Assembly: GCF_003610455.1 (NCBI RefSeq)
Contig: NZ_RAQK01000002.1
Location: 1 to 64,000 of the forward strand
Length of the DNA stretch: 64,000 nt
From: Sulfitobacter guttiformis
Lineage (GTDB): Bacteria; Pseudomonadota; Alphaproteobacteria; Rhodobacterales; Rhodobacteraceae
Direction: 5' to 3'
This document shows positions 1 to 64,000 of the stretch, in pieces (the first letter of the stretch is position 1; the number at the start of each line of letters is the position of its first letter). The notes beneath the pieces are model-generated. The model had not been told where the DNA came from. It saw nothing but the letters and a program-made list of their open reading frames with translations, and did no database searches. A program made the position numbers and the translations under genes.

Positions 1-68
1 CCAATTTGTCAAATGCTGCGGAGCAGACCAAAGGAAGGTTTCCCAAGATGGTAAGAGTGCTTCGCAAC

Positions 69-1283
69 CTATCGATCCGGTTCGGACCATTCGGACGGTG
101 GGACATCGCGGCGCAGCATCCGCATAGCCAGACCCAATGCTACACCGACACCGATTGCGACGGTCAGATCAGCGAGAACCGTCAGAGTCAGAGTTAACAA
201 TAAAAGGAACACGTCGGATTTGCGCTCTGCTGCATAACTTCTCCACTTGTGCGGCTCGCTCATGTTCCAAGCGGTTAAGATCAACAGCCCCGCCAAGGCT
301 GGCATGGCCATATATCCAACAAGCTTTGATGCCAAGAGCATAACGATCATAATTGTCAGCGCGTGGATCAATCCGGCCACCGGGGTCTTGCCACCAGCTC
401 GGATGTTAGTCGCAGTTCGGGCAATCGCCCCCGTCGCGGGCATCCCGCCGAACAGGGACGATCCGATATTTGCCGCACCTTGCGCCAATAGCTCGGCGTT
501 TGGGCGGTGCCTGCCGCTGATCATACGGTCGGCCACCATGGCAGACAGCAAAGATTCGACACCAGCAAGAAACGCGATTATCAGCGCGGAGGGCAGCAAT
601 TCAACGATCCTGTCGAAACCTATTTCAGGCATCGCGGGCCAAGGCAGGGTGTTGGGAAGATCGCCGAACCGCGATTGGATCGTATCCACCGGCAAATCGA
701 CCAATGAAACGATGGCTGACGTGGCGGCGACCGCAGCAATTAGTCCCGGAAGTTTTGGCGCCGCGCGGCGGAAAAACACGATCAAGATCATGGTCGCAAG
801 TCCGATCAATGCAGAGGCTACCGATAGGGTAGGCCGTGCTGCCCAAAGCACTTCAATCTTTGCAAGAAACTCCGCCGGGACCGCGTCAACCGTCAGTCCA
901 AAAAGGTCCTTGAGCTGACTTGTTGCGATGATGACGGCGATCCCGATTGTGAAGCCATTTATGACCGGTTCCGGTATCAGTCGGATAAGGTTTCCCGCAC
1001 GGAAATAGCCCGCGACAAGCAGAATGAGACCGGCCATGAAAGTGGCCAGGACCAAGCCGTCGTATCCATGTTCCGCAACCACTCCGAACACGACCACAAT
1101 GAAGGCTCCCGTCGGACCGCCAATCTGTACGCGACTCCCCCCCAGAAGCGAGATCAGGAAACCCGCAACAATTGCCGTTATCAGACCCTTTGAAGGGTCA
1201 GCTCCTGATGCGATGGCAATAGCAAGACTAAGCGGCAAGGCCACCATGGCCACGGTCACGCCCGCTATCGCGTCTTGAGCCAA
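69..1283 (-). CDS. SulP-family anion permease without STAS domain
   Basis: About 404 residues made of 10 or more hydrophobic segments, with the SulP core near the N-terminus (AIAGVTVAMVALPLSLAIAI) and the glycine-rich LGGSRVQIGGPTGAF segment. The family moves sulfate, bicarbonate or other anions across the inner membrane. Most SulP proteins are 500-570 residues and end in a cytoplasmic STAS domain; this one stops about 14 residues after the last membrane segment, so STAS is missing. The only start in reach is TTG (1283). The frame continues upstream with family-like residues (LPSYTRALL) to a TAA at 1331-1329 with no ATG, so the 5' end may also be damaged. The family call is firm; function is doubtful. 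Confidence 0.8.
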   Translation of the reverse strand: MAQDAIAGVTVAMVALPLSLAIAIASGADPSKGLITAIVAGFLISLLGGSRVQIGGPTGAFIVVVFGVVAEHGYDGLVLATFMAGLILLVAGYFRAGNLIRLIPEPVINGFTIGIAVIIATSQLKDLFGLTVDAVPAEFLAKIEVLWAARPTLSVASALIGLATMILIVFFRRAAPKLPGLIAAVAATSAIVSLVDLPVDTIQSRFGDLPNTLPWPAMPEIGFDRIVELLPSALIIAFLAGVESLLSAMVADRMISGRHRPNAELLAQGAANIGSSLFGGMPATGAIARTATNIRAGGKTPVAGLIHALTIMIVMLLASKLVGYMAMPALAGLLILTAWNMSEPHKWRSYAAERKSDVFLLLLTLTLTVLADLTVAIGVGVALGLAMRMLRRDVPPSEWSEPDR

Positions 1284-1381
1284 GAGCGCCCGTGTGTAGC
1301 TGGGCAGGGTTGTGAGAATTTTACGGCCTTATGTATCAAACGCACCAAGATTTAACCAACAATATCAGCTAGATTCCTCGC

Positions 1382-1801
1382 ATGGAACACACATTATCTG
1401 GACTAATCAAAAAACGCGGCGAGATAGCAGGCCAGCACAAGGTCGCGCAGAAGGCCGCTGACACGCTCAAGGCCGATCTGGACGCCATAGACCGCGCGCT
1501 GGTGCTATGCGGCTATGAGGACGACCCGAAGGCCATAGCGCCGCGCGGCAAGTACAAGCAGCTATTTGGGCGCAATGAATTGAAGCTGACCATCATCAAG
1601 ATGCTGCGGGAAGCCCCTGCGGATGATGATGCGATTGCAGCCCAGATCATTGCGGATAAGGGCTGGGGCGATGATATGCACGCCGATGTGTTAAAGCGGG
1701 CGCGTGACGCCTTGCAGCGAGCGCAGAAGGATGGGCATGTGGTGCAGGACTTCGGGCCGGATGGGTGTTTGTGGACATTAGAAGAACATCCCAAATTCTA
1801 G
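1382..1801 (+). CDS. hypothetical protein, coiled coil plus winged-helix-like C-terminus
   Basis: 139 residues. The first 45 are charged and heptad-like (a probable coiled coil); residues 65-135 look like a small winged-helix fold (LKLTIIKMLREAPADDDAI, then a helix-rich stretch, then VVQDFGPDGCLWTLEE). Proteins of this shape are common uncharacterised genes in alphaproteobacteria. It stands alone between the divergent SulP gene and a hairpin region. A 16-bp perfect palindrome (CTGTGTGGCCACACAG, 1803-1818) begins right after the stop codon. DNA binding is an inference from the fold only. Confidence 0.7.
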   Translation: MEHTLSGLIKKRGEIAGQHKVAQKAADTLKADLDAIDRALVLCGYEDDPKAIAPRGKYKQLFGRNELKLTIIKMLREAPADDDAIAAQIIADKGWGDDMHADVLKRARDALQRAQKDGHVVQDFGPDGCLWTLEEHPKF

Positions 1802-1953
1802 CCTGTGTGGCCACACAGAAGCGAACATTGTATTGTTCGGCCTTACCTAGCCAAAAAGCAATGCGAGGCTGTACGGGCCTCTTTGGTGCGGACAATGGGG
1901 TATTGACATGGTTTTGGCTTTCCGAATCGCTCATGTAGTGCTACAAAAAGAAT

Positions 1954-1985
1954 GAGCCACAAAACCGGCCAAGGTTTTGTGGCTC
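1954..1985. terminator. 13-bp perfect hairpin, probable terminator
   Basis: GAGCCACAAAACC (1954-1966), a 6-nt loop, then GGTTTTGTGGCTC (1973-1985). Read on the minus strand it is followed by ATTCTTTTTG, a usable U-tract, so it fits a minus-strand terminator. On the plus strand only TTAA follows. Confidence 0.55.
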
Positions 1986-2092
1986 TTAACCCGCCGTCTG
2001 ATGGCGTGATTAGCGTATTAAGCAAGTAAAGTTGTGACACTTTACGTGAATCTAGTCAAGCGATCAGGCGGCACTTTCAGAAGGAAAGTGCA

Positions 2093-2287
2093 ATGCCACT
2101 TGATTTTAGACGACCATGCTACCGACTAACTTTTGACGATGCCGTAGAGGTTTGGAGGCGCTATTTGAAGGGCGAGTTTCAGAACCGAATTGCTGCGTTC
2201 TTTGATGTAAATCAAGGACGAGTAAACGAAGTTCTAAAAGGCAAGAGGCACGTTGGCAGTGAAGCAATCGCCCGCGCTTCATTCTAA
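2093..2287 (+). CDS. small helix-turn-helix protein
   Basis: 64 residues with an AGAAGGAAA ribosome site 5-6 nt before the ATG. Residues 32-50 (NRIAAFFDVNQGRVNEVLK) read as a helix-turn-helix of the kind 'IA..FGVNQGRVSEVLKGKR' seen in small alphaproteobacterial DNA-binding proteins. The stop lies 17 bp before the convergent IS1595 transposase stop, and the C-terminus (after GKRHVGSEAIA) may have been shortened by that insertion. Role unknown. Confidence 0.55.
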   Translation: MPLDFRRPCYRLTFDDAVEVWRRYLKGEFQNRIAAFFDVNQGRVNEVLKGKRHVGSEAIARASF

Positions 2288-2303
2288 GTAAGTTGGCGGG
2301 CGG

Positions 2304-3266
2304 TTACGCCGCCCGCTGCCAGTAGCCTTTCCAGTTACGCGACACAGGCGCGTCCATCGCACTAGACACAACGATGCGCGCCAGTGTGCCGTTGTCGGTG
2401 CGGCGGTTGTCTTCCAGCCATGCAGCGTGGTTCGCGTACTGGTGCAGGTACTTAGTCGATACGCCGTGGTGCTGGCCTTGGATCATGTTGCGCAGACGTG
2501 AGAAGAACGACTCCACCATGTTGGTGTGCTTGCCATGGTCGCTGTAAATCTCGGAGTGGTTCACGCGGTCTACGTTGAAGCCCATGTGCAGGATATCCCA
2601 GTGTGACGCTTCGTCTGCGGACATGGTTGCCATGCGGGATACGTTCTCGTTTGCCAGCGCTACGCCTTCGCCTTCGGTCATTGCAACGAAGGGCAGTGTA
2701 CGGCCTGTACGCTCACGCAGGGCCACCACAACGCGACGTGTGCCTGTCTGGTGTTCCTTGAGGCGACGATCAACGCGCTTAGCCTTTTCGTTGTGCGGGC
2801 GGATGTGGCCACCAAAATATGCACCATCAATCTCAACATGGCCTTCCAGCACTTCGCCCGTCTGGACCTCACGCGAGATAGCCTCACGCAGTTTGTGTGC
2901 CAGCACGAAGGCCGTCTTATACTGACAGTCGATATCGCGGGAAAGCTGCACCATGCTCATACCCTTGGAAGCGTTCACGATCAGGCATATCGCGGCCAAC
3001 AGATCAACGAAGTCCATCTTGCGCGATGCAAATATCGTGCCAGACGTGACGCTAAACTGGTGGTGGCAGTTCTTGCACTTAAACTTGCGGCGCGTAGTGA
3101 TCTTGTACGTTTCACCGTGGCTGCACTGTGGGCAAATGGCTTCGCCGTCTGTCTCGGGCCAGCGCATCTTACAGAACGTATCATGCGCTGCCGCTTCGCC
3201 AGCTTTGTAGATGCTGCGAAGGCTGAGTGTGCGTGATGCCGCTGATAGAAGAAAGTGCTGTGCCAT
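2304..3266 (-). CDS. IS1595-family (ISXO2-like) transposase
   Basis: 320 residues, full length for the family. The N-terminal zinc ribbon is visible (CPQC at about 46-49, CKNC at about 63-66), followed by the ISXO2-like catalytic domain with EIDGAYFGG (first Asp), SDHGKHTNMVES (second acidic region and the Asn/Glu of the DDE/N-type site) and a C-terminal HQYANHAAW segment. No frameshift or stop is visible, so it may be active. The stop codon sits inside an 8-bp hairpin (2296-2316), which may end transcription. I could not fix the element's terminal inverted repeats. Confidence 0.93.
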   Translation of the reverse strand: MAQHFLLSAASRTLSLRSIYKAGEAAAHDTFCKMRWPETDGEAICPQCSHGETYKITTRRKFKCKNCHHQFSVTSGTIFASRKMDFVDLLAAICLIVNASKGMSMVQLSRDIDCQYKTAFVLAHKLREAISREVQTGEVLEGHVEIDGAYFGGHIRPHNEKAKRVDRRLKEHQTGTRRVVVALRERTGRTLPFVAMTEGEGVALANENVSRMATMSADEASHWDILHMGFNVDRVNHSEIYSDHGKHTNMVESFFSRLRNMIQGQHHGVSTKYLHQYANHAAWLEDNRRTDNGTLARIVVSSAMDAPVSRNWKGYWQRAA

Positions 3267-3279
3267 TGTGTATCTCTTT

Positions 3280-3340
3280 CATTACCTATGTAATGAATTT
3301 AATACGTAGACGTAGCGAATGCAATACCTTATGTAATGAT
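3280..3340. promoter_or_regulatory. pair of repeated palindromic boxes between divergent genes
   Basis: Two related boxes, CATTACCTATGTAATGAAT (3280-3298) and AATACCTTATGTAATGAT (3323-3340), lie between the divergent transposase and the DUF6471 gene. The first contains a 6-bp perfect inverted repeat (CATTAC/GTAATG). Spacing is about 43 bp. Their position suggests operators for one or both genes; the DUF6471 protein is the obvious candidate binder (inference). Confidence 0.4.
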
Positions 3341-3369
3341 TATGATACTTTTATTTATGTAGGTGACAC

Positions 3370-3579
3370 ATGGCAGAACAAAACGAATGGGAAACCAAGG
3401 CGGCTAACTTGCTCAAGGCTGAACTGAAGCGCAAAGGTGTGACGTATGCCCAGCTTTCAGAGTTGATTGGAGAAAAAGAGGTAAACATCCGTAACAAGCT
3501 TTCGCGAGGGAAGTTTAGCGCTGCGTTCTTGTTGCAAAGCCTGACCGCTATTAACGTTCAGGATGTCAGGTTATTTTAA
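3370..3579 (+). CDS. DUF6471 domain protein (small HTH-like)
   Basis: 69 residues. The pattern W(x)nLLKAELKRKGVTYAQLSE...INRNKLSRGKFSAAF is typical of DUF6471 (here VNIRNKLSRGKFSAAF), a short helix-turn-helix-like family of unknown function that is widespread in proteobacteria. The gene is divergent from the IS1595 transposase and its 3' end overlaps the convergent membrane-protein gene by 14 bp. The upstream repeat boxes suggest autoregulation. Confidence 0.75.
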   Translation: MAEQNEWETKAANLLKAELKRKGVTYAQLSELIGEKEVNIRNKLSRGKFSAAFLLQSLTAINVQDVRLF

Positions 3580-4237
3580 TGTTTGGGACGTGACCGATTT
3601 CATCAATGATCTCTCGGTCTAAAGCTTCCTGCAAAAAAGCCCTTAATGTATTGAGCTCAGTTTCGCTTGTCCCCTCTTTGCTCTGCCTGACGGCCTCGGG
3701 ATTATTTCTATGAAACGCTCTCAATGTCGCTTCAATGTATATCTTAAACTTCCTTGCCGCCTTTCTCTCGGGCGACATGCCCGAGACAGTGTGCTTATGA
3801 TTCAACGCTGCAAACAGCGCCCCTGTGTCTACGATTGATCGCGTTTCGTAAGTATAAGGCTCTCGCAATTCCCCCCATTCAGACTCCTGAATCTCCCGTA
3901 TAGCTTCCTCATGTGACACCCACACATCTTCTGACATTTTAGATCTTCCCCAAATTTTCACTTTGTACCGCAGCCGCAAAAATCGCTGCATAGGCCAAGC
4001 AATCGCGATTAGACCTATAGCCCCCAATGCGATCCTTACTATTGGCTCATTTATAAGTTGTGCAGCGTCAGCCGCAAACTCAGCCCACTTCTGGATGGTT
4101 GGATTTTCTACCACGGCAGCAATCCAAACATACCACTGGTCGATATCGCCGGGGACACCTGAAAATCCAACGATAAGAAGCAAAAAACCAAGCACCCCGT
4201 AGAATCGTAAAACCCATTTTTTGCAAAATCCAACCAT
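3566..4237 (-). CDS. hypothetical membrane protein, two TM segments and cytoplasmic domain
   Basis: 223 residues. Hydrophobic segments at about 8-26 and 66-84 are followed by a basic stretch (RLRYKVKIWGRSKM) and a soluble, charged 130-residue C-terminal domain. By the positive-inside rule both ends would be cytoplasmic. I recognise no family. It is convergent and slightly overlapping with the DUF6471 gene. Base composition is AT-richer than the che or znu genes, which fits recent acquisition. Confidence 0.55.
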   Translation of the reverse strand: MVGFCKKWVLRFYGVLGFLLLIVGFSGVPGDIDQWYVWIAAVVENPTIQKWAEFAADAAQLINEPIVRIALGAIGLIAIAWPMQRFLRLRYKVKIWGRSKMSEDVWVSHEEAIREIQESEWGELREPYTYETRSIVDTGALFAALNHKHTVSGMSPERKAARKFKIYIEATLRAFHRNNPEAVRQSKEGTSETELNTLRAFLQEALDREIIDEIGHVPNIKIT

Positions 4238-4757
4238 TGCGCCAATAATGAGTGACCAATTTTAATTTGTGGAGTCTTAATCATCGCTCACACCCGCTTG
4301 GTGCGTTTGATACATAAGGCCGGAATTTTAGGTTTCATGCCCCAACGGTAGGGCGATGTTGGTTCGTTGTCATCGCTAAAGCGGACAATCGAATTGGTGA
4401 CGCGATTGACAGGAAAGTCCGCCACACTGCAGCATCCGATGTGATCGCTGGATGTCTCCTTCTTGCGGAAACCGGACCTTAGCTGCGTCTGCGAAGGTTC
4501 TGTGCCAGAATTGCAAAAGCGGCCATTCAAGTCGTAGCAGACCGAAACCCCATGCTGCGCTGCACGCCATGGTCGGCTGTGCGCAGATAGTAAGCCTTGC
4601 AAACTTTTGACCCGTTTCCCGACAGCGGACCTTCGTGCAGACTGCGGCGAACGACGGGAGAGAGCCCACCATTACCGCTTTGCTGTATTGCAGCTAACGG
4701 CCGCTTATTCTTGGTGGGCTAAACCTTGCTGAACCTGACCGAGGTTGTGGCAGGTGG
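4238..4757. other. gene-poor stretch with degenerate intergenic sequence
   Basis: No convincing gene. The part at 4570-4680 (gacagcggaccttcgtgcag and following bases) resembles the degenerate 'gcagc-gaaagtccgc' intergenic sequence found at several other sites in this window. Short open frames on the minus strand have no recognisable protein character. Confidence 0.4.
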
Positions 4758-4979
4758 TCATTTGCCTACAAAATAGACAAGGCCTCTCCCCCAAGAGATC
4801 CTCGACCAAAACAACTCGTGCACGAAATATGAAGCGAAGCCTACGACTGCTCCAAAAAAGGCGATGCCCCCGCTTGCTGTAACTGATCCCGTAAAAAGAA
4901 ACCCAATCAGCATCATTGAGAAGAATCCAGCGACTTGCCAAGTTACAGCCTTGGCAAAGAGTCTGATTTTGCTGTCCAT
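4758..4979 (-). CDS. DUF2061 small membrane protein
   Basis: 73 residues with the DUF2061 layout: a basic N-terminus (SKIRLFAKAVTWQVAGFF), two hydrophobic segments (about 15-33 and 38-55) and the family end YFVHELFWSRISWG. Function is unknown; in other bacteria these proteins often sit near sulfur or redox genes. The start ATG at 4979 follows GGAG a few bases upstream. It is divergent from the XRE regulator at 5102, sharing a 122-bp promoter region. Confidence 0.8.
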   Translation of the reverse strand: MDSKIRLFAKAVTWQVAGFFSMMLIGFLFTGSVTASGGIAFFGAVVGFASYFVHELFWSRISWGRGLVYFVGK

Positions 4980-5101
4980 TTGGGGCTCCTCTAAGTGTAT
5001 TGAACTTCCACTGAGCTATCGCGGATTTAGTTGTATGGACATTATGTGAATTTGCTGCGTTTGCTCCATATTGTAGTATTGGGGCTGCAAAAAGGATTTG
5101 A

Positions 5102-5944
5102 ATGGACAAGCGACATCGCGCAAACATTTTCCGAAATCGCTTGGAGGAAGCGATGTTGTGCAAGGGTCTGACCAAAAGTGCCTTGTCCAGAGAAACGAAA
5201 GTGGATCGTTCAACCATCGGTCAGCTCCTCAAAAACGATCATCCGCGCCTGCCAAACGCACAATTGGCAGCGGATGCTGCAGATGCGTTGGGCGTGAGCA
5301 CAGACTGGCTACTTGGTCTGACAAATAGGCCGGAAACCCCCGGCGACATAGTTGCCGCCGCGTTGTCTCTTAGCCCTGCCGAGCGTACGTCAGCAGATGA
5401 ACAACTTCTTGAATGGCATCGTGAGGCAGCGGGTTACAAAGTTCGCCATGTCCCCGCAACTTTACCAGATATTCTAAAGACAAAAAGCATGTTGGAGTGG
5501 GAATATGCATCCGTGCAGGAACGACGTTTGCCCGAGGCATATGATGCGATGCAGGATCAACTCGAATGGCTGTCTTCAGGCGTTTCTGATTATGAAATAG
5601 CCCTTCCTATTCACGAAATCGAGGCTTGCGCAGCTGGAACGGCATACTACAGCGGTGTTGATGAGAGCATCAGACATGAACAATTGGACTTTATAGCCGA
5701 TCAGTGCGATCAGATGTTTCCGAGGTTGCGGATTTTCTTATTCGACGCGCATAGGGTGTTCAGCTCACCTGTCACAGTTTTTGGTCCAAACTTGGCTGTC
5801 GTATATATTGGACAATGCTACCTCGCATTTCGTGAAGTTGAGCGCGTTAAGTCTCTCTCAAGTCATTTTGACTGGCTTGTCCGCGAAGCAACCGTGGACG
5901 CCCGAAATGTCCCAACCTTCATTCGGTCGCTTACAAAGCGGTGA
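5102..5944 (+). CDS. XRE-family transcriptional regulator
   Basis: 280 residues. An N-terminal helix-turn-helix (about 10-66: FRNRLEEAMLCKGLTKSALS, then STIGQLLKN, ending in LGVSTDWLLGL, a hallmark of XRE/Cro-CI regulators) is followed by about 200 residues without a recognised ligand domain. The gene is divergent from the DUF2061 gene, so it may control that gene and itself (inference). The end is intact, with TGA at 5942-5944. Confidence 0.8.
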   Translation: MDKRHRANIFRNRLEEAMLCKGLTKSALSRETKVDRSTIGQLLKNDHPRLPNAQLAADAADALGVSTDWLLGLTNRPETPGDIVAAALSLSPAERTSADEQLLEWHREAAGYKVRHVPATLPDILKTKSMLEWEYASVQERRLPEAYDAMQDQLEWLSSGVSDYEIALPIHEIEACAAGTAYYSGVDESIRHEQLDFIADQCDQMFPRLRIFLFDAHRVFSSPVTVFGPNLAVVYIGQCYLAFREVERVKSLSSHFDWLVREATVDARNVPTFIRSLTKR

Positions 5945-6224
5945 CGCCGCCTTACAATTTTTCCTGAAGCCGCCCTTCGCGCAGCCGCAGCCAAAGCTCA
6001 CTGAGTCCGCAGACTGTGAATTCGTTATGCATCATATTCCGCAGTGGCAGCGAAAGTCCGCAATGTCGGGCCGCAGTTCGGCATGACCCAGAGAGGGCAA
6101 CAGCAGCGATGGGTCAGAAGTTGAAGTACTTCGGCGGAAATGCTGCATGTCGTCGTTTTTGTTTCATGATCAGTTATGGCTGATGTAGTGTGTTCGCGAC
6201 CACCAGATTGGATGAGTAGAAGCC
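5945..6224. repeat. degenerate intergenic repeat unit
   Basis: No gene. Contains gcagccgcagccaaagctca (from about 5981) and gcagtggcagcgaaagtccg (from about 6041), closely similar to bases 45459-45600 (gcagccgcagcgaaagctta, then cagtggagaaggtccgcaat). Related but weaker copies appear at about 4600, 7300, 9050, 35050 and 38530. Such dispersed non-coding sequence is familiar from roseobacter genomes. Confidence 0.4.
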
Positions 6225-6647
6225 ATGCCTGTTGAGTTAATTATTTTACCGGAACGCGGCCTCGTTGTCGTCCGATACTCTGGCAAAGTTACTATCGAAG
6301 ATACCTTATTCGCCACAAAATCCTATCTTTCGCATCCAGAATATTCTGCAGGGCAAAAGCAACTGGTTGATATGAGTGGGATCACTGGTTTCGAAAAAGA
6401 CCATGTTCAGTTTATGAAGATGCAGGCCGAAAAAGCGGAACGACTTGCAAATTCTGGTTTGCAATCGCTTGTTGTTTACATTGCCCCGACAGCCATCAGT
6501 CAAGACTTGAGTGCTATGTTTGTTCGGTCCTGGATCGATGTTGACGCTGTTGTACCGCTGGTCCAACATTTTGAGGCCGAAGCACTTGGCTTGCTGGGCC
6601 AATCAGAAAAAACCATTGATATCCTGCTGGCAACATTTGCGAGATGA
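6225..6647 (+). CDS. hypothetical STAS/SpoIIAA-like protein
   Basis: 140 residues, soluble, alternating beta and helix (MPVELIILPERGLVVVRYSG, then LVDMSGITGF and SLVVYIAPTA). The opening beta strands followed by a 'VDMS' turn resemble SpoIIAA-like/STAS folds that hold regulatory or lipid-binding proteins. It stands alone downstream of a repeat-rich spacer. Family assignment is by fold pattern only. Confidence 0.55.
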   Translation: MPVELIILPERGLVVVRYSGKVTIEDTLFATKSYLSHPEYSAGQKQLVDMSGITGFEKDHVQFMKMQAEKAERLANSGLQSLVVYIAPTAISQDLSAMFVRSWIDVDAVVPLVQHFEAEALGLLGQSEKTIDILLATFAR

Positions 6648-6737
6648 TCCCGGTTTGGCCAAGACTCAATTCGAGTCCTTTTTCAGTCTAAGACGAATGA
6701 CGGCGCACCAGATTTCGAGAATGCTGCGGCCGAACTA

Positions 6738-7250
6738 TGAAGTGGTCCGGCAAAACTGGACAGCGTGCTAAGATGTGTCCAACCTTAAAGACAGGATACA
6801 GAAATGACGAAGAGGCGCAGTTTTTCAGACAAGTTCAAAGCTACTGTTGCGCTCTAAGCGCTGTGTGGAGACAAGACGGCGCAAGAGTTTGCAGCCAGGC
6901 ACAAGGTTTATCCAACGCAGGTGACGACGTGGCAGCGGCAGGCGATGATGGGCTGACCTGGGTATTTTCCGATAAGGTCCGGCGGGCTGAGGACAACGAG
7001 GCTGAAGTCAACGATCTGCATGCCAAGATCGGGAAGCTGGCGGTCGAGAACGATTTTTTGTCACAAGGGCAGAAGCGATGAGCCCGACGGAACGCAAACA
7101 AATGATCAACCGAGACCGTACGGATTTAAGTCTGACCAAAAAGAGCAAGTTACTGAAGATCAGCCGATCGTCGCTGTACTACACGCCAGTTGGCGTGAAT
7201 GCGGAGACGCAGAAACTGATGCATGAAATCGACCGTATGTTCAAACCCAA
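6738..7250 (+). pseudogene. broken IS3-family element (orfA and start of orfB)
   Basis: The left end TGAAGTGGTCCGGCAAAACT (6738) is followed by orfA from ATG 6804 (MTKRRSFSDKFKATVAL), interrupted by TAA at 6855 where the family has Glu, and by a frameshift near 6950; the rest of orfA (VFSDKVRRAEDN...LHAKIGKLAVEN) is in another frame. orfB begins at 7078 (MSPTERKQMINRD) and keeps its HTH part (LLKISRSSLYYTPVGV) but departs from the family after HEIDRMF at about 7240. The catalytic domain is absent. Confidence 0.8.
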
Positions 7251-7539
7251 CATGACCGATGTCGTAAGCACTCAGACAGACGAGAGCAGCCATTCGCTGC
7301 GGTTAGTGCCAAGGTTTCCTATGCGGACGAAGCGGGCTTTCGCTGCGGCTGGACCAATGGCCGCTCATAGTAAATTCGGACATGGGTGCTCCTTCCTTTT
7401 GTTATGGCTTTAACACCCACCGCCATGGCACATTGCGATGCCCTCGGGAGGGGTATCCGCGCCATCAATAAAGCCTGTTATTGCATAACAAGCACGCCTC
7501 ATCGCATTATGGGCATGTTAAACAACAAAGGAAATTATA

Positions 7540-7881
7540 ATGAAAACCTATCAGAAATTTATTTTTATCACCTCAACGCTGGGCATTTTGTTAGCTCCAG
7601 TAGTGGCCAGCGCAATGGCCTGTCGGAGTTGCAGCAGAGGTGAATGTCAGCAGTTGGCGGATAAGTATAACCTCGGCTATATGACGTTTAATGGCCCTGG
7701 AACTTGTACCTATGCACATGGCGGCTCCGGCTCTGACACCGGAGAAGTCGCTATCGATTTTGAGGATGCGCTCAAAAAAAGCGAAGCCATAAATAGGAAA
7801 GCTGGAAAAGCCGTTTCCAGCCAAAAGCTCATGAAGAAAGAGCCAAGCAGCGTATCAAAAGCGCTGCCTGTGACGAAATAG
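7540..7881 (+). CDS. small secreted Cys-containing protein, hypothetical
   Basis: 113 residues. A clear Sec signal peptide (MKTYQKFIFITSTLGILLAP...VVASAMA) is followed by a short Cys-rich start of the mature chain (ACRSCSRGEC), a further Cys in NGPGTCTYAHG, and a Lys/Ser-rich tail. AAGGAAA sits 6 nt before the ATG. A strong terminator follows 57 bp after the stop, so it is probably a single-gene transcript. No family recognised; periplasmic location is inferred. Confidence 0.65.
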   Translation: MKTYQKFIFITSTLGILLAPVVASAMACRSCSRGECQQLADKYNLGYMTFNGPGTCTYAHGGSGSDTGEVAIDFEDALKKSEAINRKAGKAVSSQKLMKKEPSSVSKALPVTK

Positions 7882-7937
7882 ATATTGCGATAGATACTCG
7901 TTTATGGCCGTTGAAGACCATGCCTTTGATTGCCCCA

Positions 7938-7980
7938 CACCCCAGAATAGAGGTCTAAAATACTATTCTGGGGTGGTTTT
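7938..7980 (+). terminator. rho-independent terminator
   Basis: Perfect 13-bp stem, CACCCCAGAATAG (7938-7950) and CTATTCTGGGGTG (7963-7975), with a 12-nt loop, followed by GTTTTG. It ends the small secreted-protein gene. Confidence 0.8.
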
Positions 7981-8202
7981 GCATATGATCTGAGAGATGC
8001 TCCCTAAATATTGGTTTTTGGAGCATACTCACCTCGCCTCATTTCCCGTTGCCTTAAATCTCGATCGAAACAGATAGGTTGTTGAGGGTGTTTGATACGC
8101 GCACGATAGCAGTCATCCGTGCGCTATGCAGCATCGGTCAAAATGGTCTCTAAGCCGCCTATCGCTGCAGATACCAACAGGTTTGGGTGCAAGGAGGTAG
8201 GC

Positions 8203-8874
8203 TTAAGGTCTGTTAAGCGGACACATGCGCACTGATTTACGATCATTTTCGCGCATCCTATCCAGGATGGGTTGTTCGTGCGGCACATTGCGTTCGGAAA
8301 GCCCCTTAATGACACCCAACCTATCTGTTTCATGAGAATTTTGGTTCATCTTCGCAATCCCTTCGAGCGTCTCGACTTGCATTGTAAGCCCAACGATGTG
8401 GGGCACCAATTTCTCTGTGAACCCAGCTGGGGAATCTTCTACCGCCCATGGGTTCGGTTCGTCCGCCTCAAGGAAATCTGTCAGTCGCACAAGATGAGAA
8501 ACCAGTTCATCTTGTGCAGAGAAGGTGCTCATCACGCCAGCAGCATGAACAGCTTGATAGTTCCAAGTGGGAGCTACCTTGCCGTGCACCTTCTTGGATG
8601 GGTAAAAGCCCGCTGCCACATAGGCATCTGCACCATTGAAAATAGCGAGACCCTTCGCATCGTGTGCGGCAGCGCCAAGAGGGTTTGATCGAGCAACATG
8701 CCCTTCCAGCACCCAACCATTGTCACTCTCTAACAAAATCAATGGAATATGGGCAGCTAACAAACCTGTTGGTCCATTTATGATCAAGTTAGCAAAGCGG
8801 CGCTTATTGATGAAAGCATGCTTTTCCTCTGCTTCTTTCATCTCAAACAGCGAATAATTATGCATGACAGCCAT
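8203..8874 (-). CDS. paiB: FMN-binding negative transcriptional regulator, PaiB-like
   Basis: 223 residues, the usual length. The PaiB order is visible: LIINGPTGLLAAHIPLIL (flavin-fold strand), GHVARSNPLGAAA, IFNGADAYVAAGFYPSKK, HGKVAPTWNYQAVHAAG and PWAVEDSPAGFTEKL. These split-barrel proteins bind FMN; PaiB in Bacillus represses sporulation and protease genes, but in proteobacteria the role is unknown. The C-terminus (after LGVIKGLSERN) is extended and Arg-rich compared with typical members. No operon partner; gene-poor DNA lies on both sides. Confidence 0.88.
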   Translation of the reverse strand: MAVMHNYSLFEMKEAEEKHAFINKRRFANLIINGPTGLLAAHIPLILLESDNGWVLEGHVARSNPLGAAAHDAKGLAIFNGADAYVAAGFYPSKKVHGKVAPTWNYQAVHAAGVMSTFSAQDELVSHLVRLTDFLEADEPNPWAVEDSPAGFTEKLVPHIVGLTMQVETLEGIAKMNQNSHETDRLGVIKGLSERNVPHEQPILDRMRENDRKSVRMCPLNRP

Positions 8875-10147
8875 CCTTAAACCTCCTGATTACCCCAGTA
8901 AGACACACACCTATACCGTTGTCACTATGGGCGAGCTCGGACTGGAATGGACCGGCCGCCCCAACGAATATCGGGATTTCCGGAAGCCATTTTTGAGAGT
9001 TCCTCCAAACCGAACATTCGCTATGGTGCAGAAAAATGTTAAAACGGGCTCTTAGCTGCCGTTCGCCGGCAGGTGCATGAAGGCCCCGTTAATGGCCGTT
9101 TTGGAAGACGGCCAAGTTTCTTAAAATTGAGTTTGCTCTGCAATCGCGTGAGCATCGCCAAGCTCGATGCTGAAGTACGCTCTGGAAAAAGGTGCTCGGA
9201 AATGGGATATCAAGTCACAAAAGCAGTGCTACCAAAACGCATAGGCAAATTTCTGTCCGACATCGATGAAGGATAGGTTTTTCGGACAAACATGCTCCGC
9301 AACAACAAGATGGGTGCCTTACGAGCGAGTAAGCGATGCCGCTATTTCCGTGGTCATAGGGCACTTCGATATTTCAGCTCTAACAAGGCGCTAGTTATTC
9401 GATGCTGGGAGCCCGACAGCAGACCTATATAAGACCAAGAAAATTAGCCCGGTGCCCGAAGTCGCAGATGTTTTGGAGCGCGAATGGTGTCCGTCTATTC
9501 AGCCGTTTACCAGTGTAAACCTTAGTTTAAACGTGATTCAACTGATGCGCACTGATGCAGTGGAATGAGATATGTTTATAAAAATATGGATTCAACAGTC
9601 AAAGGTGACGCACGTGCATGACGTGCAGATAACGCGGGAGTCGCCGAATTATCGGATTGGGTGAGCTCCTATTTATATGACTATATTGCTGCCGGGGTGA
9701 GAAATCATCTCGGCACTTTCTTTGGAAGGTTTGCAGAATTTGACGGAATATGCCCAGAAGTGGACATTGCGTCAGCCATCATACACTTCTTCATATTAAA
9801 ACAAATCAGAAACAATATCTTATAGAGAGAGCGTATTTCTATAGAGCTTCGACAGAACAGGCTTTTAAGTACCAAGCTATCAGACAACTTCAGGTTTCTG
9901 AGCGTGTCGCACAGGGGATGGCCGAAGTAGAATTCGTCGATGATTTCGGAGAATGTCGTTCTGTTCCTCGACGCTTCCCGCTTCTGACAGCGGTTTTTTG
10001 GGGCGATCCTTAGGACGGGCCGAAATGCTGCTTATCGTGACGGTTGCTCAAGCGGCTCTGTGGTCGCTGAAGCGTGCTTAAGCCTCGTGGGGGTAGACTA
10101 TCGGGCAAGCGGGCTTAGGTATAAGTTACACTGAAAAGGAGTACGCC
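8875..10147. other. 1.27-kb gene-poor stretch
   Basis: No gene that I can support. Short open frames at 9073-9276 and 9750-10013 have no recognisable motifs or ribosome sites. 8930-9110 carries degenerate intergenic sequence (cttagctgccgttcgccggc). A small palindrome, GTTTAC/GTAAAC (9505-9520), is present. Probably decayed DNA. Confidence 0.4.
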
Positions 10148-10825
10148 ATGACAGATCGCAAAACACTTTTTATAACCGGCGCATCAAGCGGTATCGGCGC
10201 TGCCACCGCGCGTGCGGCGGTGGCAGCGGGTTGGAATGTCGGATTGATGGCCCGGTCCGAAGACAAGCTCGCCGAGCTTCATGTCGAACTGGGTGACGCA
10301 AGCCTCGTTGTGTCAGGAGACGCCACCAACCTTGCTGCGCAGCAGGGCGCCATCGCTGCAACGGTTGAGCATTTTGGTGGGCTACACGGGTCTTTTGCTA
10401 ACGCGGGCACAGGCCTTGACACGCCGGGGACCGAGAACGGAGATCCGGACGAATGGCGCAAGTTGATTGACCTTAACATCATGGCACTCCTTTATACTGC
10501 GAAGGCGAGCCTGCCGGAGCTGCGCAAGACACGCGGCCACCTCGTGCTGACCGGTTCTGTTGCGGGGAAGGTGCATATACCGGGCTCTATCTACGGCGCG
10601 TCAAAGTGGTTCGTACATGGCTACGGTGGGAATATGGCGCAGGAAATGCGCGAATGGGGTGGACGTTGTACCGTTATCGCGCCTGGCATGGTTGATACGG
10701 GGTTCTTTTCCGAACCTAAGCCGGACAAGCTCAAACCCGAAGATGTAGCAAACGCAGTGATGTTTGCGCTGTGTCAGCCAGAGCGGTCGAACATTCCTGA
10801 ATTGACTGTCATGCCGACCGGCTAA
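10148..10825 (+). CDS. SDR-family NAD(P)-dependent oxidoreductase
   Basis: 225 residues, classical short-chain dehydrogenase. The cofactor motif is TGASSGIG (10-17), the structural NAG is at 85-87, and the catalytic set is Ser137, Tyr149 and Lys153 (SIYGASK). Asp58 in the SGDAT segment fits the conserved adenine-ring Asp. AAAGGAG precedes the ATG at good spacing. Substrate unknown. The gene stands alone, with gene-poor DNA on both sides. Confidence 0.9.
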   Translation: MTDRKTLFITGASSGIGAATARAAVAAGWNVGLMARSEDKLAELHVELGDASLVVSGDATNLAAQQGAIAATVEHFGGLHGSFANAGTGLDTPGTENGDPDEWRKLIDLNIMALLYTAKASLPELRKTRGHLVLTGSVAGKVHIPGSIYGASKWFVHGYGGNMAQEMREWGGRCTVIAPGMVDTGFFSEPKPDKLKPEDVANAVMFALCQPERSNIPELTVMPTG

Positions 10826-11287
10826 CGAGCCCAATCTTGCTGGGATCTGGTATGTCGGTCGGGGGCGGGACTATGCTTGGGCAGATTTTTGAAATTTGCT
10901 GCACCAGAAATATTATTAGATAATTTTAAAGAAACTGCCAATCAATAGCTGGCGGCGTCTCCGCCCATGCCGATCAAGTATGAGGGGCAGTTAGGCGCAG
11001 GAAGCAGCCATGGCGAAATTTGTCCCGGTAACCGACAGAGGCCGTTGCTATAGTTTGCGGCCGATGTCGGGTAAAAACCTATCTTTACCTAAATTCTACA
11101 ATGTAGCGACTGCCTGCTACGACGTTAGAGGCAAATACGTTCAACGAACAAATGGTTTTTAAATGATCTTACGTTTGAGGTCCAATGCCCGAATAAGCTA
11201 TCCAACGTTAGGCTGCCGTCGTTCAGCACATCTTAATGTTCGCGTCCTAGGTAAACGTGACAAATCCAAGTCAGTGAAAATTTATCC
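10826..11287. other. gene-poor spacer before the MCP locus
   Basis: No gene seen in 462 bp. AT-rich patches around 10900-10940 and 11090-11170 could hold the promoter of the lipoprotein-MCP pair, but no clear -35/-10 pair could be assigned by eye. Confidence 0.3.
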
Positions 11288-11593
11288 ATGCCAATTCGAA
11301 ACGTTACATTAATTTGTCTAGGATTGCTTGCATCAGCCTGCACACCAGTTTTGATGCTCGTTACTCAATTAGCGCCATCAGTTGGGAATGTCGGTCTGGT
11401 TATTTCAAAGCCTTGGGACCGATCTGCAAAAAATGTCGTGGCTACATCGAATCTTCACGAAGTTGGACCAATACAGGGATACTTTGGTGTCTTTGTAATG
11501 ATTGAGACCGACGACAGCGTACGGATCCTTTACGATAACGGCGCATGGTTCGTTTTGGATGGGCAAATAATTATGGAGCTTTGTGTAAGTTGA
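11288..11593 (+). CDS. small lipoprotein, hypothetical
   Basis: 101 residues. The N-terminus [20 protein letters not shown] is a lipoprotein signal peptide with lipobox LASAC, so lipidation at Cys18 is expected. The mature chain is about 84 residues with a predicted beta-rich core ([19 protein letters not shown], then [18 protein letters not shown]). Its TGA overlaps the TTG start of the next MCP by 4 nt (TTGA), which suggests translational coupling and a possible role in the same sensory complex (inference). Confidence 0.6.
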
Positions 11594-13290
11594 CCAGCAT
11601 TACAAATATCAGTGAGCCACATTCAACGACTTTACAGCCAGGTTACGGGCTTCAGCTCTTATTGAGTGTTTTTTTAACAGGCGCGCCCGCCGCATCTGCA
11701 TATTTTCTCAATGATGCCGTGAACTGGTTGCCGATCGCGGTTATGAGCCTCTTAACTGGCGCCTTAACACTTCTTGCGCCGCGTCTGACTACGCCCACGA
11801 GCGAATACTTACTTAGTTTCTGCTTTGTTGCGCATTGCGTTTTGTTGACTGTCGCATTTCAAGGACACCCGTGGCAGATTGATACCCACATGCTGTTCTT
11901 CGCGATACTCGCAATTATTTCTACGCTTGGGAGTCCTGGTGCATTATTATTTGGCGCGGCACTGATCGCTGTTCACCATCTCTCATTCAGTTTTCTGCTC
12001 CCAAGCTTGATTTATCCAACTGGAGCCGATTTTGGCAATCTTTCCCGTACGGTTTTTCATGCACTTATCGTGATTGTAGAAACTGGTATGTTACTTTTTA
12101 CAATGAACAAGCGGTTGGCGGCTGATCGTGATGTGCAGTTTCAGAGGGAAACCGCTGAGGCAAACGCGCAGTCTGCTCAGGAAGCCCAACGTATAGCGTC
12201 GGAAAGCCAGATTTCGGTCGAAAGTGTTATGCGCGTTCTTGCGAAACATCTTAACGAGCTCGCAAATGGAGACCTTACAGCTGAAATTAACGAAGATCTG
12301 CCTGACGGCTATGAAAATATACGAACGGATTTCAATGAAACGCTTGGGAAACTAAGTAAAATTATGTCTGACGTCGTCCAAACGTCGGCAAGCATCCAGA
12401 ACGGTGCAACCGAAATCAGCCAAGCGTCAGACGATTTGTCCAATCGCACTGAAAATCAGGCTGCTACGTTGGAGCAAACGGCAGCAGCGCTAGATGAGTT
12501 GACAGCAAGCGTAAAATCCGCAGCTGAAGGCGCAAAGTCAGTTGAGAAAATTGTACTCGAAGCACAGTCAGAAGCTGAAGCAAGTGGGGAAGTTGTAGGA
12601 GATGCCATCGCAGCGATGACGGAAATTGAAAAATCTTCCGAACACATTTCCCAAATTATCCGCGTCATCGAAGATATTGCCTTCCAGACCAATTTGCTCG
12701 CGTTGAATGCCGGTGTAGAGGCAGCGCGCGCTGGAGAAGCGGGCAAAGGCTTTGCAGTGGTAGCGTCCGAAGTGAGAGCCTTGGCGCAGCGGTCTTCCGA
12801 GTCATCAAAAGAGATCAAAGCGCTTATTGGAAGCAGTGCTAAACAAGTAGAACGTGGTGTAGACCTCGTAAGTGGTGCGGGAAGAGCTCTTGGTAGTATT
12901 GCTCAGCGCGTGACACAAATTACCGAACTAGTGCGCAACATAGCGAACGGAACAGCTGAGCAAGCCGTAGGCTTGGGTGAAATTAATATTGGGGTTAACC
13001 AACTCGATCAGGTTACGCAGCAAAATGTGGCCATGGTTGAAGAATCTACTGCGGCAAGCCATACATTGAAACATGATGCTTCGAGGCTTCACGATTTGGT
13101 GCAAGGGTTCAAGACCGGTTCGACCGCAGATGGTCGGTCGTCAGCTATCCACGCAAGAGACCATGAGAACGTACAACATGTTCAATTCAAGCGGGCTAGC
13201 GCTCCTCAGGCTGAGCCGGACTCTTTTCAAAAGCGGGTAAACCAAAAGCCTAGCCATACCTCTATAGACAGTGATTGGCTTGATTTCTGA
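11590..13290 (+). CDS. methyl-accepting chemotaxis protein, multi-TM sensor
   Basis: 566 residues from a TTG at 11590, chosen because it overlaps the lipoprotein stop by 4 nt and has GGAG 11 nt upstream; an ATG at 11545 lies far inside the upstream gene. The N-terminal 160 residues form about six membrane segments without a periplasmic domain, including the motif [12 protein letters not shown]...[12 protein letters not shown] shared by a class of integral-membrane-sensing MCPs. A HAMP-like segment ([12 protein letters not shown]) follows, then the signalling hairpin with [20 protein letters not shown] and [16 protein letters not shown]. It ends in SDWLDF, a CheR/CheB-tethering type of C-terminus (W-x-x-F). 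The signalling domain nearly matches those of the two other MCPs here. Confidence 0.9.
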
Positions 13291-13693
13291 ACTTAAAAAA
13301 GTTGATGCTGAAAAATAGAGAAGTTTAAATTTCTTAATATCCAACATAGCATTGGACATCCCGAAAAAGACAGTTTGTTGATAGGTTCGTCAAAGTGGAC
13401 CTTGGCATACATGAACTAAGGTCCGAAAAGTATGCATTGTGTGGGTTCGTAACTTGAGCGGGGTATGTCAACTATCGAAAATAGACAAAAGGTACAGGAG
13501 TCAGCTTTTGACTGAAACCGGACCTCAGGTTAGCTCTGAGGAGGCACTGATGATCGAGATCGAGTGCTGAACTGCGGCAATTCAGCTGTAAGCCTGAATG
13601 AGCGATATATTGCAACGTCATGAATATCCGCTACTGCGGGGCAGTAAAAAAACCTGAACAAGCATAACAGTCTTGGAAATCGTTTTTTCAGGG
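13291..13693. other. gene-poor spacer
   Basis: About 400 bp between the MCP stop and the IS3 remnant. No coding or RNA feature recognised. It may include the lost end of the IS3 element. Confidence 0.3.
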
Positions 13694-14479
13694 TTAATTG
13701 CGATATTTAGACGTATCAAACAACGTTTCGTTGAGGCATTCATCTCTGAGCTTGCTGTTGAAGCTTTCAATGAAGCTGTTCTGTTGGGGCTTTCCGGGCG
13801 CGATGTACTGCCAGTTGATGCCTGTATCCTTAACCCATTTGGGGATCGCCATGCTCGTGAGCTCGGTACAATTGTCCGGTACAATCGTCTTTGGCATGCA
13901 GCGTTCAGCGATGATCTGATCCAATTCTCGAACAGTACGATGCGCTGACAGCGAAGTGTCGGCCACCAGCACCAAGTTCTCGCGACTGTAGGCATCGACA
14001 ACTGCCAGAATGCCAAACTGACGTTCATCCGTCAGCGTGTCAGACCCAAAACCCAACGACCAACGCTGGTTCGGGCCATCCACTTCCCTCTCAGGGGTTG
14101 CTTGCAAACCCTGAGAGGGAAGCAGCACCATTGGCTCTCCTGTGCCTAACGCACGCTTCCTGCCAACTCTGCGCGTCCCACAGGTTAACCACCGCTTGCT
14201 TCTTCCCAGCAGACGTCACCATTTTTTTGAATTGATGTCTCGCAACATAGCGCTGTCCAGCACCTGCTCGGCCAGCAGCTTATTCAGCTTGCCGTTCCAG
14301 TCTTCCAAAGCCCGCAACTGCTTCGCGTCAGATGGTTCCATCGCGCCAGACTTCGATTTGTATATGTAAAACTTCGCCTAACTGATCCCGTACCGCCGAC
14401 ATATATCAGCCGTCTTCTCGCTAGCTACCTGTTCCTTGATTATCGCGATGATCTGTTCGTCCGAAAATCGTGCCTTCAT
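13694..14479 (-). pseudogene. broken IS3-family (IS407-like) transposase
   Basis: orfA starts at 14479 (MKARFSDEQIIAIIKEQVAS) but hits a stop after RRYGIS, where the family continues into a coiled-coil helix that is still visible in frame. The orfB catalytic part is readable at 14131-13694: [20 protein letters not shown] (first Asp), [11 protein letters not shown] (second Asp; the usual DNGTE has become DNCTE) and [14 protein letters not shown] (Glu). The HTH half of orfB and the C-terminal RPHSSLG region are lost. Clearly non-functional. Confidence 0.85.
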
Positions 14480-14534
14480 TCATCTGTCCTTTTGTCGGGC
14501 AGACTCTACACAAATCTGGAAGAGTTTTAGGGGT

Positions 14535-15635
14535 TCAGGTCACAAGCTCACATATATAGCCGCAGACCAGAACCTCTTGATGGCCGTAGGTGGTGGAAAC
14601 CGAGTAATTGTTGCCGCGATAGCGCATGAGGGACAACGAGATGGCCCGCACGGATTGCTTGCCGCAGGCGTCATAGGGAACAACTGGCAAGTGTTGAAGT
14701 CGGTTCACGTCAACGTCAAACTGCTTCCCAATCGTGTCTTTGTGACCACGTAGCTTATCGTTCATGCGCTTGCAGCGGTGTTCGGCCAAATAGGCATTAA
14801 GATCATCAAAGCTGGCCAATTTAGGTTTTGGGACCATGAAGTTCCTGCGGGTGTATATCACCATCCCTTCGACTTTGCCTTTGTCGTTCCCGCTGCCCAA
14901 ACAGATAACGGGATACCAGCCATGAGAACACGCAGGTACGTTTGCGCTGGCCGTCGCTCGACCGCGGGCAACCGCGATCCGTGTGTTGTCGTAAAGTATC
15001 GATTTAGGCACATCGCCGGAGAATGCGAACGCAGCGACATGCGCATCACAAAATGTTTCCGTTGTGTCAGCCAGATAAGCCTTCACAAAACACGCATCCG
15101 AATGCGGCAGGTCCATCCCGAAAAAGTGGGTCTTGCGCTCAATCCCGCCAATGATGGCAAGCGCATCATCGCAGTCCGCCTGAGCATGACCCGGCGGATG
15201 CGTCAGTGGCACAAACATCTCACGCTGATGCTGCTTGGCCACGTAGATATAATTCTTCACAATAGTGATGCTGCCTTCAAAGCCATGCTCATCACGCTGT
15301 CGTTCAAATATCCGCTTTGATGTGTGTCGCTGCTTTTTTGGAACCAGTCTGTCTGCCCCGAGGATTTGATCCATAATCCCCGTATACGCATCCAGCTTAG
15401 GTCGACGTAACACTTTATCGCGTCGATATCCTGGCGGGATCGAAAATCTCAGCATCTTCTCAACGGTGCGGCGGTTGATCCCGAAAATACGCGCCGCTTC
15501 CCGACGGCTCATGCCATCAACCAGATCAGCGTGACGAACGTTCCCTTGCAAATCCGCTTGCTTCGACCCCACCCTCCGCCAAAACAAAGGGCCGAACAGG
15601 ACAGGCCAATCAGCCAATCTGCACCAAGACAACAT
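14535..15635 (-). pseudogene. truncated IS21-family transposase (istA)
   Basis: Visible IstA signatures: an HTH (HADLVDGMSRREAARIFGIN), KKQRHTSKRIFERQRDEHGF, MFVPLTHPPGHAQADCDDAL (the first catalytic Asp lies in this segment), FGMDLPHSDACFVKAYL, SILYDNTRIAVAR and GNDKGKVEGMV. A frameshifted patch (about RGRATASANVPACSHGW) replaces the usual LGDGRRQRT segment. The protein ends at 366 residues, whereas IstA is about 500, and no istB follows. The 3' end abuts the IS3 remnant. Confidence 0.85.
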
Positions 15636-15817
15636 CGCCGCTCAGATGGCGCCCTATTCAAATAGCATTCTTAGGCACACTACAATGCCGGTAGGCGTGG
15701 GGCATCCACGCCATCAGCAGAGCCGAGCCGACAGCTCGCTCATGCGCGTTTTACAATTTCTAAATTCTTCAGCCGTAATCTAGTCCCAGAAGTCAAATAA
15801 AGATTCTGGAGCTCCAT

Positions 15818-17761
15818 ATGCGTCGGTTAACGTCTAAACTATCTCTCCGAGCGAGCCTTGTCGCTAGCTCGATCCTTGTGACTTTTTTGCTTTTCGCGGC
15901 CATGACCGTCGTGATGGATATGAGAAGGTCCCAGGCGCAGATGCAAAACGCGCAAGCGCAGCAAGACACTGGGATGCGCATCCTGACAGCAGTATTTTCC
16001 GACCAGTTCGACGATATGGTTGTGTCGTATGATCGCTCTGGCAACGTCCCATCCGTATCTTGGGACAATATCCCTGCCTTCGAGAGCCACGAGCTGATTG
16101 ACCGGGTGGGCGAAATATCGGGAGAGACTGCAACATTGTTTGTCTGGGACCCTGTGCAGGCCGACTTCATTCGAAGAAGCACCAATATCGTTAAACCTGA
16201 TGGTGAGCGCGCGATCGGTACCCCGCTGGGGCAGACAAGTCCAGTGCGGACGGTAATGCTCAATAAACAGACATTCAGGGGAGAGGCGACGATCTTGGGC
16301 AAGCCCTACTTGACGATATATCAGCCGATTCTGAACAGCGGTGGAGATGTGGTCGGGATACTATATGTCGGGGTCGATAAAACGATGATACGTGAAAATA
16401 TCGCAACAGATCTGCAACTCAACGTCATATTAGGCATAGCAATCATCTTAGTCGGTTCGCTCTTGTTGGCTTATCTGATTCCATTTTTGCTCAAACCATT
16501 GTCTGTGATCGCTAAACGGATCGAAGATGTCGCTAACGGAGACTTCACCGAAACAATACCCTACGTACAGCGAAGCGACCAGATTGGCACAATCGCACAA
16601 AAACTTGATATTTTTCAGAATTCATTGCAACAAAAGGCCGACTTGGAAATTGCGCAGAAGCAGCGCGATCTTGAACAGCAAGAAGTTGTCGAAACCATCA
16701 GCGACCACTTGTCCCGTCTGTCTCAAGGCGATTTGACTGCGACCATCGATGCGCAGTTTCCTTCAATGTATGAAAATCTGCGTAACGATTTCAATCAAAC
16801 TGTAATTGGGCTGCATGCAGCCATGCAGGACGTTGTGACCGCGGCGGGAAATATCCGCAATGGGGCAGAGGATATCGGATCGGGGTCCGACGAACTCTCT
16901 AACCGGACGGAAAATCAAGCGGCCACACTTGAGCAAACAGCGGCAGCTTTGGACGAATTAACAGCAAGCGTAAAGTCAGCGGCTGAGGGTGCAAAATCAA
17001 TTGAGGACATCGTACTCGAAGCGCAGTCCGAAGCAGAGGCGAGCTCAGAAGTTGTCGGTGACGCAATCGCAGCCATGACAGAAATTGAAAAGTCATCAGA
17101 TCAGATCTCTCAAATTATTGGAGTAATCGATGATATTGCCTTCCAGACAAATTTACTGGCCTTGAATGCAGGGGTAGAGGCGGCGCGCGCCGGAGAAGCG
17201 GGTAAGGGCTTTGCTGTAGTCGCATCCGAGGTACGGGCATTGGCGCAACGCTCGACCGACGCAGCGAAAGAGATAAAAACCCTGATTAGCGGAAGCACAA
17301 AGCAGGTAGAGCGGGGGGTGAGTCTTGTGGGTGGGGCAGGGACAGCTCTGGACAGTATAGCCAAGCGTGTGACCCATATCACAGAGCTGGTTCGCAGCAT
17401 GGCGGCGGGAACGTCCGAGCAGGCTACGGGACTCGGTGAGATCAACATCGGGGTAAATCAGCTTGATCAGGTAACCCAGCAGAATGCTGCAATGGTCGAG
17501 GAGTCGACTGCGGCGAGCCACGCACTTAAACTTGACGCTTCTCGGCTGCAGGAGCTCGTGCGCAGGTTCAAAACGTCATCGAACCCACAGGGCACTTCTG
17601 CGACCGAACCATCCGGCCGTTCGGCCAATGTTGCGCATGTCCAATTCAAGCGGACGGCCAGCACTAAGGTCGTGCCAAAACCTGAGCAAGAACGTATGAA
17701 ACAGTCCGTTAACGGTGTACGTCACGCGGGTGCGGCAGCAAGCGATTGGTTGGACTTTTAG
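15818..17761 (+). CDS. methyl-accepting chemotaxis protein with periplasmic Cache-type domain
   Basis: 647 residues. TM1 is at about 13-33, then a periplasmic domain of about 165 residues with a single-Cache-like end ([20 protein letters not shown]), TM2 at about 203-225, HAMP ([18 protein letters not shown]) and a second HAMP-like element ([14 protein letters not shown]). The MCP hairpin carries [20 protein letters not shown] and ends in SDWLDF, the likely CheR-tethering pentapeptide. The start ATG follows GGAG. The ligand is unknown; Cache domains usually bind small organic acids or amino acids. It is cut off from the che operon by IS debris. Confidence 0.92.
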
Positions 17762-17803
17762 ATAAGCTCATCCTCCTACGGTAGATTTCAGAGCTAAATC
17801 AAT

Positions 17804-17835
17804 AGCTGATCGGACCGTAAACCAACCGATCAGCT
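17804..17835 (+). terminator. probable terminator after MCP gene
   Basis: Perfect 10-bp stem AGCTGATCGG (17804-17813) and CCGATCAGCT (17826-17835) with a 12-nt loop, about 45 bp after the MCP stop, followed by TTCGGGCTTG. The U-tract is weak. Confidence 0.5.
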
Positions 17836-18479
17836 TTCGGGCTTGTTGCCTTCGGAAGGGGAGATCTTCCGCCTATGAACGCCGCCGAAGGGACGAAACA
17901 CGTAACATTGGACATCAATATCATCTTATGGTTTTGCGGCACATGGGCCCGGATCAGGAGTGGTCTACCGCGCAGTGCTTTGAAATGAGTGACATTAAAT
18001 TCCGACCGCTCGCCTCTTAGAATTGAAAGATCTTTATTGGTCGGATTGGAGTTAAGTCCAATGATTCCAAGGTACCGGGCATGCCGGTCGGTTTGGCGAA
18101 GGTAGCGTAGGCAGCGCTTTGCGTATCAAATTCATCGTTCTGGGCCTGAAACCTTCGATCCAGGTTTTCTGGGGTGTGACCTCTAAAGCATCCACACCAG
18201 CGTCCTAATATATCTCAAGTGACCGGCTCCATAGCCGAAGGTGCATTCTACGCCAATCCGCTGCAAGTCTCCGAAGGACCGCATCCAAGTTAAGATCAGT
18301 CTGTAGCCTTGCCGCGCTGTGGCGAAGTTTTGCGTTCCGAGCACTTAGTTGTTGTCGTCAACAGTAGGTGCGTCATGAAGGTCTGAATACGTATCGACTC
18401 CGCCAAAGACTTGGGTGGTCTGTATGGATTTGGCCGTGAGATCATCCTATCCGTAAGTGTCAAACCTACTTCGTCTAAA
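17836..18479. other. gene-poor decayed stretch
   Basis: About 640 bp with no supportable gene on either strand. It lies between an MCP terminator and a decayed IS3 copy and is probably the remains of earlier insertions. Confidence 0.35.
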
Positions 18480-19561
18480 AAAATCCACTGACAGGCCAGC
18501 CATAAGACCAAATGGTCAGGCCTTTGTTGGGTCACGCGGCATCTTCGAGACAAGGCCTCACCGCAAGGTGTTCCCGCGCGGTCGCAAGTCCAAGGAAACA
18601 CACATGTCTGATCAGTCGGTGTTTGGGTGAGACCAAACCGAAAAGCCAAGCGGTATCAACTGAGCTAACGGTCGATCAGTGTTTGAGGCAATCCACCCGA
18701 GAACTGATGAACATCATATGACTGTCCATACTCATGGTATCCAGTCGGCCGAACTGGTGGATGGCTTGACTCAATGAATCGACACAGAATTCTGCTTCCA
18801 GCTGTTAGAGATGTGCCACGTCAAAACTTTGCGCGTGTGCCAGTCCACCCCTCGCGGGATCACGCTGCGCATAACCCTGTCGATCAAAAGACGGCCACCA
18901 GATAAAGAATTCTGCGCCGCATTGTCAGATGGGTGCAGATAGGTAACCTTGGCGCTCCAGACCTGATTGGGCCGATAGACCCGCAGCCCGCGCAAAAGGC
19001 AGGGGTGAATCCTTTGCCCCTTGGCGGCCTTAATGGTGTTGGGTTTCTAATAAATCGGTATAAGGCCCATCATTCCCATCAGACCGGGGTTCATCGCCGT
19101 CTCCAACTTCGGTCATAGTAAAACAACAGGTGGATCCACAGTAACGTAAATTGCTTGCTGCCAGACATGCTCGGTAAGTTCGGCTCGATCATCTTCCGCT
19201 TCACTTACCGGTCCATGGTTTGAGCTTTCTTGCTAAAAGTCGTTTGCGACGACCAACATCCCCGATTTGACATAAAGGTCTTTAATCTGCTCTTCATTGA
19301 CTTCAGGCGCTTTCCAGCCGCCACGCTCGAACACGCCCTCAAGTAGCGTCCATTTATAGTGGTGGATCGTCGTCGGACGCACGCCAAACCGGCTTGCCAG
19401 CTAACTCAGTGTTTCGCCGCACTTTCAGGGCCTCCAACGTGAACGTGGCCTTGCTTTAGGGGTAATGTTGCTTCCGTTTCGACATCTCTGATCTCCTTCG
19501 TGTCGAAGATAGGCAAAGTACAAAATACAGCTTATGTCAGTGTCCAAATTTGGAGGGGTAG
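18480..19561 (-). pseudogene. heavily decayed IS3-family element
   Basis: Read on the minus strand from an end like that of IS3 elements (TACCCCTCCAAATTTGGACA near 19561), remnants appear in order: orfA start at about 19485 (MSKRKQHYP), GVFERGGWKAPEVNEEQ, LYVKSGMLVVANDF, then an orfB segment at 18995-18771 (RGLRVYRPNQVWSAKVTYL, a shortened first-Asp region, DWHTRKVLTWHIS) and IHQFGRLDTM...DSHMM, where the second-Asp motif was. Several stops and frameshifts break it. The far border is approximate. Confidence 0.65.
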
Positions 19562-19570
19562 CTCAAATTA

Positions 19571-19777
19571 TTAGCTACCGCCTTCAGCCATGTGGTTGGC
19601 TTTTTCGCGAATTCGTTGTTCTGGTTTGTTTAACTCCGGCTCGACCGTGCCCCCTTTCTGATACGTCTTGATGGCGTCGTGTGAAATGCCGGTTCGTTGC
19701 GCGATCTCATGGATCGGCGCCTTCTCTTGCAAAGCCGCTGTTGAAGATTCGGGGAGTATCTCTTCGGGTCTTACCAA
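19571..19777 (-). pseudogene. IS21-family istA N-terminal fragment
   Basis: 68 residues matching the N-terminal HTH of IstA: APIHEIAQRTGISHDAIKTY, then KGGTVEPELNKPEQ, where intact copies continue into a PSKLDPF-type segment. It ends after that point, so only the DNA-binding tip remains. It lies 150 bp downstream of the che operon end. Confidence 0.6.
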
Positions 19778-19919
19778 TGCCGCACCAATTTATAGGCGCA
19801 TGCTCGTTCTTAGAATATGCGTATCTTAGCCGGCCTGCTGCAGCTTTCTCTTTTCGTGAAGGTCAGAGTCCGGAAACCCCGATGAATTTGTTCTTAGGTG
19901 CAGTACAGGGCGATAAAAT

Positions 19920-20264
19920 TCAGATCTGGTTCCCCAAGCGGTTGCGCAGATCGGCAAGGTGTACAACCGTCAGCGCAGTCTGGATTGATGTCTTGCCCAA
20001 GCAAGGCTGACAAGCAACCGATCCTACGAACCGGCTCAGTGCTTCAAGGGATTGCTGTATAGGATCGATTGATTGCAGCAACTTTCGCCCACCGGTGTCC
20101 CGCATCACTGTCGGCGAAGTTATTAGCCAATCTTCTAATTGCCCGACCGCATCACGAATAGCGCCTATTTCATGAGATGTCCGTGCAAGCACTTCGTTCA
20201 GGGACATCTCTTTCGCCAATTCAACTGTATCATCAGGCATGCCTTCAGGGCCAATATACATCAT
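19920..20264 (-). CDS. small protein of unknown function, last gene of che operon
   Basis: 114 residues, acidic and helical, no signal peptide or TM. Its ATG overlaps the upstream cheY stop by 4 nt (ATGA), so it is translated with cheY. The sequence (ELAKEMSLNEVLARTSHEIG, then IRDAVGQLEDWL and LQSIDPIQQSLEALSRFV) suggests a short helical bundle. I recognise no CheZ, CheX or CheC motif. Position argues for a chemotaxis accessory role, such as a phosphatase or adaptor for the adjacent CheY (inference). The last 25 residues could have been altered by the neighbouring IS debris. Confidence 0.7.
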   Translation of the reverse strand: MMYIGPEGMPDDTVELAKEMSLNEVLARTSHEIGAIRDAVGQLEDWLITSPTVMRDTGGRKLLQSIDPIQQSLEALSRFVGSVACQPCLGKTSIQTALTVVHLADLRNRLGNQI

Positions 20265-20647
20265 AGCACACCCACAACCCGCTGAATTGCATCCTTCATT
20301 TGTGTCGAGCTGAACGGCTTTCTAAGCAGGTTGTTCATGCCGTATTTTTGACCGATCGAAACGACATCCCCAGTGGCATTGCCTGTGATCAATATAAATC
20401 CGATGCGCTGTGTAATGCGGTGCTCGCGCAGACCCTTGAGCAATCCGAGCCCATCGAGGTTCGGCATGTTGTAGTCTGAGATGACCAGATGGCAGGGCTG
20501 GGCCACAAGTTTAGCCAAAGCACTCTGACCGTCATTCTCTACCCGGTAGTTCAGTATTCCAATTTCCTCCAGAGCGTTGGTAATCAATGCCCTGCTCACC
20601 GACATATCGTCGACAACCATGACCTGTAGAGATTGTTTTATACCCAT
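20261..20647 (-). CDS. cheY: CheY-type response regulator (downstream copy)
   Basis: 128-residue single receiver domain. Acid pocket Asp13-Asp14, phospho-acceptor Asp58 (VISDYNMPNLDG), switch Thr88 (ILITGN) and Lys110 (RKPFSS) are all present. It should take phosphate from CheA and bind the motor switch or act as a phosphate sink. It differs from the upstream CheY in the helix-4 to beta-5 region (KYGMNNLLRKPFSS), so the two probably do different jobs. It lies 38 nt after cheR and overlaps the next small gene by 4 nt. Confidence 0.93.
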   Translation of the reverse strand: MGIKQSLQVMVVDDMSVSRALITNALEEIGILNYRVENDGQSALAKLVAQPCHLVISDYNMPNLDGLGLLKGLREHRITQRIGFILITGNATGDVVSIGQKYGMNNLLRKPFSSTQMKDAIQRVVGVL

Positions 20648-20685
20648 TTTGCTTTTATTCTCCGTTTGAACTTGTTGATCGTATT

Positions 20686-21549
20686 TCAGAGTTTTTTATA
20701 AACTGTGACGCCGCACGGTTCTAATTTTGGTTGATCCGCTCGCATGATCCGCTCGGAGTGGCCGATAAATAACTTACCGCCAGATGGTAACAACGATGAA
20801 AATCGGCTCCATACGCTCTGCTGTGTTTCACGGTTGAAGTAGATTGCGACGTTACGGCAGAAGATCACGTTAAACGCGCCGTTAAACGGCAGTTCTTCGA
20901 TGAGGTTCAAAACGCCAAAGGTGACAAGGCTGCGCACATCTTTTGATACGGTAAAGCAGCCCTCTTTCACCTGCACGGACCGGACAATATCGGACACGCG
21001 AAAAATTTTTTTGTCCACTGCAGCAATCTCATCATCCCGGTAAGTTGCTTCGCGCGCCTTAACTATTATTGATGGATCGATATCTGTGGCGAGAATTTTG
21101 AAGTTTTTCGTTGCAATGTCAGGGTGGCATTTCAATGCGGTCAATGCGATCGAATAGGGCTCTTGCCCAGATGAACATCCTGCGCTCCATATGCGGACAC
21201 GCTCTCCTTGGCACGCACGGGCGACAAGTTGAGGCATCACATCTCTCAAAAGATCCTCGAAATGATGGATCTCGCGGAAAAATTTGGTCACATTCGTGGT
21301 GAGTGACGATAATAATTCGTTCCGCTCTGCCTGACCGTTTGGCCCCTCAAGCAAACTCCGATATGCGGCAAAGTTGGGGAGATTGAGCGCTCGCAAACGA
21401 CGCGCCAACCGCGATTTGACGAGCTGTGTTTTTGAAGCTGGCAAACTGAGCCCGAATTCGCGAAGGGCAAAATTTGCAATTGCTTCGAAATCTGCGGTAC
21501 TCAGCTCTGGTGGCGTCTCGGATGCTCCAGCATGCGCTCGTATGTTCAT
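20686..21549 (-). CDS. cheR: CheR chemotaxis protein methyltransferase
   Basis: 287 residues. The N-terminal helical CheR domain (FALREFGLSLPASKTQLVKS) precedes the SAM-binding domain with IWSAGCSSGQEPYSIA, LATDIDPSII and FNVIFCRNVAIYF. It methylates glutamates in MCP signalling helices. The three MCPs here end in WxxF, which fits CheR tethering. The ATG overlaps the cheW stop by 4 nt. Confidence 0.95.
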   Translation of the reverse strand: MNIRAHAGASETPPELSTADFEAIANFALREFGLSLPASKTQLVKSRLARRLRALNLPNFAAYRSLLEGPNGQAERNELLSSLTTNVTKFFREIHHFEDLLRDVMPQLVARACQGERVRIWSAGCSSGQEPYSIALTALKCHPDIATKNFKILATDIDPSIIVKAREATYRDDEIAAVDKKIFRVSDIVRSVQVKEGCFTVSKDVRSLVTFGVLNLIEELPFNGAFNVIFCRNVAIYFNRETQQSVWSRFSSLLPSGGKLFIGHSERIMRADQPKLEPCGVTVYKKL

Positions 21550-22010
21550 AGATTCATGTCCGAGCCAGATAGCAGGTTTTTAAGATCGACGAGCTGCGCC
21601 ATGTCATCGCCAACAGATATCAGCCCTTCGATCAGCGAGCCTTGCACCCCTTTGGCCCCGGCAGGTGTGGCTTGCACATCATTGCGCGAAACGGCCATGA
21701 TCTCGGATACGGATTCGACCAACAACCCGAAAGTCTGGCCACTTACATCGGCGATGATCACCACATTGCGCTGGTTGGTTTGGGTTTTTCCAAGGCCGAA
21801 GTGGGCAGATAGATCGTACACTGGCACCACATTGCCGCGCAGATTCATCACACCCAGGACGTGGCTGTCCGCATGGGGCAGGGTGGTCACCTTCGCCCAT
21901 CTTCGGATCTCGCGTATATTCATAATGTCAAAGCAGTAGAGTTGTCCCGATACCGAAAATGCTACACATTCCAGGATGTCGGCCTGTATAGTTGGACTAA
22001 GATCATTCAT
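21546..22010 (-). CDS. cheW: CheW coupling protein
   Basis: 154 residues from ATG 22010, which overlaps the cheA 3' end by 8 nt; the longer open frame upstream is inside cheA and is not used. CheW features: VAFSVSGQLYCFDIMNIREI, LGVMNLRGNVVPVYDL and GLLVESVSEIMAV. It bridges CheA to the receptor tips. Confidence 0.94.
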   Translation of the reverse strand: MNDLSPTIQADILECVAFSVSGQLYCFDIMNIREIRRWAKVTTLPHADSHVLGVMNLRGNVVPVYDLSAHFGLGKTQTNQRNVVIIADVSGQTFGLLVESVSEIMAVSRNDVQATPAGAKGVQGSLIEGLISVGDDMAQLVDLKNLLSGSDMNL

Positions 22011-24078
22011 TTGACATGCTCGCTGTTTGAGATGGGGGGGGAGGCATGCTCGCCACGACATTCTCTTTGTTGGACAAGTGATCCACATCAAGAATTAAGG
22101 CAATTTGTCCGTTGCCCATTATTGTTGCGGCCGACACACCGGGAATGGTTCCGTAATCGCCGCTGACGGATTTGATAACCACTTGCCTTTGATCGTGAAT
22201 GGAATCGACCTCTAACGCAAAACGGCTGTGATCCATATTTTCGACCAACACCAGAACAGCGGTCTGCGGATCCGCCATACCAGCCTCGAAGCCTAAGCAT
22301 CCTGCTACGGAAACGATGGGGACATATTCCCCTCTGATCGACAGGACCCGCCCCCCTGATGCCAGTCGGAAAATCTCGCTCTTCTTGGGGCGAAAGGTTT
22401 CCAGCACTGCTGTGATCGGCACGATCATCGTTTCTCCTGCAACCGAGATGACGATGCCTTCGACTACTGCCAACGTCAGTGGCAGGACGATTGCAAATGT
22501 AGTGCCTTTACCTAGCGCCGAGCTGATCGCAATGCGCCCGCCTAGCGCTTGAACGGCAGTTTTAACAACATCCATCCCGACGCCACGTCCCGATAGCTCA
22601 GACACTTCTTTGTTGGTTGAAAACCCTGGCAGGAACAAAAGTTTGTCAATTTCGCCGTCTTGTAATTCAGCATTGCGCGGCACTAAGCCCTTGCTGATAG
22701 CGATGTCCAATATCCGATCACGGTTTAGGCCGCCGCCGTCATCAGCAACTTCAATCATCAGATTTCCGGACATATGACGGGCGGACAATGTGATTGTTCC
22801 CACTTCGGCCTTGCCCGCTGCCTTACGACCTTCACCATTTTCAAGTCCGTGATCAACGGCATTTCGTATCATGTGGGTTAGGGGATCAGCGAGCCGCTCA
22901 ATCACTGTTTTATCGACTTCTGTGTTCTCGCCAACTTGCACGAGCCGAACCGACTTTTTACTAGTATCAGCAGCTTCGCGCGTTATGCGGGCCATACGTT
23001 GGAACAGAGGCTTCACAGGCTGGGCACGGATAGACATCACACCTTCTTGCAAGTCGCGTGCAAGCACTTTGTAGTCTGCCATATCGCTCCAAAGATCACT
23101 GTCATTGGCTAGATTCAGCTGCTCAATACGCTGGTTCACCATGGCTTGGTTTATTATCAGCTCGCCGACTGTATTTATCAGCCGATCTACCTTCTCCAAT
23201 TCCACACGCAAGGTGGCATTTGCAGGTTCTCCGCGGCCCGAAAATCCGGACGTTTTCGGAGACGTATCCAGGGCTTTTGTGGGAGAAGGCTCAACAACCA
23301 AAGGGTCAGGTTGCGATTGGGCTGCAGCTGTTTCTACAACTGCTATTTCTGGCGTGAATTCAGTTATGGTAAGATCACAAATACCGTCAACAAACTCAAA
23401 GTTCTCTTTGATCAATCGCTTCGCTTCGGAAGCTAAAAAAGTCAATTTGAATTTAAGAGTTGGCGCGTCTGGATCATAATTTTCAAACCGGGTAATCGCA
23501 TCCAGATCAATTGCCACAGAAAGTGCGCCTTGTTTGTGCAATGCGTCGATCAGCAGCAGCGGGTCATGCCCGTTGTGATATAGTTTAGCGTGGGGGCGAA
23601 ATTCGATTTCTAGCGTTTCATTGGGTGTCGGCGGCATGAACATCGTGTCAAAGTCCATTGCCATCGGCGTAAATTCAGCTTCGGGCAAAACACTTGCATC
23701 AACGTAGGCATTAAGCTCGGCCAACAGTTCAGTGCCGCGTGAATGATTGATCTCACTCTCCGATTGGGCGACTTCCACCAGATGGGTCAAGTGATCTGCA
23801 GCGCGAAGCATCGTCGGGATCAGCTTATCGTCTTGTTCAAGCCGACCGCTGCGCAGTTCGTCCAGAACTGTCTCGAACTTATGCGCAAATAATACCAGAT
23901 CGGCTAATTTGAAGGCACCAGCACCACCCTTTATCGAGTGTACCGCGCGGAATACGGCGTTCACCGTGTCTTCTTCAGGCACCCCTTCTTCGAGCCGGGT
24001 AAGACCCTCAAACAGTGATTCCATAAGATCGCTGCATTCGTCAAAAAACATCGCGCGGATGTCATCACTGTTAGACAT
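22003..24078 (-). CDS. cheA: CheA sensor histidine kinase
   Basis: 691 residues. P1/Hpt with phosphorylated His47 (AVHSIKGGAGAF); a poorly conserved P2 region (about 150-290); P3 dimerisation (VELEKVDRLINTVGELIINQ); P4 ATPase with N-box NAVDHGLE, G1 VADDGGGLN, LLFLPGFST and G2 ELSGRGVGMDVV; P5/CheW-like C-terminus (VEGIVISVAGETMIVPI). It is the central kinase that answers MCPs and passes phosphate to CheY and CheB. The ATG overlaps the upstream cheY stop by 8 nt. Confidence 0.96.
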   Translation of the reverse strand: MSNSDDIRAMFFDECSDLMESLFEGLTRLEEGVPEEDTVNAVFRAVHSIKGGAGAFKLADLVLFAHKFETVLDELRSGRLEQDDKLIPTMLRAADHLTHLVEVAQSESEINHSRGTELLAELNAYVDASVLPEAEFTPMAMDFDTMFMPPTPNETLEIEFRPHAKLYHNGHDPLLLIDALHKQGALSVAIDLDAITRFENYDPDAPTLKFKLTFLASEAKRLIKENFEFVDGICDLTITEFTPEIAVVETAAAQSQPDPLVVEPSPTKALDTSPKTSGFSGRGEPANATLRVELEKVDRLINTVGELIINQAMVNQRIEQLNLANDSDLWSDMADYKVLARDLQEGVMSIRAQPVKPLFQRMARITREAADTSKKSVRLVQVGENTEVDKTVIERLADPLTHMIRNAVDHGLENGEGRKAAGKAEVGTITLSARHMSGNLMIEVADDGGGLNRDRILDIAISKGLVPRNAELQDGEIDKLLFLPGFSTNKEVSELSGRGVGMDVVKTAVQALGGRIAISSALGKGTTFAIVLPLTLAVVEGIVISVAGETMIVPITAVLETFRPKKSEIFRLASGGRVLSIRGEYVPIVSVAGCLGFEAGMADPQTAVLVLVENMDHSRFALEVDSIHDQRQVVIKSVSGDYGTIPGVSAATIMGNGQIALILDVDHLSNKENVVASMPPPPSQTASMSNE

Positions 24079-24442
24079 GGCCGGTCACCCTGCGCAATAC
24101 CTGCACAAGCGCTACGTCGTCAAAGGGCTTTACAATCCAACCCGTCGCACCCAAATCGCGCGCGCGGTTCTTTAATTCGGCCGAGCTTTCGGTGGTCAAA
24201 ACAAGGATTGGCACTGTCGTCTTGTGCACAGAACCGCGCAGTTGAGAAATTACACCAAAGCCGTCAAGGTTCGGCATATTAATATCTGTAATGACGACAT
24301 CCGGTTTGATTTCATCAAACTTTTTAATTCCATCGATACCGTCCTCCGCGACGTGCACCTCGAACCCATCCTGTTCCAAAGCTTGACGCAGCAGCGTTCT
24401 GATCGTCCGCGAGTCGTCGATTGCAAGCACACTGGTTTTCAA
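24071..24442 (-). CDS. cheY: CheY-type response regulator (upstream copy)
   Basis: 123 residues from a TTG at 24442, chosen because GGAAGGAAAC lies just upstream, the upstream STAS gene stops 1 nt before it, and the receiver fold begins at once (KTSVLAIDDSRTIRTLL). Asp9-Asp10, Asp53 (VITDINMPNLDG), Thr83 or 84 and Lys105 (IVKPFDD) are present. It is of the CheY type normally encoded next to cheA in alphaproteobacteria. Confidence 0.93.
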   Translation of the reverse strand: MKTSVLAIDDSRTIRTLLRQALEQDGFEVHVAEDGIDGIKKFDEIKPDVVITDINMPNLDGFGVISQLRGSVHKTTVPILVLTTESSAELKNRARDLGATGWIVKPFDDVALVQVLRRVTGHV

Positions 24443-24443
24443 A

Positions 24444-24722
24444 TTAGTTTCCTTCCGAGAAGAGGTTGGCAGGCATGCCAAAGGCGCATAGCCGCTCAAT
24501 TAACGTCTTGTCCGCGCGCACCAGCACAAGCGGCAGCCCGGCTGCACGCCAGCTTTGTGAAGCCGACAACAACAGCTCAATATGACGACCAGACAGTGCT
24601 TTTACGCCACTCAAGTCGATCTCGACGCTGTGGTCTTTGTTGTCGTTCAAGAATGTAAATAGATCTTCTGGAAGGTCTTTTCTCGGCTCATGCTCGAGTA
24701 CAAATGTCTGGGGTTTTGTCAT
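24444..24722 (-). CDS. STAS-domain protein in che operon
   Basis: 92 residues with the STAS pattern: a conserved turn VEIDLSGVKALSGRHIELLL, then SQSWRAAGLPLVLV and IERLCAFGM. The Ser that is phosphorylated in SpoIIAA-like members would fall at Ser62 (VKALSGRH). STAS genes are common next to cheY-cheA in alphaproteobacteria; the molecular role is not well known. It follows cheD after a 187-bp gap and is tightly joined to cheY. Confidence 0.85.
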   Translation of the reverse strand: MTKPQTFVLEHEPRKDLPEDLFTFLNDNKDHSVEIDLSGVKALSGRHIELLLSASQSWRAAGLPLVLVRADKTLIERLCAFGMPANLFSEGN

Positions 24723-24909
24723 AAAACGGTTTGCTTTCCATTAGCAAAATTTGCGCGTGGTCGGTCGAAGTTAGTCCAGAGTTTAGCAGCGGTTTCGTTA
24801 ATATTTACTTTAGCGCAGTGGGCTAGATCGATAGGATTGCGCAATGTCTGACCAATAATCCCGCATTAGCGTCCGTGGGTAGGGGGACTTGTGCTGAGCA
24901 TACCTACCG

Positions 24910-25459
24910 TTAAAACATTGTTATGTCGGGTGTGGCAGTTGCGCGAGGCGGTGTCGCCGGTGCGACGTCTACAGGCTGTACAAAAAGCATTTGCACTTTC
25001 CCGGTGGTCGGGCTGAATCTGATGCGGCGCGGCTGATCCCCCCCCGAGGCTTTCCGCAACGCAGGCGATCTCTTCATCAGCGAGAAATTTGCGTGCGAAT
25101 GCTGCGTTTGCGCGACCAATTTCATTGCCAAAACCTGACAAAGTCGCCCCGCCGAAAACTTTGCATTGAAATGCGCTGCGTTGCGCGCCTGCACGCAACA
25201 GGCGGTTGATCAACATTTCCATGGCATAAGCACCATATTTGACGTCATTTCGTGCGCCTCCTTGGGCCAGCAGGAAATGGTTCATTCCACCGACTCCCGC
25301 GCGCTGATCCCACAAACAGACGGCCACGCAAGACCCCAAAATTGTTGACAGTATGACTTTCGGGTCGTTGGATATCTCGATCTCGCCCTGGATAACAGTT
25401 ACAGTCTTTGCTTGGCCCGCTGAACCTGTTGGGGCAGGTCGCCCTGTTGCAAAACTCAT
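24910..25459 (-). CDS. cheD: CheD receptor deamidase, frameshifted at a G8 run
   Basis: The start ATG at 25459 overlaps the cheB stop by 4 nt. The catalytic Cys (LSTILGSCVAVCLWD) and His (GVGGMNHFLLAQ) are intact and the family segment KVFGGATLSGFG is present. After ACVAESLG the reading frame breaks at a run of eight G (C8 at 25038-25045 on the + strand). The expected continuation, GDQPRRIRFSPTTGKVQML, is in the next frame and runs to 24910. One G less restores a 182-residue CheD. As read, the frame instead runs on to 24866 with unrelated residues. It may be a pseudogene, slippage control or a sequencing error. Confidence 0.85.
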
Positions 25460-26454
25460 AGGGTCGCCTCTCTCAGGATGGTTTCGCCCATCGCCGTTAA
25501 CGGTACTTGTTGCATTGACGCCCCCGTCGACCATGCCGCACTCGGCATGCCGTAAACCACGGAGCTTTCGCGGTCTTGTGACAACGTTCGGGCGCCTGCT
25601 TTGCGCAACTCAAGCAAACCTCGCGCGCCGTCTTTGCCCATCCCCGTCAGGATGCAGCCAACAATGCGGTTGGCAAATGGGACGCAAGATAAAAAAAGTT
25701 TGTCAATTGATGGCATGTGACCATCCATCGGTGGATCCGAGCAAGTCTGCAAATAGGGGCGATTGCTTGGGTTCAGAACGATGTGCTGAGGTAGGCCGGC
25801 AATAACGTATACCGTGCCGCTTCGCAGTAGCGCGTTGGGTTCAAACGGCTTTATCCGCGCACCACTTGCGCGGCCTAAGACACGGGTCAGCCCGCCACCA
25901 AAACCTTGGCTGGTATGTTGTACAACGACGGTTGGTGGACAGTCTGCATCGAATTTCGAGAGGACATTCTTCAACGCGTCGACACCGCCCGTAGACGACC
26001 CAATGAGAACGATGCGTTTGAACCGCCTAGATGTCGCCGAGGCCATACGTTCAACGGGAGGTTCTGCACGTTGTCTGGAATACGCGGTCGACAGCACTTG
26101 ACCGATCAATAAACGGTCATCTTGGGTAAGCGATATCGAAAATAGGCCGCCGTTTTTGAAAAGTTGTGAGGCATTGTCTCGCCCGTCATTTAGTTTGTCA
26201 CCGTGCGTGAATTTCAACCATCGGACGTCTAGCGCGTCAAAAAGAGTCACGATTAATTCGAACTCATCCGTGGCGCAGAGACCGGACTCGATCAGGACGA
26301 CATTTGGTGGACCATGTTCGACCTTGTCAAACAGCTCCATTAAGCTGGGTGCGTGCGCCTTGATGTGTACTTCTGGTGTGTCAGACAAAATGTTTTGCCA
26401 CCTGTTTAGATCTGCTGAATAGGGGGTCGCGACGATGATGCTCTTGCTGCTCAT
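25456..26454 (-). CDS. cheB: CheB methylesterase with degenerate receiver domain
   Basis: 332 residues. The C-terminal esterase has the full triad: Ser154 in LIGSSTGG, His180 in VVVQHT and Asp275 in TGMGKDGA, plus PPMDGHMPSIDKLF. The N-terminal domain has the length of a receiver but lacks the acid pocket (IIVATPYSADL in place of VDDS) and the phospho-acceptor (VVLIESG, Glu56 where Asp is expected). It therefore cannot be switched by phosphorylation in the usual way. It overlaps cheD by 4 nt. Confidence 0.92.
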   Translation of the reverse strand: MSSKSIIVATPYSADLNRWQNILSDTPEVHIKAHAPSLMELFDKVEHGPPNVVLIESGLCATDEFELIVTLFDALDVRWLKFTHGDKLNDGRDNASQLFKNGGLFSISLTQDDRLLIGQVLSTAYSRQRAEPPVERMASATSRRFKRIVLIGSSTGGVDALKNVLSKFDADCPPTVVVQHTSQGFGGGLTRVLGRASGARIKPFEPNALLRSGTVYVIAGLPQHIVLNPSNRPYLQTCSDPPMDGHMPSIDKLFLSCVPFANRIVGCILTGMGKDGARGLLELRKAGARTLSQDRESSVVYGMPSAAWSTGASMQQVPLTAMGETILREATL

Positions 26455-26496
26455 ACATACCTTCGTGATTAACGCGTTTAAGCTGGATCGATCTGA

Positions 26497-28869
26497 TCAG
26501 AAGTCGGTCCAGTTATTTTGAGATGCAGCGGCATTTTTCATACCTGTTGCTTGGCGCGCGATTGGCATTTCGCTCCGTACTGCGGTGAACGTAACCTCGG
26601 CTGCGGGTTGGAATTGCACACGCTCGACATTGGTGCATGCCAAAGCTGTTTTGAAGATAGGGGTCTCAGCCTGGTTGGTCTTAAACCGCTGCACCATCTC
26701 TTGCAGACGCACAGCATCAGCTTTCAATGTATGACTAGCAGCAGTTGCTTGTTCTACCATTGCGGCGTTTTGCTGAGTTACCTGATCCAATTGGTTCACA
26801 CCGATATTGATTTCAACCAATCCGACGGCTTGCTCGGACGTGCCGGTGGCCATGGTCCGCACCAGATCCGAGATGTGTGTGACGCGCTGAACGATACTTG
26901 TCAGGGCTTTACCCGCCCCTTCGACCAGTTGGACGCCACGTTCGACTTCCGTGACGCTGCCTTTGATGAGCGTCTTGATCTCTTTGGCAGCATCGGAGGA
27001 GCGTTGCGCCAGAGCCCGCACTTCGGACGCTACCACTGCAAAACCCTTGCCAGCATCGCCTGCGCGAGCCGCTTCGACGCCGGCATTCAGCGCAAGCAAG
27101 TTGGTTTGGAAAGCAATATCGTCGATGACGCCAATGATCTGGGAAATATGTTTGGATGATTGCTCAATTTGGTTCATCGCTGAAATCGCATCCGAGACGA
27201 CCTGCCCACTTGCCTCGGCCTCTGATTGGGCTTCGACTACAATGGTCTCAACGGATTTGGCACTATCCGCTGCGGACTTCACGCTTGCTGTAAGTTGATC
27301 AAGTGCGGCGGCGGTCTGTTCCAGTGTCGCGGCTTGGTTTTCGGTGCGGTTCGATAGATCGTCAGAGGCTTGGCTGATCTCTTGCGCGCCGTGCTGGACG
27401 CTGCCCGAAGCCTCCATCACGCTTGTTATCGCCTCACTCAATGTGGTCAACGCGGTGTTGAAATCGGCGCGAAGGCTTTCATACTCTGCGTTAAATTTCT
27501 GGTTGATGGGTTTAGAAAGGTCACCCTCTGCAAGCTGCACCAAGCCTGCACGCAAGACCTCAAGGGTCTTTGTCTGCTCTTGGCGGGCCAGAACGCGTTC
27601 TTTGCTCTGCTCGGCTGCGGTGTGCAGCTTGGTTCGGAAATCAACCAATACTGCGCCAATCTCGCCGATTTCGTCTTTGCGTCTGGTGGCCAAGACGTCG
27701 ACGTCGTAATTGCCATCGGCCACATCGCTCATGTCTTCGCCCAATTTTTTGAGCGCAGATGTCACGCGATTGATATAAAACCAGGCTAAAAGGCTCAGCA
27801 GTCCGGCAGAGAGGAGTGAAATTAAGATTAGATTGTTGCGCTGCACGTTGAGATCTTGAAAGATTTCCGCATTTGACAGCTCGGCGACCAAAGCATAGTT
27901 CGCACTGTCGAGGACTAGAGGAACAACTTTGGTGCTCACATCTTGATCTATTAAGCCACTTGCCGCCATCGAGGAAAAAGTCTGGCCTTTTAGACCGGCA
28001 GCAATTTGGGGTGATAAATCTACGATTTGCATTGCTTTTGGACCATCCCCAAAACGGCTATCGACCAACAACTGCCCAGATGGGTTGACGATATAGGTCT
28101 GTCCCGTTTCGCCTAAGCCCTGTGGATTGTTGATCAGTGCCGTAAAGCCGGAATGATTGATCTGCAGGATCAAGACACCCTTCAGCCCGCCATCGGCATC
28201 GAGCACAGGCGTTGAAGCAAAGGCCGCGATTGCACTTGCGCTGATTGAGTAGACCTGAAAATCGGAAAGGTGTGTTTGAGCGGCGCCATTCGAAATAGAC
28301 TGGGCAAATGACTGACCTATACCCGATTGCGCAAGTTCGCCTGTAGTCACATTTTGGCCAAAATCCCCCTCTTTCGCGACAGAGTAAATAATATCGCCTT
28401 CCGGGTTTACTAAAAATAGATCGTAGAATGCGTTGGTAGTGCTGAAATATTTGAAAAACTCGTGATAGCGTTTGTGCAGGTGGTCGTATCCGCGGTTTTC
28501 GTCTGCGACGACCAGCTCGCTACGTTTTGCTAAATCAAACGGATTGAGTGTCGTAAAGGATGCTTGCAACTCGCGGCGGTCAGCTTCGTCCATGATCGAC
28601 CAGATTGCGTTAATATTGGTTGCGGCTTCAACGGTGGACGGGTTGCGCGCAAGCGATGTAGCAAGCGCATTGAGTGAAAAGTACCATTTCTGAATCGCTT
28701 CTTGGCGGTTTGTGAGAATGAGCTGCAGCTTTGTGTCTGCCTGCTCTAGCGCAATGGCCCTTCCGGACACAAAGGTAAAAGTAGAAAGAATACCCGCAAC
28801 CACGGCAATAATGATCGCAACGAAAGCCGGTAATTTAAACGACAGTTTGTTTCTTCGGGAAAGTTGCAT
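26497..28869 (-). CDS. methyl-accepting chemotaxis protein with large Cache-type periplasmic domain
   Basis: 790 residues from ATG 28869, preceded by AAAGG; the longer frame upstream has no ribosome site. TM1 about 12-35, a periplasmic domain of about 300 residues with double-Cache features ([20 protein letters not shown], then [20 protein letters not shown]), TM2 ([17 protein letters not shown]), HAMP ([17 protein letters not shown]), a second HAMP-like piece, then the MCP hairpin ([20 protein letters not shown]). It ends in NNWTDF, fitting a W-x-x-F tether. As the first gene of the che operon it is likely a main receptor. Ligand unknown. Confidence 0.94.
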
Positions 28870-29536
28870 TTTTGGACCTTTGCAGAGTGTTGGTGCCACG
28901 CCATTTTCACAAAGATAGGTTCCGAGTATTAATATAATCTTTTGCACAATAGGCCGAAGGTCTTTCCACAGATACAATTTTATTAAAATTGACTTTGGCT
29001 TTGATGCATTTCCAGAATTTCGCGGTCGCGACTCCAGTGGCGCCGGTCAGGTAAACTTCGGGTCTCCAATAATAGCGGGCAGCGATGCAGGACGAAACCT
29101 TCCGGGGGACCATGGTAATCTTGATCCGATTACAATTCTGACAGAGGCAGTTGGTCTCTTTGACAGTTTGTCATTCATTTTTAACGGTGGTCTCTCCGTG
29201 CTTTTGGTTTTGAATGCAGGGCATCAACACGATCCTAAAACTGCACCAATTGCCGGAGAGATTTGTCCACCTCAAGCGATGGCAAAGTCAGATAGGTGCA
29301 AATCGTTAAACCTCAACGTCCGATAAGCCGAGCTTTTTACCCAAATCAGACGATTTTCGAACAGCTTTCCTGAAGCGGCCACCTCCTCAATTGATAATCG
29401 ATGCGGTTTCGCCGGCTCTGGCCATGAGCAGAATAGGTAGTCAAAGTTGACGGTGTTCAGGGGCGCCCAATTAGGTTACCCGCGTACTAACGAGGGGTTG
29501 CGACTGCGCCCTTAAAATTGAAAGCGCGTGCATCCT
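28870..29536. other. intergenic region upstream of che operon
   Basis: About 670 bp without a supportable gene. The promoter of the che operon must lie in the AT-rich part near 28905-28990 (tattaatataatcttttgca), but no confident box could be named. The rest looks decayed. Confidence 0.35.
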
Positions 29537-30010
29537 ATGTCTGAACCCTGTCTGAAAATGGTACTGGTGACACCTGAAATTCCCTACAATACCGGTGCGA
29601 TCGGGCGGACCTGTGTGGCCCTCAACTTGGAGTTGATCCTGATCAAACCTTACGGATTTTCCCTTGATGAAAAGGCCGTTCGGCGGGCTGGAACGGATTA
29701 TTGGAAGCATGTTCATTTAACCGAATTTGACAGCTGGCAGCACTTTGTAAATGATCGAAAGCCACCGCGCGACAGCCTGTATTTTTTTGAGGAACACGGT
29801 GCGCAGAGCGTCTACGAACCAGAGTATCAAGAGAATGCTTATCTGGTTTTCGGGTGTGAATCCGCAGGTTTGCCTGCTGCGATTTTAGATGGCATGGACG
29901 ACCGTGTATTTCATCTGCCCATGCGAAATCCACTTGTTCGGTCTCTCAACTTGGCAAATGTCGCTACGGCGGTGGTTTATCAGGCCATGCGCAATCAGCT
30001 CGGTGCTTGA
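29537..30010 (+). CDS. trmL: tRNA (cytidine/uridine-2'-O-)-methyltransferase TrmL
   Basis: 157 residues from ATG 29537 (a GTG at 29528 is also possible). SPOUT-class motifs are clear: VTPEIPYNTGAIGRTCVALN (motif 1), YLVFGCESAGLP (motif 2) and FHLPMRN...RSLNLANVATAVVYQAMRN (motif 3, trefoil knot with the SAM site). TrmL methylates the ribose of wobble nucleotide 34 in tRNA-Leu isoacceptors. It is a housekeeping gene standing alone between the chemotaxis and zinc regions. Confidence 0.93.
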   Translation: MSEPCLKMVLVTPEIPYNTGAIGRTCVALNLELILIKPYGFSLDEKAVRRAGTDYWKHVHLTEFDSWQHFVNDRKPPRDSLYFFEEHGAQSVYEPEYQENAYLVFGCESAGLPAAILDGMDDRVFHLPMRNPLVRSLNLANVATAVVYQAMRNQLGA

Positions 30011-30089
30011 AAGTTGCATGACAGGACCTTTGATGCGCGGTCAACATGCTTTAGGTCAAGTTTGGCACTAACAGGCGAACGCTGATGGC

Positions 30090-30430
30090 ATGGTAAAGAT
30101 GCCTCCAACCTTTGTTCTTCCCGCGTCCAGAACCCAGCCAACCGCCGTGCGGCGACTTTGGATTCCGCAACCTTCAAATTGAACTCGGCGGTCCCAAGCC
30201 CTATCGGGATCTCGGCGAGGCAACGGATGTCAAAAGCTTCCCAGCGGGTCGCGATAATAAATGCCAATAATGCACCAGCCATGGCCCCATCGCGGCGCTG
30301 GTGGTAAATGCGATCACGGCGCAGGTCGATGGGAGTATTCTTTCATCGTTAACACCAGGGCCATGCGCGTGGCCGCAACAGAGACACGGCGCTTCAAGCG
30401 ACGGCGCCATTTACCGCGATGGACAGAGCG
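30090..30430 (-). pseudogene. possible remnant of a NicO/RcnA-type nickel-cobalt transporter
   Basis: On the minus strand, in two frames, short pieces resemble the C-terminal half of NicO-family exporters: CCGHAHGPG (compare the His-rich CGHAHGP loop), then GALLAFIIATRWEAFD and IGLGTAEFNLKVAESKVAAR (compare GLGTA.VT.AVA..). At least one frameshift separates them. NicO genes commonly neighbour znu loci in Rhodobacteraceae, which adds weak support. No intact gene. Confidence 0.35.
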
Positions 30431-30465
30431 ATGGCAATCAATCAAGACGCCCCTCATCGCCGAAG

Positions 30466-30501
30466 CTGATGTGCCTTGGCGCGCTCACCAAGGCACATCA
30501 G
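30466..30501. repeat. 14-bp perfect inverted repeat downstream of znuA
   Basis: CTGATGTGCCTTGG (30466-30479), an 8-nt loop, and CCAAGGCACATCAG (30488-30501). No T-tract follows on either side. It lies 86 bp past the znuA stop and may serve as a terminator-like hairpin or mRNA 3' end. Confidence 0.5.
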
Positions 30502-30586
30502 ACCGAACGAAGGGCACTGAAATTATGTGCCACGGGCCCGTAATCACGCCAAATTTTGATCTGGCGGTTTTACAGGGCAAAGGCTT

Positions 30587-31639
30587 TCACATACAGCCCG
30601 CGAGTGCAGTAGACAGATTCCGGATCAGTTGAGGGTAGAGGGCCGGACCCGGTTCCAGATCAGAGCCAAGTGGATCTAGAATACCTGTCTTTGCTTCGGT
30701 CCCGTCCAGAACAGTTGCAACTAGGCTTGCATTGAATTGCGGCTCGGCGAGAACGCAATCGATGCCTTGCTCGGCGATCCTGTTCTGGATTTCCGCGATC
30801 CTTGCCGGGCTGGGATCAGAGGCATCACTAATCGAAATTGCCCCCGAGGCCGGAAAATCAAAATCTAACTCAAAGTACTGATAGGCATCATGGAAAACGA
30901 TGAATTGCCCATCACGCACAGGATCAAGGGTTGCGGTGATCTCACCGATCAAGGCTTCGATCTCAGTTCGGCCTGCTGTTGCATTCGCAAAATAGGCACC
31001 CGCATTTTCCGGATCGGCGGCAGAGAGTTGACCTGCAATCACGTTCAACCATGTCATCGCATTTTTTGGTGATAGCCATGCGTGTGGATCATGCGCGCCA
31101 TGGTCATGACCTTCGTGGCTGGCTTCATCTTCACGATGTTCATCATGCCCGGCCTCTTTCTTGGCGTGATCTTCATGCCCGTCCTTGGTATGGTTATCGT
31201 GATCTTCTGCTTTATGGCCTTCCTCGGCATGATCTTCTTGGTCATCTTCCGTACCATGATCATTGTGGTCATGGGCTCCGAACAATGCACCTTCGCGGAA
31301 CTCCAGTTCAATCGTCCCATCTGTCTCAAGCAACGCAGTCACTGCGGCATCCGGTGCCAGTGTTTCAATCGTCTGGGTCAGCCAAGGTGTCAAATCTTGC
31401 CCAATCCAAAACACAAGATCCGCATTCTGCAAAGCCGCAGCTTCGGACGGGCGCAGGCTGTATTCATGGGGGCTTGCACCAGGTTGGACGATCAAATCGG
31501 GTTTGCCGACGCCGTCCATGACCCTTGCCACCAAAGAATGTACTGGGGCAATATCGACGGCGACCTGCGGCGTGTCCGCGTGCGCGGTTCCCCCCATCAA
31601 AGTTGTAGCCAACGATAGGGTGAGAAGCTTTCTGGACAT
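30587..31639 (-). CDS. znuA: zinc ABC transporter substrate-binding protein ZnuA
   Basis: 350 residues from ATG 31639, preceded by GGAGA at 6-nt spacing. Signal peptide MSRKLLTLSLATTLMGGTAHA. The cluster-9 binding fold is visible (DIAPVHSLVARVM, VQPGASPHEYSLRPSEAAAL, DPHAWLSPKNAM and FIVFHDAYQYFE), with zinc ligands at His in ASPHEY, DPHAW and FHDAY. A His/Asp-rich loop of about 75 residues between ALFGAHDHND and GHDHGAHDPH is the family's zinc-collecting loop. Periplasmic; it delivers Zn2+ to ZnuBC. Divergent from zur, with Zur-box-like sites between. Confidence 0.95.
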   Translation of the reverse strand: MSRKLLTLSLATTLMGGTAHADTPQVAVDIAPVHSLVARVMDGVGKPDLIVQPGASPHEYSLRPSEAAALQNADLVFWIGQDLTPWLTQTIETLAPDAAVTALLETDGTIELEFREGALFGAHDHNDHGTEDDQEDHAEEGHKAEDHDNHTKDGHEDHAKKEAGHDEHREDEASHEGHDHGAHDPHAWLSPKNAMTWLNVIAGQLSAADPENAGAYFANATAGRTEIEALIGEITATLDPVRDGQFIVFHDAYQYFELDFDFPASGAISISDASDPSPARIAEIQNRIAEQGIDCVLAEPQFNASLVATVLDGTEAKTGILDPLGSDLEPGPALYPQLIRNLSTALAGCM

Positions 31640-31650
31640 CGGGGTCTCCA

Positions 31651-31700
31651 TGTGATTATATAACATCACACACTGACTAGACGAAATGTAATAACATGAC
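31651..31700. promoter_or_regulatory. two Zur-box-like palindromes between znuA and zur
   Basis: Box 1, 31651-31670, has 6-bp arms TGTGAT/ATCACA around TATATAAC. Box 2, 31683-31700, GAAATGTAATAACATGAC, is close to the alphaproteobacterial Zur consensus GAAATGTTATA-N-TATAACATTTC in shortened form. Box 2 covers the zur start codon region. They fit zinc-dependent repression of both transcripts by Zur. Confidence 0.6.
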
Positions 31701-32211
31701 AAGTGACTTGAAAAGATCGGATGCTGCAGGCGGCCCCTTGGGGTTTGCGCAGCATGATCACCGGACCTGTATGAGCGAGGCTCTTGCCGCAGCCGAGGCC
31801 CATTGTGCTGGTGGAGGCCTCCGTTTTACTCCGGTAAGGCGAAAAGTGCTTGAGATATTATTGCAAGATCACCGTGCACTTGGCGCTTACGCCATACTGG
31901 ACCGGCTACGCGAAGAAGGGTTTGGATCGCAACCTCCTGTCGCATATCGTGCGTTGGATTTCCTTGTAGCAAATGGTTTGGCCCATAAGATCGAGCGTCT
32001 GAATGCATTCATTGCCTGCGTTCACCCCAGTCACTCCCATACACCGGCCTTCATGATCTGCCGCTTGTGCGATGCGGTCGCGGAAGCGCAATCTTCCCCC
32101 GCGCGGGGTGCGTTGGGCGACGCTGCACGTGCCACCGGATTTAGGATAGAGCGTACTGTAGTGGAAGCCGAAGGTGTTTGCCCCGCGTGCGCAGAAAAGG
32201 CCGACGTATGA
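31696..32211 (+). CDS. zur: zinc uptake regulator Zur (Fur family)
   Basis: 171 residues. A winged-helix DNA-binding part (LRFTPVRRKVLEILLQDHRALG, then PPVAYRALDFLVANGLAHKI), then the metal-binding/dimer domain with HPSHSHTPAFMICRLCDAV and the C-terminal GVCPACAEK, i.e. the CxxC...CxxC structural zinc site. The long N-terminus including FAQHDHRTC is typical of rhodobacterial Zur. The ATG at 31696 lies in a Zur box, so the message may be nearly leaderless; ATG 31771 is an alternative. It overlaps znuC by 4 nt. Confidence 0.93.
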   Translation: MTSDLKRSDAAGGPLGFAQHDHRTCMSEALAAAEAHCAGGGLRFTPVRRKVLEILLQDHRALGAYAILDRLREEGFGSQPPVAYRALDFLVANGLAHKIERLNAFIACVHPSHSHTPAFMICRLCDAVAEAQSSPARGALGDAARATGFRIERTVVEAEGVCPACAEKADV

Positions 32212-32969
32212 GCCTTATACAGGTTGAAGACCTCAGCGTCTGTTATGGCACAAGGATGGTGCTGTCGGGTGTATCATTGAGTGTGGAGCCGGGTGAGATT
32301 GTCACAATTGTCGGCCCGAACGGTTCCGGAAAAACCAGCCTGCTGCGCGCGATTATTGGTGCGGTGAAACCGGTAAAAGGGCGCGTCATTCAAGGGAGCG
32401 GCGTGAAAATCGGCTATGTTCCGCAAAGGCTGCAGATCGACGAAACACTTCCTATTACGGTTTCAAGATTTTTGAAATTGCCCGGCGGCGTCGCAGTTGC
32501 GGACATAGACCAGTCTCTAAAACACGCAGGCGTGCCGGACTTGGCAAACGCGCAATTATCAAAACTGTCGGGCGGTCAGTTCCAACGGGTTTTGCTTGCC
32601 CGTGCATTGATCGGAAAGCCGGATCTACTGCTTTTGGACGAAGCCACCCAAGGCCTTGACCAGCGGGGCTCGGCCTCGTTTTATCAACAGATCGAAACTG
32701 TGCGACGCGATACAGGCTGCGCTGTTCTGATGATCAGTCACGAATTGCACGTCGTGATGAGCGCGTCTGACCGTGTCATATGCCTGAACGGTCATGTCTG
32801 CTGTGAAGGAACGCCAGCGGTGGTGGCATCTGCACCGGAATACCGCGCCTTGTTCGGGACAGGAACGGGTGGCGCATTGGCGCTGTACCGGCATGAGCAC
32901 GATCACGACCACGGTCATGACCACGGCGATCACCCCCATGACCACGACCATACAGAGGCTGCAGAATAA
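32208..32969 (+). CDS. znuC: zinc ABC transporter ATP-binding protein ZnuC
   Basis: 253 residues from ATG 32208, overlapping the zur stop (ATGA). Walker A GPNGSGKTS, signature LSGGQFQRVLLARAL, Walker B LLLLDEATQGLD and switch His in MISHELH. It ends in a histidine-rich tail (HEHDHDHGHDHGDHPHDHDH), common in ZnuC and possibly a zinc-sensing or storage element. It energises Zn2+ import with ZnuB. Confidence 0.95.
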   Translation: MSLIQVEDLSVCYGTRMVLSGVSLSVEPGEIVTIVGPNGSGKTSLLRAIIGAVKPVKGRVIQGSGVKIGYVPQRLQIDETLPITVSRFLKLPGGVAVADIDQSLKHAGVPDLANAQLSKLSGGQFQRVLLARALIGKPDLLLLDEATQGLDQRGSASFYQQIETVRRDTGCAVLMISHELHVVMSASDRVICLNGHVCCEGTPAVVASAPEYRALFGTGTGGALALYRHEHDHDHGHDHGDHPHDHDHTEAAE

Positions 32970-33763
32970 TGTTTGACGATTTTATGGTGCGTGCCGCCCT
33001 CGCTGGAATTGGCGTGGCTTTTGCGGCTGCACCTTTGGGATGTTTTGTGGTCTGGCGACGCATGGCCTATTTCGGGGATGCGACGGCGCATGCCGCCATC
33101 CTCGGCGTTGCCCTGTCGCTAGCGTTCTCGATGTCGATTTTCGTAGGCACCATGACGGTGGCGTTGCTTATGGCGCTGGTCGTCAACGTATTGTCTGGCA
33201 GGGGCTATGCGATGGACACATTGCTCGGTGTCCTTGCGCATTCCGCGCTAGCCTTCGGGCTGGTCGCAGTGTCCTTCATCTCGGGCGTGCGGATCGACCT
33301 GATGGCCTATCTCTTTGGCGATATTCTGGCAGTCTCGCGCGTAGACCTTTCGGTGATCTGGGGCGGGGCCGCACTTGTTGTCGCGCTGATCGGATGGCGT
33401 TGGTCTGCGCTGCTGACTTCAACACTGAACGAGGATCTCGCCTACGCCAGCGGGATCAATCCAAAACGCGAGCAACTGGTGTTGACGATTGCGCTGGCCA
33501 TTACGGTTGCGGTTGCGATCAAAGTCGTTGGCGTGCTGCTAATTGCGGCCATGTTAATAATACCGGCCGCAGCCGCACGCCCGTTGTCGCGAACGCCCGA
33601 AGGCATGGCCGTCGCCGCCGGTCTGATCGGGATGCTGTCCGCCATTGTCGGTCTGCGCGCGGCCTATGTGCTTGATACACCCGCAGGCCCCTCGATTGTG
33701 TGCGTCGCAGCGATTACGTTTCTGGCAACCAGCATTATCCGGGGTTTTAGACACGAGCGTTAA
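32969..33763 (+). CDS. znuB: zinc ABC transporter permease ZnuB
   Basis: 264 residues with 7-8 hydrophobic helices, ABC-3 permease family (RRMAYFGDATAHAAILGVAL, then LMAYLFGDILAVSRVDL and KVVGVLLIAAMLIIPAAAAR). The ATG overlaps the znuC stop by 1 nt. It forms the membrane channel for zinc. Complete. Confidence 0.95.
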   Translation: MFDDFMVRAALAGIGVAFAAAPLGCFVVWRRMAYFGDATAHAAILGVALSLAFSMSIFVGTMTVALLMALVVNVLSGRGYAMDTLLGVLAHSALAFGLVAVSFISGVRIDLMAYLFGDILAVSRVDLSVIWGGAALVVALIGWRWSALLTSTLNEDLAYASGINPKREQLVLTIALAITVAVAIKVVGVLLIAAMLIIPAAAARPLSRTPEGMAVAAGLIGMLSAIVGLRAAYVLDTPAGPSIVCVAAITFLATSIIRGFRHER

Positions 33764-33829
33764 ATCGCGCGGTTCTTTCCGGAGAATTGATTTGTTGTTT
33801 CGAGTTCTTGAGAAAATTTGGTTTCGCCT

Positions 33830-34036
33830 TCAAAGCAAACAATTCAGCCCACATGGACATCCGCGCTGCATGTTAACGCAGCGCGGAGTCCGGACTTTCA
33901 AGTTTGGCGCAGCGCTAAACTCCGCTTTGCGGACATCAACGCCCAAGATTTCCAGTAGGGTGGTGTGAGTGTTCCGGCTGACTCTTGCACCGCTATTTAG
34001 CAGTATTGCTTGCACTTGTTCTTCAATTTCTATCAT
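33830..34036 (-). CDS. possible small ORF coupled to the upstream SDR gene
   Basis: 68 residues. Its ATG lies 3 nt after the SDR stop, and AGGTGA at the SDR end gives a ribosome site at good spacing. The first 36 residues (IEEQVQAILLNSGARVSRNT) look helical and protein-like; the C-terminal half (VRTPRCVNMQRGCPCGLN) looks like out-of-frame sequence, so it may be a truncated gene. No family recognised. Confidence 0.35.
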   Translation of the reverse strand: MIEIEEQVQAILLNSGARVSRNTHTTLLEILGVDVRKAEFSAAPNLKVRTPRCVNMQRGCPCGLNCLL

Positions 34037-34039
34037 TCA

Positions 34040-34834
34040 TCACCTACCGGGCGTTGCGGCTGACCCAGCGAGAATACCTCCATCAATCGTCAGCTCAGAT
34101 CCTGTCATGTAGGCGGCCTCATCAGAGGCGAGCATGACGGCAAGGGCTGCGACCTCTTTAGCTGTGCCGAAACGCTGCAGGGGTGTGTCGGCCACCATTG
34201 CCGCCTCGCGGTCCGCCCTATCGGGGCCGTTGCCAAGCATCGGTTCCCACATTGTCGTCATGATCGCTGCCGGATGGATTGAGTTACAGCGGATGGCGAG
34301 GTTTTGACTGGCACAGTAAAGTGCGACCGATTTTGTGTGGTTGCGGATTGCAGCTTTCGATGCGGCGTAAGCAGCGGCCATTGGAATGCCGACAAGACCA
34401 GAGCGGGACGAGATATTGATAATGCTTCCTAGCCCCTTTTTTCGCATGGCGCGGATGGCATACCGACAACCCAGGAAGGTGCCGTCGTTATTCACGGCAT
34501 GAACGGCTCTCCAGTCAGCCAAGGAGGCGTTTTCAGGGTCGTGAGCGGGCGGCGAGCCATCAAACGGACCTTCAAGACCGGTGATGCCAGCGTTGTTGAC
34601 CAGCACGTCGAGGTCGGGAAAGCGCTCTGCTATTGCATCCCAATCAGCCTCGGATGCCACATCGAGGTTTGCAAAGGTTGCACCGATCTTGTCGGCCATG
34701 AGTTGCCCGGTCTTGGCGTCAATATCGGTCAGTATGACCTCAGCCCCTTCATCGCAGAAGGCGCTTGCGATGGCGGCACCAATACCTCGCGCACCCCCTG
34801 TTACGAGGGCGGTTTTGTTCTGTAATCTGGGCAT
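34040..34834 (-). CDS. SDR-family NAD(P)-dependent oxidoreductase
   Basis: 264 residues, classical SDR. Cofactor motif TGGARGIG (12-19); Asp37 after beta-2 (LTDID) suggests NAD preference; NNAG (80-83); Ser143 region (IINISSRSG), Tyr156 and Lys160 (AAYAASK); C-terminal [12 protein letters not shown]. It resembles 3-alpha(20-beta)-hydroxysteroid or cyclohexanol dehydrogenase-like enzymes, but the substrate cannot be told. A small ORF follows immediately. Confidence 0.92.
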
Positions 34835-35304
34835 AAAAGCTCCGTGAGATTTATGTACGATGGATTCCTAGCGTCAATTGCTCAGAGCATATTGCCGCCC
34901 GAAAGGCGGATAGCCGAATTACCGGAGGCGTTTATCCATTGCCATTCACTCCTCTACGTGTGGTTTCAAAATAGAAAACGATGTCTTGCCGGTCAAGCGC
35001 GCATAAACTGCCATTCGTGGACCGTGCAGTATCTGGCAAAACCGGCTGATGCTGCCGTTCGCCGCGCGACAAAACAACGGTCGCTATGGCCCGTTCACGG
35101 TTTTGAAAAAAGGCTTCGGAAAGGGCAGGGAACGTGTCTTGTCGCAGCTGCTTTATCGACGGCTTATAAATAGGCAAGCGGCTGTTCAGGAACGGGATTG
35201 CGGCTTGCTGTTTCTTATGTGATATTTTCCGTCGATCAGTCGGTTAAATTGCGTACCAAGTATTATCATAGTTTTAAATTGAATAAGCTCAGTGGATCCA
35301 CCCG
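34835..35304. other. gene-poor spacer
   Basis: 470 bp without a gene. 34980-35100 (aactgccattcgtggaccgt and following) is another degenerate copy of the dispersed intergenic sequence. The region just before 35305 should hold the kinase promoter. Confidence 0.35.
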
Positions 35305-38190
35305 ATGAATATTGATCTGGACGCAATCTTTGCAAATGCACCGTCACCCTATATTTTGCTGGATCCTGACCTCAGAATGGTTTGGGCTAATAACGCCTAT
35401 CTGGAACTGACGGGAAGGAGCCGCGAGTCGATAATCGGCCGTATCCTAACCGAAGAATTCCCGGCTCCGTCCGATTCCGTTTCCGACAAGATGCTGCGTG
35501 GATCTTTCCGACGTGTGTTAGCGAATAGAAAAGCTGATCATCTTCCGCTGATTTCCTACCCAATCGAAGCCGCGGATGGTAATTTTGAAGAACGGTTTTG
35601 GAGCGCGACGCATACCCCCATTCTGGATGACGAAGGGCGCGTCGAATTCATTTTGCAGAATACTTTTGATGTGACTGATCTCTACCGTGATGCACAGGTC
35701 GCCGTCACTGGAGAGAACACACGCAGCGCCGGGCTTATGCAACGCGCGGAAGCCGTTGCATCCGAAAACCTGATTCTTGGCAAGGCAACAGAGTTTTTTC
35801 AGTCCGCCTTCGATCAAGCCCCCGGTTTCATGGCAGTGTTAGACGGACCACAACATGTCTTTCGTTTTGTAAATCAGGCCTACAACGACTTGATAGGTGC
35901 CCGAGATGTTGTGGGGTTGCCAGTGCGCGAGGCCTTGCCAGACATCGAGGGACAAGGTTTCTACGAATTACTCGATCAGGTGTTTGAGTCGGGTGAGTCA
36001 TTTTCAGTTAAATCAATGTTGGCTAAACTCCGATCTTCGCCTGACGCACCCCTTGAGGAGCATTTTGTTGATTTTATATTCTACCCGCTGAAGGACGAAA
36101 CTGGTGCGCCGATGGGCATCTTTGTCCAAGGGCACGATATAACCGACCAGAAAAATGCCGAGGCCGCGTTAACCGCTACGCGGGAAAAATTCCGAACGAT
36201 GGCACAGACCATGCCAGTTCATGTCTGGACGGCTGATAGGGATGGCAGCCTGAACTGGTTGAACGTCAGGATCTATGAATTCACCGGCTACTCCGAGGGC
36301 GAGCTTTATGGAGCGGATTGGGTACGGGTTCTTCATCCTGACGATCTGGGAACAGCCGTGGAAGAGTGGACTGCCGCCATCGAGAAAGGCGAAGGTTATG
36401 AAACCGAATTTCGCATTCGCAAAGCCGATGGCAGTTTTCGCTGGCATATCGTGCGGGCAACTCCATTGCGGTCCGACGATGGGACGTTAACAGGTTGGGT
36501 TGGCACAAACACCGATATTGAAGAGCGAAAAAATGCTGAAGCTCAAATTTCCAAGCTTAATTCCACGCTTGAAGAGCGGGTTGAAAAGAGAAATCGTGAA
36601 CTTGAGGAATTGAACGCAGAACTGCGTCAGAGTCAGAAGCTTGAAGCTATTGGCAGCTTGGCGGGGGGGATTGCACATGATTTCAACAACCTTCTTCAGG
36701 TTGTGATGGGCAATTTGCAGATCGCAATGCGGAGTATGCCAGAAAACTCAACTGTTCAAAAGCGGCTGGATCAGGCCGTGACAAGTGTGAAGCGTGGGGC
36801 GACACTTGCCTCACAACTTTTGTCCTTTGCTCGCAAACAGCCTCTTGCCCCTGTGGTTATCAGGCTAAATCGCCTCGTCGAAGATACCAAGGAAATCTTG
36901 CACAGCGCGGTCGGTGAGGGAGTCGACCTTGAAACCCATTTTGAAGATGATCTATGGAATACCAGCGTTGATCCCAATAGCATGGAAAACGCTTTGCTCA
37001 ACCTCGCGATTAATGCCCGCGACGCAATGGAGGGGCAGGGGAAGCTGACAATACATGCATCCAACGTTTTGCTGGACAAAGCCTTTATGCAACTCCATCC
37101 GGACGTCAAAGTTGGCGAGTATATCAGGTTGGCCGTAACCGATACGGGATGCGGCATGTCGAATGAAACCGCTGAGCGCATATTCGAGCCTTTTTTCACG
37201 ACTAAGGCAAACGGCCATGGGACAGGTCTTGGACTGTCGATGGTTTATGGTTTCGCAAAGCAATCTGGCGGTCATATGGCGCTCGACAGTAAGATCGGCG
37301 AGGGCACCACCATGTACATTTACTTGCCCCGCACCCTTGAGTCTGAGCAGGTCCTACAGCCCACGATAGATCATGGGCTGGTAGGTGGGTCCGAAACGAT
37401 CCTGTTGGTCGAAGACGACGACGAGGTGCGCGAAACTGCTTTCAACTTGTTGACTGACCTTGGGTACACTGTTTTTCAATCATGTGACGCGGAGCAGGCG
37501 TTGAATGTGTTGGATGATCGCGACGACATCGACCTCTTGTTTACCGACGTGGTAATGCCTGGTAAAATGAATGGGCACGAACTGGCGCAACAGGTACAAA
37601 TTTTGCGCTCTGATATTCCGGTGCTGTTCACGTCCGGATTTGTACAAGATGCAGTCGTGCGTGAAGGCCGTTTGGTTGAAGGGATTCAATTGATCGGCAA
37701 GCCCTATACGCAGGTTGAATTGGCCCAAAAGGTGCGTAACGTCCTTGGAACTGAAGGAACCACGCTTTCGAAGCTTTCGAACGAAATGGCGGCGTTACCC
37801 GTGCAGTCCAGATCAGAAAGCACGACAAAGAGCGACGGTTTGAGCATTCTGATTTGTGAAGATGATGCTTTGATCCGGATGGATATTTCTGAGATTCTGC
37901 GTGATGCTGGACATAGCATATTTGAGGCGGCAAATGCGGAAAGTGCTCTCAATCTTTTGAAAGAAGAAGCTGTCGACTTGCTGATCAGCGATATAGGATT
38001 GCCTGATCGGTCAGGTGAGGAACTTGCTCAGGACGCCAGAGGTTTGAATCAGTACCTGCCAGTGATCTTTGCGACCGGCGGCGTCGATGTCCCCTCCGCT
38101 GCAGCACTTGGAAACTGCAAAGTTTTAACCAAACCTTTCGGAGAAACCGTCTTGCTGGCTGCAATCGAAACAGTGATGCTGAAAGCTTAG
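35305..38190 (+). CDS. soluble PAS-PAS-PAS hybrid histidine kinase with two receivers
   Basis: 961 residues, no TM segment. Three PAS domains at about 5-125, 170-290 and 300-415 (the third is PAS_3-like: WLNVRIYEFTGYSEGELYG), then HisKA with His458 (GGIAHDFNNLLQ, a class found in many alphaproteobacterial hybrid kinases), HATPase_c (NLAINARDAMEG, DTGCGM, FEPFFTTK, GTGLGLSMVYGF), receiver 1 with Asp748 (LLFTDVVMPG) and receiver 2 with Asp896 (LLISDIGLPD). It stands alone with no adjacent regulator, so its output probably passes through a distant phosphotransfer protein. The signal is unknown (redox, light or ligand sensed in the cytosol). Confidence 0.92.
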   Translation: MNIDLDAIFANAPSPYILLDPDLRMVWANNAYLELTGRSRESIIGRILTEEFPAPSDSVSDKMLRGSFRRVLANRKADHLPLISYPIEAADGNFEERFWSATHTPILDDEGRVEFILQNTFDVTDLYRDAQVAVTGENTRSAGLMQRAEAVASENLILGKATEFFQSAFDQAPGFMAVLDGPQHVFRFVNQAYNDLIGARDVVGLPVREALPDIEGQGFYELLDQVFESGESFSVKSMLAKLRSSPDAPLEEHFVDFIFYPLKDETGAPMGIFVQGHDITDQKNAEAALTATREKFRTMAQTMPVHVWTADRDGSLNWLNVRIYEFTGYSEGELYGADWVRVLHPDDLGTAVEEWTAAIEKGEGYETEFRIRKADGSFRWHIVRATPLRSDDGTLTGWVGTNTDIEERKNAEAQISKLNSTLEERVEKRNRELEELNAELRQSQKLEAIGSLAGGIAHDFNNLLQVVMGNLQIAMRSMPENSTVQKRLDQAVTSVKRGATLASQLLSFARKQPLAPVVIRLNRLVEDTKEILHSAVGEGVDLETHFEDDLWNTSVDPNSMENALLNLAINARDAMEGQGKLTIHASNVLLDKAFMQLHPDVKVGEYIRLAVTDTGCGMSNETAERIFEPFFTTKANGHGTGLGLSMVYGFAKQSGGHMALDSKIGEGTTMYIYLPRTLESEQVLQPTIDHGLVGGSETILLVEDDDEVRETAFNLLTDLGYTVFQSCDAEQALNVLDDRDDIDLLFTDVVMPGKMNGHELAQQVQILRSDIPVLFTSGFVQDAVVREGRLVEGIQLIGKPYTQVELAQKVRNVLGTEGTTLSKLSNEMAALPVQSRSESTTKSDGLSILICEDDALIRMDISEILRDAGHSIFEAANAESALNLLKEEAVDLLISDIGLPDRSGEELAQDARGLNQYLPVIFATGGVDVPSAAALGNCKVLTKPFGETVLLAAIETVMLKA

Positions 38191-38677
38191 CTACCTTCCG
38201 CTCGGCACCCTTTAGCGCCAGACCTAAGGCTTCGTCCATCATTACAATCCCCCTCTCGGGATCAGGGTGCACACAACCCTGCCGAGCAGTGAAAAACGCC
38301 GCTTTTGAGATCAAAATATGTAGCACAAACGGTCACACAAACGAGCCAAGGCCTCCAACTCTCAATCTGCTCTGAGGTCCAACTCTATGTGACGTCGGAC
38401 AAATCGGAAAAAGCGCTGGCACTCGCTGCGGATCGTCCGGATGGCGACTAGGCGAAATTTTCTTACGTTGCTTAGCCAAAATTGCCCGTAACTTTGATTT
38501 TCATGCCGATGCTTGCGCGTTCGCAAAGTCTGCTCAGAAGGCGGAGCAGCAGTGCATTGCCATCATCCGCACTGCGCGCGGGTGGGTCCAGTTGTAGCGA
38601 TTGCAAACTGGCGCCTTTACCCGGACCTCACGAATTTCTTACTTGAAATAGTGAATGATCGGTTGCATGTCATCGAG
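38191..38677. other. gene-poor spacer with degenerate repeat
   Basis: 487 bp. 38520-38580 (gcaaagtctgctcagaaggc and following) looks like another copy of the dispersed intergenic sequence. No RNA or protein gene supported. Confidence 0.35.
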
Positions 38678-39070
38678 ATGCAGCACGTAAACCAAACTTC
38701 GCACACCAAGACGGCTCTTAGGCCATTGGGCGTTTTGGTTTTGATTTGTGTTATGGTGTTTCAGTTTGTTTCTCCTGCGGTTGCATCACCCCTTGCGGCT
38801 TCGACGGCTGAGCACCACATGACGATGGACCACAGCGAGATGGCGCATGTCGGCGCTGCCGAGATGGATCACGATATGCCTGCAATGGATGCGCACCACC
38901 AAGGATCTGCGGATTGCATGGCTTTCATGTGCTGCTTTCATGAGAATTCAGCGCCATTCAAGTTGCTGACATCGGACGTTTTGCTGCCCAGTAACAAGGG
39001 TATTGAACAGGCGATGATCATGCCTTCGTATCTGCGCATTTCAAAAGACCGCCCTCCACAAGCCATCTGA
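38678..39070 (+). CDS. small secreted His/Met-rich protein of metal-efflux operon
   Basis: 130 residues from ATG 38678, chosen because a signal peptide follows soon after (LGVLVLICVMVFQFVSPAVA). The mature part has Met/His clusters (EHHMTMDHSEMAHV, then MDHDMPAMDAHHQG) and a conserved-looking DCMAFMCCFHE motif; it ends in KDRPPQAI. The pattern fits a periplasmic Cu/Ag-binding protein. It precedes cusB by 92 bp, in the same direction. No named family recognised. Confidence 0.65.
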   Translation: MQHVNQTSHTKTALRPLGVLVLICVMVFQFVSPAVASPLAASTAEHHMTMDHSEMAHVGAAEMDHDMPAMDAHHQGSADCMAFMCCFHENSAPFKLLTSDVLLPSNKGIEQAMIMPSYLRISKDRPPQAI

Positions 39071-39162
39071 TCAGTTCTCTGTGTGCGCGCCTCATTGGGG
39101 CTGCGTGATTGTTAGTGATTAGAAACGGCTGCGCTTTTTGCTCAGTTGGGGTCGAGGTGACC

Positions 39163-41358
39163 ATGCGTGGACGATATTCAGCCCTGAGTGTGCTTGCACT
39201 CTGCGCGGGCGTTGGTGGCGGTGTTTTTCTGGAGCGGTTGTATTTGAACCCTTCGGATATGGCGGGTGATGGCGGACCTGAAATTCTCTATTGGGTGGCT
39301 CCGATGGATGCGAATTTCCGCCAGCCCGGTCCGGGGAAATCTCCCATGGGGATGGACCTGATACCTGTTATGGCGGGGCAGGAGCCCTCTAGCGACCCCT
39401 CTGAGGTAATGCTGTCGGCTGCAGAGATCAACGCCATTGGCGTGCGTACGGCGATTGCACAAATCTCTGATATATCGGGTCGGATCGAGACGGTAGGTTT
39501 TGTCGGCTATGACGAACATCTCACAAGCCATGTTCATACCCGCGTCGATGGCTGGATCGAGGCACTGAATGTGCGTGCGGTTGGTGATCCCGTGCGCAAA
39601 GGGGATGTCCTGTTCGAGATGTTCAGCCAAGTTATAGGCTCATCTTCGTTTGATCTGCTGCGTGCCATTGAGGCAGGGGATAAACGCATCATAGATGCCG
39701 CACGGGGTAAGCTACGCAGCCACGGTATGTCTGACGCACAGATCGCCCGCATCGAAAAAAGTGGCGAGATCGCCCGTAATATTGAAGTGATTGCCACACA
39801 AAACGGTGTTGTCACTGGCCTTGAAGCCGCCGATGGCATGTTTCTCCAACCGGGTGTGCGGGCCGTCTCGCTGACTGATCTGAGCGCTGTCTGGCTTATC
39901 GTTGATGTATTCGAGCGTGATATTGCACGGATGACCGATGACATGCGTGCTGTAGCAACGTTCGAGCATCTGAATGGCCGCACTTTTGAAGGGGTCATCG
40001 ACTACGTCTATCCCGCGCTTGATGCACAGACCCGAACACTGCCCGTGCGATTGCGGTTCGACAACAGCGAGGGGCTGCTGCGCCCCAATATGTTTGGCAA
40101 TGTGAGCCTAATCCCGAACGAGACACGTGTTGCGCTGACCGTGCCGACCGAGGCGATCATTCGCAACGGCGCGGCTGAGCGGGTTATTCTCAAGACGGGC
40201 GAGGGTACTTTCAAACCGCGCCTGATTACCACAGGCCTGCGCGACAGCTTTGGCGGTGGTGGGCGCACGGAAGTGGTACAGGGTCTGGCACCGGGCGAGG
40301 AAGTTGTGGCCTCTGCGCAATTCCTGATCGACAGCGAAAGCGCGCTGAGCGCTGGTTTGATGCGAATGGCGCCGACTGATGAGGTGCCGGCACGCGGGGC
40401 AGGTGAGCTGGTGGCGCTCGATCCCGAAACGCGTATCGCGACGATCCGTCATGCAGCGCTTGAGACGCTGGACTGGCCAGCGATGACGTCCCGTTTTGCG
40501 CTGCGCAGCGATATCGCGCTGGATCGGTTGCAAGTTGGCCAGCAGGTTGCATTCCGTGCAGCTCGTGGCGCGGACGGTCTTCTGAGCCTGATTGAGCTGG
40601 GGTCTGACGACGGGATTGCGGCAACGGGCAGGGGTAAGGTTCTGGCGGTCACGGCAGATGGCAAGCTCACGATGGAGCATGATCCGATCCCCGAACTCGG
40701 CTGGCCTGCGATGCAGATGGACATGGATGTAGCAGGTATCGACGTGGGCGATGTGACATTGGATCAGCCTGTCGAGTTTGATCTGACCAAAGGGGATGAT
40801 GGTCTGTTCACGATTGTCGCTTTGCGCGGTGATGCGATGGGGGGGGAGGCAGAGACGCCTATGGCTGTGAAACCAGACGCCATGATCCCGCCGATCATCG
40901 TGTCTGGCACGATTGATGCGATAGACCCTGCGACAGGCATGGCCACGATCACCCATGGTCCGATGTTGGAAATCGGTATGCCCGGAATGACGATGGGTTT
41001 CGCACTGGATGAAACTCTCGACGCCGAGACGCTTGTCATGGGTACAGAGCTGACGCTAACCTTTGCTCGCCCAGACGGGATGACGATGCTGCTTGCTGCG
41101 GCCGAGCCTGTGGTGCCTCCGATGGAGGTGTCGGGCACGATCAACGCAATCGACTCTGATACTGGTATGGCCAACATCACCCACGGCCCCATGATGGAGA
41201 TAGGGATGCCGGGAATGACTATGGATTTCGCGGTTGATCCCGCTGTTGATCCAGCATCGCTGCCTGTCGGTGAGGAGGTTGTGCTCCAACTCCTCCGCAA
41301 CCCTGACTTCTCAATGACGCTCAAAGGTATCGCACCAGCGGCGCAGGTTGGGCAATGA
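39163..41358 (+). CDS. cusB: CusB-type RND efflux adaptor with four C-terminal CusF-like domains
   Basis: 731 residues from ATG 39163 with GAGGTG just upstream. An N-terminal signal/anchor, then a heavy-metal-binding segment (ILYWVAPMDANFRQPGPGKS, then PMGMDLIPVM), the HlyD-like adaptor core (VHTRVDGWIEALNVRAVGDP, lipoyl and beta-barrel parts) to about residue 405, then four CusF-like modules at about 411-483, 485-555, 577-645 and 653-728. Their metal-site segments are LDWPAMTSRF, LGWPAMQMDM, IGMPGMTMGF and IGMPGMTMDF: Trp is kept in 1-2 and replaced by Met in 3-4. Typical CusB is about 400-500 residues with none or one such module. Periplasmic adaptor to CusA; its stop overlaps cusA by 4 nt. 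Confidence 0.92.
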   Translation: MRGRYSALSVLALCAGVGGGVFLERLYLNPSDMAGDGGPEILYWVAPMDANFRQPGPGKSPMGMDLIPVMAGQEPSSDPSEVMLSAAEINAIGVRTAIAQISDISGRIETVGFVGYDEHLTSHVHTRVDGWIEALNVRAVGDPVRKGDVLFEMFSQVIGSSSFDLLRAIEAGDKRIIDAARGKLRSHGMSDAQIARIEKSGEIARNIEVIATQNGVVTGLEAADGMFLQPGVRAVSLTDLSAVWLIVDVFERDIARMTDDMRAVATFEHLNGRTFEGVIDYVYPALDAQTRTLPVRLRFDNSEGLLRPNMFGNVSLIPNETRVALTVPTEAIIRNGAAERVILKTGEGTFKPRLITTGLRDSFGGGGRTEVVQGLAPGEEVVASAQFLIDSESALSAGLMRMAPTDEVPARGAGELVALDPETRIATIRHAALETLDWPAMTSRFALRSDIALDRLQVGQQVAFRAARGADGLLSLIELGSDDGIAATGRGKVLAVTADGKLTMEHDPIPELGWPAMQMDMDVAGIDVGDVTLDQPVEFDLTKGDDGLFTIVALRGDAMGGEAETPMAVKPDAMIPPIIVSGTIDAIDPATGMATITHGPMLEIGMPGMTMGFALDETLDAETLVMGTELTLTFARPDGMTMLLAAAEPVVPPMEVSGTINAIDSDTGMANITHGPMMEIGMPGMTMDFAVDPAVDPASLPVGEEVVLQLLRNPDFSMTLKGIAPAAQVGQ

Positions 41359-44300
41359 TCGCCGCCATCATTCGCGGCTCGATTGCAAACCGGATCATCA
41401 TCCTTGCGCTGGCGATGATGATGGCCGTGACAGGCATCTGGGCGATCCGTACCACGCCCGTGGACGCGATCCCTGATCTGTCGGATGTGCAGGTGATCGT
41501 GCGCACGCCCTATGCAGGTCAGGCCCCGCAGGTCGTCGAGGATCAGGTTACCTATCCCATCGCCACCGCAATGCTGGCCGTGCCGGGGGCCAGCGACGTG
41601 CGCGGCTTCTCGTTCTTCGGCGATAGCTATGTTTACGTGGTTTTCGAGGACGGCACCGATCTGTATTGGGCGCGCACGCGTGTGCTGGAATACCTCGGCC
41701 AGATCACGGCGAACTTGCCTGAAGGTGTCTCGCCACAGCTGGGGCCGGATGCCACGGGCGTAGGTTGGATTTACCAATATGCTCTGATCGACCGCACGGG
41801 CGGGCATGATTTGGCACAGTTGCGCACGATCCAAGACTGGTTTCTGAAATACGAATTGCAGACCGTCGATGGTGTTTCCGAGGTCGCCACGATTGGTGGC
41901 ATGGTCAAACAGTATCAGGTCGTGGTCGATCCCAACAAACTGCGTGCTTATGATATAACGCTGACGCAAATTCAGGCCGCCATTCAAGGGGCCAACCGCG
42001 AGACGGGTGGGAGCGTGATCGAGATGGGCGAGGCCGAATTTATGGTCCGCTCAACGGGGTACGTCGACGAGATCGCCGATCTGGCGAAAGCGCCGCTGAT
42101 GGTAAACGAACGCGGTGCAGCGCTTACACTGGGCGATGTGGCTGACATCCGGCTTGGACCAGAAATGCGCCGCGGTGTGGGCGAGCTTGATGGCGAAGGC
42201 GATGCAGTCGGAGGCGTCGTGATACTGCGCTGGGGTGGTAATGCGCTGTCGACAATCAAGGCAGTAGAGGTGCGGATCGACGAGCTGCGCCAGAGCCTGC
42301 CGGAAGGCGTCGAGATCGTCACGACCTACAACCGTGCGGGCGTTATCGAGCGGGCCATCGAAAACTTGCAATCAAAGCTCACCGAGGAATTCATAGTCGT
42401 CATTCTGGTCTGCGCTGCGTTTCTGCTGCACGTCCGCTCCTCGCTGGTGATCCTGCTGTCGCTGCCGCTGGGGATCTTTGCCGCCTTTATTATCATGAAA
42501 CTGCAAGGGGTGAACGCCAATATCATGTCGCTGGGGGGCATCGCCATTGCTATTGGCGCGATGGTAGACGCGGCGATTGTGATGATCGAGGCGATGCATC
42601 GGCGGCTGGAGAAGGAAGTTTTGACCAATAAAAACCGGTGGCGCATCGTCACTGAATGCTGTGAGGAGGTGGGGCCTGCGCTGTTCTTCTCCCTCGCTAT
42701 TATCGCAGTGAGTTTTCTGCCCGTGTTTGTGCTGGAAAGTCAGGAGGGTCGGCTGTTCAAACCGCTCGCCTTTACAAAGACATACGCCATGGCCGCCGCT
42801 GCGATCCTGTCGATCACGCTGGTCCCTGTGCTTATGGGCTATTTCGTGCGCGGCTGCATCGTGCCTGAGCATCGCAACCCGCTCAACCGTTTGGTGATCT
42901 TTATCTACCGCCCGTTCCTTGATGCCGCTGTGGCTTGGCCTTGGGCCACGACAATGCTCGCGGGTCTGCTGGTCGCCTCCATGTGGTGGCCGCTGCAACG
43001 TATCGGGAGCGAGTTCATGCCGGAACTGAACGAGGGCGATTTCCTTTACATGCCGTCGCTCTATCCCGGTGTGTCCATCGGCAAAGCGCGTGAGGTGCTG
43101 CAACAGACCGATCGCCTCATCGCCACAGTGCCCGAAGTGCTGACAGTGCATGGCAAGCTGGGGCGTGCCGATACGGCGACGGACCCCGCACCGCTGACGA
43201 TGATCGAGACGACGATCCAGCTCAAACCCGAGGCTGACTGGCGTGAGGGGATGACCATGGATGGCATCCGCGCAGAGTTGGACCGTGTCGTGCAAATCCC
43301 CGGTGTCACGAATGTCTGGATACAGCCGATCAAGAACCGGATCGACATGCTTGCTACGGGCATCAAAACGCCTGTGGGGGTTAAAATATCCGGCGCTGAT
43401 CTGCGTGTGATCGAGCAGATCGGGATCGAGGTTGAGCGGATTGCAGGTGGTATAGAGGGCACAACCTCGGCCTATGCCGAACGGCCCATTGGCGGGCGGT
43501 TTATCGAGATCAACCCCGACCGCGAGGCGGCTGCGCGGTATATGATGAGTGTGCGCGACATTCAGGATGTGGTGCAGACAGCCATTGGCGGGATGCAAGT
43601 GTCGGAATCTGTCGAAGGGCTGGAGCGGTTTCCAATCAATCTGCGCTATCCGCAGGATTGGCGTGACAGCCCCGAGCGTCTGCGCGATCTGCCTGTCGTC
43701 ACGCCGTCGGGCGCGCATATCCCGCTGGGCACACTGGCCGAGATCAAAGTCGTCGATGGACCGGGCATGATCCGCTCCGAGAATGCGCGCCGCACTGGGT
43801 TTGTCTTCATCGACATCGCGGGCCGTGATTTGGGCGGCTATGTCGAGGAGGCGCGTGCTGCTGTAGCGGAACAGGTGGTTTTGCCTGCGGGTTATTCGAT
43901 CACTTGGTCAGGCCAGTATGAGTATATCCAGCGGATGCAGGAAAGGCTCAAACTGGTGGCCCCGGCGACGCTGCTGATCATCACGCTGATGCTGTTCATG
44001 GCGTTTAACCGCGTGATCGAGGTGGGCATCATTCTTGCCGCCCTGCCTGTGGCCCTCGCGGGGGGCGTCTGGTTCCTGTGGTATCTCAGCTTCGATATCT
44101 CCGTTGCTGTGCTGGTGGGGTTCATTGCCCTTGCGGGTGTGGCGGTTGAGACGGCGATTGTGATGCTGCTCTACCTTAACCTTGCATGGGAAAAGCGCCG
44201 TAAACAGGCGGCTGCCGAGCGGCGGGAGATGACCCCGTTGGATGTGGAAGAGGTCGTCTTTGAGGGCGCTCTGCTGCGCGTGCGGCCCAAGGTGATGACT

Positions 44301-44534
44301 GTCGCAACCATCTTCGCGGGCCTCATCCCTATCATGTACGGCACCGGCACAGGCTCCGAGATCATGCAGCGCATTGCCGCCCCGATGATCGGCGGTATGG
44401 CCACGGCCACCGTTCTCACCCTTTTTGTCATTCCGTCGATCTTTGTGATCTGGAAGCGGTTGGCCCTGAGCCGCGTCAACCGCACCTTGCTGCTGGCTGA
44501 GGGTCCGCCCGACGCAGCACTTCCCGCCGAATAA
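41355..44534 (+). CDS. cusA: CusA/CzcA-type heavy-metal RND efflux pump
   Basis: 1059 residues, full length. TM1 with ALAMMMAVTGIWAI, the porter domain opening TTPVDAIPDLSDVQVIVRT (typical of HME-RND), the TM4 motif AIAIGAMVDAAIVMIEAMHR, the second-half repeat GGIEGTTSAYAERPIGG, and TM10-12 (FIALAGVAVETAIVMLLYLN). Together with CusB and CusF it points to export of monovalent Cu(I)/Ag(I) from periplasm and cytosol; divalent metals cannot be excluded from sequence. No outer-membrane CusC gene is in this cluster, so a TolC-type partner must come from elsewhere. Confidence 0.95.
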   Translation: MIAAIIRGSIANRIIILALAMMMAVTGIWAIRTTPVDAIPDLSDVQVIVRTPYAGQAPQVVEDQVTYPIATAMLAVPGASDVRGFSFFGDSYVYVVFEDGTDLYWARTRVLEYLGQITANLPEGVSPQLGPDATGVGWIYQYALIDRTGGHDLAQLRTIQDWFLKYELQTVDGVSEVATIGGMVKQYQVVVDPNKLRAYDITLTQIQAAIQGANRETGGSVIEMGEAEFMVRSTGYVDEIADLAKAPLMVNERGAALTLGDVADIRLGPEMRRGVGELDGEGDAVGGVVILRWGGNALSTIKAVEVRIDELRQSLPEGVEIVTTYNRAGVIERAIENLQSKLTEEFIVVILVCAAFLLHVRSSLVILLSLPLGIFAAFIIMKLQGVNANIMSLGGIAIAIGAMVDAAIVMIEAMHRRLEKEVLTNKNRWRIVTECCEEVGPALFFSLAIIAVSFLPVFVLESQEGRLFKPLAFTKTYAMAAAAILSITLVPVLMGYFVRGCIVPEHRNPLNRLVIFIYRPFLDAAVAWPWATTMLAGLLVASMWWPLQRIGSEFMPELNEGDFLYMPSLYPGVSIGKAREVLQQTDRLIATVPEVLTVHGKLGRADTATDPAPLTMIETTIQLKPEADWREGMTMDGIRAELDRVVQIPGVTNVWIQPIKNRIDMLATGIKTPVGVKISGADLRVIEQIGIEVERIAGGIEGTTSAYAERPIGGRFIEINPDREAAARYMMSVRDIQDVVQTAIGGMQVSESVEGLERFPINLRYPQDWRDSPERLRDLPVVTPSGAHIPLGTLAEIKVVDGPGMIRSENARRTGFVFIDIAGRDLGGYVEEARAAVAEQVVLPAGYSITWSGQYEYIQRMQERLKLVAPATLLIITLMLFMAFNRVIEVGIILAALPVALAGGVWFLWYLSFDISVAVLVGFIALAGVAVETAIVMLLYLNLAWEKRRKQAAAERREMTPLDVEEVVFEGALLRVRPKVMTVATIFAGLIPIMYGTGTGSEIMQRIAAPMIGGMATATVLTLFVIPSIFVIWKRLALSRVNRTLLLAEGPPDAALPAE

Positions 44535-44560
44535 TCAACCCAACCTGAAAGGCCTATCTC

Positions 44561-44917
44561 ATGAAAATTCTCTCGCTTACCCTCTTCGCTCTGATGCTAA
44601 GCACACCCTTGGCGATGGCACAGACCAACCACTCCACGATGGACCACTCAAATATGGACCACTCCGCTATGAGCGCCGAAAACATGGATGGTGCTGTGCA
44701 TACCAAAGCCGTGGTGAACGCCCTGGGCGATGGTACCGCCAATATCAGCCACGAGCCGATCCCCGAAATCGGTTGGCCCGCCATGACGATGGACCTCGCC
44801 TTGCTGCCGGATGCGCAGATGTTGGGCGATGTGGTGGCCGGCGATACAGTCACGCTGATGCTGATCAAGGGTGACGACGGGATGTATTCCATCGCTGGCA
44901 TGATGGCTGCTGAATGA
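44561..44917 (+). CDS. cusF: periplasmic copper chaperone CusF
   Basis: 118 residues. Signal peptide MKILSLTLFALMLSTPLAMA; a His/Met-rich linker (NHSTMDHSNMDHSAMSAENM); then a CusF domain with His in SHEPIPEIGWPAMTMDLAL, i.e. the H...W..M.M Cu(I)/Ag(I) site with the cation-pi Trp intact. It delivers metal to CusB. 26 bp after cusA, followed by a terminator hairpin, so the operon ends here. Confidence 0.92.
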   Translation: MKILSLTLFALMLSTPLAMAQTNHSTMDHSNMDHSAMSAENMDGAVHTKAVVNALGDGTANISHEPIPEIGWPAMTMDLALLPDAQMLGDVVAGDTVTLMLIKGDDGMYSIAGMMAAE

Positions 44918-44924
44918 TTGCTGT

Positions 44925-44952
44925 GCTGGCCGGTTGTGATGCACCGGCCAGC
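44925..44952 (+). terminator. terminator-like hairpin after cusF
   Basis: Perfect 10-bp stem GCTGGCCGGT (44925-44934) and ACCGGCCAGC (44943-44952), 8-nt loop, followed by GCTTCCTTTC. Confidence 0.6.
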
Positions 44953-44984
44953 GCTTCCTTTCAACATGGCATAGTGGCAAGGAC

Positions 44985-45420
44985 TTGCTTACATTTATAA
45001 TAGCGCTCATGATTGGCGTTGTGGTCACAGGTGGACGGTGGGTGTTTCTGCGCCCGTCCGATAGCAACAGCACCACAGCAGGCGCGCCGATGGTGGCGGT
45101 TAGCCTGCCGGACAGGCTCAATCCACTGTAGCAGTCAGGCGCGGCGGCCTTCACTGAAAATTGTGCCGGCTTTCATGGTGCAACGGTGCTGGACGCGAAG
45201 GAATTGGGCCACCGTTGATTTACAAGAACTATGACCCCAGCCAACAACGGACATGTCGTTTCAGCTCACCGTACCGTAAGGCGTGCGGGCACTCCATTGG
45301 TCGTTTGGCGATACGCCCGCGGTGACCCGCCTCACCTCCGAAGCAGTAGAGCCGATCATCTCCCTTATGCGCGCGGTCCAACTCGCCAACGGAATTTGCA
45401 CCAACAGGAAAATACAATAT
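44985..45420 (+). pseudogene. decayed c-type cytochrome, paralogue of the gene at 57286
   Basis: The frame from TTG 44985 reads as an anchor helix (LTFIIALMIGVVVTGGRW), a linker (GAPMVAVSLPDRLNPL), TAG at about 45129, then GAAAFTENCAGFHGATV. The heme site CxxCH has become CAGFH. A second stop comes at about 45217. The next segment in another frame, PLIYKNYDPSQQRTCRFS then RKACGHSIGRLAIRP, matches, in decayed form, HIIYEPSHHADESFQ...GVRAHHWPFGDMP of the intact cytochrome at 57286. It cannot bind heme normally. Confidence 0.75.
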
Positions 45421-45702
45421 CACGGTCTTCAAGCCATCTGAAACCAGTCATTCGTGCAGCCGCAGCGAAAGCTTACTTTGTACGCTGACCGACGTTTGAG
45501 CCAACACAATGCTGCAAGATGGACGAACGGCTGCAATCACGGGTCGGACCGCAGCGATCGGTCCCAGTGGAGAAGGTCCGCAATGTGCCGCTCTTGTCGA
45601 TCGAGATGTCGGGAGGATTGCCGACATTCGCTGCATTTCCAAGTAAGCAATACCATGTCAGCAGAAGCTGACATTTATCCAAAATTTGAAAAGGGTACGG
45701 CA
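45421..45702. repeat. degenerate intergenic repeat unit
   Basis: gcagccgcagcgaaagctta (from about 45459) and agtggagaaggtccgcaatg (from about 45567) repeat the pattern at 5981-6060 in the same order. No gene. Confidence 0.4.
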
Positions 45703-46071
45703 TCACCTTCGCAAGTCAGCTACCCCTATTTTGAGTTGCCAGTGGCTGCGTTCTAATGCCATCAGCCGATGACCGGACCGTTCGAAAAGTGCCGCGATAG
45801 CTTCCACCGCTTCAAGCAATACTGCCGCCGGCGGGTTCTGAACGGGAATGTTTAGGACCGACCCGTCTTCGGCAAGTAGCGCTTCGTCTGCGCCAATGAC
45901 TTCAACGAATAGATCACGATCGTTGTCACACGTTTGAAGACTTGCGTCGTAGATGAACAAATTGAGTGAGCCGATTGACGGGTTGGAGAACTTAGCCGCG
46001 TATAGCGTGTAGGTGTCTCGGCGGGGCAGGCCCCGTAGGTGGAAAACCCGAAATTTTTCGGTATAAATTCT
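45703..46071 (-). pseudogene. 5'-truncated gene fragment, unknown
   Basis: An open minus-strand frame from the TAA at about 46074 down to 45703 reads as real protein (HLRGLPRRDTYTLYAAKFSN, PSIGSLNLFIYDASLQTCDN, then VLLEAVEAIAALFERSGHRL), but no ATG or GTG start is available, only an internal TTG at 45960. It looks like the C-terminal 115 residues of a lost gene. I do not recognise the family. Confidence 0.4.
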
Positions 46072-47109
46072 TTAGCTGCGATCTTTCTTCTGCATCAAAC
46101 AGTGTTTGAGAAATAGTATTATACCAAGATCTTCTATAATAAATTTGTTGATTGATATCTTCCGGCATGCCTTATTTATGACGTTAAGAACCTGTCGCGG
46201 ATTTCTTACCTCACTCATCGCCCGTAGCAGGCATTCAGTATAAAATGGGCGCTGGGGAGAAGCGCACCAAATCGATGGCTCACGCAAAACTTCGATAAAA
46301 TTGCTGTTTGCGGCGTCGCTGTGTAAGCCGTCACGCAGCGTGTGCAAAGCCTGCACTAAGAAACCGAACCATAGGCGGTTGCCTCTGCTGAGTGGCAAGG
46401 GCAAAGAATTGAATAGCGAACTTACTGCAAATGTTAGCTCTAACGGCAAGGATTACTACAGTAACCGCCATTGAAATCCCCCGCTGATCCTGTGCAGGAA
46501 TTCTAAAGGAAAAATGTGCCTTAAACTTGCAGTCGTTAAACGAACGCGCGTTCTGCCAGTGGATTTTGATGCGAGGGCTGCTATCTGCGTCCAGCCCCAA
46601 CCGGACCTTGGTCGCGGTACCTTTTATGACGCTATAGCATTCGCATTGCAGGGTGCGCAGATACTATGCTCCTGTAATATAAAAATTTAATTAAAGCAGT
46701 TGTGCCCCGGCAACGATACCTCAGCCGAGGCTTCCTCGGAGCATTCCTGCTCTCCGAACACTCGGAGCGGCAAGTTGCCACTCACTTGAGCCCACAGGTC
46801 GACTTTTCCGACGAAAACCTCGATCTTCCCAGTGGGGATTTAGGGGGCCACCAAATTAGCGGCGTGCTAAGTCAGATATACAGGTTCGTTGCCCTTACCG
46901 CGAAGGGGACCTAAGTAAGGTTGGTCGGAATGCATGCCACGAGCAATCGCGTCTGATTAACATACCGGCGGTTCTGCGTATTTGCTGCGGACAGACTGCG
47001 GCGATAGTGATAACAAACATGCACGAAAGCGACTTGTTAGGCTTGTAGCGTTGCACGCATCCCGTATGCAATGCGACAGGATGTTTGCTCGGAAGTATAG
47101 TTTATTTAA
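46072..47109. other. gene-poor region before the sulfotransferase
   Basis: A minus-strand open frame at 46072-46449 (125 codons) has no recognisable motif and no clear ribosome site; I do not call it. The AT-rich 46660-46700 and 47085-47109 stretches could hold promoters. No RNA genes seen. Confidence 0.35.
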
Positions 47110-47928
47110 ATGAAAAGCCTTTTTAAACTTGGCAGTAAACCCAGCAATAAAAAACTGGTTTTTCTTCATGTGCCAAAGACAGGCGGGCAGTCGGTGCGCC
47201 AGATGTTGCACGATGCCTTTGGTGAAGCGGCTATTTGTCCTGCACGCTCAACCGAGGAACTATGCACCTATTCAATGGCGCAGCTTAACGAATATCGCGT
47301 GCATGCGCCGCACGGCGACTGGTCAACACTTGATGCCGTGTCAGGTCCAAAGATGGTATTCACCGTCTTGCGTGATCCGCTGGACCGCATTTTGTCCTAT
47401 TATTTTTATGTCGCGGACAAGGCCGAGAAGATGAGCAAACAAGATCTGAGCCTTTCCCACCATCAGGGCCTCAATGCCGTTCATTCAATGAGCCCTGATG
47501 AATATTTCTTTGAAGGCCCCCCGCATCTGCGTGCGTTTATCGCCGATACTTACGATAACTTTTACACCTACTATTTTGGCACAAGACGGATGGATGGCCG
47601 TCGCAAGCTTAACAATCTAATGCAACGCGGCATGCATGACATTCATCATCTGGTCGATGCGGCCCTATCCAATATTGACGCTTTGGATAGGGTGTATACG
47701 TTGGACGAATTGCACTTAATCCAGCAAGATATAGCTGACATTTCAAAAACGCCGCTGAAAGGCGCGTATTACGCCAATAAAAACATCTCTAGCTTGCCAG
47801 CCGACCGGTTGGATAGGTTGCGCGCGCGAGGTGCGTCAGAAGCGGTTATAAACCTACTGTATTCGTACTCAGAGCATGACTACAAAATCTGGAACGCTGT
47901 GTGCGCAAAACGAAAGCAAATGCCATGA
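47110..47928 (+). CDS. sulfotransferase-family protein
   Basis: 272 residues. The 5'-phosphosulfate loop is VFLHVPKTGGQSVRQM (17-32) and the 3'-phosphate motif is TVLRDPLDRILSYYFY (85-100), as in Sulfotransfer_2-type enzymes that move sulfate from PAPS to sugars or other hydroxyls. Cytoplasmic; no signal or TM. The acceptor is unknown. It overlaps the next gene by 4 nt, so the sulfotransferase and the dioxygenase are made together and may act on the same product. Confidence 0.85.
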   Translation: MKSLFKLGSKPSNKKLVFLHVPKTGGQSVRQMLHDAFGEAAICPARSTEELCTYSMAQLNEYRVHAPHGDWSTLDAVSGPKMVFTVLRDPLDRILSYYFYVADKAEKMSKQDLSLSHHQGLNAVHSMSPDEYFFEGPPHLRAFIADTYDNFYTYYFGTRRMDGRRKLNNLMQRGMHDIHHLVDAALSNIDALDRVYTLDELHLIQQDIADISKTPLKGAYYANKNISSLPADRLDRLRARGASEAVINLLYSYSEHDYKIWNAVCAKRKQMP

Positions 47929-48704
47929 GAAATGCGGCTCAACTCGACGCTGGACAACGCGAGGCGTTTCGCAAAGATGGCGTTTTACTGCTCAAAGATT
48001 TTGCACCGAAACGGGCGGTCATTGCAGTTTTACGGCAATATAACATCTGGCGGAACACGGTTATTATGCAGGGCGCTGATGACAAAACACGCGGTGATAT
48101 TGCGCGGGCACGTCAGGCTATGGACGTCACAGAAGGGGAAGAGATTGCGCCATTGCGGAAACTCGCTCACGATCTGGGAGGCGCGCTTTTAGGGCCAGAC
48201 AACGTACACGAAGTTGAGGCCCAACTGATCGGATGGGCACCGTCAGGACCTGCGTGGAAGCCCACCTGGCACATTGATTGGGTAAACAAGCACCTCAGAC
48301 TGAAGACAGAGGACCAGTTTCCGGGGTTCCAACTGTTGGTCGGCTTTCCCTTAACTCCCGCTCTGCGAGAAGACCGTGGCAATCTATTTGTTTCACCAGG
48401 CTGGCATACCGAGATTTGCAACACGTTTCGTCAATCGCCCACCCTGCGCGACCCGCTGGAAGCAATCAGCAAGGGCATAGCTTCTCAGGTGCCGTGGGGA
48501 ACGCCTCAACAGTTGCTCGTCGCGCCTGGGGATGTCATTTTAACACATTCCTTGATTCCGCACGGCGTGGCGGAGAACAAGGGCGCGGGTTTCGCCGACA
48601 AGCTGTATTTCCGTCTGGCACATAAGACAGCTATTCATCGTGGCGGTCGTGATGCTTTGGATACGCCCTGGCGCAACTGGCAAGGGATGCAGGACGGCGG
48701 CTGA
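47925..48704 (+). CDS. phytanoyl-CoA dioxygenase-like Fe(II)/2-oxoglutarate oxygenase
   Basis: 259 residues from ATG 47925 (a 4-nt overlap favours this over the GTG at 47901). The N-terminus DAGQREAFRKDGVLLLKDF is the usual PhyH opening. The facial triad is His116-x-Asp118 (WHIDW) with a distal His in ILTHSLIPHGVAEN (His208 or 213); the 2-oxoglutarate Arg is likely Arg230 (KLYFRLAHK). It should hydroxylate a small molecule. It is convergent with the radical SAM gene, with only 4 bp between the stops. Confidence 0.82.
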   Translation: MRNAAQLDAGQREAFRKDGVLLLKDFAPKRAVIAVLRQYNIWRNTVIMQGADDKTRGDIARARQAMDVTEGEEIAPLRKLAHDLGGALLGPDNVHEVEAQLIGWAPSGPAWKPTWHIDWVNKHLRLKTEDQFPGFQLLVGFPLTPALREDRGNLFVSPGWHTEICNTFRQSPTLRDPLEAISKGIASQVPWGTPQQLLVAPGDVILTHSLIPHGVAENKGAGFADKLYFRLAHKTAIHRGGRDALDTPWRNWQGMQDGG

Positions 48705-48708
48705 CTAT

Positions 48709-51123
48709 CTATCGTGCTCCGGGCTTGCGGGCTGCTGACACGTCTCTGACCTCGTTGTCCAATTCGTCGCGAAAATCCCATGACCGCAGATCATAGGAAG
48801 ATTCTGCGGTGTCCATCTCATAGGCCTGCTGCTCACTTCGCGAGTCCCGTTGACCAGCATATCGTGATTCACGGTACCAACACTCCTTACACTGCGACCA
48901 TTCGTTATCTGTGCCGAAATCGCCGCGGCACTGTACCATGTCTTTGGAGTTCCACACCTGCGCAAAGCTCTGACCCTCGCCGACACGGCCCACCGTAGCC
49001 GCATAGGGCCGCGCGCAGGTGACGACGCTTTGATCGGCCATCAACACGCCTGTTCTATGAAAATAAATACAGCGATCAGGGGGGAGGGCATCCGGCTGCG
49101 GTTGGTCAGGCTTGATATCGATTGTCGCAGCAAGCTGGCTGAGATTCAGCGGCGCGCGCGTCATCAGCGCCGATTGCATCAAAGCATCGCCGATAGGATC
49201 TGATACCCCATCCGACAGGCATGGCACCAGAGAATCCTGCTGCTCCTCCCAAATCGGTGCGCTTTGAGCGCGCTGGGAAGTGAAGGCGTAATTCATCGCC
49301 TTGATCACATCGGGGTCAGGGACCCTATCTGCGGCTTCGGCGACGATCGGGGGGCAGTCTCCGGGGATATTATGTTTGGCCATCGCTCTATAGGCCTGCG
49401 CCAGATAATGGTTGGCTATTTCAGGACTGGTTAAAAGGGTCTCGGTCGCTTGTTTTTCAAAAAAGATCAACAGATGGCGGGAGTAAACCAGATCAGGTTT
49501 GAACTGTGCAACGGCTTCGATAAATGATGCAAATTCGGCAATGTTGTTGCGCTTCAGGGTGAAGGATACCGAAAGCTTTGGGCGGCGTGCAAGTTCGGTA
49601 GAGCGGCGCAGTCTGTCGTAATGGCGCAACGCCTCGACCACGGTAACCAACGATACATTCCCGCGGTTGGCGGCCATTGTTTCCGACAGATAGCCGTCAA
49701 TCGAAAACATTATCGTATCGACCCACGGCATATGTTCGGCCCGCAATCTTTTTGTCAGTAAAAGACCATTCGTGACAATTGATACAAGGACATTGTATTG
49801 TTTCGCTTTCTCAAAAACGCACTCCCAAAGTTGGTGAGATACGAATGTCGGCTCTCCCCGTCCAACAAGGCAGATAGAGGTGAGATACGGAAACACCTCA
49901 TCCGCCATCAAGGCGAAACCTTCGGGGGTAAACCGTTGAAGACGGTTGTGGAAGTCGTGGACTTCCGCTGTTCCGTGCGAACTGCAGTGGCTACACGTCA
50001 AATTGCAGCCAGCTGTCAGCTCGATGGACAGGGATTCGGGATAGTGGGACAAAGCTGCTTTTTGCCCTCCCTCGCTTTGTATTACCATCGCGCGGGTCTG
50101 CTCTTTTGCAGCGTTGTAATCGGCCAGTATAGTTGGCCCAGTATCTGCTTGTTGCGGTGCCACGTCGAACCGGTTCACGAAAATTGTCCCGACGCCGTGC
50201 GCTGATGCGTCAATGCGGAAAAATACAGTGGCATCAGGCGGAAATTCAGGCAGTGCAAGCCTCAGTGTCTCAATGTGATTGCGTCGCTTGGGCTTGAAGC
50301 AAACCGTCCGGTCCTCACTGAATTCTTGATGCGCCATCCGGTAGTAGAGCTTGCTATAGGCATAACTTTGGCTGCCCGCCCACGTTAAACTGAACAAAAT
50401 ATCGAGATCGGCATAGACCTTTGTTGCGGACAGATTGAATGGGCCGCGCTCGACGCTGGACGTGGAAATTTTCGGCACGGTAGGATCAACAGTTTTTGTT
50501 GAAAGGTTTCGGCCAATTTTCGTCTTGGATACAAGCACCCGGAGGCCGTGCCTCCTTGTTTGAAACTTGGCCAGAGTATCGACGAAAGTCGTGTGGATAG
50601 AGTTCGTGACATCGCCTTTAGGCGGATCCTCTCCAATCAAGGCTACCTCGCCAGATCTCGCAAAATAGGCCCAGTTGATCGCGCTGTTCTCCAAGTCACT
50701 CCGACCCAGACATATTGTGGGTACAGATACGTCCCCTAACGCATTCTTCGCACCTTCGTGCCATGGCAGATCCGTCAACGTCATCATCAGTAGACCTTTA
50801 AACGGATACGTCTCTGACGCTGATAAAAAACTACTGATATCCGTTTGGTTTATTCTGTGGGCCGGATCGTGTAGCCGACATTGCACAGCGACAAAGCCTT
50901 CATTATTCCGAAGCGTCGCGACAAGCTGGACATCTTGGATTGACAAAGCACAGCTGTTTTCCATTGCCCAATCCTCAAATAGCTGAACGCGTTCATAGCT
51001 TGCTAATTGGACGGGGTCATTGCGCAGATAGGCCAGCGAAAGGCTTGTGAAGCGGGCATCCATATTCAACAGTGGTACAAATGTGCCGCGCGTAAACTTT
51101 GCAATGGAAGAAAGAACTGTCAA
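48709..51123 (-). CDS. radical SAM/SPASM protein with N-terminal Mrr-like domain
   Basis: 804 residues. Residues 25-165 resemble the Mrr-type nuclease-like domain at the N-terminus of large putative helicases (LFEDWAMENS, DVQLVAT, GFVAVQCRLHDPAHRINQTD, ISSFLSAS, then SDLENSAINW). The catalytic QxK is QCR here (Gln81, Arg83), so cutting activity is doubtful. 230-330 is a probable beta-sandwich. The radical SAM core has Cys373, Cys377 and Cys380 (TAGCNLTCSHC) and a GGE-like LVGRGEPT. Further Cys at 685, 703, 732, 745 and 748 form a SPASM-like auxiliary cluster region. It may modify a peptide or small molecule. Convergent with the sulfotransferase-dioxygenase pair. Confidence 0.82.
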   Translation of the reverse strand: MTVLSSIAKFTRGTFVPLLNMDARFTSLSLAYLRNDPVQLASYERVQLFEDWAMENSCALSIQDVQLVATLRNNEGFVAVQCRLHDPAHRINQTDISSFLSASETYPFKGLLMMTLTDLPWHEGAKNALGDVSVPTICLGRSDLENSAINWAYFARSGEVALIGEDPPKGDVTNSIHTTFVDTLAKFQTRRHGLRVLVSKTKIGRNLSTKTVDPTVPKISTSSVERGPFNLSATKVYADLDILFSLTWAGSQSYAYSKLYYRMAHQEFSEDRTVCFKPKRRNHIETLRLALPEFPPDATVFFRIDASAHGVGTIFVNRFDVAPQQADTGPTILADYNAAKEQTRAMVIQSEGGQKAALSHYPESLSIELTAGCNLTCSHCSSHGTAEVHDFHNRLQRFTPEGFALMADEVFPYLTSICLVGRGEPTFVSHQLWECVFEKAKQYNVLVSIVTNGLLLTKRLRAEHMPWVDTIMFSIDGYLSETMAANRGNVSLVTVVEALRHYDRLRRSTELARRPKLSVSFTLKRNNIAEFASFIEAVAQFKPDLVYSRHLLIFFEKQATETLLTSPEIANHYLAQAYRAMAKHNIPGDCPPIVAEAADRVPDPDVIKAMNYAFTSQRAQSAPIWEEQQDSLVPCLSDGVSDPIGDALMQSALMTRAPLNLSQLAATIDIKPDQPQPDALPPDRCIYFHRTGVLMADQSVVTCARPYAATVGRVGEGQSFAQVWNSKDMVQCRGDFGTDNEWSQCKECWYRESRYAGQRDSRSEQQAYEMDTAESSYDLRSWDFRDELDNEVRDVSAARKPGAR

Positions 51124-52388
51124 AGCAGCATATCCTTAAATGGGGTATTTAAATATCTGAACTGAAAAATCGGTGAGTAGAGCGGGGTGTATTTGGTGCA
51201 GCATCGCAAACACTATACCTATGCTGCATTAAAAAGATACTGAACAGTCTGATGTTTAACTGAGGCTTTTCTGTTTCGCTTACGCCGCTACGCCCGATTT
51301 TTAAGGACTTCATCCAAGTTTGACTTGGCTTCAGTTGACGGAATATTCCTCATGGGCTCCGCCACGCAGCGATTGTTGAACCAATCGGCAGATTCGAAAA
51401 TGGTGTATCCACCGCTTCAAAACTACGCAATGGCCTGTATCTGTGGATTACTTCACGTTTTGACGGACATATACCAGACCGATCCAACGCCGCCCAACAG
51501 TCAAGAGCGTTGCAATCTACCGTGGGTGCAGAGCGAAGTCTGATGGTGGCATTCGGCTGCTCTGCCGGTCGACGATCAGGCAAGCGAAGTTCACATTCTT
51601 TGTTTGGAAAGATCGGTTGCGATGCGCAGTGTTCTGACCTCAATGGATGGTAAGGGGCTGTTCCTTAAAAACTTTTTCTTTGAAAAGTTAAGGTGCGCCC
51701 TGAAATACTAAGCGTCTATCCCTGACTGATTTGGGCGTCCGCTTTATTCTCCCAAGGATAGTGATCTGGCATACGCAGCGAATGACCGCCCTCCACCTTT
51801 GGTGTCGTGAGTTGCTCACAGCCTATAGCTACAATATGCAGAAAGCCGCGATTCTGCAGCGATCTGTACCCCACAAGGTGAGTTGCAATGACAAAGAAAT
51901 TGACAAGCCTGCGGGATGTATCCCTTGGTTTCAAACTTCTAAATAATTTTTCACCGAAGGACTGACCATCAAAAATATGATAAGAAGTACTAAAATATCA
52001 CTTTTAACCACAGAGTTTTGGCACGTTCTATTACATATATATGTAATTTATTTGACTGAGTTCTACTCTTGCAGGAATTCGCAGACACCACCGCATTCGC
52101 TAGCCAGTCAAAATTTAGCCTATCAACAACTAGCGATACAATGTGAGACTTTGAGCGCCAATTTCGCTATGAACTCGACGACCGTTTAGATATGGCTTCT
52201 CTACAACTTGACGAGACTTATTAACCCATCTTATCCATGCCATGTGCAATAGTTATGATGTAAAGAGTGGGTTTATTCTACTGATTTTTCGGGGCGACGG
52301 CCACACCGACTGGCAGCGCGCTAATCGTGTTTGGCTAGCGATACAACACATCCGAAAAAGCAAAGAGCGCTACCGACAGTTTTTAGGC
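51124..52388. other. 1.26-kb gene-poor stretch
   Basis: No supportable gene on either strand. AT-rich parts (51160-51260, 51930-52070) alternate with decayed sequence. Open frames at 51325-51543, 51350-51643 and 51977-52189 lack motifs and ribosome sites. Confidence 0.35.
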
Positions 52389-52418
52389 GAACTGACCTGC
52401 CCCCCGAGGCTCCCTCAT

Positions 52419-53318
52419 TCATAACGAGAGTTTGCGGGCTTGAGTCTCATATTCTTCGTCGTCAGTTTGGGCAAGCGCGTCGTGCGCGGAGCCCTCAAAT
52501 TGCTCAAGCGCTCGACGCGCTTCTGCCGGTGTTTGGTTCCCAAGCGATGAGTGCGGCCTGACGTTGTTGTAATCGTATCGCCAGAGTGCCAGCTTACGAC
52601 GGGCGTCATCCAACGTATCGAAGATTTCCTCATTCAACAGCTCGTCGCGCAGACTGCCATTGAAGCTTTCTATGAAGCCATTCTGCTGGGGTTTGCCGGG
52701 GTCGATGTAATGCCAATCAACGTCGTTATCACCGGCCCATTTTAGGATCGCACGACTGGTAAACTCCGTGCCGTTATCACTGACAATGCAGGCACGCTTT
52801 CCACAAATACGGACAAGCGCGTCAAGTTCCCGCGCGACTCGAGCGCCCGAGATGCTGGTGTCAGCCACCAAGCAGAGGTTCTCGCGGCAACAATCGTCGT
52901 TTACAGCAAGCATGCGGAACTTGCGTGACGCACCAAATGTATCAGACACAAAATCCAGCGACCAACGTTCACCTGGCCGCAAGGGCACCGGTATGGGCGT
53001 TCGTGACCCACGTGCGCGCTTGCGACCCCTTCGCCGCCTGACGCCCAGCTTTTCGTCAGTATAAAGCCGATACAGCTTTTTGTGGTTCATGATCATTCCT
53101 TTGCGTTCCAGAAGCACGCCGATCCGGCGATAACCGAACCGACGCCGCTTGCTGGCAATCGCTTTCATCTCTTCGCGAACTTCTGGATTATCCGGCGGCC
53201 GATCACGCCGGACAGTCTTGGGATCGACACCGACAAGCCTACACGCCCGACGTTGCGAGATGTCGTGATCCCGCATTGCCTTGCGTGCTGCAGCCTGTCG
53301 CACATTCGGTGTCGTCAA
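52419..53318 (-). CDS. IS3-family transposase OrfB
   Basis: 299 residues. N-terminal HTH-like part ([32 protein letters not shown]), then the rve-type DDE domain: SLDFVSDTF (Asp), [15 protein letters not shown] (Asp) and [17 protein letters not shown] (Glu), ending with [16 protein letters not shown]. It overlaps orfA by 4 nt, as expected for a -1 programmed frameshift that makes OrfAB. Confidence 0.95.
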
Positions 53319-53578
53319 CTCTTTCCCAGCAAATCTTTCAACACAACATTATCGAGCATCGTGTCGGCCAGCAGGCGCTTCAGCTTAGCGTTCTCATCTT
53401 CCAGCGATTTAAGGCGGTGGGTATCAGAAACGTTCATGCCGCCATACTTGGCTTTGAACTTGTAGAACGACGCAGGGCTGAGGCCATGCCTGCGGCACAC
53501 CTCAGCTGTCGGCATCCCAGCTTCTTGTTCTTTGATCATTCCGATAATTTGGGCTTCAGTAAAACGGCTCTGTCGCAT
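53315..53578 (-). CDS. IS3-family transposase OrfA
   Basis: 87 residues. An HTH ([40 protein letters not shown]) followed by a leucine-zipper-like helix ([17 protein letters not shown]). It binds the element ends and joins OrfB by frameshifting. The ATG is 67 bp inside the right inverted repeat. Confidence 0.94.
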
Positions 53579-53944
53579 TTGTTTGCTCCTTCAAAGGTTG
53601 AGCAAATTCTACATTAAACTGAGGGAAGTTTCGGGGGGCAGTTCAGAACCCCAGATGTTATCGCCGAGGTTCTGCTTCAAGTAAATGGAATCTGAGAATG
53701 GTGCCACGAAATAGCATCCTTTAAACTAAGATCGACGGCACGGCCTATCTTGAAATTTATCGTAAATTATTGCTTTAGACTGGTAGCCCGAATACTGTTG
53801 AAACTACGGCGGTGCTTTGCCCAACTTACTATCGCCGCTAACATATCTCATTTGCCATTTGGACCTAGTGTTGACCGTTGTCATATAAAATGGGACATCA
53901 GAGCGGTTTGAGCATTAGAGGCTCTGGATCGTATGTGTGATTGA

Positions 53945-54150
53945 TTATGCTGCTTGTTTTTGATGTTGCAAGCGGCGTTGTTGGATTGTATGTTTTTTTG
54001 ATCTTTTACCTTTCTCTGAGAATGGCTTTGTCGCGCCCGACGTAGAAGTCGGCGGGTGTGCCGTTGTTCAGGCTCTCGTGGTAACGCTGGTTGTTGTCAT
54101 ACTCGACGAATGCGCCGATCTGACGCTCAAGGTCGCCGGGCAGATAGTAG
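53945..54150 (-). pseudogene. C-terminal fragment of an IS3-type transposase
   Basis: Residues YYLPGDLERQIGAFVEYDNN, then RYHESLNNGTPADFYVGR, are the C-terminal end of an IS3-group integrase-type transposase; after a small frameshift the tail TIQQRRLQHQKQAA ends at TAA 53945. The fragment is joined in frame to MFS sequence at about 54150, producing a chimeric open frame (54006-54656) that is not a real gene. About 300 bp between the complete IS and this fragment (53646-53944) hold nothing recognisable. Confidence 0.75.
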
Positions 54151-54965
54151 TTGTCCAGAAGTCGGCGGAGCAAAAGGGCGGCCAGCATTGACCCGCCACC
54201 GAAAGCACCAAGGGCGATGGCCACATGCGCATCGCCAAGGCCCAGATCGGAGCGCACCAGAAAGACTGTGTTAACCGACACCATCGCACCCGCTGCAGCT
54301 GCGGCGAGGTTGAGCGACAAAAGCCCTCGCAGACGCGGTGTGGCGAGGTATATCCATATCCCGCGCATGGTGCGATCATAGATGCCCCGATGCGCGGTTG
54401 GTGGCGGGCTAGACAGCAGGACCGCTATGACGAGAAAAGCCGAGCCAACGAATCCGATCACGGTTCCGAAGAACACGCATGATAGCTCAAGAAGGTCAGC
54501 AGGATTGCGGCCAGCACTGGCTAGTGATTTTCTCAAGGTCGTAGGCCAGCCGTGAGAGCGACAGAGCCCGAGTATACCGGTCTTCCTGGGGTAGGATGTC
54601 GGGGATAGTTGCCTGAAACGTTGGCGTGAATGCGGCAGAGTCAGACTGAAGCACAAAGATCAGGACGTCGGCCAGTCAAACCACGGCTGCAAATGGTAGG
54701 CATAGTGCCATGGTGGCGCGGACAAAATCGAGGCTGACCAGCATCGCGCGGCGCGGCCACCGGTTGGCGAAGGCCCCAGCGATGGGCGCAATTCCGACAT
54801 ACGCCACCATTTAGATCGTGAAAATCGTGCCCAGCACCAGCCCGGCGCGTTCGCCTGATAGGCGAAAAGCCCAAGCGCGATTGTTGGAAGACCTGTCCCA
54901 AGCAGGGCTACGATCTGTGCAAGGAACAGGTGCCGGTAGCGGCGATCAGCAAGGACAGAGAGCAT
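54151..54965 (-). pseudogene. MFS exporter pseudogene, NreB-like
   Basis: The N-terminus from 54965 is normal MFS (MLSVLADRRYRHLFLAQIVA, LLGTGLPTIALGLFAY), then shifts frame. The continuation LVLGTIFTI has TAA where Lys is usual, then MVAYVGIAPIAGAFANRWPR and LVSLDFVRATMALCLPF, a TGA in place of Trp, FQATIPDILPQEDRYTRALS, a further break, and LVRSDLGLGDAHVAIALGAF. The C-terminal third is replaced by the IS fragment. It starts 20 nt inside the nreA-like gene, as in nreA-nreB nickel-resistance pairs, so it was probably a nickel exporter. Confidence 0.78.
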
Positions 54966-55254
54966 GGGCTTTCCTCATGGGATACTTGGTGATTGCCTTG
55001 AACTCTGCGGTTGCAGTCGCTCCATCGCTGCCCGCACCGGCCATGGCTGCATTAAGGTAATGGTCGATATGATCCTGAAACAGGGTGTGTTTGGCCTGCG
55101 TGATGGCCTTCTCGACAGCATGGAGTTGCTGCGCGATGTCGATGTATGGGCGCTCCGCCTCGATCATCTCGATCACGCTGAGAGGGTGGCCATTGGCACG
55201 TTTCAGCCGCATGATGATATCGGGCTGGGTTGCATGAGGCGCGTGGTTTGTCAT
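54946..55254 (-). CDS. NreA/RcnR-type metal-sensing repressor (DUF156)
   Basis: 102 residues from ATG 55254; upstream frame residues overlap the operator and are not used. The CsoR/RcnR helical fold is clear (IIMRLKRANGHPLSVIEMIE, IDIAQQLHAVEKAITQAKHT, LFQDHIDHYL). The Cys of helix 2 present in CsoR/RcnR/NreA is Tyr37 (RPYIDIAQQ) and the C-terminal Cys of NreA-type DHIDHC is Tyr66; His62, His65 and N-terminal His4 and His7 remain. It probably senses Ni or Co with an all-His/O/N site, or is impaired. Divergent from the His-rich secreted protein, with an operator between. Confidence 0.85.
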   Translation of the reverse strand: MTNHAPHATQPDIIMRLKRANGHPLSVIEMIEAERPYIDIAQQLHAVEKAITQAKHTLFQDHIDHYLNAAMAGAGSDGATATAEFKAITKYPMRKAHALCPC

Positions 55255-55266
55255 AAACAAGGCGTC

Positions 55267-55282
55267 TCCCCCAATAGGGGGA
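55267..55282. promoter_or_regulatory. G/C-tract operator for RcnR/NreA-type repressor
   Basis: TCCCCCAATAGGGGGA is a perfect 6-bp inverted repeat around AATA, the kind of C-tract/AT/G-tract element recognised by RcnR/CsoR-family repressors. It lies 13-28 bp upstream of the repressor ATG (55254) and 37 bp before the divergent gene at 55319, so it can control both. Confidence 0.65.
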
Positions 55283-55318
55283 TAGAGCAAGCGGGCCGAG
55301 ACCAGCAGAAACGGGCAC

Positions 55319-55678
55319 ATGAAACGACAGGTGAACTCATTGCTGCGCTTTGCATTGACCATCGCTTTGGCGGTGGGAATCATTCTGTCGTCCAATGCAC
55401 AGAACGAGTTGCATGAATTTGCCGAGATCGCAGAACTCCTGGCCGAGCATCAGGCCAAGATCGAAGACCATGGCCATTCCCATGATGATATCGCGGATAT
55501 CCTGCACATCTTCCAAGGTCATGCACACGAGATGACCGACCACGATCACAGCACCGCCTATCTATCCCCCAGACGCGGCTTGGGGTTCGCGGCACCTTCA
55601 AGAACCAATTGGTCTCTGATTGAAATTGCAGCGTCCGACCGCAGCGCTCACGATTTAGATCGACCGCCACGAGTGTGA
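55319..55678 (+). CDS. small secreted His-rich protein, nickel locus
   Basis: 119 residues. Signal peptide KRQVNSLLRFALTIALAVGI...LSSNA; mature chain with HGHSHDDIADILHIFQGHAH and MTDHDHS, likely metal ligands; C-terminus DLDRPPRV. Small proteins ending in DRPP(R/x) occur near metal-transport genes in Rhodobacteraceae; the protein at 38678 ends in KDRPPQAI. It is the first gene of the hupE transcript under the G/C-tract operator. Function unknown; a periplasmic metal buffer is likely. Confidence 0.65.
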   Translation: MKRQVNSLLRFALTIALAVGIILSSNAQNELHEFAEIAELLAEHQAKIEDHGHSHDDIADILHIFQGHAHEMTDHDHSTAYLSPRRGLGFAAPSRTNWSLIEIAASDRSAHDLDRPPRV

Positions 55679-55732
55679 TGTCGCGCCTATCCGGCGCTGT
55701 CCTCCATTAAACTCAATAAACGGAACATCCAC

Positions 55733-56470
55733 ATGATACCCAACCGATCACATCGGTCAGGGGACCCGTCGCATGGTTTGCGACAGTCCTTGATCCTTTT
55801 TACAACACTCTTGCTGATGCTGACAGCCTTTGCCACCTCAGCCTATGCTCATGCCGTGACGCCCGGCGATGCCGGATATATTCAGGAGATTTTCGGGGTT
55901 CATATAATCTCGTTCATCTATCTGGGCGCAAAGCACATGATCACCGGATACGACCATATCCTGTTCCTGCTCGGCGTTGTTTTCTTCCTCTACCACATGA
56001 AAGACGTGGCAATTTATGTCAGCATCTTTGCCGTCGGACACTCCGTCACCATGATTGCGGGTGTCTGGTTTGGCTGGGGCATCAACGCCTACATCATTGA
56101 CGCCATCATCGGCCTGTCGGTTGTTTATAAGGCGTTCGACAACCTTGGCATGTTTCAGAAATGGCTCGGGTTCCAGCCGAACACCAAGGCCGCAACCCTG
56201 CTCTTCGGCCTGTTCCATGGCACTGGCCTCGCATCAAAAATCCTCGATTACCGCCTGTCCGAGGACGGTCTTCTGGCCAATCTTCTGGCCTTCAACGTAG
56301 GTGTTGAGGTGGGGCAACTTCTGGCGCTTTTCGTGATCCTCATCGTCATGGGATACTGGCGCCGCAACCCGAATTTCATGCGCCAAGCCTTAATCGCCAA
56401 CATCATTATGGTGTTTCTTGGTGTCTTGCTGACCTACCAGCAGATCGCCGGATATATCGCCAGCACATAA
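55733..56470 (+). CDS. HupE/UreJ-family membrane protein
   Basis: 245 residues. A signal-like first segment (ILFTTLLLMLTAFATSAYAH) and about six TM helices, with HupE/UreJ motifs YLGAKHMITGYDHILFLLGV, FAVGHSVTMI and LLFGLFHGTGLASK. The His/Asp pairs in these helices are the likely metal path. HupE/UreJ proteins are nickel permeases tied to hydrogenase or urease; here the NreA-type repressor points to nickel or a related metal. Followed closely by the anchor-protein gene. Confidence 0.88.
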   Translation: MIPNRSHRSGDPSHGLRQSLILFTTLLLMLTAFATSAYAHAVTPGDAGYIQEIFGVHIISFIYLGAKHMITGYDHILFLLGVVFFLYHMKDVAIYVSIFAVGHSVTMIAGVWFGWGINAYIIDAIIGLSVVYKAFDNLGMFQKWLGFQPNTKAATLLFGLFHGTGLASKILDYRLSEDGLLANLLAFNVGVEVGQLLALFVILIVMGYWRRNPNFMRQALIANIIMVFLGVLLTYQQIAGYIAST

Positions 56471-56485
56471 AGATTGGATAATTCA

Positions 56486-57097
56486 ATGTACAACGCACCC
56501 AAACCCAACCTCGATGATCTTCCCACACCCGTAACATTGCGCCGGTATTCGTTCATTGCTGCCATCGGTGCTGTGGCAATCGGCGTCATGGTTTACTTGC
56601 CTGCCGAGTACGGCACCGACCCAACAGGCGTGGGCAGCATCCTTGGCCTGACGGAAATGGGCGAGATCAAGCAACAGCTTGCGGCAGAGGCTGCAGCAGA
56701 TGAGGCGCTGCATGGCGGCGGTGAGTCATCGTCATTGATCAACGATCTCTTTGGCCTGTTCGTCAGCTCGGCCCATGCTCAAGAAGCATGGCGCGACGAG
56801 ATCACATTCACGCTCGCTCCCGGGGAATCCACCGAGATAAAGGCAACAATGGAGGAAGACGCATCGCTTACCTACGCTTGGGTTGCGACAGGCGGAAGGG
56901 TCAACTTCGACCTTCACGCTCATGCGGAGGGCAATGAAGTCAGCTATGAGGTGGGACGTGGTCAGACAGACGGACAAGGCACCATCACAGCGCCCTTCAC
57001 CGGCGATCACGGCTGGTTCTGGCGCAACCGTGACAAGACCGACCTGAAGGTCGTGCTGCAACTGAGCGGTGATTACACCGAAATCGTGCGCCCGTGA
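56486..57097 (+). CDS. single-pass membrane-anchored protein downstream of hupE
   Basis: 203 residues from ATG 56486 (a TTG at 56474 is possible). One TM segment (SFIAAIGAVAIGVMVYLPAE, about 22-41), then a periplasmic domain: an Ala/Glu-rich linker, VSSAHAQEAWRDEITFTLAP, and a beta-rich domain with GGRVNFDLHAHAEGNEVSYE and FTGDHGWFWRNRDKTDLKVV. Genes of this kind habitually follow hupE/ureJ; a partner role in metal transport is inferred. A 9-bp hairpin at 57102-57135 follows the stop. Confidence 0.75.
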   Translation: MYNAPKPNLDDLPTPVTLRRYSFIAAIGAVAIGVMVYLPAEYGTDPTGVGSILGLTEMGEIKQQLAAEAAADEALHGGGESSSLINDLFGLFVSSAHAQEAWRDEITFTLAPGESTEIKATMEEDASLTYAWVATGGRVNFDLHAHAEGNEVSYEVGRGQTDGQGTITAPFTGDHGWFWRNRDKTDLKVVLQLSGDYTEIVRP

Positions 57098-57101
57098 CGA
57101 A

Positions 57102-57135
57102 ATGTTGGCCTCTGGCACAAGTCTGGGGCCAACAT
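57102..57135 (+). terminator. hairpin after the hupE operon
   Basis: ATGTTGGCC (57102-57110) and GGCCAACAT (57127-57135), 16-nt loop, no clear T-tract. Likely marks the end of the hupE transcript. Confidence 0.4.
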
Positions 57136-57285
57136 GCCCTAAACTGAAACATAACTGATTCCGAGAACGCGTAGATCAGTCGGTATTGTTTCGTCTCTCC
57201 GCAAAACTCTCGCGAATTTCTGCTTGACCTTCCCCCTGCTGGAACGGTTACCGCAGTTAAAAATAAACAGAAAACTGAGGTGTTG

Positions 57286-57732
57286 ATGCGTCGAGCAATT
57301 ATTCTATTGGCTGTCATAGTCATAGTCATAGTCATCGGCGGATTCGCGTATGCTATGTGGCCGGCCAAGGTTCAAAATGGTCAGAGTACTGCCGATACGC
57401 CAGTTCCCGGTGGTGCGATAGCCAATGTTATCCTGCCGGATACCTTCACGCAGAATGCGCAGATCGGAAAACGCGCTTTCGAGATGAACTGTGCGTCTTG
57501 TCACGGGATAAATGCGGCAGGGCAGGAGGGTATCGCACCGCCGCTTGTTCACATCATTTACGAGCCAAGCCACCACGCCGACGAGAGTTTCCAACGCGCT
57601 GTGGCACTTGGAGTGCGCGCGCACCACTGGCCGTTTGGAGACATGCCAGCAGTTGAGGGGCTGACACGCGGCGATGTCACACTGATCACAACCTACATTC
57701 GGGAATTACAACGCGCCAACGGAATCAACTGA
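57286..57732 (+). CDS. membrane-anchored c-type cytochrome
   Basis: 148 residues from ATG 57286 with GAGG 5-9 nt upstream. An N-terminal anchor (AIILLAVIVIVIVIGGFAYA), a linker, then one cytochrome c domain with heme site CASCHG, PPLVHIIYEP and distal Met likely in HHWPFGDMPAVEGL. It is the intact paralogue of the decayed gene at 44985. The position before copCD suggests electron transfer linked to periplasmic copper handling (inference). The stop overlaps the upstream in-frame start of copC by 1 nt. Confidence 0.88.
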   Translation: MRRAIILLAVIVIVIVIGGFAYAMWPAKVQNGQSTADTPVPGGAIANVILPDTFTQNAQIGKRAFEMNCASCHGINAAGQEGIAPPLVHIIYEPSHHADESFQRAVALGVRAHHWPFGDMPAVEGLTRGDVTLITTYIRELQRANGIN

Positions 57733-57752
57733 TGGCCCATGAGGACGAGAAA

Positions 57753-58094
57753 ATGAAAAATATTTTACTTGCTGGCTTGGTTGCCTTTTGGGCGACAGGC
57801 GCTGTGGCTCATTCCGCGATGGATGAGACGACACCGGCCCATGAGGCGGTTTTGCCTGAGGCCCCCTCCGAAGTTGTCATGAACTTCTTGCATGATATTC
57901 GCCTGACACGGGTGAGCATGACGCATGCGGACCAACCTGCGGTCGATCTGGATCTGAGCGCCTACAAGGGAATGGAGATAGATTTTACCGTCCCAATGCA
58001 GGCCATGGGAAGCGGAACTTATGTGATTGATTGGCGCGGTTTGGGGGCTGACGGCCATGCGATGACGGGCTCGTTCAACTTTGTTGTAGAGTAA
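57753..58094 (+). CDS. copC: copper resistance protein CopC
   Basis: 113 residues from ATG 57753, preceded by GAGGACGAG; the earlier ATG at 57732 would place seven charged residues before the signal peptide. Signal KNILLAGLVAFWATGAVA; the mature chain would begin with His (HSAMDE), the amino-terminal ligand of the Cu(II) brace, with Asp/His in GADGHAMTG as partners. CopC binds copper in the periplasm and hands it to CopD. 2 nt before copD. Confidence 0.87.
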   Translation: MKNILLAGLVAFWATGAVAHSAMDETTPAHEAVLPEAPSEVVMNFLHDIRLTRVSMTHADQPAVDLDLSAYKGMEIDFTVPMQAMGSGTYVIDWRGLGADGHAMTGSFNFVVE

Positions 58095-58096
58095 CC

Positions 58097-58945
58097 ATGC
58101 CGGATATCTGGGGGCAGGCAGCGATCATCACAAAGGTCGCGCTGTATCTGGGCATCTTAACGGCAGTCGGCACGATCCTCGTGGCATTGGTGTTCAGGTC
58201 GGAGCATTACAAACCGCCTGCAATGATATTTGCGGTGCTGGGGCTCGCGGCGTCGGTTCTGGCTTTTTCCCTGGGTGGAGCCAATCTGACAGGTGACATA
58301 GGTGGAATGACCGACCCTGACATGCTCGGCCTGCTCTGGAGCACCTCCGTGGGCACTGCACTTTTGTGCCGGGTATTCGGACTTGGTCTGTTAATTGCGG
58401 GTTTGTTTCTGGGGCGCAGTGGTCTTTGGCTATCCGGGATCGGCGGGTTAGCTGCGCTTTGGTCATTCCCGCTGGTCAGTCACGTATCCACCCGCGATAT
58501 GGCCCTGCTTGACGGTGCGCTGGTGGTCCATCTGGGCGCTGTTGCATTCTGGATAGGCATACTCATCCCACTCAGACGGTTGGCCCGCTCGCCCGCACAC
58601 TGGCCTGATGCCGCTGACCTTGGGCATCGCTTCGGTCTTGTCGCCCGGGGTGTGATCCCCGCCCTGATTTTGGCAGGAGTATATCTGAGTTACATGCTCG
58701 TTGGCTCTGTTGCTGCGTTGTGGGGCACGGGATATGGGCAGGCATTGATCCTCAAGGTCGCTTTGGTTGCTGGTTTACTTGGATTGGGCGCTGCCAATAA
58801 GTTACGGTTCATTCCTGCGCTCAGGGCGGGTGATCCGCATGCCGCCAGCCATCTGTCACGGTCCATTTCCGTAGAATGTGGGGTGATCCTGTCGGTGATG
58901 ACTGTCACCGCAATTCTGACATCGACACTCGCTTTACCAACATGA
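58097..58945 (+). CDS. copD: copper resistance membrane protein CopD
   Basis: 282 residues with eight hydrophobic helices, CopD family (VSHVSTRDMALLDGALVVHL, AFWIGILIPLRRL, GVIPALILAGVYLSY). Thought to bring copper from CopC across the inner membrane. Complete, with the stop 7 bp before the dead multicopper oxidase, so they once shared a transcript. Confidence 0.88.
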   Translation: MPDIWGQAAIITKVALYLGILTAVGTILVALVFRSEHYKPPAMIFAVLGLAASVLAFSLGGANLTGDIGGMTDPDMLGLLWSTSVGTALLCRVFGLGLLIAGLFLGRSGLWLSGIGGLAALWSFPLVSHVSTRDMALLDGALVVHLGAVAFWIGILIPLRRLARSPAHWPDAADLGHRFGLVARGVIPALILAGVYLSYMLVGSVAALWGTGYGQALILKVALVAGLLGLGAANKLRFIPALRAGDPHAASHLSRSISVECGVILSVMTVTAILTSTLALPT

Positions 58946-58952
58946 GGTTCTG

Positions 58953-60251
58953 ATGATCAGAAGAGATTTTCTGGCTTCCGCCGGCGCGTTTGCATTCTTT
59001 TCGCGCACCGTCTTTGCCGCTGGGGATACTTGGCGCTTGCGGGCCTAAGCCGTGGCAGAACAGGTGTTGCGCGATGGTGAAGGCATAACGGCCATACTTG
59101 GGTTCAACGGGTCGATGCCGGGACCCGAATTGCGGGTGCTGCGCGGATAGCGCGTCGCGGTGGAGGCCGAGAACGGTTTGGATGAGGGCACTGCGGTTCA
59201 CTGGCACGGTATCCGGCTTGAGAACATGATGGACGGTGTGCCGGTGCTCACGCAGGAATTAATTCAGCCCGGTGCGCGCATGACCTACAGTTTTGTGCCG
59301 CCGGATTCCGGCACCTTCTGGTATCATTCGCATTCCATCTCACATGAGCAGGTGGCACGCGGCATCATGGGGCCGTTGATCGTCGAGGATGACCTGCCGC
59401 CGGATGTCGACCACAATATTACTGTGCTTCTGTCGGATTGGCGGATGTAGGCAGATGGCAGCCTTGTTGAAGACTATAGCGATATGCACAGTGTTGCCCA
59501 CGGTGGATATATGGGCAACTTCGCGCGCGGGTTTTCGTCCAGATCTACGGTCTGGCTCGGGGATCGCGTGAGGCTGCAGCTGATCAATGCGGCGACAAAC
59601 CGTATCTTTCCTGTGCAGGTCAGCGGTGTGAACGGATTAATCGTGGCCTATGACGGCATGGCCATGACGGTGCCGCGCCCCCTGACGCGGATCACTCTGG
59701 CACCGGCGCAGCGTGCCGATCTGATTGTCGATGTAGACGCCGCGGTCGGGTTCGATATGGTCACCCGTGGCGAACTATATCGCTTGGCCGACCTTGCAGC
59801 GGAGGGCACAAATACCAAAAGAATGCCAAGTGAGGTCGCAGCGCTGTCACCGCCTGATTTGCCGATACCGGACACCCCAAGCCAGCATTTGACGCTGACG
59901 ATGATGGGCGGTGCGATGGGTGGAAGGCACAACGGCGATAACATCTGGGCCTTCAACAATGTCTCCGACCTGCAAGAAGAACCGCTCTCGGCATTCCAGC
60001 GGGGCGAGACGGTCCGGATTACCATGGTGAACGATACGTCATTTCCGCATGGCACCCACTTGCACGGTCATCATTTCGACGAGGTAGGCGAGGACGATGC
60101 CTTGGGCGATTTGCGCGATACGACGCTTTTGGATGCAGGGATGAGCCGCGATACCATCTGCGTCTTTGATAACCCGGGGCGTTGGCTTTTGCACTGTCAC
60201 ATGCTCAGCCACGCAGTTGGCGGGATGCGCATATGGGTCATTGTCGCATGA
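58953..60251 (+). pseudogene. multicopper oxidase (CopA/CueO-like) with three in-frame stops
   Basis: One frame throughout: Tat/Sec-like leader MIRRDFLASAGAFAFFSRTV, GSMPGPELRVLRG, AVHWHGIRLENMMDGVP (Cu site HWHG), TFWYHSHSISHEQVARG (HSH), then FPHGTHLHGHHF (HxxHxH) and RWLLHCHMLSHAVGGM (HCHxxxHxxxGM). All four copper-ligand motifs survive. Stops lie at 59046 (TAA), 59148 (TAG) and 59448 (TAG), with no frameshift. Each is one C-to-T change from a Gln codon. The enzyme would oxidise Cu(I) in the periplasm. The ATG follows copD by 7 bp. Confidence 0.9.
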
Positions 60252-60648
60252 AATGGCTCGTGTCAGTCCTGCGTGTTTCGGCGACCAGCGCTGTGTCGGA
60301 TCACGACTGGAAAACCGGGATATATCGGCGGTGAGCGTTCTATATGCGCAGCACTGTGCGGCATATCACGGCGTAAGCCCCGAAGGTCACCCTGACTGGC
60401 AGTCGCCGGATGAAGACGGGGTGCTTCCCGCTCCGCCCCATGGTGCAAGCGGCCATGCGTGGCCTCACGACAATGCCCTCCTCTTTGACTAAACAAAAAT
60501 GGGTTGTGCAGGCACGCTGGCGGTACTGGGCATAAAGGATTTCGACAGTGGCATGCCCGCCTATGAAGGTCTGATTGCGGTAGAGGACATCTGGAACATT
60601 CTGGCCTATATTCTATCGGCTTGGCCCGTGCGGGAGCGTGATATTTAG
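60248..60648 (+). pseudogene. c-type cytochrome pseudogene
   Basis: Begins with ATG 60248 overlapping the oxidase stop. After a frameshift the cytochrome reads SVLYAQHCAAYHGVSPEGHP, DWQSPDEDGVLPAPPHGASG, HAWPHDNALLFD, a TAA at 60490, TKMG, then FDSGMPAYEGLIAVEDIWNI and LAYILSAWPVRERDI. The heme motif CAACH has become CAAYH (second Cys lost). Family members follow multicopper oxidases in copper clusters. Confidence 0.8.
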
Positions 60649-60846
60649 GCAAGCAGAAACCCGCCCCACAGACGGAGGAAGGCTTCGGGCATCATGCGCC
60701 GTGAGTGGTACCTCTCGACCCTGCACGAGATAGTCCAGCATGGACTGTGGCTATGACGGATGAGGCCACCCAATCGGTATTGCCCCTTAATCTTCCATTT
60801 GCTGGAAGCCCTATGTCATCGATGATACCAGATCAGAAATCTTGTT

Positions 60847-62715
60847 ATGAGCAGCGAAAATTCAGTCACCTTTACCGTCCGCGAGATGAATTGTGGCTCT
60901 TGCGTAGGTCGTGTCGAGAAGACGCTTCTGGCTGTCCCGGGTGTGCAGAAGGCGACAGTCAACCTTGCCGCTGGGACTGCCACTGTGGTGGTCGCCGATT
61001 TAGATATGGGTTTGATCGCTACAGCACTTGATACCGCAGGGTATCAGGCGGAGCTGTAAACTTTCCTGTTTTGCGTTGAGAATATGTCCTGTGAGTCCTG
61101 TGTTGAGCGCGCCCTTGCAGGCGTTCCGCATGTGGTATCCGCATCTGTAAACCTGCCCCAGAAAGAAGCGACCGTTCAGGCAATTGGCATCTCGGCTGTG
61201 TCGATTGCGCAGGCGGCAACCGCTGCGGGGTATCCTGCGCGTGTAATCACGGATCAGGGCGGAGCCGGTGTTCCCACGTGCGCAAGGCGGCAGCAGCGGC
61301 ACTTCTCAAAACCATGACGCTGGTTACGGCGCTTTTGACGATGCCTGTGTTCATTCTCGAAATGGGCAGTCACATGGTCCCCGCACTGCATCACTTGATC
61401 ATGAATGCGCTGGGCATGGGGCTTAACTGGCGTATCCATTTTGTGCTGACCACTATCGTGCTGGCATGGCCCGAACATAATTTCTATTTCAAAGAATTTC
61501 CCGCATTGCTCAAAGGTGCGCCCGATGTGAATTCGCTGGTGGCTCTTGGATCCTCTGCGGCATAGGGATTTTCGAGTGTGGCATTGCTCGCGCCGCAGCT
61601 TTAGACAGCTGGCAAACGCGTTGTCTATTTCGAGGTAGCGTCGGTCATCGTCACCCTCATTTTGCTAGGACGGTTTTTTGAGGCGCGGGCGAAGGGGCAG
61701 GCGTGGTGGGCGACACGGTCAACGGAACCGGCGCGCTGGTTTTCCGCGCGACAGCCGTGGGCCGCGATACCGTGCTGGCGCAGATCATCCGCATGGTAGA
61801 AGAGGCGCAGGGGGCCAAGCTGCCCATTCAGGATCTCGTGAACTGCATCACGCTTTGGTTCGTGCCTGCGGTGATGGGCGTGGCGACAATGACGTTTCTG
61901 ACATGGCTGCTGGTTGGCAGCAATCCCGCGCTCAGCTTTGCGCTGGTCGCGGCTGTTGTCGTACTGATCATAATGTGTCCTCGCGCGATGGGTTTTGCCG
62001 CGCCAATGTGATCATGGTGGGTACGGGGCGCGCGGCCGAACTGGGCGTGCTGTTCCGGCGCGCCGATGCGTTGCAGTCTTTGAGCAGCGTTCAAACGGTG
62101 GCTTTTGACAAGACCGGCACGCTGACAAAGGGCCGTCTGGAACTGACTGATCTAACAGTGACGGACGGATTCGAGGAAGCCGATGTTTTGCGGCTGGTAG
62201 CCTCAGTTGAGGCTACATCAGAGCATCCGATTGCGACGGCCGTTCTGCGGCGCGCTGAACAGTACGGGCTGTCCCTTGCACCCGTCGAGGCGTTCAACTC
62301 CGTCAAGGGCTACGGGGTCAGAGCCGTCATTGAGGGTCGCAAAGTCCTCGTTGGGGCCGACCGCTTCATGGCCCGCGAAGGCATCTCACTGGACGGTGTC
62401 AGAGACGCGATAAACGCTGCGCCCGCATTGACCCATGCGGATGTTGGCGTGGCGATCGACACCGGTACTAATTTTGCGATCGAGGCGGCAGATGTGGTGC
62501 TGATGTCCGGCGATCTCGAGGGCGTGGTGAACACGCTGCACATCATTAGGCGATCCATGCGCAATATTTGTCAAAACCTGTTCTGGGCGTTCGGGTATAA
62601 TGCCCTTCTCATCCCCGTCGTTGCGGGTGTGTTTTGTTCACTGTTCGGGTCAATGTTGTCGCCTGCACTGGCGGACGGGGCGATGGCGATGTCGAGTGTA
62701 TTTGTTCTCTCTTAG
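60847..62715 (+). pseudogene. copA: Cu(+) P-type ATPase (CopA) pseudogene
   Basis: Pieces in family order: HMA domain 1 (MNCGSCVGRVEKTLL), TAA at 61057, HMA domain 2 (MSCESCVERALAG), a frameshift near 61270, first TM pair (TLVTALLTMPVFILEMGSHM), TM3-4 with TAG at 61563 and a second TAG near 61606, [20 protein letters not shown], a large deletion removing most of the actuator, TM6 with [10 protein letters not shown] (CPC is CPR), a frameshift, the phosphorylation site AFDKTGTLTKG, the nucleotide domain SEHPIATAVL, a deletion to INAAPALTHADVG (GDGIND lost), and the C-terminal TMs. Non-functional many times over. Confidence 0.88.
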
Positions 62716-62779
62716 GGTCGGGCATCAGTTGCCGAGCACCGGAAATTCGTGCCAGCAGCAGCGGAATCGGAGACTACTT

Positions 62780-63142
62780 ACGAACATCGGTGAAGTGTCC
62801 AAAAAGGCGGGATTGCCGCCCAAAACGATCCGCTAATAAGAGGAGATCGGCCTGATCAGGCCGCTGCGCGATCCCAATGGCTATCGGAGTTTCTGCGACA
62901 GTGACATGCAAAAGCTTGCGTTTCTGGGCCGCTCGCGCGTTTTGGGTTTCAACATTGGGGATTGCCGCAATCTGCTGGCGCTGTGGGATGATCGGGACCG
63001 TGCCAGTACCGATGTGCGCGCGATTGCCAAAGAGCATCTGCCCCGGATCGAGAGCAAGATTGCAGACTTCGCCGCCATTCGCGGCTGGCCCATCTGGTGC
63101 GGGAATGCACCGGTGACGGGCGGCCTGAGTGCCCGATCCTGA
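62780..63142 (+). pseudogene. cueR: cueR-type MerR regulator pseudogene
   Basis: The frame opens with ACG where ATG is expected (then NIGEVSKKAGLPPKTIR), followed by TAATAA at 62834-62839 in place of the conserved Tyr-Tyr, then EEIGLIRPLRDPNGYRSFCD and KLAFLGRSRVLGFNIGDCRN. Near 63080 the frame shifts; the next frame carries LAHLVRECTGDGRPECPILN, the CueR copper-binding Cys pair. Lost start, two stops and a frameshift: it cannot be made. Confidence 0.85.
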
Positions 63143-63236
63143 ACAAACTCGAGAAATTCCTACTTAATTATGGAACCCTCCTGCGCTGGAACGGGGTTTT
63201 AACCACAGACACGCAATTTATCTGGAGGTTATTTTC

Positions 63237-63713
63237 ATGTCCTATTGGCGCTTTTTCGCGATGATCATCACGTCGACAGTAGTGATGTTCGGCCTGATGT
63301 ATCTAAACACCTACGCGCTGGATCACGTCTTTTTCAGTGAAACCCGCAGCTACATGGCACTTTATATGGGGGCTGTTATGGCGGGGATCATGCTGGCCTT
63401 CATGCTGGGCATGTATACCAACCGCAACGCCAATATCGCGATCTTCGCAGGCAGTGCGGTGGTATTCGCGCTTTCCCTATTTGGGGTGCGCAGTCAAACC
63501 ACTGTCGATGACACCTCATGGATGCGCGCCATGATCCCGCATCATTCTATTGCGATCCTTACATCCGAGCGGGCAAATATCTCTGACCCGCGCGTGCGTG
63601 CGCTGGCCGATGACATCGTCGAGGCACAGCTACTGGAAATTGCAGAGATGAAGGCGCTGATCATCGATCTGGAAGGCGGGCCGACCGCAACACCCGAAAT
63701 CGACGGCAAATGA
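63237..63713 (+). CDS. DUF305-family membrane protein
   Basis: 158 residues. Three N-terminal hydrophobic segments (about 5-25, 38-60, 67-85), then the DUF305 part with MRAMIPHHSIAILTSERAN and AQLLEIAEMKALI. The His-rich MIPHHxxA motif is typical of ferritin-like DUF305 proteins often found in copper-resistance clusters. GGAGG precedes the ATG. Role unknown; intact despite the dead neighbours. Confidence 0.85.
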   Translation: MSYWRFFAMIITSTVVMFGLMYLNTYALDHVFFSETRSYMALYMGAVMAGIMLAFMLGMYTNRNANIAIFAGSAVVFALSLFGVRSQTTVDDTSWMRAMIPHHSIAILTSERANISDPRVRALADDIVEAQLLEIAEMKALIIDLEGGPTATPEIDGK

Positions 63714-63724
63714 AGGAGCTCGAT

Positions 63725-64000
63725 ATGGCCCAAGATCAAAACACGAAAACCGCAGAGCTTTACCGTATGGTCATGCCAGACCACACTTGCCCATACGGCC
63801 TAAAGTCAAAGGACTTGTTGGAGCGGCAGGGATATGAAGTCGAAGACCACCATCTGAGCACCCGCGAGCAAACCGAGGCGTTCATGGATAAGCATGGCGT
63901 TGAGACGACGCCGCAAACGTTCATCGACGGCGATAGGGTCGGGGGATACGACGATCTGCGCATCCACTTCGGCCTCGACAAGCCTAAGGGCGAGCAGTCC
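63725..64000 (+). CDS. glutaredoxin-domain protein, cut by window end
   Basis: 92 codons with no stop before the edge. Thioredoxin-fold glutaredoxin with a CPYG site (MPDHTCPYGLKSKDLLERQG) and the GSH-binding TTPQTFIDGDRVGGYDDL segment. The single Cys in CPYG makes it monothiol. AGGAG sits 8 nt before the ATG and 12 nt separate it from the DUF305 stop. Family members of this kind often continue into a membrane domain; that part lies outside the window. Confidence 0.85.
   Translation, partial: MAQDQNTKTAELYRMVMPDHTCPYGLKSKDLLERQGYEVEDHHLSTREQTEAFMDKHGVETTPQTFIDGDRVGGYDDLRIHFGLDKPKGEQS

Follow-up and report, generated by a model that had tools for sequence, protein, structure and literature searches.

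An inactivated Type ISP nuclease domain fused to a radical SAM enzyme in Sulfitobacter guttiformis and its possible use as a docking module

What is a restriction-type nuclease domain doing in front of a radical SAM enzyme, and does it still serve the protein that carries it? The question is raised by an uninterrupted frame in the open reading frame listing, 804 aa long, on the minus strand (48709..51123) of the window, by which we mean the whole 64,000-nucleotide stretch of Sulfitobacter guttiformis DNA that was analysed. A sequence-only reading had proposed that this gene joins a nuclease-like domain to a radical SAM protein, and Pfam bears this out with two matches in the one frame: Mrr_cat_2 covers residues 34-155 (E 1e-17; it scores 64.7 bits where 22 is the cut-off), and Radical_SAM covers residues 367-502 (E 6e-8). 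Misassembly as the source of the fusion is ruled out by two homologues with the same full architecture, P0002 (93% identical) and P0003 (77%, from Sulfitobacter sp. HNIBRBA2951), both also of 804 aa. The gene opens with TTG, and AAGGA, 9 bases 5' of it (51133..51137), is the likely ribosome-binding site as read from the sequence; translation could also begin at the Met at residue 21, common to all three fusions, in which case the first helix would be shorter. A promoter scan returned 7 promoter-like sites against 5.5 expected. From the N-terminus, and always on the minus strand, the protein comprises a dead Type ISP nuclease domain (the N-domain, residues 21-165, 50629..51063), a poorly conserved linker (166-222, 50458..50628), an all-beta module that is modelled with confidence (223-330, 50134..50457), a radical SAM core seen by Pfam and in the structure model (360-600, 49324..50046) and a twitch-like C-terminal domain (685-790, 48754..49071).

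The likeness of the N-terminal part to large putative helicases, remarked on earlier, traces to Type ISP restriction-modification enzymes such as LlaBIII and LlaGI, in which the equivalent of the N-domain is the extreme N-terminal end. The fusion protein shares their Mrr-family nuclease fold, as indicated by Pfam, a match to LlaBIII and a predicted structure of the PD-(D/E)xK type, whereas their SF2 helicase, coupler, methyltransferase and recognition domains have no Pfam match in it. It also differs from them at all three catalytic positions. We compared it with 15 Type ISP-like sequences, 14 from genomes of the window's taxonomic family and one from a Phaeobacter plasmid; their open frames span 1614-1716 aa in eleven cases and are shorter in four (566, 417, 303 and 532), Pfam was run on two of them (L067 and L072), and alignment A4 shows 98% identity between L068 and L072. 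The three fusions alike have Thr at codon 26 (51046..51048) in place of a Glu found in 14 of the 15, Gln at codon 66 (50926..50928) in place of an Asp found in 15/15, and Arg at codon 83 (50875..50877) in place of a Lys found in 15/15; K21, D62, K93 and D115 are likewise lost. Positions 26 and 83 we take, from the general PD-(D/E)xK motif, to be the helix Glu and the Lys of QxK. In a gap-free alignment, position 66 falls on the Asp at chain position 78 of LlaBIII, which would correspond to Asp78 of its close homologue LlaGI, given as the catalytic aspartate in PMC4872093. The suspicion that Arg83 marks a degenerate nuclease was thus well placed, the residue being one of three such losses, and scaffolding rather than cutting is compatible with them.

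The loss is selective. Among the Type ISP columns that are nearly invariant, counted as far as residue 162, those unchanged in the window's protein number 1/10 for charged residues, 19/27 for hydrophobic residues and Gly, and 5/6 for polar residues; the difference between charged and hydrophobic columns gives a Fisher p of 0.002 with this protein alone scored and with four near-invariant columns after residue 162 (165, 166, 171 and 172), all changed, omitted. Because the charged columns go while the hydrophobic, Gly and polar ones mostly stay, this is not general decay. The N-domain is a nuclease domain of Type ISP ancestry whose catalytic residues have been lost. Inactive PD-(D/E)xK domains that keep the fold, lose catalysis and take on another role are described for RPB5 and RecC in PMC1185551, within nucleic-acid machines; the fold considered here, in contrast, is attached to a radical enzyme whose role is probably metabolic.

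The cysteine motif of that enzyme, CX3CX2C at Cys373/377/380 (49984..50007), accompanies a radical SAM fold, and its residues, the expected ligands of the SAM-binding 4Fe-4S cluster, are Cys in 92/92, 92/92 and 91/92 proteins of the family. These three had been recognised before, although the "five later Cys" reported with them are in fact nine (418, 435, 590, 635, 685, 703, 732, 745 and 748), of which just 685, 703, 745 and 748 never vary among the proteins that have this region (76/76, 76/76, 76/76 and 77/77). Their spacing matches that of the cysteines of BtrN, which like other twitch-domain radical SAM enzymes uses four Cys for one auxiliary cluster, and a single auxiliary 4Fe-4S cluster is accordingly predicted here; the fusion protein differs from these enzymes in the long beta-module and N-domain in front, and sequence similarity is low. 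A SPASM match at residues 694-749 falls under the Pfam cut-off (18.7 vs 21.5), and the relatives P0005 (26.7) and P0007 (26.0) pass it. The protein is not a member of the NCBIfam families for a tungsten-cofactor oxidoreductase maturase (TIGR04317, E 1e-22, score 80.8 vs cut-off 380), twitch radical SAM proteins (NF033640, E 5e-15, 55.5 vs 170) or viperin (NF038283, pVip, E 1e-13, 51.2 vs 180), and no NCBIfam match reaches its cut-off among the matches listed, the best 25 of 42. We found no close relative of known structure for the radical SAM family. The beta-module, judged by eye, is single in most relatives, double in P0005 and triple in P0023 and P0024; it matches no Pfam family, one of five pieces giving a chance match (E 0.025). 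Its sole PDB profile match, mitochondrial ribosomal protein uS15m (E 0.006-0.011), was taken as chance, and when the whole model was compared by Foldseek, its match to xylanase 1us2 (E 4e-8) was too poor for use at an rmsd of 25. The twitch region is absent from 13 of the 92 family proteins. A split or permuted form of the family occurs in three loci (L005 5788-7432, L006 9968-11581 and L007 about 9659-11525), where a twitch protein encoded on its own, some 120-140 aa long (C-x17-C ... CX2C), lies just upstream of, or overlaps, a radical SAM protein that lacks the C-terminal twitch part.

The genomic neighbourhood ties the radical SAM enzyme to a PhyH-type oxygenase and a sulfotransferase. Both genes, identified by Pfam, lie on the plus strand and converge on the fusion gene: a Sulfotransfer_2 gene (47110..47928) and the PhyH-type gene (47925..48704, its longest frame running from GTG 47901), whose ATG at 47925 overlaps the sulfotransferase stop as ATGA and whose end is separated by 4 bases from that of the fusion gene. 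The link recurs in the relative P0007, a radical SAM protein whose C-terminal part matches the PhyH neighbour with 45% identity across 249 residues (E 1.6e-69), a part in which the Pfam PhyH model does not reach E 0.01. The window's PhyH type occurs in 1 of 388 sampled family genomes, its own, and was not found in G098, G1032 or any of the four other genomes with relatives. Pararhodobacter (L006, on the contig also listed as G098:C67) has only two sulfotransferase matches in its genome, one just below the Pfam cut-off of 22 (20.9) and the other just above it (23.0). Both are no more than 7 kb away from the radical SAM gene, in a 21.6-kb locus that also holds GT1 and GT61 glycosyltransferases, an ABC ATPase and a hexapeptide transferase; the open frame after the sulfotransferase there (12616-13629) looks ATP-grasp-like by eye, with no Pfam match. 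A Stf0-type sulfotransferase adjoins the radical SAM gene in Haliea (L003), Rhodoferax (L002) has an acyltransferase as neighbour, and in G1032 the single sulfotransferase match is on a different contig from the radical SAM gene. The neighbours in L005 seem GalE/GalU-like by eye, and no glycan genes were seen by eye in L004, L007, L008 or L009. With Pfam applied to chosen open frames of L002, L003 and L006, and neighbours in L004, L005, L007, L008 and L009 judged by eye, Pfam-supported links stand at 4 of 9 loci, window included. Sulfotransfer_2 includes carbohydrate sulfotransferases. Because of the sulfotransferase, PhyH and glycan-gene neighbours, the substrate is likely to be a sugar or glycan.

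Our preferred explanation, to which we assign a joint probability of about 0.6 including the sugar or glycan role and a docking N-domain, is that the fusion protein belongs to a rare and uncharacterised family of twitch-type radical SAM enzymes. In such an enzyme, the cluster held by Cys373/377/380 would split SAM, and the resulting 5'-deoxyadenosyl radical would abstract a hydrogen at a C-H bond in a sugar, a cyclitol or a glycan, a substrate that the beta-module could help to hold. If the four-Cys auxiliary cluster accepts the substrate electron, the net reaction would most likely be a two-electron oxidation like that of BtrN, with epimerisation as second choice. The PhyH protein could then hydroxylate, and the sulfotransferase sulfate, the same substrate or the product. 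The former nuclease domain, no longer cutting, might provide a fold for docking or assembly, as is thought for the inactive PD-(D/E)xK domain of RPB5.

The main alternative for the N-domain, which we regard as rather unlikely and which is compatible with any reading of the substrate, is that recombination placed the 5' end of a restriction gene before a radical SAM gene, leaving a passenger that is translated with no function beyond solubility. Its match to the extreme N-terminus of Type ISP proteins is as expected of such an event, a frame upstream of an enzyme must remain open even if useless, and the domain is confined to one clade of three proteins. Rates of change can be read both ways: between the window's protein and P0003, residues 21-165 are 63% identical, less than the insert at 601-684 (71%), the beta-module (82%), the twitch region (87%) and the radical SAM residues 336-600 (93%), as a passenger might be, and yet the linker (166-224) has kept only 39%, so the N-domain is better conserved than its neighbour. 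A useless leader would also have to account for the targeted loss of charged columns described above, and for the alignment of all three fusions over residues 21-165 without a gap. Substitutions in this region are, moreover, more conservative than a simple simulation of neutral change predicts under an arbitrary mutation model (z 2.7, against 0.7 to 2.3 in six other regions), which is suggestive of constraint. No genome with P0002 or P0003 was found among 62 genus genomes, 394 family genomes, plasmid records or a contig listing that may omit near records.

Other alternatives concern the whole protein. It had been suggested that the fusion ties radical chemistry to nucleic acid or defence, either because the dead nuclease still binds DNA or RNA and delivers the chemistry to it or because the enzyme is antiviral in the manner of viperin, and this we consider very improbable. 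PADLOC does match restriction-enzyme models to the N-domain (3.3e-20) and viperin models to the core (8.2e-16), but these matches reflect homology and hence give no evidence of a defence role; the same tool is negative on both neighbours, which are the oxygenase and the sulfotransferase, and certain relatives adjoin glycan genes. The viperin score is so far below its cut-off that we rejected the gene as a viperin, and the C-terminal four-Cys domain lies outside that match (367-544). The N-domain of the fusions carries 9-13 Lys and Arg over residues 21-162, against 13-20 in the 15 Type ISP-like sequences, although net charge overlaps and its sequence is compatible with DNA binding. A peptide maturase of the RiPP type, with the N-domain or the beta-module binding a leader, would be in keeping with the many SPASM/twitch enzymes that modify peptides; we hold it to be improbable, given partners that are a sulfotransferase and a PhyH-type oxygenase, the glycosyltransferases in Pararhodobacter and the NCBIfam scores above.

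A docking or assembly role of the N-domain in a sugar- or glycan-modifying enzyme would mean that a phage-restriction nuclease domain, stripped of its active site but with the core retained, has been co-opted by a radical SAM enzyme working with a PhyH-type oxygenase and a sulfotransferase, a defence part becoming a metabolic part; this full scenario we advance tentatively, at somewhat less than even odds. The individual parts are already known, inactive PD-(D/E)xK folds within nucleic-acid machines among them (PMC1185551). In the open PMC literature we found no report of a nuclease-domain/radical SAM fusion, nor the terms 'Type ISP' and 'radical SAM' together, in agreement with the initial impression that no such family had been described. 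If the scenario is true, the attachment of a dead PD-(D/E)xK fold to a metabolic radical enzyme would demonstrate that scaffolds for unrelated chemistry can come from restriction enzymes. Accessory parts vary within the radical SAM family, with a beta-module in one to three copies, a fused PhyH-like part and a split-off twitch domain, and the family points to new chemistry whose substrates are probably glycans.

The fusion itself appears to be narrowly distributed. A search of about 5.8 billion proteins, with the 7,996 candidates sharing most words scored, gave 21 relatives, and a profile search (7,993 candidates scored likewise) extended the family to 92 proteins including the query, of which three carry the N-domain by BLASTP. 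With residues 20-185 as query and targets limited to about 440-1,400 aa, P0002 and P0003 were the sole proteins found; this limit hides the longer Type ISP enzymes. In a midpoint-rooted tree of 91 radical SAM cores (one protein, with a core under 200 residues, was left out) the fusions form one clade (100/99), joined at 100/100 by P0004, which has no N-domain, and then by P0006 and P0007 (88/84). The simplest reading would be a single gain of the N-domain on the stem of the fusion trio; P0004, on a 3.3-kb contig, may be truncated. No second match to the fusion protein was found in its own genome (G000) at E 0.001. No decayed Type ISP gene was found in the window: three Type ISP queries, one of them complete and two of them N-terminal parts, hit the N-domain by tblastn at E 2e-29 or lower, and the next best hit had E 0.21. 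The genome's one other Type_ISP_C protein (L075 4442-7798, contig C1, 1118 aa) was rejected as the source, its N-terminal part being unlike the fusion's Mrr domain by eye. Viral carriers of the fusion protein or of its radical SAM family were not found in IMG/VR; folding alignment A5 comprised the 25 viral loci less L094 and L115. Among plasmids, 163 records match part of the fusion protein, 0 cover 80% of its length, and the three-gene DNA (fusion, PhyH, sulfotransferase) has no match. The locus may have been acquired, as suggested by a GC content of 46-56% in the 1-kb steps between 45 and 54 kb, where the flanks have 59-61% (40-45 kb) and 54-59% (54-59 kb), and by an insertion sequence of IS3 type that lies upstream of the fusion gene (52419..53578, minus strand), recognised from its open frames and from similar elements annotated as IS3 family transposase. 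Metal-resistance genes flank the locus on both sides (window 41355-44917 and 61678-62715), among them a CusA/CzcA-type pump named from the annotation of similar DNA, CusF by Pfam and a piece of a P-type ATPase by eye.
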